DNA of 21,966 nucleotides, from the NCBI GenBank assembly GCA_016180645.1, contig JACPAV010000051.1, positions 1-21,966 of the forward strand, written 5' to 3'. The position numbers and the translations under genes are program-made. The DNA is from Nitrospirota bacterium. GTDB lineage: Bacteria > JACPQY01. Below the pieces are notes generated by a model. That model saw nothing but the letters and a program-made list of their open reading frames with translations, was not told the DNA's origin and did not search any database. Shown here in pieces: positions 1-21,966 of the stretch. Position 1 is the first letter of the stretch, and each line of letters starts with the position of its first letter.

Positions 1-426
1 GGCGCGGTCCAACGCCTTGATCCGGTGGGGAACTCCGATAATGTAGGGATGAAGCGAGATGCCCATGACCCGCCCATTAGATGCGCCTTCCTCGTATAGA
101 ACATCAAACTGATTGCAGATCATCCGGTAGAAATCTTCGCTGTCACGATAGGTGTAGATGCAAACCAGAATATCGTTGATCTCAAGAGGATAGGGCATAG
201 ACAGGAGCGTGCCGTCTCCTACCGTAAAGGGATAAGGCTGATCATCGTTGACCCAGTCTCCGACATAGCGGATGCCCTCCTCCCAAAGGATCTGCAGGGT
301 TCCAGTATTTTCCGCCAAGCCGGCTCCCTTGCCGCCGAGTAGGTCTTTCATCCTCCCATCGCCATCGGCGCGACCGTTTCCGAAAAAGTAAACGTAGCGT
401 TTGCCTTTGGCTTTGTGCTTCTCCAT
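1..426 (-). CDS. Chimeric partial ORF: PPDK N-terminus joined to polysaccharide deacetylase C-terminal half
   Basis: The open frame starts at an ATG at 426, preceded by a strong GGAGGCGGG ribosome binding site, and runs off the left edge. Residues about 9-39 (YVYFFGNGRADGDGRMKDLL, then GGKGAGLAE) match the very N-terminus of pyruvate phosphate dikinase, where this stretch opens the nucleotide-binding domain. From about residue 41 the sequence switches without a frame break to the C-terminal half of the polysaccharide deacetylase / PuuE-type allantoinase family (motifs YVGDWVNDDQPYPF, PYPLEINDI, QFDVLYEEG, SLHPYIIGVPHRI). The catalytic N-terminal half of the deacetylase and nearly all of PPDK are absent, so neither enzyme should work as encoded here. 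The junction lies near 303-312. It may be a real deletion fusion or an assembly join; the sequence alone cannot decide. Family assignments rest on remembered motifs. Confidence 0.75.
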   Translation of the reverse strand, partial: MEKHKAKGKRYVYFFGNGRADGDGRMKDLLGGKGAGLAENTGTLQILWEEGIRYVGDWVNDDQPYPFTVGDGTLLSMPYPLEINDILVCIYTYRDSEDFYRMICNQFDVLYEEGASNGRVMGISLHPYIIGVPHRIKALDRA

Positions 427-462
427 GCCCGCCTCCTTAGTCAAGAGTCGCCATCGAGACCC

Positions 463-491
463 TTATTACACTCGCCCCCAAAGGTCGTCAA
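463..491 (-). promoter_or_regulatory. Possible sigma70-type promoter for the chimeric ORF
   Basis: On the minus strand TTGACG (486-491) and TAATAA (463-468) are 17 bp apart, upstream of the ATG at 426. The -35 box matches the consensus well and the -10 only moderately. The -35 overlaps the stop codon of the GTPase gene, so it would start transcription anew for the truncated PPDK frame. Confidence 0.35.
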
Positions 492-1069
492 CCCCGCTCC
501 TGCCCCGTCTTGATCGCCTGGAGTACGGGCCGCAAAATTGTTTTGAGAGTGTCAAGAGTCCCTTCGTCCCGCAACGCCACGGCTTCGATCTCCTCCTGGG
601 GAGGCACCGGAATCAGGCTCCGAAGCGTATCCATCGAATGGGCCGCGGGCAGATCCCGCTTATTGTATTGAAGGACCAAGGGCACGCTTTCGATCGAGGC
701 GCCCGCGGAGGCGAGGCCTTGTCGAAGCCGCTCGAAGGCGCGCTGGTTATCCTCTTCCCGCCCGGGCTCGGAATCGACGATGAAGACGACGCCATCCGCT
801 CCGTGCAGAAGGGGTTCACCCAGGGTGAGATTGAACGTGCCATGGAGCGCGCACAGGTGCACCGAGACGTCGAAACCTTGCAGTCCTCCGAGATCGAGGT
901 GCAGCATCTCGACCGGGGGATTTTCGGGGGCGGGGAGCGAAAGGGGTCTGACCGATTCCGGTGAACTTTGCAGGATTGAACGCAGGTTCTCCGATTTGCC
1001 GCAACGGGCCGGACCCCAGTAGACAATCTTGGCGGCGGAAATCCGGTTGAGAGAATCCGTGTAGGACAT
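488..1069 (-). CDS. MglA-like small Ras-type GTPase
   Basis: A 193-residue protein of the bacterial MglA/Ras-like GTPase family, which acts as a cytoplasmic GTP switch in polarity, motility and related processes. The P-loop WGPARCGKSENL (about residues 18-29) and the guanine-specificity motif QYNKRDL (about 134-140) are clear; the latter is typical of MglA. The second signature is odd: where MglA has TVPGQ this protein reads CALHGTFN, so the usual catalytic glutamine is missing and hydrolysis may be weak or depend on a partner. The ATG at 1069 is chosen because the P-loop then falls at the usual distance and the start clears the upstream yjbQ-like gene by 16 bp; a longer frame to 1144 would overlap it. 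The two genes are probably cotranscribed. A role in motility is inference from the flagellar genes 5 kb away. Confidence 0.85.
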   Translation of the reverse strand: MSYTDSLNRISAAKIVYWGPARCGKSENLRSILQSSPESVRPLSLPAPENPPVEMLHLDLGGLQGFDVSVHLCALHGTFNLTLGEPLLHGADGVVFIVDSEPGREEDNQRAFERLRQGLASAGASIESVPLVLQYNKRDLPAAHSMDTLRSLIPVPPQEEIEAVALRDEGTLDTLKTILRPVLQAIKTGQERG

Positions 1070-1085
1070 GGAGCGTGGGGGTTGC

Positions 1086-1502
1086 CTATTCCCCCAGGAC
1101 GTGCACGATGACATGGCGTTCGCGCGGGCGGTTGTCGAAATCACAGAGCACGATCTGCTGCCACGTGCCGAGGGCCGGTTTTCCGCGGGAAATGGGGACG
1201 GCTACCGATGGGCCCAGGAGCGCGGCGCGCACGTGGGCGTAGCCGTTCATGTCCCCCCAGCGTTGGTCGTGCTCGTACACCGGTCCCCGAGGCGCGATGC
1301 GCTCGATGGCCCGTCGCAAGTCGTTTACCGCGCCGCTTTCATATTCGATAGTGGTGACCGAGGCGGTGGAGCCGGGAACGAAGACCGTGAGCAGCCCCTC
1401 GCGCACGCCGGACTCTTCGACGACCCGTGCGACCTGTGGGGTCAGATCGAGGATATCGGTCTCTGAAGTTGTTCTGAGCGATAGGGTCGAGGTGAAGACC
1501 AT
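1086..1502 (-). CDS. yjbQ: YjbQ/UPF0047 family protein
   Basis: A 138-residue protein matching the YjbQ (UPF0047) family over its whole length, with the hallmark C-terminal block LGTWQQIVLCDFDNRPRER and the middle motifs WGDMNGYAHVRAALLGPS. The family adopts a small trimeric fold; members have been reported with weak thiamine phosphate synthase activity, but the physiological role is not settled. The ATG at 1502 is preceded by an AGGAGG ribosome binding site 9 bases upstream. It is the first gene of a likely two-gene unit with the MglA-like GTPase. The family call is firm; the enzymatic role is not. Confidence 0.93.
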   Translation of the reverse strand: MVFTSTLSLRTTSETDILDLTPQVARVVEESGVREGLLTVFVPGSTASVTTIEYESGAVNDLRRAIERIAPRGPVYEHDQRWGDMNGYAHVRAALLGPSVAVPISRGKPALGTWQQIVLCDFDNRPRERHVIVHVLGE

Positions 1503-1622
1503 GGGCTGTTGAACCTCCTATCGCACCGCGGCACGCCTTGCAAGAAGGGCGGACCGCCGACTGGGCCGGTGGAGAATCTATTTGCTGTTGCCAAACCGGA
1601 CCGGCTGGGATAGTTTCGGAAT

Positions 1623-2000
1623 GTGCTGGAAGACCGGACCGAGACGGAAAGACTGCTCAGGCTCTACCGTCGGGTCCGCTCCCGATCGAGGAAGCTCTCC
1701 ACGCTGATCCACGAGGCGCAGTCCAGATCAGGCGAGCGGATGCGCCTGCGAACGCCCAGGGGGGCACGAAAATCCAAATTGGGAACGCGCCCCTTTGCGA
1801 TTCCAGAATTGGAAAATCACCTTCTTGAAGAGATCATCGAGATCGAGCAATCGTACCGTGAGATGAGAGGCGACCTCGGAGACCCGACGCTCATCGACAA
1901 AATGGGGAGGAATTCCTGGGCGGAGGCGAATCGACTGCTCGGCGAGATCCTCGGCACCTTCGATAGGATCAAGGACGTCTTTCGCGTCAAGATTTGCTGA
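1623..2000 (+). CDS. Small charged hypothetical protein
   Basis: An open frame of 125 codons starting at GTG (1623), with no strong ribosome binding site. The product is not recognised. It is rich in Arg and Glu, has no membrane segment or signal peptide, and is predicted by eye to be mostly helical (segments near residues 5-30, 62-85 and 97-120). It is divergent from the yjbQ-like gene with 120 bp between them and ends just before an 8-bp AT-rich hairpin. The lack of stops on this strand and the helical pattern favour a real gene, but a chance frame cannot be excluded. Confidence 0.5.
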   Translation: MLEDRTETERLLRLYRRVRSRSRKLSTLIHEAQSRSGERMRLRTPRGARKSKLGTRPFAIPELENHLLEEIIEIEQSYREMRGDLGDPTLIDKMGRNSWAEANRLLGEILGTFDRIKDVFRVKIC

Positions 2001-2011
2001 TCTGTTCCAGA

Positions 2012-2034
2012 ATCTCAAAATTGAAATTTGAGAT
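2012..2034. other. AT-rich hairpin after the small hypothetical gene
   Basis: ATCTCAAA (2012-2019) pairs with TTTGAGAT (2027-2034) around a 7-base loop. It lies 12 bases beyond the stop at 2000. No T-run follows on either strand, so it is not a classical intrinsic terminator. Confidence 0.4.
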
Positions 2035-2049
2035 ATCAGATTCCCGGAT

Positions 2050-2123
2050 GCGGTCGAGCGTGAGGCGAGCCGCACTCGCAACTTCTGCAAGCCGACCATG
2101 GAGGGTCGGCATGTTGAAGCGAG

Positions 2124-2126
<3 letters not shown>
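2050..2126 (+). repeat. Palindromic repeat, copy 1, abutting tRNA-Arg
   Basis: A repeat of about 77 bp with nested inverted arms: outer GCACTCGC (2072-2079) with GCGAGTGC (2119-2126), and inner GCCGACC (2091-2097) with GGTCGGC (2104-2110). A second copy lies in opposite orientation inside korB (2627-2702). The first ~33 bases are identical between copies, an 8-base spacer differs completely, and the inner hairpin differs by a base or two. The outer arm overlaps the last three bases of the tRNA-Arg gene, so the element sits directly at the tRNA 3' end and could act as a terminator for it. Confidence 0.85.
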
Positions 2127-2196
<70 letters not shown>

Positions 2197-2241
2197 ATGG
2201 AAGGCCAGTCCCTGCCGCCCCCGCCGAGCCAGGACGGTGAG

Positions 2242-2340
2242 GCCGATTCAATCGGCAGGGGCAGGCGCACTATCTCCGTCATCGCGGGCGTCCGTGCCCG
2301 CCGTCAAAGGATGATAGTGCGGCCGACTTCACGTCGGACC
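2242..2340. repeat. Cluster of intergenic hairpins between tRNA-Arg and korB
   Basis: This 209-bp gap (2197-2405) holds no gene but several inverted repeats: GCCGAT/ATCGGC (2242-2256); a nested pair with outer arms CGCACTATC (2266-2274) and GATAGTGCG (2313-2321) around GCGGGC/GCCCGC (2284-2301); and CCGAC/GTCGG within 2323-2337. They may end korB transcription or be decayed palindromic elements. No T-run is present. Confidence 0.5.
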
Positions 2341-2405
2341 GCGGCAACTCCATGGCGAACAGGGTAGTCCGACTTCATCGAGGATTCAATGGATCGGGTG
2401 GGGGG

Positions 2406-3530
2406 TCAGTCGCGAACGTCCCAGGTATCGCCTGAGCCGAAAACCCGGTCGAGGTCCCCGGGACCTCTCTTCTCTGTGATGTCTCGAATCTGACGATGGA
2501 CGAGTTCTTCGTAAGCGGGGAGCTGGGTTTCACGGAAAACGCCGATGGGCATCGGAAAATCCGGCGGCTTCAATCCGGCGAGCAGATAGGCCGTCGCCGG
2601 GTCTGTTGCGTCGTAGTGCAGCACATCACTCGCTTCGTCATGCCGACCTTCCATGGTCGGCGACAAATTGTTGCGAGTGCGGCTCGCCTCACGCTCGACC
2701 GCTGATCCGCGCGCCCCGCTCCCCATCGGGACCACCTCGATGCGGTGACCCGATCCCATTCGCAGCGCTTGGTCCTTGTTCTTCCCAAAAACGAGCGGTT
2801 GACCGTGAACGAGTTCGATGTTGCGATCGTCGCGAATCTCCTTCTCGGTGAAGTCGGTGAACGCATTGTCGTTGTAGATCGGGCAGTTCTGGAAGACATG
2901 GAGAAAGGCGGCCCCTTTGTGCAACGCGGCCCGGCGGAGCATTTCAATCATGTGCTTCTGATACACATCGACGGAACGGGCCACAAACGTGGCGCCGGCC
3001 GCGAGGGCCAATAGGATGGGATCGACAGGTCGCTCCACCGTTCCGAATGGAGCGGACTTGTTTACCTTGCCGAATTCGCTCGTCGGCGAGTACTGACCCT
3101 TGGTCAATCCGTAGATCCGATTGTCAAAGAGAACGATCTTCAGGTTCACGTTCCGACGCATGGCGTGGAGGAGGTGATTCCCTCCGATGGACAGGCCGTC
3201 GCCGTCGCCCGTCATGACCCACACGAGGAGGTCCGGATTGGCCAGCGCGATCCCCGTGGCGATGGCCGGAGCGCGGCCGTGGATGCCATGGAATCCATAG
3301 GTGTTCACGTAATAGGGGAAGCGTGATGAACAACCGATGCCGGAAACGACCACGAATTTCTCGCGGGGCACGCCGAGCTGGGCGAAGGCCGTGGTCGCGG
3401 CGTTCAGGATCGAATAGTCCCCGCAACCTGGGCACCAACGGATCTCCTGATCGGATTGGAAATCTTTCCGACTGAGCTTCAGCGCGGGCGCCGGCGCGGT
3501 GGACGAGGGGACGTTGGGGAGGGTCGACAT
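2406..3530 (-). CDS. korB: 2-oxoacid:ferredoxin oxidoreductase beta subunit (KorB type)
   Basis: A 374-residue beta subunit that binds thiamine diphosphate and a 4Fe-4S cluster and, with KorA, interconverts a 2-oxoacid plus CoA and acyl-CoA plus CO2 using ferredoxin. Visible motifs are CPGCGDYSIL (about 33-42), GIGCSSRFPYY (about 65-74), the diphosphate/Mg motif GDGDGLSIGGNH (about 108-119), and NRIYGLTKGQYSPTS. The ATG at 3530 follows the korA stop by two bases and is the start that keeps the family N-terminus; the open frame continues upstream only as an overlap with korA. Residues 277-301 are an insertion encoded by a palindromic repeat, between the conserved VVPMG region and the conserved DVLHYDATDP block. 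A 2-oxoglutarate substrate is the likeliest reading, but a pyruvate or other 2-oxoacid specificity is possible. Confidence 0.93.
   Translation of the reverse strand: MSTLPNVPSSTAPAPALKLSRKDFQSDQEIRWCPGCGDYSILNAATTAFAQLGVPREKFVVVSGIGCSSRFPYYVNTYGFHGIHGRAPAIATGIALANPDLLVWVMTGDGDGLSIGGNHLLHAMRRNVNLKIVLFDNRIYGLTKGQYSPTSEFGKVNKSAPFGTVERPVDPILLALAAGATFVARSVDVYQKHMIEMLRRAALHKGAAFLHVFQNCPIYNDNAFTDFTEKEIRDDRNIELVHGQPLVFGKNKDQALRMGSGHRIEVVPMGSGARGSAVEREASRTRNNLSPTMEGRHDEASDVLHYDATDPATAYLLAGLKPPDFPMPIGVFRETQLPAYEELVHRQIRDITEKRGPGDLDRVFGSGDTWDVRD
2627..2702 (-). repeat. Palindromic repeat, copy 2, inside korB
   Basis: This is the inverted second copy of the element at 2050-2126. Arms CACTCGC (2627-2633) with GCGAGTG (2673-2679) enclose GCCGACC (2642-2648) with GGTCGGC (2655-2661). 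It preserves the korB reading frame and is translated as about 25 residues, including VEREASRTRNN and PTMEGRHDEAS. Such in-frame palindromic insertions are known in principle from the Rickettsia palindromic elements; no sequence relation to those is claimed. Confidence 0.88.
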
Positions 3531-3532
3531 CT

Positions 3533-5440
3533 TCAGTTCGCTTTCAGGTGTTTCCGGATTTCCTGCTTCAGTTCCTGCACGGTGAAGGGCTGGCCCGTGA
3601 TGCGATTGTAACCGGCCGCATCCACGAGGTAATCCGCCCTCAAGAGCCGCCGAAGCTGTCCAAGGTTGTTCTCGGCGACGAGCACGCGTGGGGCGCGACG
3701 CAGGATCTCTTCGAGCGCCGAGGGGAGCGGATTCAGATGGCGGAGGTGGACCTGGGCGACCGAGAGGCCTTCCTCGATCGACTGTTCCACCGCGGTGCGG
3801 ATCGGGCCGAAGGTGCTGCCCCACCCCACGATGAGCAGCCGCGCATCGGCGGAGCCGAAGATTTCGGGGGCGGGAATGTCCTGCGCGATTCGCGCCACTT
3901 TCTCGGCCCGCAGCCTCACCATCATGTCGTGATTGGCAGGGTCGTAGGAAATATTTCCATGGATGTGGCCTTTTTCGAGGCCCCCGATGCGATGCTCGAA
4001 GCCCGCCGTGCCGGGGACGACCCACGGCCGGGCGAGGGTTTTCTCGTCCCGGTCGTATGGGTGGAACGGCCCGTTCCGATGGCCCCTTCCGTTCTCGATC
4101 CATTTGCGCGGTCCCATTTCAAACGGAGGGATGTCCTTTGACTGGCGTACCCGCCACGGCTCGGCTCCGAAGACCGTATAGAGATCCGTGAGAACGATCA
4201 CGGGTGTCATGTACTTGACGGCGATCCTCGCCGCCTCGATGACCACGTCGAAGCAGTCGGACGCGGAGGCGGTGGCGAGGATCGGCACCGGTGATTCGGA
4301 GGGTCGGCCGTACATCGCGAAGAGAAGATCGGCCTGCTCCGTTTTTGTCGGCAGTCCCGTGGAGGGGCCGGCGCGCTGCACGTCGATCACGAGGAGCGGG
4401 AGTTCCGTCATCACCGCCAGGTTCACCGCCTCGCTCTTGAGGGCGAGGCCGGGACCGCTCGTGCCGGTGATCCCGAGGGATCCCGCGAAGGAGGCGCCGA
4501 TGGCCGCATTGACCGCGGCGATCTCGTCTTCGGCCTGCATGGTGACCACCCCGAAATGCTTGTAGCCGGAAAGTTCGTGCAGGAGATCGCTGGCCGGCGT
4601 GATCGGATAGCTGCAGTAGACCAGCTGAAGGCCGCTTTTCTGAGACGCGGTGAGGAGGCCGTAGGCGAGGCCCGTGGTGCCGGTGATGTTCTTGTACTTT
4701 CCGGGGGCGAGTCGAGCCGGCGGAACTTCGTAGGCCACCTGGAAGAGTTCCATCGTGTCGGCGAAATTGAAACCGGTTCGAAGCACGCGGGAGTTGGCCT
4801 CGACGAATTCGGGCGACTTGGAGAACTTGCTTCGAATCCAGCGCTCGATCGGTTCCAGGGGACGGTTGTAGAGCCAGCAAACGATACCCAGAGCGAAGAA
4901 ATTGCGGCAGCGCTCGCGGTCCTTATGCGAGATCGAATTCAGATCCTCTATCGCCTTTACGGTCAGGGACGTCATGGGGATTTTGACCACGCGGTAGCCC
5001 GCGAGGGAGCCGTCGTCCAGAGGATTCGTTTTGTATTCGGCGCGCTCAAGATTCTTGTCCGTGAACTCATCCGCGTTGACGATGAGGGTTCCGTTGGGCG
5101 AGAGCCGGTTCAAATTGGTTTTGAGCGCGGCCGGATTGAAAATGACGAGCACTTCCGCCGCGTCGCCCGGCGTGTGAATGTCGTAGGAGGAGAATTGAAT
5201 CTGGAACCCCGAGACGCCCGGAAGCGAGCCGGCGGGGGCGCGGATCTCCGCGGGGAAATCGGGGAACGTGGCCAGATCATTCCCCGCGATGGCCGTCACG
5301 TTCGTAAACTGCCCGCCGGTTACCTGAATGCCGTCGCCGGAATCACCGGCAAATCGCACGGTGACTTGTCGGACCTCCTTGCGTTCGATCTTTCGAGCGA
5401 CGCGGGGTGTCTGGGTTTGAGCCTGTGGATGTGAGTCCAT
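3533..5440 (-). CDS. korA: 2-oxoacid:ferredoxin oxidoreductase, fused gamma-alpha subunit (KorA type)
   Basis: A 635-residue protein pairing with KorB. Residues about 26-200 form the gamma domain (VTVRFAGDSGDGIQVTGG, then FPDFPAEIRAPAGSLPGVSGFQ). Residues about 250-430 form the alpha pyrimidine-binding domain (YPITPASDLLHEL, then GITGTSGPGLALKSEA and QRAGPSTGLPTKTEQADLL). The rest is the C-terminal domain seen in two-subunit KorAB enzymes. The fused gamma-alpha architecture plus a ferredoxin-less beta subunit is the KorAB layout used for the TCA or reductive TCA 2-oxoglutarate step. The ATG at 5440 has only a weak AAGG upstream. korA and korB are two bases apart, so translation is probably coupled. 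Direction of the reaction in vivo cannot be told from the sequence. Confidence 0.94.
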   Translation of the reverse strand: MDSHPQAQTQTPRVARKIERKEVRQVTVRFAGDSGDGIQVTGGQFTNVTAIAGNDLATFPDFPAEIRAPAGSLPGVSGFQIQFSSYDIHTPGDAAEVLVIFNPAALKTNLNRLSPNGTLIVNADEFTDKNLERAEYKTNPLDDGSLAGYRVVKIPMTSLTVKAIEDLNSISHKDRERCRNFFALGIVCWLYNRPLEPIERWIRSKFSKSPEFVEANSRVLRTGFNFADTMELFQVAYEVPPARLAPGKYKNITGTTGLAYGLLTASQKSGLQLVYCSYPITPASDLLHELSGYKHFGVVTMQAEDEIAAVNAAIGASFAGSLGITGTSGPGLALKSEAVNLAVMTELPLLVIDVQRAGPSTGLPTKTEQADLLFAMYGRPSESPVPILATASASDCFDVVIEAARIAVKYMTPVIVLTDLYTVFGAEPWRVRQSKDIPPFEMGPRKWIENGRGHRNGPFHPYDRDEKTLARPWVVPGTAGFEHRIGGLEKGHIHGNISYDPANHDMMVRLRAEKVARIAQDIPAPEIFGSADARLLIVGWGSTFGPIRTAVEQSIEEGLSVAQVHLRHLNPLPSALEEILRRAPRVLVAENNLGQLRRLLRADYLVDAAGYNRITGQPFTVQELKQEIRKHLKAN

Positions 5441-5535
5441 GATCGCCTTGCAAGTCTTATTGTAGGACCATCTCGATCACCAATCAAGAGGAAGTCTTGG
5501 GGTGAACAGTGCCTGATCGCGCGATGGAATCTCTG

Positions 5536-5564
5536 TTGAGTTGGGCGATCGTTGTCCATATAAT
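5536..5564 (+). promoter_or_regulatory. Sigma70-type promoter immediately upstream of the PilZ gene
   Basis: TTGAGT (5536-5541) and a perfect TATAAT (5559-5564) are separated by 17 bp. The expected transcript start near 5571 is only about three bases before the chosen ATG at 5574, and no ribosome binding site is seen there. The mRNA would be leaderless or nearly so. Confidence 0.6.
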
Positions 5565-5573
5565 TGCGTGGTT

Positions 5574-6326
5574 ATGGGTCTTTTCTCCTGGCTGGGTGGC
5601 AGTAAGGTGGAGGCGCCGCCGGGTTCGCTGGTCAACCCGAAGGAGGTGGATTTCGTCCTCAAGAACGCCTCTACCGAGAACGTTAAGATCGAGGTTTCCT
5701 TCACCGGCGATCAGATGGAGTACGTGTCGAAATTCCTGGAAGCCGGGAAGGCGAAGAGCGGGCCCTATCTGGCGATAGCGCCACTCGATCCGGAAGACGG
5801 CAACACGGTGTTGACCCGTCGGAAGGTGTTCGAAGTCCACTTTCAGTACCGCGACATCCCCTATGGATTCCGGGCCAACCTCGTGGCCTCACTGGAAGGA
5901 GGATGCTACAAGATTACCTCGCCTCCGTTCCTGCTCCGAACCCAGAAGCGAAGCTATTTTCGTGTCTTTCCTTCCTATCAAGACCCCGTTTTCGTTTCGT
6001 TCATGGTTTCGGGGAACACCTACAAGGAGAAAGTGGAGGACCTGAGCGAAGGAGGTTTCTCTTTCTCCACGAACCTTGAAAAGGACATTCTGAAACCCGG
6101 TCTTGTCATGGAGAATACGGTACTCTACCTGCCGGACGATACGGTATTCACGAACTGCGTGCTCCGGGCGCATTTTCCGAACAAGGATTCAACGGCGACG
6201 AAATACAAGTGCGGCGTCCAATTCCAGCGATTGGAAGGGAACGACGCGCAGGTACTGGCTCGATACATTTTCAAGCGGCAGCGGGACATGCTTCAGGAGG
6301 ACCGGGCCGCTCAGAAGAAAGAGTAG
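5574..6326 (+). CDS. PilZ domain protein (YcgR-like, c-di-GMP receptor)
   Basis: A 250-residue cytoplasmic protein with the YcgR-type arrangement: an N-terminal beta-rich domain (about residues 20-118) and a PilZ domain with the c-di-GMP-binding motifs RSYFR (126-130, the RxxxR box) and DLSEGG (156-161, the DxSxxG box). Both key motifs are intact, so nucleotide binding is expected. YcgR-type proteins act on the flagellar motor or on exopolysaccharide output. The convergent flagellar-type cluster directly downstream supports a motility link. The ATG at 5574 (MGLFSWLGG) is preferred over an upstream ATG at 5541 because that one lies inside the promoter. The gene ends six bases before the convergent FlhB-like gene. 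Confidence 0.88.
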   Translation: MGLFSWLGGSKVEAPPGSLVNPKEVDFVLKNASTENVKIEVSFTGDQMEYVSKFLEAGKAKSGPYLAIAPLDPEDGNTVLTRRKVFEVHFQYRDIPYGFRANLVASLEGGCYKITSPPFLLRTQKRSYFRVFPSYQDPVFVSFMVSGNTYKEKVEDLSEGGFSFSTNLEKDILKPGLVMENTVLYLPDDTVFTNCVLRAHFPNKDSTATKYKCGVQFQRLEGNDAQVLARYIFKRQRDMLQEDRAAQKKE

Positions 6327-6332
6327 CGGAGT

Positions 6333-6629
6333 CTACCGGGGCGCGGGGGGAGGCGTGTCGCCCTTGAGCCGGTAGACGAATCCCAGGATCTGCGCGACCG
6401 CGGCATAGACATCGGGCGGGATTTCCGCAAACAGATCGACCTTCGAAAGAATCTCGACCAGGTCGGGGTTCTCTTCCATCGGAATACGGTTCTCCCGGGC
6501 GAGCTCGATGATTTTGTCGGCAATGTACCCCTGGCCCTTGGCCGTCACCCGTGGAGCCGTGTCTCTCGCCGGACGATATCGGAGAGCGACGGCCTTCTTC
6601 TTCGGTGGAGGGTTCGTTTTCTCGTCCAT
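6333..6629 (-). CDS. FlhB C-terminal-domain-like protein (FlhX type)
   Basis: A 98-residue protein resembling the cytoplasmic C-terminal domain of FlhB/EscU without the membrane part. Motifs are KKAVALRYRPARDTAPRV, GYIADKIIELARENRIP and LFAEIPPDVYAAVAQILGFVYRL. FlhB-C controls the export specificity switch in the flagellar type III secretion system, and stand-alone copies (FlhX) can substitute for the cleaved domain. The NPTH autocleavage site is not present, as expected for stand-alone forms. The ATG at 6629 lies 7 bp after the FliK-like stop; a longer frame to 6722 would overlap that gene and adds non-conserved sequence. The FliK-like neighbour is functionally apt because FliK acts on FlhB-C. 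Confidence 0.86.
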   Translation of the reverse strand: MDEKTNPPPKKKAVALRYRPARDTAPRVTAKGQGYIADKIIELARENRIPMEENPDLVEILSKVDLFAEIPPDVYAAVAQILGFVYRLKGDTPPPAPR

Positions 6630-6636
6630 CGGTGGA

Positions 6637-7620
6637 CTAGGCTCGGGTGTCGATGAGCCGGTATCCCTTGGGGATGAGGATTTGAACCGGACCGGATCCC
6701 GCGGCTTCCCGTCGAAGATCATTGAAACTTAGCCGCGCGCTCCATCCGAGCGATTCAAGAGCGGACTGAAGCTCTGGCGCCCGCTCCTGGGCTTTCGCGC
6801 GCGTGGTCGGCTCGGCGGCGTAGAAGGTGAGGTACAGCGTCTTTCCGGTGAACGAGGCGTCGATTTGGACATTTCCCATCGAGGGCAGATTCAGGAGCAT
6901 CACGACGCGGTACGGAGGAGTTTTTTCCCGCTTCCCTTCGTCTTGATCCGGTTTGTCACCGGTTTTCTTCAGGAAGTAGATGTCGACATCCGACCATTCG
7001 CCGGTTGAGAACTGAAGCAGCAGCGGCAGGAGCTGGGCGCCGTCGTTTTCCCGAGGGACGCTGTTCAGCCATTTGATCAGTTCGAGATTGTCCGAGAGCC
7101 GACGGAGGGAAGAGAGGAGTTTCCCGCTGACGGGAGGTACGATGTCCGGCAGGGCCTTGAGAATGCGCGCGAGCCGTGTGCGAAGGTCATCGCCGAGGGG
7201 GATCTGCGGAGTTCCTAATCGTGCGGCCATCCGAAGAAGGTTCTCGCGCTGCAGACCCAGGGCATGAATCTGCTTTGGGATCGAAAGACCGGGAAGCTTG
7301 TCCTCCGAAACGACCCAATCCTTGAGTGCGCGGGACAGCTCCGTCAGCTCCGGGGTTTCCTCGCTCCCCATCGGAGGGAGGTCGGCGAGAATTTCCCCCA
7401 CCAAGGCGCCCAGCCGTTCGCGCGAGGGCAGGAGGTCGCGGATTCGGGTGCTGACGGGATCCGCCGGCGCCGGGGTACTGGACAAAAGGGAGAGAACCAC
7501 CTGGGGGCGCAACTGGGTGATCTGGAGTTTGACGGTGTCTCCCGGTTTGAGCGGGGCGGTCGATTCCGCGGTAATCCCGAGCCCTTGAACGCTGATCAGG
7601 GCACGGTTCCCTTCCAACAC
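6637..7620 (-). CDS. FliK-like flagellar hook-length control domain protein
   Basis: From the GTG at 7620 this encodes 327 residues. The C-terminal part (about residues 225-327, including NVQIDASFTGKTLYLTFYAAE and a late SLGWSARLSFNDLR) resembles the FliK C-terminal domain, which contacts FlhB to stop hook export. The middle is helical. The start is uncertain: the frame stays open upstream to a TAA just beyond 7746 and encodes a stretch (NLLALIRGKSQREF, then DIIEGSVVKV) typical of the beginning of FliK-like proteins, yet that extension has no ATG, GTG or TTG. Use of CTG at 7740 (367 residues) or a small sequence error are possible. The 7621-7798 gap holds this probable extension and no other gene. 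Confidence 0.75.
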   Translation of the reverse strand: MLEGNRALISVQGLGITAESTAPLKPGDTVKLQITQLRPQVVLSLLSSTPAPADPVSTRIRDLLPSRERLGALVGEILADLPPMGSEETPELTELSRALKDWVVSEDKLPGLSIPKQIHALGLQRENLLRMAARLGTPQIPLGDDLRTRLARILKALPDIVPPVSGKLLSSLRRLSDNLELIKWLNSVPRENDGAQLLPLLLQFSTGEWSDVDIYFLKKTGDKPDQDEGKREKTPPYRVVMLLNLPSMGNVQIDASFTGKTLYLTFYAAEPTTRAKAQERAPELQSALESLGWSARLSFNDLRREAAGSGPVQILIPKGYRLIDTRA

Positions 7621-7798
7621 CTTGACGACGCTGCCTTCGATGATATCCCCCTGGTCGAATTCCCGCTGGGATTTCCCGCGGATGAGTGCCAGTAGATTAA
7701 GATCGGTGGGAAAACCGAGAACCTTAGTTGAAGATCCCAGGGAAACTTAACCTATTTCCAGAGCTTCGCGGAGGGGGGAGCGGAGGCGCGGATCCGCA

Positions 7799-8311
7799 TC
7801 ACGATTCCTCCCGCCGTCCCCGGAGAGAAGCGGAGGGGGCTCCGCGGGCGGAATGGAGGCCGAGGACGAGTTCGAGTTCGCTCTTGGTGAGGTGGAGCTT
7901 CTGGGATATCTCCTGGACGCCCATGCCTTCTTCATAAAGGCGCAAGGCCACCTCGTACGGCTCCTGCCCGCCGTTGGAGGACTCCGGGCGGGCGACGGCG
8001 GCCTGGGGGACCGCTCCTCCCATCTGCTTGATCACGTGCTTCGCCTCGGTGGATTTTTCGCCGAGGTGCCGACCCTGCGTCTGGATCTCCTGCAACATGC
8101 GTTCAAAGGAGGCCCGCTTCTCCTTCATTTCGCCGTCGGCCCTGGATAGAAATTCCTCCCCTTCGCGCATCAGCCGTCCGACGGTCTCCGGCAATTCCGT
8201 CACCTCCTTGGGCAGTTTTCCGCGGCGGCGGTCGAAGAGAATCACCAGGCAGAGGAGGAGAATCAGGAAGTCGAGCGCAATGACGAGGAGAATCGGATCG
8301 GACATGATCAC
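7799..8311 (-). CDS. Single-pass membrane protein of SwrB/DUF6115-DUF2802 type
   Basis: A 170-residue protein with one N-terminal transmembrane helix (about residues 5-26, ILLVIALDFLILLLCLVILF), a long charged coiled stretch (about 40-95) and a C-terminal helix-turn-helix-like segment (YEVALRLYEEGMGVQEISQ, then LHLTKSELELVLGL). This plan matches SwrB and DUF2802/DUF6115 proteins found beside flagellar genes. In Bacillus SwrB promotes flagellar export apparatus assembly; here that function is inference from architecture and context. The GTG at 8311 overlaps the upstream stop by four bases (GTGA); an ATG at 8305 is an alternative. Confidence 0.75.
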   Translation of the reverse strand: MIMSDPILLVIALDFLILLLCLVILFDRRRGKLPKEVTELPETVGRLMREGEEFLSRADGEMKEKRASFERMLQEIQTQGRHLGEKSTEAKHVIKQMGGAVPQAAVARPESSNGGQEPYEVALRLYEEGMGVQEISQKLHLTKSELELVLGLHSARGAPSASLRGRREES

Positions 8312-8634
8312 GCGTCGATGTTGATCTTTCCACCGATGCCCACCTGCTCGCGGAGCACTTTTTCCTCGGCGTCCACCTCCTCGCCCGTGTTCTCCGGATT
8401 CTGTCGGCCTCGCTTCTTAAACTGTTCGCGCCGCTTGTCCGCGTCAATCTTCTTCTGTTCCGCCGAATTGTTCTTCTGCACCGTTATCTTCTTCAGGAGG
8501 GAGTGCTGCTGCTGCTGGATGCTGAGCAGTCGCTGCTGCGTTTCCGGGCTGTTGAGTTGTTCAAATTGTAGTTTCTCGGCTTGGTTGAACTGCGCCAGCA
8601 CACGCTGGATGTCAACGCCGCGTACCACGCCCAT
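8308..8634 (-). CDS. Small hydrophilic coiled protein of the flagellar-type cluster
   Basis: A 108-residue, strongly hydrophilic protein with no recognised domain. It is rich in Gln, Lys and Glu; about residues 30-75 are helix-prone with QQQQ and KK/EQ runs, suggesting a coiled coil. There is no signal peptide or membrane segment. It is the first gene of the minus-strand cluster and overlaps the SwrB/DUF6115-like gene by four bases, so it probably belongs to the same functional unit. Its function is unknown. The divergent hydrolase begins 108 bp away. Confidence 0.7.
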   Translation of the reverse strand: MGVVRGVDIQRVLAQFNQAEKLQFEQLNSPETQQRLLSIQQQQHSLLKKITVQKNNSAEQKKIDADKRREQFKKRGRQNPENTGEEVDAEEKVLREQVGIGGKINIDA

Positions 8635-8742
8635 ACCCTATCATTCATGGGGCGGAGTGTACAAGTCCTTGCGCATGGAGCCGCCGCCGGGCGTAAATTC
8701 GGAGGTTGCATTTCAAACGGCATTTGTTTACCGTCACTTGCC

Positions 8743-9639
8743 ATGAGTCCAGACGAAATGCCCGCAAAGGGTCCCGTATTGCCTTTTGAAGTGCCAAAGG
8801 ATCTCTATCCTTTCGAGCACCGCTTCTTCAGTGTGAGCGGCATACGGATCCACTACGTGGACGAGGGCCACGGCGAGACGATCCTTTTCCTCCATGGGAA
8901 TCCTACGTGGTCGTTTGTCTACCGCGATGTCATCCGCGGGCTGAGGAGCAACCGGTATCGCTGCGTCGCTCCGGACTATCCGGGCTTCGGGATGTCAGGC
9001 AAGCCGAAAGATTTCGGCTACACCGCCGCGGATCATGCCCGAATCATGGAGGCCTGGATCACATCCCAGAAATTGAAGGACCTGACGCTGTTCGTTCACG
9101 ATTGGGGCGGCCCCATCGGGCTGTGGCTGGCCGTTCGGCATCCGGATTGGATCAAGCGGATCATCATCGCGAACACCTGGGCGTGGCCGGTTCAGGGTGA
9201 TCCGCATTTCACCCGGTTCAGCCGGATCATGGGCGGAACGCTGGGCCGGATTCTCATCGGATATCTGAATGTGTTCGTCAATTCCGGGCTGAAGAAGGGA
9301 GTCGTTCGTGGGAAGGAGAGGCTGACCCCGCCGGTGATGCAGGCCTACCGAGCGCCATTCGCGAAGATGGCCGATCGGAAGCCGATGTCGATCTTTCCGG
9401 CGCAGATCCTCGCCGCCGAGGATTTCCTCAAACAGGTTGAAACCGGACTGGCCAAACTTCAGAAGAAGCCGATCCTCATCCTGTGGGGCGAGAAGGACAT
9501 TGCATTCAGAATGTCGGAGCTCGAGCGTTTCAAGACGATTTTCCCGGCCGCCCGGGTCCGCTCGTTCCCGAACGCGGGTCATTTCGTCCAGGAGGACGTG
9601 CCGGAGGATGTGGTCTCCGCGATTCGCGGGTGGATGTAG
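8743..9639 (+). CDS. Alpha/beta hydrolase of the haloalkane dehalogenase family
   Basis: A 298-residue cytoplasmic alpha/beta hydrolase. The nucleophile elbow HDWGGPIGL places Asp120 as nucleophile with Trp121 as one halide-stabilising residue. The oxyanion segment HGNPTWSF supplies Asn53 as a possible second. WGEKD gives Asp252 as catalytic acid and NAGHFVQED gives His280. An Asp nucleophile with Trp directly after it is the haloalkane dehalogenase signature and argues against a plain Ser esterase; the acid position fits the HLD-I/III pattern. The family cleaves carbon-halogen bonds to alcohols, but natural substrates are usually unknown, and some relatives are epoxide hydrolases or fluoroacetate dehalogenases. 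The start at 8743 fits the family N-terminus; ATG 8758 is also possible and the open frame extends further upstream without homology. Confidence 0.85.
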   Translation: MSPDEMPAKGPVLPFEVPKDLYPFEHRFFSVSGIRIHYVDEGHGETILFLHGNPTWSFVYRDVIRGLRSNRYRCVAPDYPGFGMSGKPKDFGYTAADHARIMEAWITSQKLKDLTLFVHDWGGPIGLWLAVRHPDWIKRIIIANTWAWPVQGDPHFTRFSRIMGGTLGRILIGYLNVFVNSGLKKGVVRGKERLTPPVMQAYRAPFAKMADRKPMSIFPAQILAAEDFLKQVETGLAKLQKKPILILWGEKDIAFRMSELERFKTIFPAARVRSFPNAGHFVQEDVPEDVVSAIRGWM

Positions 9640-9641
9640 GA

Positions 9642-9763
9642 AAAGCTCTCAGCCCTCAGCGGTCAGCTTTCAGCTTCAGAAGAACTTCCTGAATTTCGTT
9701 TTGGCGCCGGTGCGGTGTTGGAAGCGGACGGCTGAACGCCGAAAGCTGATGGCTGACGGCTTT
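9642..9763. repeat. Large imperfect palindrome between convergent genes
   Basis: The segment 9642-9673 (AAAGC, then CTCAGCC, TCAGC and GTCAGCTTTCAG) is an imperfect inverted repeat of 9732-9763 (CTGAACGCCGAAAGCTG, then ATGGCTGACGGCTTT). It fills the space between the stops of two convergent genes and may act as a terminator in both directions. Its CAGC/GCTG-rich motif resembles dispersed intergenic elements seen in many genomes. Confidence 0.7.
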
Positions 9764-9765
9764 CC

Positions 9766-10281
9766 TCAGTGAATCGGCGTGTCTTCTCCGACCAAGTAAT
9801 CGTCCAGGTCCAGCGTTTTCTCGCCGACCTTGACCGTGATGCCTTCGCCGATCAGAATTTTCTCAAGCTTGATGTCGTGTCCCGTCAGATGGCTCCAGAT
9901 GTCGACGGCGCCGGAGAGGTGAACGGTCTCGCTGCAAATTCGGCAGAGGAAATAGCCTCGATGCTGGGCCTTCTCGATTTTCCCGTCGAGCGCCTCGGAG
10001 ATGATGCCGGACCAGATGTCCAAGGCCTGCCTCATCTTCATCGCCTTCCGTTCGATCCGCGCGCGGCCGGACACCCAGTTCACCAGGAGGGTCGTCTGCC
10101 GGATGCCCACCGTCACCGAGATCGCGATCTCGTCTGAGCTGCGCTCGGCGACCTCGAAGACCAGTTCCTCTTCCTCATCCTCGCCTGAGCGGGTCCTGCA
10201 CCAATTGATCAGTTCGACGACCTGCCAACGCAGGAGCTTCGGGGGTTTTTTCGGAGTTGCTTGAAAAGTGGATAATGCCAT
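9766..10281 (-). CDS. Unknown protein with C2H2-like zinc-ribbon motif
   Basis: A 171-residue protein that I do not recognise. The central region alternates charged and hydrophobic residues, including an EDEEEEL patch near 34-40. Near the C-terminus Cys113-x2-Cys116 (FLCRICSETVH) is followed by His131 and His135 (SHLTGHD), the spacing of a C2H2-type metal site. No signal peptide or membrane helix is present. The ATG at 10281 is preferred because AGAGGG lies 7 bases upstream; GTG 10287 would add two residues. The gene stands alone: its stop faces the hydrolase gene across a palindrome and its start is divergent from the metal island. Confidence 0.75.
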   Translation of the reverse strand: MALSTFQATPKKPPKLLRWQVVELINWCRTRSGEDEEEELVFEVAERSSDEIAISVTVGIRQTTLLVNWVSGRARIERKAMKMRQALDIWSGIISEALDGKIEKAQHRGYFLCRICSETVHLSGAVDIWSHLTGHDIKLEKILIGEGITVKVGEKTLDLDDYLVGEDTPIH

Positions 10282-10416
10282 CCTCACACCCTCTACGAAA
10301 AATATTCGGCACTGCTTTCGAATTCATGAGAGGACCGAGCTATGCCCGATAGCCGACATGGGCGGGGTGTCCGGGGGTTTCTGCAATCAACTGGAATACT
10401 TGCTCTTTTTATGCAC

Positions 10417-10444
10417 TTGACACGGATTCAGATTTAGGTACACT
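10417..10444 (+). promoter_or_regulatory. Sigma70-type promoter at the head of the metal-handling island
   Basis: A perfect TTGACA (10417-10422) and TACACT (10439-10444) are 16 bp apart. Transcription would begin around 10450-10452, essentially at the ATG at 10453, so the first message would be leaderless. No clear metal-regulator dyad was recognised overlapping it. Confidence 0.55.
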
Positions 10445-10452
10445 CATAGTCA

Positions 10453-10800
10453 ATGCGACGAGTTTTGAGACCCACGACTCTAATCCTGACGGCGATCTTC
10501 ATGTTGGCCGGACCCATCGCTTCGATGGCCGCTCCAACCACCGATCTTTGCGCCCAGTCGGAATCGGCCGGATTGAAAGCGACATGCTGCGAAGGCGATT
10601 GCTGCGTGGCGAATGTCCCGCAAGCGCCTTCCCCCGCGGCTCTCCCGGCAGTGGATGCACAGCCGTTGGCGCCTTCCGCGGCGCCGCACTCCCTGGCCGT
10701 GATCGAGCTCGCGCATCCGTGGCTCGGCTCCGCGCCGGTCATGATCTTCGCGCGTAGTCCAGGTCGCACCCTCTCGCTCCTCCAGACCTACCTGCTCTAA
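10453..10800 (+). CDS. Small secreted Cys-rich protein ahead of the Cus genes
   Basis: A 115-residue protein with a signal peptide (about 1-26, basic RRVLR then a hydrophobic run and an ASMA-A cleavage site). The mature part carries a compact cysteine cluster, ATCCEGDCC (about 43-51), with a further Cys about ten residues before it, followed by an Ala/Pro-rich region and a C-terminal segment with the motif LAHPWLGSAPVMIF. The tandem CC-x3-CC arrangement suggests periplasmic binding of a soft metal ion such as Cu(I), Ag(I) or Hg(II). It stands 166 bp before cusC with its own promoter. No named family was recognised; a metal-chaperone role is inference from composition and position. Confidence 0.7.
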   Translation: MRRVLRPTTLILTAIFMLAGPIASMAAPTTDLCAQSESAGLKATCCEGDCCVANVPQAPSPAALPAVDAQPLAPSAAPHSLAVIELAHPWLGSAPVMIFARSPGRTLSLLQTYLL

Positions 10801-10966
10801 ACCTCTCTCCCGTTTCCGCGCTCGGTTCTCCCGGGCGGAGGACTGCGTTGTCTCTGCCCTGAATGCTGGAACCGGGTGCCATTCATCCCTGGACCCCGAG
10901 CGTGAGTCCACAGGTTCTACTCGCAATGGGCATCAGGGGAAAAAACGAGACTCTGAAGAGAGGTGA

Positions 10967-12226
10967 ATGATGAAAATTGGAAGTGTTGGAATGGCGACCA
11001 TCATCGGGCTTGCGGCCCTCGGTTTCCAAGGCTCGGTTCGGGCTGGGGAGAGTGTTCTTCGGCTTGAAGATGTTTTGACAGAGGTTCGCGAGAACAGTCC
11101 CCGAATTCAAGCGGCGGCGAAGATGTCCGAAGCGGCGCGCGCGCGTGTTCCACAAGCCAAGGCCTTGGATGACCCGATCCTGTCCATCGAAAACCAACCT
11201 GGCGATGAGCAGATGGTTGGAGTGGAGCAAATGATTCCGTTCCCTTGGAAGCTCAAGGCGCGAGCGACGGTGGCAGAAGCTGAATCGGACTCGGTCGACC
11301 GGATGTCGGACCGCACCGTTTTGGAAATTCTCGTCGAAGCCAAGCATGCCTTTCATCACCTTTTCCACTGGCACAAGAAGGTCGAGATCAACTTGGAGAA
11401 TCAGGACATTCTCCAAAGATTTGTCCGCATTGCCGAGTCCCGCTATCTGATCGGCCGCGCCGGTCAGGAGGATGTGCTCAAGGCGCAGGTGGAGGCGGGA
11501 AAGCTCGCCAATGAACTGGTGATGCTGAATCGGATGAAGGGGGAGGAAGAAGCGAATCTGAGCCGCTTGATGAATCGATCGATGGTGGCGCCCCTGCCTC
11601 CGCCGGAGTCGTTGCACGTCATGGAGAACCACGGACTTCGCGAGGATGATCTGTACGCGCTTGCGGAGGAGAATCGGCAGGAGACCCGATCTCAGGTCTC
11701 GATGGTGCGCGCCGGGGAAGAGAAGGCGAGGCTGGCCCGACTCGACTACGCTCCGGATTTTCTGGTCGGCGCCGAATGGGGGCGCATGGAAGGCACGCTC
11801 GGGCCTGCCGGCAAACGATGGGGCGCGATGCTCGGCCTCAGCCTCCCCGTGTGGTTCACCCAAAAGCAGCGGTACGGAGTGAGGGAGGCCGACGCGATGC
11901 TCCAGTCGTCGCGGTCTGACCTTCAGGATGTTCGCAATCGTGTCCGGTTTGAGGTGAAGCAGGCCTATTTGAACGTCACCGCCTCGAATGCGCAGCTCGA
12001 CATTTTCAATTCGGGACTTCTGCCCCAGGCCGAGCAGGATCTGAGGATCACCACCTCCGCCTATGAGGCGGGAAAGATGGACTTTCTCCGTCTGCTGGAG
12101 TCGCAGCGCGCGCTCCGCGAGCTGAAGATCGCGTACTTCGACGCCCTCCTCGAATACAACATGAGCTTGGGCGACCTCGAACTGGCTGTCGGCAAGGAAC
12201 TTCCGATCCATACCGGAAGTCACTAA
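10967..12226 (+). CDS. cusC: TolC-family outer membrane efflux protein (CusC/CzcC type)
   Basis: A 419-residue outer membrane factor with a signal peptide (about 1-26) and the two long helical repeats of the TolC/OEP fold. Typical features are LEDVLTEVRENSPRIQAAAKM near the mature N-terminus, DDPILSIENQPGD, and a final helix SAYEAGKMDFLRLLESQRALRELK. It forms the outer-membrane duct for the CusBA pump encoded downstream. The start is one of two adjacent ATGs (10967 or 10970) behind GAGAGG; the second has slightly better spacing. There is no lipobox Cys, unlike E. coli CusC. Assignment to heavy-metal efflux comes from the neighbouring cusB and cusA. Confidence 0.9.
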   Translation: MMKIGSVGMATIIGLAALGFQGSVRAGESVLRLEDVLTEVRENSPRIQAAAKMSEAARARVPQAKALDDPILSIENQPGDEQMVGVEQMIPFPWKLKARATVAEAESDSVDRMSDRTVLEILVEAKHAFHHLFHWHKKVEINLENQDILQRFVRIAESRYLIGRAGQEDVLKAQVEAGKLANELVMLNRMKGEEEANLSRLMNRSMVAPLPPPESLHVMENHGLREDDLYALAEENRQETRSQVSMVRAGEEKARLARLDYAPDFLVGAEWGRMEGTLGPAGKRWGAMLGLSLPVWFTQKQRYGVREADAMLQSSRSDLQDVRNRVRFEVKQAYLNVTASNAQLDIFNSGLLPQAEQDLRITTSAYEAGKMDFLRLLESQRALRELKIAYFDALLEYNMSLGDLELAVGKELPIHTGSH

Positions 12227-12264
12227 GGGGCCCTAGCATGAAGAATGGCCGGACGGTGGCGAGA

Positions 12265-12339
12265 CGCAGGCGTAAAGCCTGCGCCTACCGAAAGAGAAGA
12301 TGCCTGTTGGTAGCCGCGGGCTTCAGCCCGCGTCTTGTC
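12265..12339. repeat. Paired GTAG-hairpin palindromic modules (inverted)
   Basis: Two modules face each other between cusC and cusB. The left one (minus orientation) is CGCAGGC (12265-12271), a 5-base loop, GCCTGCG (12277-12283), then CCTACC. The right one (plus orientation) is GGTAG (12309-12313), CGCGGGC (12315-12321), a TTCA loop, GCCCGCG (12326-12332), then TCTTGTC. The same layout recurs at 17196 and 21905. Confidence 0.85.
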
Positions 12340-12362
12340 GCTCGACGCTGTAAGGAGGAGCC

Positions 12363-13439
12363 ATGAAACGAAGAACATCAATCTGCCTGTCGACTTGGGT
12401 TGCGGCGATGTTGGCGCTTTCTGCCTGCGAAGGAAAAGGAACATCCGCGCCGGAAGCGGCGCGTGAGCACGCAGTCCACGAGGAGCATGCCAGGAAGAAA
12501 ACCCTTTACCAGTGCCCCATGCACCCGTCGTACACCTCCGATAAGCCGGGCGAGTGCCCGATTTGTGGAATGACACTGGTGCCGGTAGAGGAGTCCGCCG
12601 CGGGCGAGGAGGCCCCGTCGGATGTGTCCGGACGCGTCACGATCAACATCTCGCCGGAGCGGCAGCAGATCATCGGCGTCAAGACCGATGTGGCGAAAAT
12701 TCAGCCGCTGACCAAGACGGTGAGGGCCGTGGGAAACATCGCTTATGATCCGGAGCTATACCAGGCGGAGAAGGAATACATCGAAAGCCTGAGCAGCCGG
12801 GACAAGACCGGAGGCTCTCCCGGCACGGTCGGACTCGTGGATTCTTCCTCGATTCGCCTGCGGCAGCTCGGTTTGAACGACGCGATGATTGCGGATCTCG
12901 CCCGTTCAAGAAAACCCTCTCTGAACTTGCTGCTCCCGGAGGACACGATGTGGGTTTACGCGCAGGTCTACGAATACGAGATCAATTGGATCAAGGTCGG
13001 TCAGTCGGTTTCGACGACATCACTCGCGCTTCCGGGCGAGATGTTCCGCGGCACGCTCCGGGCCATCGATCCCGTCGTGAATCCGGAGACTCGAACGGTG
13101 CGCATCCGGGCCGAGGTCAAGAACCCCGGCCGGAAACTCAAACCGAACACCTTCGTGAACGTGGAGATCGAGACCGCGCTGGGGAAGGGGCTGACGATCC
13201 CCCGTGATGCCGTCATCGACACCGGAGACCGGAAAATCGTATTTGTCGACCTCGGCGGGGGCAAGTTGCAACCGCGGGAGATCCGTACGGGTATTGAGCT
13301 TGCAGACGACGTGCAGGTATTGGAGGGGTTGGCGAAAGGCGACAAAGTGGTCACCTCCGCCAATTTCCTGATTGATTCGGAGTCCTCCCTCAAGGCTGCG
13401 GTCAAGCAGATGAGTGGCCATGCAGGTCACGGTCAATAG
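12363..13439 (+). CDS. cusB: RND efflux periplasmic adaptor with N-terminal heavy-metal-binding domain (CusB type)
   Basis: A 358-residue membrane fusion protein linking CusA and CusC. The N-terminus has a lipoprotein signal (LSAC, Cys22), then a His-containing linker and a small metal-binding domain YQCPMHPSYTSDKPGECPIC at about 49-68, continuing to GMTLVPVE. The adaptor core follows: a beta-barrel (VTINISPERQQIIGVKTDVA, then VRAVGNIAYDPE), a short helical/lipoyl region, and the C-terminal barrel with LTIPRDAVIDTGDRKIVFVD. CusB-type adaptors capture Cu(I)/Ag(I) in the periplasm and pass it to the pump. The CPMHP/CPICGM domain is common in CusB-like adaptors and adds extra metal ligands. AGGAGG precedes the ATG at 12363, and cusA begins 14 bp after the stop. 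Confidence 0.93.
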   Translation: MKRRTSICLSTWVAAMLALSACEGKGTSAPEAAREHAVHEEHARKKTLYQCPMHPSYTSDKPGECPICGMTLVPVEESAAGEEAPSDVSGRVTINISPERQQIIGVKTDVAKIQPLTKTVRAVGNIAYDPELYQAEKEYIESLSSRDKTGGSPGTVGLVDSSSIRLRQLGLNDAMIADLARSRKPSLNLLLPEDTMWVYAQVYEYEINWIKVGQSVSTTSLALPGEMFRGTLRAIDPVVNPETRTVRIRAEVKNPGRKLKPNTFVNVEIETALGKGLTIPRDAVIDTGDRKIVFVDLGGGKLQPREIRTGIELADDVQVLEGLAKGDKVVTSANFLIDSESSLKAAVKQMSGHAGHGQ

Positions 13440-13453
13440 CGAGCAATACGACC

Positions 13454-16400
13454 ATGATCGAAAAGCTGATCGAAGCCTGCGCCAAGAACCGATTCATGAC
13501 GCTCCTCGTCATCCTGAGCATCGCCCTGTTTGGAGTGTGGAGCGTCAAGCACATCCCGCTGGACGCGATTCCGGATCTGTCGGATACGCAGGTCATCGTC
13601 TACTCCCGATGGGACCGCAGCCCGGACATCATGGAGGACCAGGTGACCTATCCCATCATCTCGGCGATGTTGGGCGCGCCGAAGGTGAAGGCCATCCGGG
13701 GTTTCTCTGATTTCGGCTACTCCTACGTGTACATGATTTTCGAGGACGGGACCGATATCTATTGGGCGCGCAGCCGAACGTTGGAGTATTTGAGCAAGGT
13801 TACGCCCCTGCTGCCTGAAGGCGTGAGGACGGAGCTGGGTCCCGATGCCACCGGCGTCGGCTGGGTTTTTCAGTACGCGCTGGTGGATACCTCCGGCAAG
13901 CAGAGCCTTGCCGATCTCCGGAGCTTTCAGGACTGGACGCTCCGCTACTACCTCCAGGGCGTGCCGGGCGTGGCGGAAGTGGCGCCGATCGGCGGATTTG
14001 TGCGCCAGTACCAGGTGAACCTCGATCCCAACGCGCTCCTCTCGTACAAGATCCCCATCGAGAAGGTGATGGAGGCCATCCGCAACGGCAACAACGACGT
14101 GGGCGGGCGGCTCCTCGAATTCAGCGGAAGGGAATACATGGTGAGGGGCAGAGGCTACGCCCGGAGCACGGCGGATATCGAGAAGATTGTCGTGGGCGTC
14201 AGCCCCCAATCCGGGACGCCGATTCTCGTGAAGAATCTTGGGAGCGTGGTGCTGGGGCCGGATATCCGGCGCGGCCTGGCCGATTTGAACGGCGAGGGGG
14301 ACGTCGTGGGCGGAATCGTGATCATGCGCCACGGCGAGAACGCGCTCAAAGTCATCGACCGGGTCAAGAAGAAGCTCAAGGACATCGAGCCTACGCTTCC
14401 GGAGGGCGTCAAGCTGGTGACGACGTATGACCGCTCGGACCTCATCCTCCGCAGCATCGAAACGCTCAAAGATACGCTGGTGGAAGAAATGGTCGTCGTC
14501 AGCCTGGTCATTCTTGTCTTCCTCTGGCACATCCCTTCGGCCATCATCCCGATCTTCACGTTGCCCATCGCGGTGCTCTTCGCGTTTATTCCGATGTATT
14601 TCATGGGCCTCTCCAGCAACATCATGTCCCTCGGCGGCATTGCGGTGGCCATCGGGGCCCTCGTCGACGCCGCGGTGGTCGTGGTGGAGAACGCCCATAA
14701 GAAGCTGGAACGATGGATGCGGGAGGGAAGGCAGGGAGACTACCGAACCGTCCTCATCGGCGCCATCCAGGAGGTCGGGCGTCCCTCCTTTTATTCCCTC
14801 ATGGTCATCGCCGTGGCGTTCATCCCCGTTTTTACGTTGGAGGCGCAGGAGGGAAGACTTTTCAGACCGCTGGCGTTCACGAAGAACTTCTCCATGTTCT
14901 TCGCCGCCATTCTTGCGATCACCCTCGATCCCGCCATCCGGCTCCTGTTCATGCGCTTCGAGCCCTTCATCTTCCGGCCGAAATGGCTCGCCAAGGTGGT
15001 GAACGCGGCCGTGGTGGGTGAGCTGCACGAGGAGGACAAGCATCCCATCAGTCGTGTCCTGTTTCGTTTCTACCAGCCGGCCGCCGAACTCATGCTCCGC
15101 CGGCCCAAGACGGTTGTGCTCGTGGCCGTGGCCATCGTCATTGCCACGGTTCCGTTCTATTTCAAGCTTGGTTCGGAGTTCATGCCACCCTTGTATGAAG
15201 GGACGCTTCTCTACATGCCCACGACGCCGCCCGGGATCTCGGTGACCGAGTCCGGGAATCTACTGAACATCCAGGACCGGATCATCAAGAGCTTCCCCGA
15301 GGTGGATAGCGTTTTCGGGAAGGCGGGAAGAGCGGAGACTTCCACGGACCCCGCGCCGTTTTCGATGATGGAAACGACGGTCGTCCTCAAGCCGGAGGCC
15401 GAATGGAGGAAGGTGGACCGGTGGTACTCTTGGATGCCGGAGGTTTTCAAGAAGCCCCTGAGGCACGCCTGGAGGGAGGCCATCACGCCCGCCCAGCTTG
15501 TGGACGAAATGGACCAGGCGTTGAAAATCCCGGGAAGCGTCAACGCCTGGACGATGCCCATCAAGGCCCGCATCGACATGCTCACCACGGGCGTACGCAC
15601 ACCCGTCGGGATCAAGATTTTCGGGGCGGACCTCAAGGAGATCGAACGAATCGGGGAGCACATCGAGATGGTCTTGAAGCCGGTGAAGGGCACGCGAAGC
15701 ATTTTCGCCGAGAGGACTGCCGGAGGGTATTTCGTCGATTTCGATTTGAAACGCGAGGAACTGGCCCGCTACGGGCTCTCCGTCGCCGATGCGGAAATGG
15801 TCATCATGTCGGCGATCGGAGGGGAGAATGTTTCGCAGACCGTGGAGGGCAGGGAGCGGTATCCCATCAACGTGCGGTACGCCCGAGAGCTTCGGAACGA
15901 CATGGAACGGCTCAAGAGAGTTCTCGTCCCCACGGAGAGCGGGGCCCAGGTGCCGATTTCACAACTCGCGGACATCCGGATGGTCACGGGTCCCTCGATG
16001 ATCCGGGACGAAAACGGTAGACTCGCCGGCTACGTCTACGTGGACGTGGCGGGCCGGGACATCGGCAGCTACGTGGCCGACGCGAAGAAGGCCGTAAGGG
16101 AACAGGTGCAGATGCCCGCGGGATATGCCCTCACGTGGAGCGGTCAGTACGAGTCCATGGAGCGGGTGAAGGAGAGACTCAAGCTCGTCCTGCCCATCAC
16201 CGTGTTCATCATTTTCTTCCTCTTGTACATGAACACCAAATCGCTGACCAAAACCTTCATCGTCTTTCTGGCCGTGCCCTTTTCCGCCGTGGGAGCCATC
16301 TGGTTTCTCTATGCACTGGGCTATCAATCCTCGATTGCGGTGTGGGTGGGGCTGATCGCGCTGATGGGCTTGGACGCGGAGACGGGAATTTTCATGCTCT

Positions 16401-16714
16401 TATACCTCGATCTGGCCTATGACGAATGGAAGGCCAAGGGCAAGCTCAAGACCAAGGAAGATTTGCGGGAGGCGATTCTCTACGGCGCGGTGAAACGCGT
16501 GAGACCCAAAGTCATGACCGTCGCCTGCGCCGCGATCGGCCTTCTGCCCATCATGTGGTCGACCGGGGCGGGCGCCGACGTGATGAAGCGCATCGCCGCG
16601 CCGATGATCGGCGGGCTGTTCACGTCCTTCATCATGGAGCTGCTGGTCTATCCCGTGATCTACGAACTGTGGCGCGGGAGGGAACTGAAGAAAGTCATGA
16701 GTCGTGCGACATGA
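13454..16714 (+). CDS. cusA: CusA-type heavy-metal RND efflux pump
   Basis: A 1086-residue inner-membrane proton-driven transporter of the HME-RND group with 12 expected membrane helices and two large periplasmic loops. The family signature is clear (IPLDAIPDLSDTQVIVYSRW and GVDxAxxVENAHK-like GALVDAAVVVVENAHK). The proton-relay aspartate is Asp405, at the same number as in E. coli CusA. All three metal-binding methionines have counterparts: Met588 (LLYMPTT), Met638 (FSMMETT) and Met709 (RIDMLTTG). This points to monovalent Cu(I)/Ag(I) rather than the divalent Czc-type ions. A ~20-residue insertion (WRKVDRWYSWMPEVF region) between Met638 and Met709 is common in relatives. The ATG at 13454 follows cusB closely, indicating one operon. 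Confidence 0.96.
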   Translation: MIEKLIEACAKNRFMTLLVILSIALFGVWSVKHIPLDAIPDLSDTQVIVYSRWDRSPDIMEDQVTYPIISAMLGAPKVKAIRGFSDFGYSYVYMIFEDGTDIYWARSRTLEYLSKVTPLLPEGVRTELGPDATGVGWVFQYALVDTSGKQSLADLRSFQDWTLRYYLQGVPGVAEVAPIGGFVRQYQVNLDPNALLSYKIPIEKVMEAIRNGNNDVGGRLLEFSGREYMVRGRGYARSTADIEKIVVGVSPQSGTPILVKNLGSVVLGPDIRRGLADLNGEGDVVGGIVIMRHGENALKVIDRVKKKLKDIEPTLPEGVKLVTTYDRSDLILRSIETLKDTLVEEMVVVSLVILVFLWHIPSAIIPIFTLPIAVLFAFIPMYFMGLSSNIMSLGGIAVAIGALVDAAVVVVENAHKKLERWMREGRQGDYRTVLIGAIQEVGRPSFYSLMVIAVAFIPVFTLEAQEGRLFRPLAFTKNFSMFFAAILAITLDPAIRLLFMRFEPFIFRPKWLAKVVNAAVVGELHEEDKHPISRVLFRFYQPAAELMLRRPKTVVLVAVAIVIATVPFYFKLGSEFMPPLYEGTLLYMPTTPPGISVTESGNLLNIQDRIIKSFPEVDSVFGKAGRAETSTDPAPFSMMETTVVLKPEAEWRKVDRWYSWMPEVFKKPLRHAWREAITPAQLVDEMDQALKIPGSVNAWTMPIKARIDMLTTGVRTPVGIKIFGADLKEIERIGEHIEMVLKPVKGTRSIFAERTAGGYFVDFDLKREELARYGLSVADAEMVIMSAIGGENVSQTVEGRERYPINVRYARELRNDMERLKRVLVPTESGAQVPISQLADIRMVTGPSMIRDENGRLAGYVYVDVAGRDIGSYVADAKKAVREQVQMPAGYALTWSGQYESMERVKERLKLVLPITVFIIFFLLYMNTKSLTKTFIVFLAVPFSAVGAIWFLYALGYQSSIAVWVGLIALMGLDAETGIFMLLYLDLAYDEWKAKGKLKTKEDLREAILYGAVKRVRPKVMTVACAAIGLLPIMWSTGAGADVMKRIAAPMIGGLFTSFIMELLVYPVIYELWRGRELKKVMSRAT

Positions 16715-16753
16715 GTCCTGAGCAAAAAAACGCCTATACAAAAGGAGAAACAC

Positions 16754-17170
16754 ATGAAACGAATAATCTCAATGGCATGGGCGGCATTTTTCATGTCGGC
16801 AGGGTTGGCCCTGGCCGGCGAGAAAGTGACGCTGCAAGGCGAGGTGCTGGATTCAGCCTGCTACATCGCCCACGGCGAAAAAGGCAAGGCGCACGAAAAG
16901 TGCGCCAAGATGTGCCTGAGAAAAGGCGCTCCAGCCGCGCTGCTGACGGACGATCAGAAGGTAATCCTCCTGATAACCAAGCACGGCGGGGAAGCGTTGT
17001 ACGAGGAGTTGAGGAAACTCGGAGGGGAGCGCATCGAAGCCGTCGGCGAGAAGTTCGACAAGGGCGGAATGGTGGCACTCGAATTGGAGTCCATCAAATC
17101 GCTCCAATCCGCCTCCCCGGCGAAGGAGAAGCATGAAGAAAGCGGCCACGGTGGTGGCCACATGCACTGA
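16754..17170 (+). CDS. Secreted Cys/His-rich protein, probable metal binding
   Basis: A 138-residue periplasmic protein with a signal peptide (about 1-21, ending GLALA-G). After a short beta segment (EKVTLQGEVLDSACYI) comes a cluster of potential ligands: Cys36, His40, His47, Cys50 and Cys54 (HEKCAKMC). The tail is His/Gly-rich (HEESGHGGGHMH). Proteins with this DxACYxxHGxKGxxHxKCAxxC pattern recur beside metal genes but carry no settled function. It follows cusA by 39 bp with AGGAG upstream of the ATG, so it is probably in the cus operon. Cu or Ag scavenging in the periplasm is inferred from residues and position. Confidence 0.8.
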   Translation: MKRIISMAWAAFFMSAGLALAGEKVTLQGEVLDSACYIAHGEKGKAHEKCAKMCLRKGAPAALLTDDQKVILLITKHGGEALYEELRKLGGERIEAVGEKFDKGGMVALELESIKSLQSASPAKEKHEESGHGGGHMH

Positions 17171-17195
17171 TCCACCGTGGAGATGACCCATCCTT

Positions 17196-17227
17196 GGTAG
17201 GCGCAGGCTTTATGCCTGCGGTTGTCC
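17196..17227 (+). repeat. GTAG-hairpin palindromic module
   Basis: GGTAG (17196-17200) is followed by CGCAGGC (17202-17208), a TTTAT loop, GCCTGCG (17214-17220) and GTTGTCC. It is nearly the same as the left module at 12265-12289 read in reverse, and shares its GTAG head and TTGTC tail with the other modules. It lies between two genes of the metal island. Confidence 0.8.
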
Positions 17228-17264
17228 GCTTCAAGAGGATCAGATTGTGTCTGGAGGTGTCAGC

Positions 17265-18128
17265 ATGAACGAAATCGTGGAGAAAGATCCCGTGTGCGGG
17301 ATGGATGTGAAGGCCGGGCACGAGGCGGCCCGGTTTGATCACCTCGGCAAGACGTACCTATTCTGCAATTCCGGCTGCCGGGACACATTCGCCAAGAACC
17401 CCGATGCCCACGTAAAGCGCGAAGGGGTGATGGGCAATGGACGTGGCGCGAAACCGCACCAGCACTACCGCGTGCTGCCTCCGATGAAGCACGATTTCTT
17501 TACACCGATCTATGACTTGGGCTGCCGACTCATGGGGCTGGGAACGCGATTCCGGGACTCCATCATTGGTTTCCTGGAACTGCGCGGTGGAGAGTCCGTT
17601 CTGGATGCGGGTTGCGGCACGGGCGTCTTGGCCGTGCGGATCAAGGAAAGAGTTCCCCTGGCAAACATGACCGGACTGGACCCGACCTCCTCCGCGCTTC
17701 GAATCGCTCGAAGGCGGGCGGAGAAGCGGAAGGTTGCCGTCGAGTGGAAGGAAGGGTTCGCGGAGTCCATGCCGTTCGCGGAGGCGACGTTCGACCGCGT
17801 GGTCACGTCGCTCGCTTTCCATCACATCCCCGCCGACAAGAAGATTCCGGCCCTCCGCGAGTGTCTTCGCGTCCTGAAGCCGGGAGGCCGACTCCTGCTG
17901 GTGGACTTTTGCGAGTTGGATACGTTCGGCGCGCGGTTCTTTCTCAAGACCGTGGTCGGCTTGGAGCACTTCGGTGATCAAATCGGCCGGCTGGACGACT
18001 TTCCGCGCGAGGCGGGTTTCAGCCATATTCGGCGCGTCCATCGCGCCCACCTGGGGATTGGGTTCTACATCGGTGAGAAAGGCGCGAGCCAAGAATCGAG
18101 AGGAGGAGAAAATGAGCAAAGGGTTTAG
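17265..18128 (+). CDS. YHS metal-binding domain fused to SAM methyltransferase
   Basis: A 287-residue cytoplasmic protein (no signal peptide). Residues about 7-50 form a YHS/TRASH-type metal-binding domain (DPVCGMDVKAGHEAARFD, then GKTYLFCNSGCRDTF), with Cys11, Cys34 and Cys38 as likely ligands. Residues about 70-275 form a class I methyltransferase of the UbiE/Methyltransf_11 type, with SAM motif I VLDAGCGTG (112-120), and later VVTSLAFHHIP and LRVLKPGGRLLLVDF. The fusion suggests a metal- or metalloid-linked methylation, but it lacks recognisable ArsM cysteines around the active site and the substrate is unknown. The ATG at 17265 is chosen because GGAGG lies 7 bases before it. The 3' end overlaps the next gene by 17 bases. 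Confidence 0.88.
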   Translation: MNEIVEKDPVCGMDVKAGHEAARFDHLGKTYLFCNSGCRDTFAKNPDAHVKREGVMGNGRGAKPHQHYRVLPPMKHDFFTPIYDLGCRLMGLGTRFRDSIIGFLELRGGESVLDAGCGTGVLAVRIKERVPLANMTGLDPTSSALRIARRRAEKRKVAVEWKEGFAESMPFAEATFDRVVTSLAFHHIPADKKIPALRECLRVLKPGGRLLLVDFCELDTFGARFFLKTVVGLEHFGDQIGRLDDFPREAGFSHIRRVHRAHLGIGFYIGEKGASQESRGGENEQRV

Positions 18129-18606
18129 GCTGCTCATCGCGTTCGGTATTTTTCTGGGTGCGTGCTCTTTTGGCGCGCTCACTCCGGAGAAAGTCTCGAA
18201 GCGCCTCAAGCACGGCTCGCTTGTGGCGGATCGGAGTCGGGTCTGCATGTTGCAGGATACGTACCAGGCCCAGAGCGTCCTCCCAATACCGTACAACGGG
18301 AAGACGTACTACGGCTGATGCGCGGGCTGCGTTGCCCGGTTCGGGCAAGATCCTGAGAAATTCTCGAAATCAACCGACCCCATCTCAGGGGCAAATGTGG
18401 ACAAGGCCCTCGCCTTCGCCTACCAGCGCGACGGAAGGGTTTTCTATTTCGAAACACTCGAAAACATCCTGGGGTTTGACCGTGATCCAAACGCACTCGG
18501 GCGTGTGCCGGTCACCCAGGCAATTCCGACCCCCAGGATGGGGGAAGTGCCGTCGGAAGGCAGGAGCCTGGAACGGCCAATGAATATGCAAGGAGGAACG
18601 CCATGA
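18112..18606 (+). CDS. Putative TRASH-type selenoprotein lipoprotein (Sec69 at in-frame TGA)
   Basis: The frame opens at ATG 18112 behind AGGAGGAG, meets a TGA at 18316-18318 and stays open to a TGA at 18604-18606, giving 164 residues if the first TGA is read as selenocysteine. Residues 1-18 look like a lipoprotein signal (FLGAC, Cys18). The body matches small TRASH-type metal-binding proteins: RVCMLQDTY (43-51), YNGKTYYGUCAGC (61-73), FGQDPEKF, DPISGANVDKA and GRVFYFETLENI. In relatives as I remember them the motif reads YYGCCxxC, so the TGA replaces the first Cys of the CC pair. Conservation is as good after the TGA as before it. A hairpin resembling a bacterial SECIS follows, and the next gene's ATG overlaps the distal stop, implying that ribosomes reach it. 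The alternatives are a nonsense-mutated pseudogene or a sequencing error. A product ending at 18318 would lose most of the domain. Confidence 0.8.
18332..18348 (+). promoter_or_regulatory. Candidate bacterial SECIS hairpin
   Basis: TTGCCCG (18332-18338) and CGGGCAA (18342-18348) form a perfect 7-bp stem with a GTT loop. The loop starts 20 bases after the TGA at 18316-18318 and its first base is G. This fits the general bacterial SECIS description: a stem-loop just downstream of UGA with a G at the start of the apical loop. A competing 5-bp hairpin (18323-18338) shares one arm. Confidence 0.65.
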
Positions 18607-18992
18607 ATAACAAGAAACTTCCCACCTCACCCCTCACCCCTCTCGCCTCTCGATGCAGAGGTATTATCGAACCCATTTCAGCCATTGCCGTGGCAGGGAT
18701 GGTCGTCATGATGGGCGGCATGATGGCTTTCATGGTGTGGGGCATGCCCAAGATGATGGGCATGATGCACGGCGGGCATGATGAAAAATCGCATGAGGAA
18801 GCGACGGAACATGGCGCCCACGCCACAAAGGCCGTCGATCCGGTGTGTGGCATGGAAATGAAGATCGCGGAGGACACGCCGAGAACCACCCACGAAGGCA
18901 AGACCTACTACTTCTGCTCAGGGGAAGACCTCAAGAAGTTCCTCGACGAGCCGGAGAAGTACGCGAAGCCCGGCGATCACGAGCGCAAGTAG
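18603..18992 (+). CDS. Membrane-anchored YHS-domain metal-binding protein
   Basis: A 129-residue protein with one membrane helix (about 25-47) that is unusually Met-rich and continues as MPKMMGMMHGGHD. A His/Glu-rich linker follows (about 56-73) and then a YHS domain (about 78-122; DPVCGMEM with Cys82, GKTYYFCSGEDLKKF with Cys105). The Met, His and Cys ligands suggest Cu(I)/Ag(I) capture at the membrane surface. Its ATG overlaps the stop of the selenoprotein frame (ATGA) and is preceded by GGAGG, which indicates translational coupling. The first ~18 residues come from a CT-rich tract (about 18620-18655) resembling intergenic low-complexity DNA, so the native N-terminus may have been altered by insertion. 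Function is inferred. Confidence 0.82.
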   Translation: MNNKKLPTSPLTPLASRCRGIIEPISAIAVAGMVVMMGGMMAFMVWGMPKMMGMMHGGHDEKSHEEATEHGAHATKAVDPVCGMEMKIAEDTPRTTHEGKTYYFCSGEDLKKFLDEPEKYAKPGDHERK

Positions 18993-19024
18993 GGCGATCA
19001 GGAGTCTCTTCCGTCCCTCCTACT

Positions 19025-19092
19025 CCGGATCAAAGTCCGGGGCAGGCTCCAGCAGAAATCCAGTTTGGATGCCCGCTTTCGCGGGCATGACG
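19025..19092 (+). repeat. Dispersed palindromic repeat with GATGCCCGC/GCGGGCATGAC core
   Basis: ATGCCCGC (19069-19076) pairs with GCGGGCAT (19081-19088) over a TTTC loop, preceded by a CCGGA/TCCGG hairpin (19025-19040) and an AGCAGAAATCCAG stretch. This is the common dispersed element that, when translated, gives the telltale PAFAGMT peptide. Here it runs into the lipocalin remnant and supplies its only ATG. Confidence 0.8.
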
Positions 19093-19468
19093 ATCCTCTT
19101 GGGCCTGTTCATAGCCGCCGCCGATGCACGTGCCTTCGTTCCCGAGGATGGCTTCCACCCCGGCTCCAAGATGGAGATGTGGAATCTCCACGGCCATCTG
19201 TTCACCGACGTTGTAAAGAAGCATGGGTATCGCGGACGTGTGGAAGAGTCCCCGGTCGGGCCGGATGTATCCGCGGCGGCTCCAGATCCGCATACCAGAG
19301 GCCGGCATGGAATGGGAACTGACTCCCGCATTTGACGATCAGGAGTTCTCCATGATGATGAACATGATGGCGTTCTGGACGGGGACGGGATCGGTTCAAG
19401 GAAGCACGGGAGGCGTTTCCGCCACCGGTCGCTACTGCAGCATGCTGCAAGGATACGGGAAGGAGTGA
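19069..19468 (+). pseudogene. Remnant of an AttH/CrtC-type lipocalin-domain gene
   Basis: Two fragments in different frames cover the two ends of one family. The first frame (from 19069) gives FVPEDGFHPGSKMEMWNLHG and HLFTDVVKKHGYR, resembling the family N-terminus (HPG, then EWWY, then GHL). The second frame (to 19468) gives VWKSPRSGRMYPRRLQIRIP, then LTPAFDDQE and a final FWTGTGSVQG with VSATGRYCSMLQGYG, resembling the family C-terminus. The intervening ~200 residues are missing and the frames differ, so an internal deletion with frameshift near 19225 is the simplest reading. The first ~8 residues, MPAFAGMT, come from the palindromic repeat. The peptide up to AAADARA could still look like a weak signal peptide, though without positive charges. 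Intact relatives are periplasmic lipocalin-like or carotenoid hydratase-like proteins. Confidence 0.7.
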
Positions 19469-19488
19469 GCCGGCCGGGTCACCCCATG

Positions 19489-19518
19489 TTTGACGGGAAA
19501 GTCGTCAAATGTTATGAT
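19489..19518 (+). promoter_or_regulatory. Promoter with operator-like palindrome upstream of the DUF4143 ATPase
   Basis: TTGACG (19490-19495) and TATGAT (19513-19518) are 17 bp apart. A perfect 7-bp inverted repeat, TTTGACG (19489-19495) and CGTCAAA (19503-19509) with a 7-base spacer, covers the -35 box and the spacer. Its position would suit a repressor. Transcription should begin near 19525, giving a very short leader with GGAGA just before the ATG. Confidence 0.65.
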
Positions 19519-19532
19519 ATCTGACGGAGAAT

Positions 19533-20699
19533 ATGACGAAGGATGCCTTGCCCCCCGGAGTCCCCGCCATCGACCGCCTTCCGGACCTCTCGATGTGGCT
19601 CGACAAGAAATCGCATTTCCTCTTCGGCCCCCGGCAAACAGGCAAGACGTTCCTCATCCGAAGGGCTCTGCCGAAGGCAAGGATATACGATCTCTTGGAC
19701 AGCTCCGTCTACCTGGCGTTGAGTCAACGCCCCTCCAGACTCGGCGAAGAAATCGCCGGGGACGACCGGCTCGTGGTGATCGACGAAATTCAGCGTCTTC
19801 CCGTTCTCCTCAACGAAGTTCATCGGTTGATCGAGGAGCGGCGGATTCGTTTCCTCCTGACGGGGTCCAGCGCGCGGAAACTGCGTCGAGGCGGAGTCAA
19901 CCTCCTGGGAGGCCGGGCGCGCGTGCGGTACCTCCACCCCCTGACCTACCGCGAACTGGGATCGCATTTCGATCTGGGGCGGGCCGTATCGAGGGGGCTG
20001 CTGCCGTCGGTCTATTTCTCGGACGACCCGGCGGCGGATCTGGAGGCGTACACGGGCGCCTACCTCCAGCAGGAGATTCTCGCGGAAGGCGCCACGCGGA
20101 ACGTGCCCGCCTTCAGCCGATTCCTGCGCGTTGCGGCCCTCTGCAACGCCACGGTGATCAACTTCACCAACGTAGCCAACGATGCCCAGGTGCCGCGCAC
20201 CACCGTGTATGAATACTTCGAGATCCTGAAGGATACGTTGATCCTTCATGACGTACCGGCTTGGAAATCCTCGCGGAAGCGCAAGCCCCTCGTTTCCTCA
20301 AAGTACTATTTCTTTGATGTCGGAGTGGCGTCCTCGCTCCAAGGCCGTTTGCCGAGGCCGCGAACGCCCGAATTCGGCGCGGCGTTTGAGAGTTGGCTTG
20401 CCCACGAACTGCTGGCTTATCGGGACTACATGTCCGGAGAAGCGGTACGCCATTGGCGATCGGCCTCGGGCTTTGAAGTGGACTTTATTTTGGGAGACCA
20501 TACGGCCATCGAAGCCAAGGCCAAAGAGAACGTTTCCCCCGGCGATCTGCGGTCCCTTCGCGCGATCGCCGATGAGAAAACGATGAAACGCCTCATCTGT
20601 GTGACTCTGGAGCCTCGGCGTCGAAGGATCGACGGCATTACCCTCCTGCCCTATCGCGAGTTTCTGATCGGACTATGGAACGGTGAATTCACCTCATAG
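19533..20699 (+). CDS. AAA_14/DUF4143 family ATPase
   Basis: A 388-residue cytoplasmic protein of the widespread ATP-binding AAA_14 plus DUF4143 family. Walker A GPRQTGKT is at about 32-39, Walker B LVVIDEIQ at about 80-87, and the sensor-like FLLTGSSARKLRRG follows. The C-terminal half carries the DUF4143 pattern (YFFDVGVASSLQGR, then FGAAFESWLAHEL and EVDFILGDHTAIEAKA), the last part resembling a nuclease-like fold core with E-VDF-EAK residues. The function of the family is not established; genes are patchily distributed and usually stand alone. The ATG at 19533 sits behind GGAGA and a clear promoter. It has no evident link to the metal island. Confidence 0.92.
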   Translation: MTKDALPPGVPAIDRLPDLSMWLDKKSHFLFGPRQTGKTFLIRRALPKARIYDLLDSSVYLALSQRPSRLGEEIAGDDRLVVIDEIQRLPVLLNEVHRLIEERRIRFLLTGSSARKLRRGGVNLLGGRARVRYLHPLTYRELGSHFDLGRAVSRGLLPSVYFSDDPAADLEAYTGAYLQQEILAEGATRNVPAFSRFLRVAALCNATVINFTNVANDAQVPRTTVYEYFEILKDTLILHDVPAWKSSRKRKPLVSSKYYFFDVGVASSLQGRLPRPRTPEFGAAFESWLAHELLAYRDYMSGEAVRHWRSASGFEVDFILGDHTAIEAKAKENVSPGDLRSLRAIADEKTMKRLICVTLEPRRRRIDGITLLPYREFLIGLWNGEFTS

Positions 20700-21375
20700 C
20701 AGTTGGCGAGGAACGCAGGCTGCGGATGAAACCGGCGGCATGGGAGTCGTCGCGCGCACGTACGGGTTCTGGGGACGCCATCCGGCTATCTACCGATTGC
20801 TTTCCGCCCCCACGTTTCTTTTTCGCGAACGACTGCTCCGGGGTCTCGCCGTGCAAGGGTTGGGGCTACGTCCTGGGAACGTGGCGCTTGAGGTTGCCTG
20901 CGGGACGGGGCTCAATTTGGCGCGGCTCAGGGAAGCGGTCGGCGAGGCCGGCCGGGTGGTGGGCTTCGATTATTCCGCCGAGATGCTGTCCGCGGCGAAA
21001 TCCCTCGCTCGGACGGAAGGATGGCGGAACGTCGAGTTTTTCCAGGGAGACGCGGCCGAGCTTTCGATCCCCGGCGGGATGTTCGACGGCGTCCTTTGCA
21101 TCCTCGGACTGAGCGCCATTCCGAGACGGCGAGCGGCCCTTGACCGCATCCACGCGCTCCTTCGCCCCGGGGGCCGCCTCTCGGCCTGCGACGCACAAGC
21201 CTTCCAGGGGGCGTGGAGATTCTTGAACCCCGTCATCCGTCCCCTCTACAGGAAGACGACGGCGTGGGATCCGGACGCGGACATTCCTTCAGAGATCCGT
21301 TCCATTTTCGGGAACCTGGAAATCGGGTACTTCAACGGCGGATCGTACTTTGTGGCCGTAGCGGAGAAGCGGTGA
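20683..21375 (+). CDS. Class I SAM-dependent methyltransferase (UbiE-like)
   Basis: A methyltransferase of 230 residues from the GTG at 20683, or 211 from the ATG at 20740 (MGVVARTYGFW), which is where family-like sequence begins. SAM motif I is ALEVACGTGLN, followed by VVGFDYSAEMLSAAK (acidic loop), FFQGDAAEL and LLRPGGRLSACDA. The N-terminal YGFWGRHPAIYRLLSAP is typical of small-molecule methyltransferases acting on quinones, lipids or similar substrates; the actual substrate is unknown. The GTG start would overlap the ATPase gene by 17 bases. The stop overlaps the next start (GTGA), so it is translated together with the SRPBCC gene. Confidence 0.86.
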   Translation: MNSPHSSWRGTQAADETGGMGVVARTYGFWGRHPAIYRLLSAPTFLFRERLLRGLAVQGLGLRPGNVALEVACGTGLNLARLREAVGEAGRVVGFDYSAEMLSAAKSLARTEGWRNVEFFQGDAAELSIPGGMFDGVLCILGLSAIPRRRAALDRIHALLRPGGRLSACDAQAFQGAWRFLNPVIRPLYRKTTAWDPDADIPSEIRSIFGNLEIGYFNGGSYFVAVAEKR

Positions 21376-21821
21376 GAGAGTCGATCGTCGAAGGGAGCAT
21401 CGACATCCCCCGTCCGCCGCGGGAGGTGTGGGCATTTATCGTGAAACCTGAGAACTTCCCCGAGTACGTTGACGGCTATCGGAGCGGGGTGGTCCTGAGC
21501 GATGTGAAGGAGGGCGTGGGGCTGCGATTTCGCTGGCAGGGTGGTTCGTTCGGACTTTCCGCCGAATCCGAGGAGGAGGTCGTGGAGTGGGAGCCTCATC
21601 GGCGAGTGGCCTATCAGGGTAGGATGTCGGGGGTTTCGTTCCGTTCCGCCATGATCTTGGAGAAAGCCGGAGAGGGCACCCGTTTGACCGTGCAGATTCA
21701 TTTCTCCCTCCCCGTGCCGGTGGCGGGACTGCTTGTGGGTGAACTCATCCTCAAACCGCTCGTCCGCCACTCCATCAGCCGATCCCTCCGCAACGTTCGC
21801 AACCATTTTCACGGTAGGTAG
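21372..21821 (+). CDS. SRPBCC (START/Bet v1-like) family protein
   Basis: A 149-residue protein from the GTG at 21372, which overlaps the methyltransferase stop by four bases. The pattern fits the polyketide cyclase/dehydrase-type SRPBCC fold: an initial strand with SIVEGSIDIPRPPREVWAF, the helix FPEYVDGYRSG, antiparallel strands through VVEWEPHRRVAYQGR and TRLTVQIHFSLP, and a long C-terminal helix (LVRHSISRSLRNVRNHF). Such proteins bind hydrophobic ligands in a deep cavity. Pairing with a methyltransferase suggests shared work on a lipid-like or aromatic compound, but this is inference. Confidence 0.85.
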   Translation: MRESIVEGSIDIPRPPREVWAFIVKPENFPEYVDGYRSGVVLSDVKEGVGLRFRWQGGSFGLSAESEEEVVEWEPHRRVAYQGRMSGVSFRSAMILEKAGEGTRLTVQIHFSLPVPVAGLLVGELILKPLVRHSISRSLRNVRNHFHGR

Positions 21822-21904
21822 GTGTTTCGTCGCATAGCCTCTTGTTGACATTGCCTAAGCTCGACTTTTGCCATTTTTTGAAAGGTTTATGTTGGTCATG
21901 ATGC

Positions 21905-21963
21905 GTAGGGGAGGGTCTTCAGACCCTCCCGACAAGAGGGAGCATCTGAAGATGCTCCCCTAC
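21905..21963. repeat. Double GTAG-hairpin palindromic element
   Basis: GTAG (21905-21908), then GGGAGGGTC/GACCCTCCC (21909-21930, loop TTCA), GACAAGA, then GGGAGCATC/GATGCTCCC (21938-21959, loop TGAA), then CTAC (21960-21963). Each hairpin has a 9-bp perfect stem with a different sequence, while the GTAG ends, TTCA/TGAA loops and TTGTC-type centre match the modules at 12265-12339 and 17196-17227. It lies downstream of the SRPBCC gene; 21822-21904 holds nothing I recognise. Confidence 0.88.
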
Positions 21964-21966
21964 GAA

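Follow-up and report, generated by a model that had tools for sequence, protein, structure and literature searches.

A putative selenocysteine at a TRASH ligand position in a YHS-domain lipoprotein encoded beside a Cus-type efflux operon of a Nitrospirota bacterium

The YHS/TRASH-domain lipoprotein described here is a 164-residue protein of a Nitrospirota bacterium, encoded at 18112..18606 of contig JACPAV010000051.1, in which an in-frame TGA at codon 69 (18316..18318) is very likely read as selenocysteine (Sec). The window, meaning the whole stretch of 21,966 nucleotides that was analysed, is the entire contig C51 of a 4.7 Mb genome that is 97% complete, and all features of the window given below lie on its + strand. 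That the predicted Sec69 occupies a TRASH ligand position is likely as well, a judgement which is held a little less firmly and which does not extend to metal delivery. The widest reading, that this is the first Sec inside a TRASH/YHS metal-ligand site and belongs to a periplasmic, membrane-anchored selenolate protein that binds Cu(I)/Ag(I) and serves the Cus efflux pump, stands at even chances. Discussions of Sec almost always treat it as catalytic, and if this reading is true, its presence at an established metal-ligand position, together with dozens of Cys relatives for comparison, would make selenium directly testable as a softer ligand of Cu(I)/Ag(I).

The gene starts with ATG at 18112 behind a Shine-Dalgarno sequence (AGGAGG, 18101..18106) and ends with TGA at 18604-18606, and the TGA of codon 69 is the sole break in its frame, which agrees with the original prediction that the frame is otherwise undamaged. 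The readthrough product begins with MSKGFRLLIAFGIFLGAC... and carries a lipobox, L15-G16-A17-C18 (18154..18165), at the end of the predicted signal peptide, followed by VCMLQD and then by YNGKTYYG-U-CAGC, DPEKF, DPISGANVDKA and VFYFE. The lipobox was judged by eye against the pattern [LVI][ASTVI][GAS]C, and Gly at position -2 is an accepted variant. Scored with Cys substituted for Sec, the readthrough protein matches Pfam YHS (PF04945) in two stretches with 43.5 bits against a cut-off of 30.3. The earlier proposals of a single continuous, family-like protein across the TGA, with exactly these coordinates, and of a TRASH-type lipoprotein are both borne out by this match, by the cysteine pattern described below and by the lipobox. 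A second YHS-like half that lacks Cys (DPISGANVDKA...VFYFETLENILGF, 18376..18483) is indicated by Pfam, the alignment, the AlphaFold model and structural comparison. AlphaFold is confident of the core (pLDDT block means of 97-98 over residues 31-120). A Foldseek search with the model returned no match at E <= 0.001 and a sequence search of solved structures none either; a second structural comparison (VIA) gave weak Z scores only, with a maximum of 4.2 for toluene monooxygenase followed by L24e at about 3. The C-terminal region of toluene monooxygenase and L24e are both described as YHS/TRASH (PMC4626032), and these weak structural neighbours are consistent with a YHS/TRASH fold, short of proof.

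YHS/TRASH domains are believed to coordinate transition metals with a C-x(about 22)-C-x3-C pattern and one more ligand; in ribosomal L24e, four cysteines of the TRASH site hold Cd, and a YHS adenylyl cyclase that is responsive to Cu has a probable Cu site with the proposed ligands D178, C181, C204 and C208, the pattern of the M. phlei enzyme being C181-x22-C204-x3-C208 (PMC4626032). The readthrough protein has C45-x23-U69-x3-C73, Sec replacing one Cys, where the invariant Cys45 (18244..18246) is the first and the invariant Cys73 (18328..18330) the last TRASH ligand, and the likewise invariant Cys70 (18319..18321) is vicinal to Sec69. From this pattern and the vicinal Cys70 it follows that Sec, if inserted, would sit at a ligand position. 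We infer that the product is exported and anchored by lipid as a double YHS/TRASH domain with a metal site formed by C45, U69, C73 and the vicinal C70. It would most likely be a periplasmic binder of a soft metal, Cu(I) or Ag(I), with the selenolate softer and more nucleophilic as a ligand than the Cys of the ancestor, and might hand the metal to the CusCBA pump encoded upstream or buffer it for the pump. The Cu/Ag efflux genes noted nearby in the original prediction are indeed present as a CusCBA operon directly upstream of the selenoprotein gene region, and comprise a CusC-like outer-membrane efflux protein (10967..12226) and a CusB-like adaptor with a heavy-metal-binding domain (PF19335; 12363..13439), both recognised by profile matches, and a CusA/CzcA heavy-metal RND pump (13454..16714; TIGR00914, 1100 bits). 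Cus-like genes also lie within the fetched stretch at 31 of 80 relative loci (the best 80 of 236).

The main functional rival accepts the selenoprotein and gives it a different chemistry, in which Sec69 and Cys70 would act as a redox pair, forming a selenenylsulfide, and reduce metal ions or oxidised thiols. The vicinal U-C suits such a bond, and where the function of a prokaryotic selenoprotein is known, it is mostly that of an oxidoreductase (PMC2398784). However, U-x3-C and C45 together have the spacing of the TRASH metal site, where L24e carries Cd and the YHS adenylyl cyclase probably Cu (PMC4626032), and a reductase partner is not evident in the operon. The redox pair is the less likely of the two, although a serious contender, and, given Sec, a metal-ligand role rather than a purely redox one is somewhat favoured.

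Column 69 of the family alignment points to Sec in the first place. The UGA is in frame, homology continues on both of its sides, and it aligns to a conserved Cys, as in a selenoprotein gene. The closest relative, G001 (contig JACPQY010000017.1), which is the only other genome of the phylum searched, encodes an ortholog (L021/L030) with 54% identity over 121 residues that reads YHQ-CCAGC and has TGC at column 69. GTDB contigs were scanned with an alignment masked at this column, so that any residue is allowed there. At the 79 loci of many phyla obtained from the best 80 of 236 relatives, column 69 is Cys (TGC/TGT) in 78 and Tyr in one degenerate copy, with TGA at none, a count to be read with the proviso that the DNA pattern may not cover TGA. 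This is the outcome that had been anticipated for the homologs, and a Sec here would stand, in a little-sampled bacterial lineage, where every relative found but the Tyr copy has Cys (best 80 of 236). In a 61-sequence alignment, which the window protein entered with Cys at 69, C45, C69, C70, C73, Y66, K98 and F113 are invariant. The Cys family, VCMVND...GKTYYGCCEMC...DPxSGxxVDKA, is found in Bacteroidota, Myxococcota, Acidobacteriota, Dadabacteria and others and has the same domain order as the window protein, with which it shares the invariant C45, C70, C73, Y66, K98 and F113; it differs in having Cys at column 69 and never TGA (best 80 of 236) where the window protein has the predicted Sec. 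No NCBIfam name was found for this Cys family. Judged from the sequences, column 69 is a textbook exchange of Cys for a predicted Sec, in one genome only. No second Sec-containing member was found among the GTDB relatives (best 80 of 236), in 396 genomes of the phylum of genome G084, in 386 varied genomes, in the two genomes of the organism's own phylum, in viral contigs or in plasmids, so the TGA at codon 69 stands without confirmation by conservation. Selenoprotein predictions that have no TGA-containing homologs have been published (PMC12013277).

The source genome encodes the machinery to read UGA as Sec. All four sel genes whose presence the original prediction had made a point of are found above curated cut-offs, namely selC (tRNA-Sec, 73.3 bits, also called as tRNA-SeC by ARAGORN), selB (370 bits), selA (556 bits) and selD (357 bits). 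SelD is itself a selenoprotein, its gene having an in-frame TGA (L126:9716-9718) in the N-terminal active-site loop (ARCAG-U-AGK). A Uxx-star family 1 glutaredoxin-like selenoprotein (NF041114; L126:11690-11902, TGA at 11723) is encoded 2 kb downstream of selD; it has the motif IYGKAG-U-PYT and scores 99.6 bits (cut-off 72). On the strength of the sel genes and these two recognised selenoproteins, the organism very probably decodes UGA as Sec. Formate dehydrogenase was considered as a further selenoprotein; its best match has no internal stop and so gives no sign of Sec use. The closest relative G001, whose genome is 84% complete, yielded no selA.

A SECIS-type hairpin (18332..18348) follows the TGA. 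With the U of UGA as position 1, a 7-bp stem is formed by nucleotides 17-23 and 27-33 around the apical loop G24-U25-U26, which is closed by G-C (GGUUC). SelB carrying Sec-tRNA would recognise this hairpin, and UGA 18316 would for this reason be read as Sec and translation continue as far as the distal TGA at 18604. Stem positions and loop start (17-23/27-33, G24) are identical in the hairpin of the genome's own selD, and the hairpin of the Uxx-star gene lies 3 nt further on than the shared position. The bSECIS model describes a stem of 4-16 bp, a loop of 3-9 nt, a G in the first two loop positions and a distance of 16-37 nt from the UGA, with an MFE <= -7.5 kcal/mol (PMC13188914), and the window hairpin falls within all four constraints with 7 bp, the loop GUU in GGUUC, 20 nt and -10.3 kcal/mol for the local hairpin. 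A 7-bp stem at the selD position follows 3 of the 2,598 TGAs examined in the genome, of which two are those of this gene and of selD, and a looser criterion (at least 7 bp, loop start 19-27) is satisfied at 3.1% of TGAs. The match to the selD geometry was spotted post hoc and chance figures of 0.05-0.4% have to be weighed accordingly, these being the occurrence of the selD geometry at 0.05% of all genome positions examined and of a 7-bp stem in 0.44% of synonymous codon redraws that keep the protein (P = 0.0044). Across 74 distinct Cys homologs there is neither a 7-bp stem nor, at the selD position, one of 6 pairs; the corresponding region of the G001 ortholog folds differently. The hairpin is also lacking after the TGA that ends this gene and after other terminal TGAs of the window. 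The MFE of the whole 40-60 nt is ordinary against shuffles (z of -0.2 to -1.1, GC-rich) and that of selD is likewise ordinary, so energy alone is no evidence in either gene, and some longer stretches around the hairpin favour other folds.

Set against Sec insertion, a nonsense mutation and a sequence error are together improbable. The first would make the gene a recent pseudogene, in which a true TGC-to-TGA mutation leaves a 68-residue fragment; TGA is one base away from TGC, it occurs in this genome only among the relatives searched (best 80 of 236), and a nearby gene at 19093-19465 is a deleted remnant. However, 51 single-base nonsense changes are possible in the gene and only 4 of these turn a conserved Cys codon (45, 69, 70 or 73) into TGA, the genome decodes Sec, the TGA is followed by a selD-like hairpin that arises in 0.44% of synonymous draws and in no Cys homolog, and nothing else interrupts the frame, whose end is coupled to the next gene. 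Identity to the ortholog (L030) is 62% after the TGA versus 44% before it, with pN of 0.25 and pS of 0.72, values which average a long history and give no date for the TGA. A recent pseudogene is on balance rather improbable. An error of sequencing or assembly at one base, the true codon being TGC, is less probable still; a rearranged gene lies close by (19093-19465), yet a single wrong base would not make the hairpin, which needs several bases different from the ortholog (GTTGCCCGGTTCGGGCAA versus GCGGCGCGCTTCATGCAG). That UGA is generally reassigned to another amino acid or suppressed without selenium would account for a frame open through one TGA and is scarcely credible, since TGA is the ordinary stop of several window genes including CusA and this gene itself, which makes general reassignment unneeded, and since selA, selB, selC and selD are present.

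Sec insertion at codon 69 being the preferred reading, its novelty lies in the site. The original prediction of a new selenoprotein is supported by the Sec machinery, the Cys column and the hairpin, but YHS selenoproteins as such are already known. NF041384 (motif GxU) is a YHS-domain protein which, like the candidate, has Sec for Cys in some organisms. Its Cys/Sec site, however, is outside the TRASH ligands, whereas the predicted Sec of the window protein is the first Cys of the TRASH C-x3-C. Four members of NF041384 that were fetched have YFASAEN/YFSSAEN and similar sequences where the window protein has YYGUCAGC, the TRASH position being occupied by residues other than Cys; the Cys that these members conserve follows the YHS core, in the motif GG[YW]C/KGWC. 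Membership of the window protein in NF041384 was rejected, as there is no match up to an E value of 1 (cut-off 70 bits) and the site is different; the model also finds no match in the whole genome at E 1e-8. From the sequences compared, the predicted Sec site is distinct from, and better understood than, the GxU site. With the TRASH/YHS domains of L24e, Cu-ATPase and adenylyl cyclase (PF04945) the candidate shares the Pfam match and the C-x23-U-x3-C pattern, and it differs from them in the putative Sec at the first C-x3-C residue, the extra vicinal Cys70, predicted lipoprotein export and the second, Cys-less half. Other predicted metal-handling selenoproteins (MerT-like, E1-E2 ATPase UxxC, SaoB/SaoC and the SO_0444 family of Cu/Zn efflux) have Sec as a proposed metal ligand in a heavy-metal resistance setting, as here, but their folds and families differ (PMC13188914). 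Among the papers searched, none names the TRASH domain together with selenocysteine, and no report of Sec at a TRASH site was found. None of the selenoprotein annotation models tried covers the site, and such genes are therefore likely to be called as truncated ORFs.

The gene downstream encodes a membrane YHS protein (18603..18992) that has its own Shine-Dalgarno sequence (AAGGAGG, 18590-18596) and whose ATG at 18603 overlaps the distal TGA as ATGA, confirming the start-stop coupling that had been proposed. A further 0.1-0.5 kb downstream, 19093-19465 is a gene remnant, the intact counterpart being L128:7405-8466 of G001; the remnant keeps residues 12-49 and 250-353 in different frames, the middle 200 residues being deleted, which implies that gene decay or an assembly fault has touched the neighbourhood. 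PADLOC found nothing in the window. The start of the selenoprotein gene is overlapped by a gene for a YHS domain fused to a UbiE-like methyltransferase (17247..18128, Pfam); G001 instead has one gene for a YHS protein (L128:39-668) and another for the methyltransferase (L128:8467-9147). Between the fusion and CusA is encoded an exported conserved protein (TLQGEVLDSACY..., 16754..17170), which has no convincing Pfam or NCBIfam family. A copy with 69% identity exists in G001, the nearest relative, where it likewise adjoins YHS genes.
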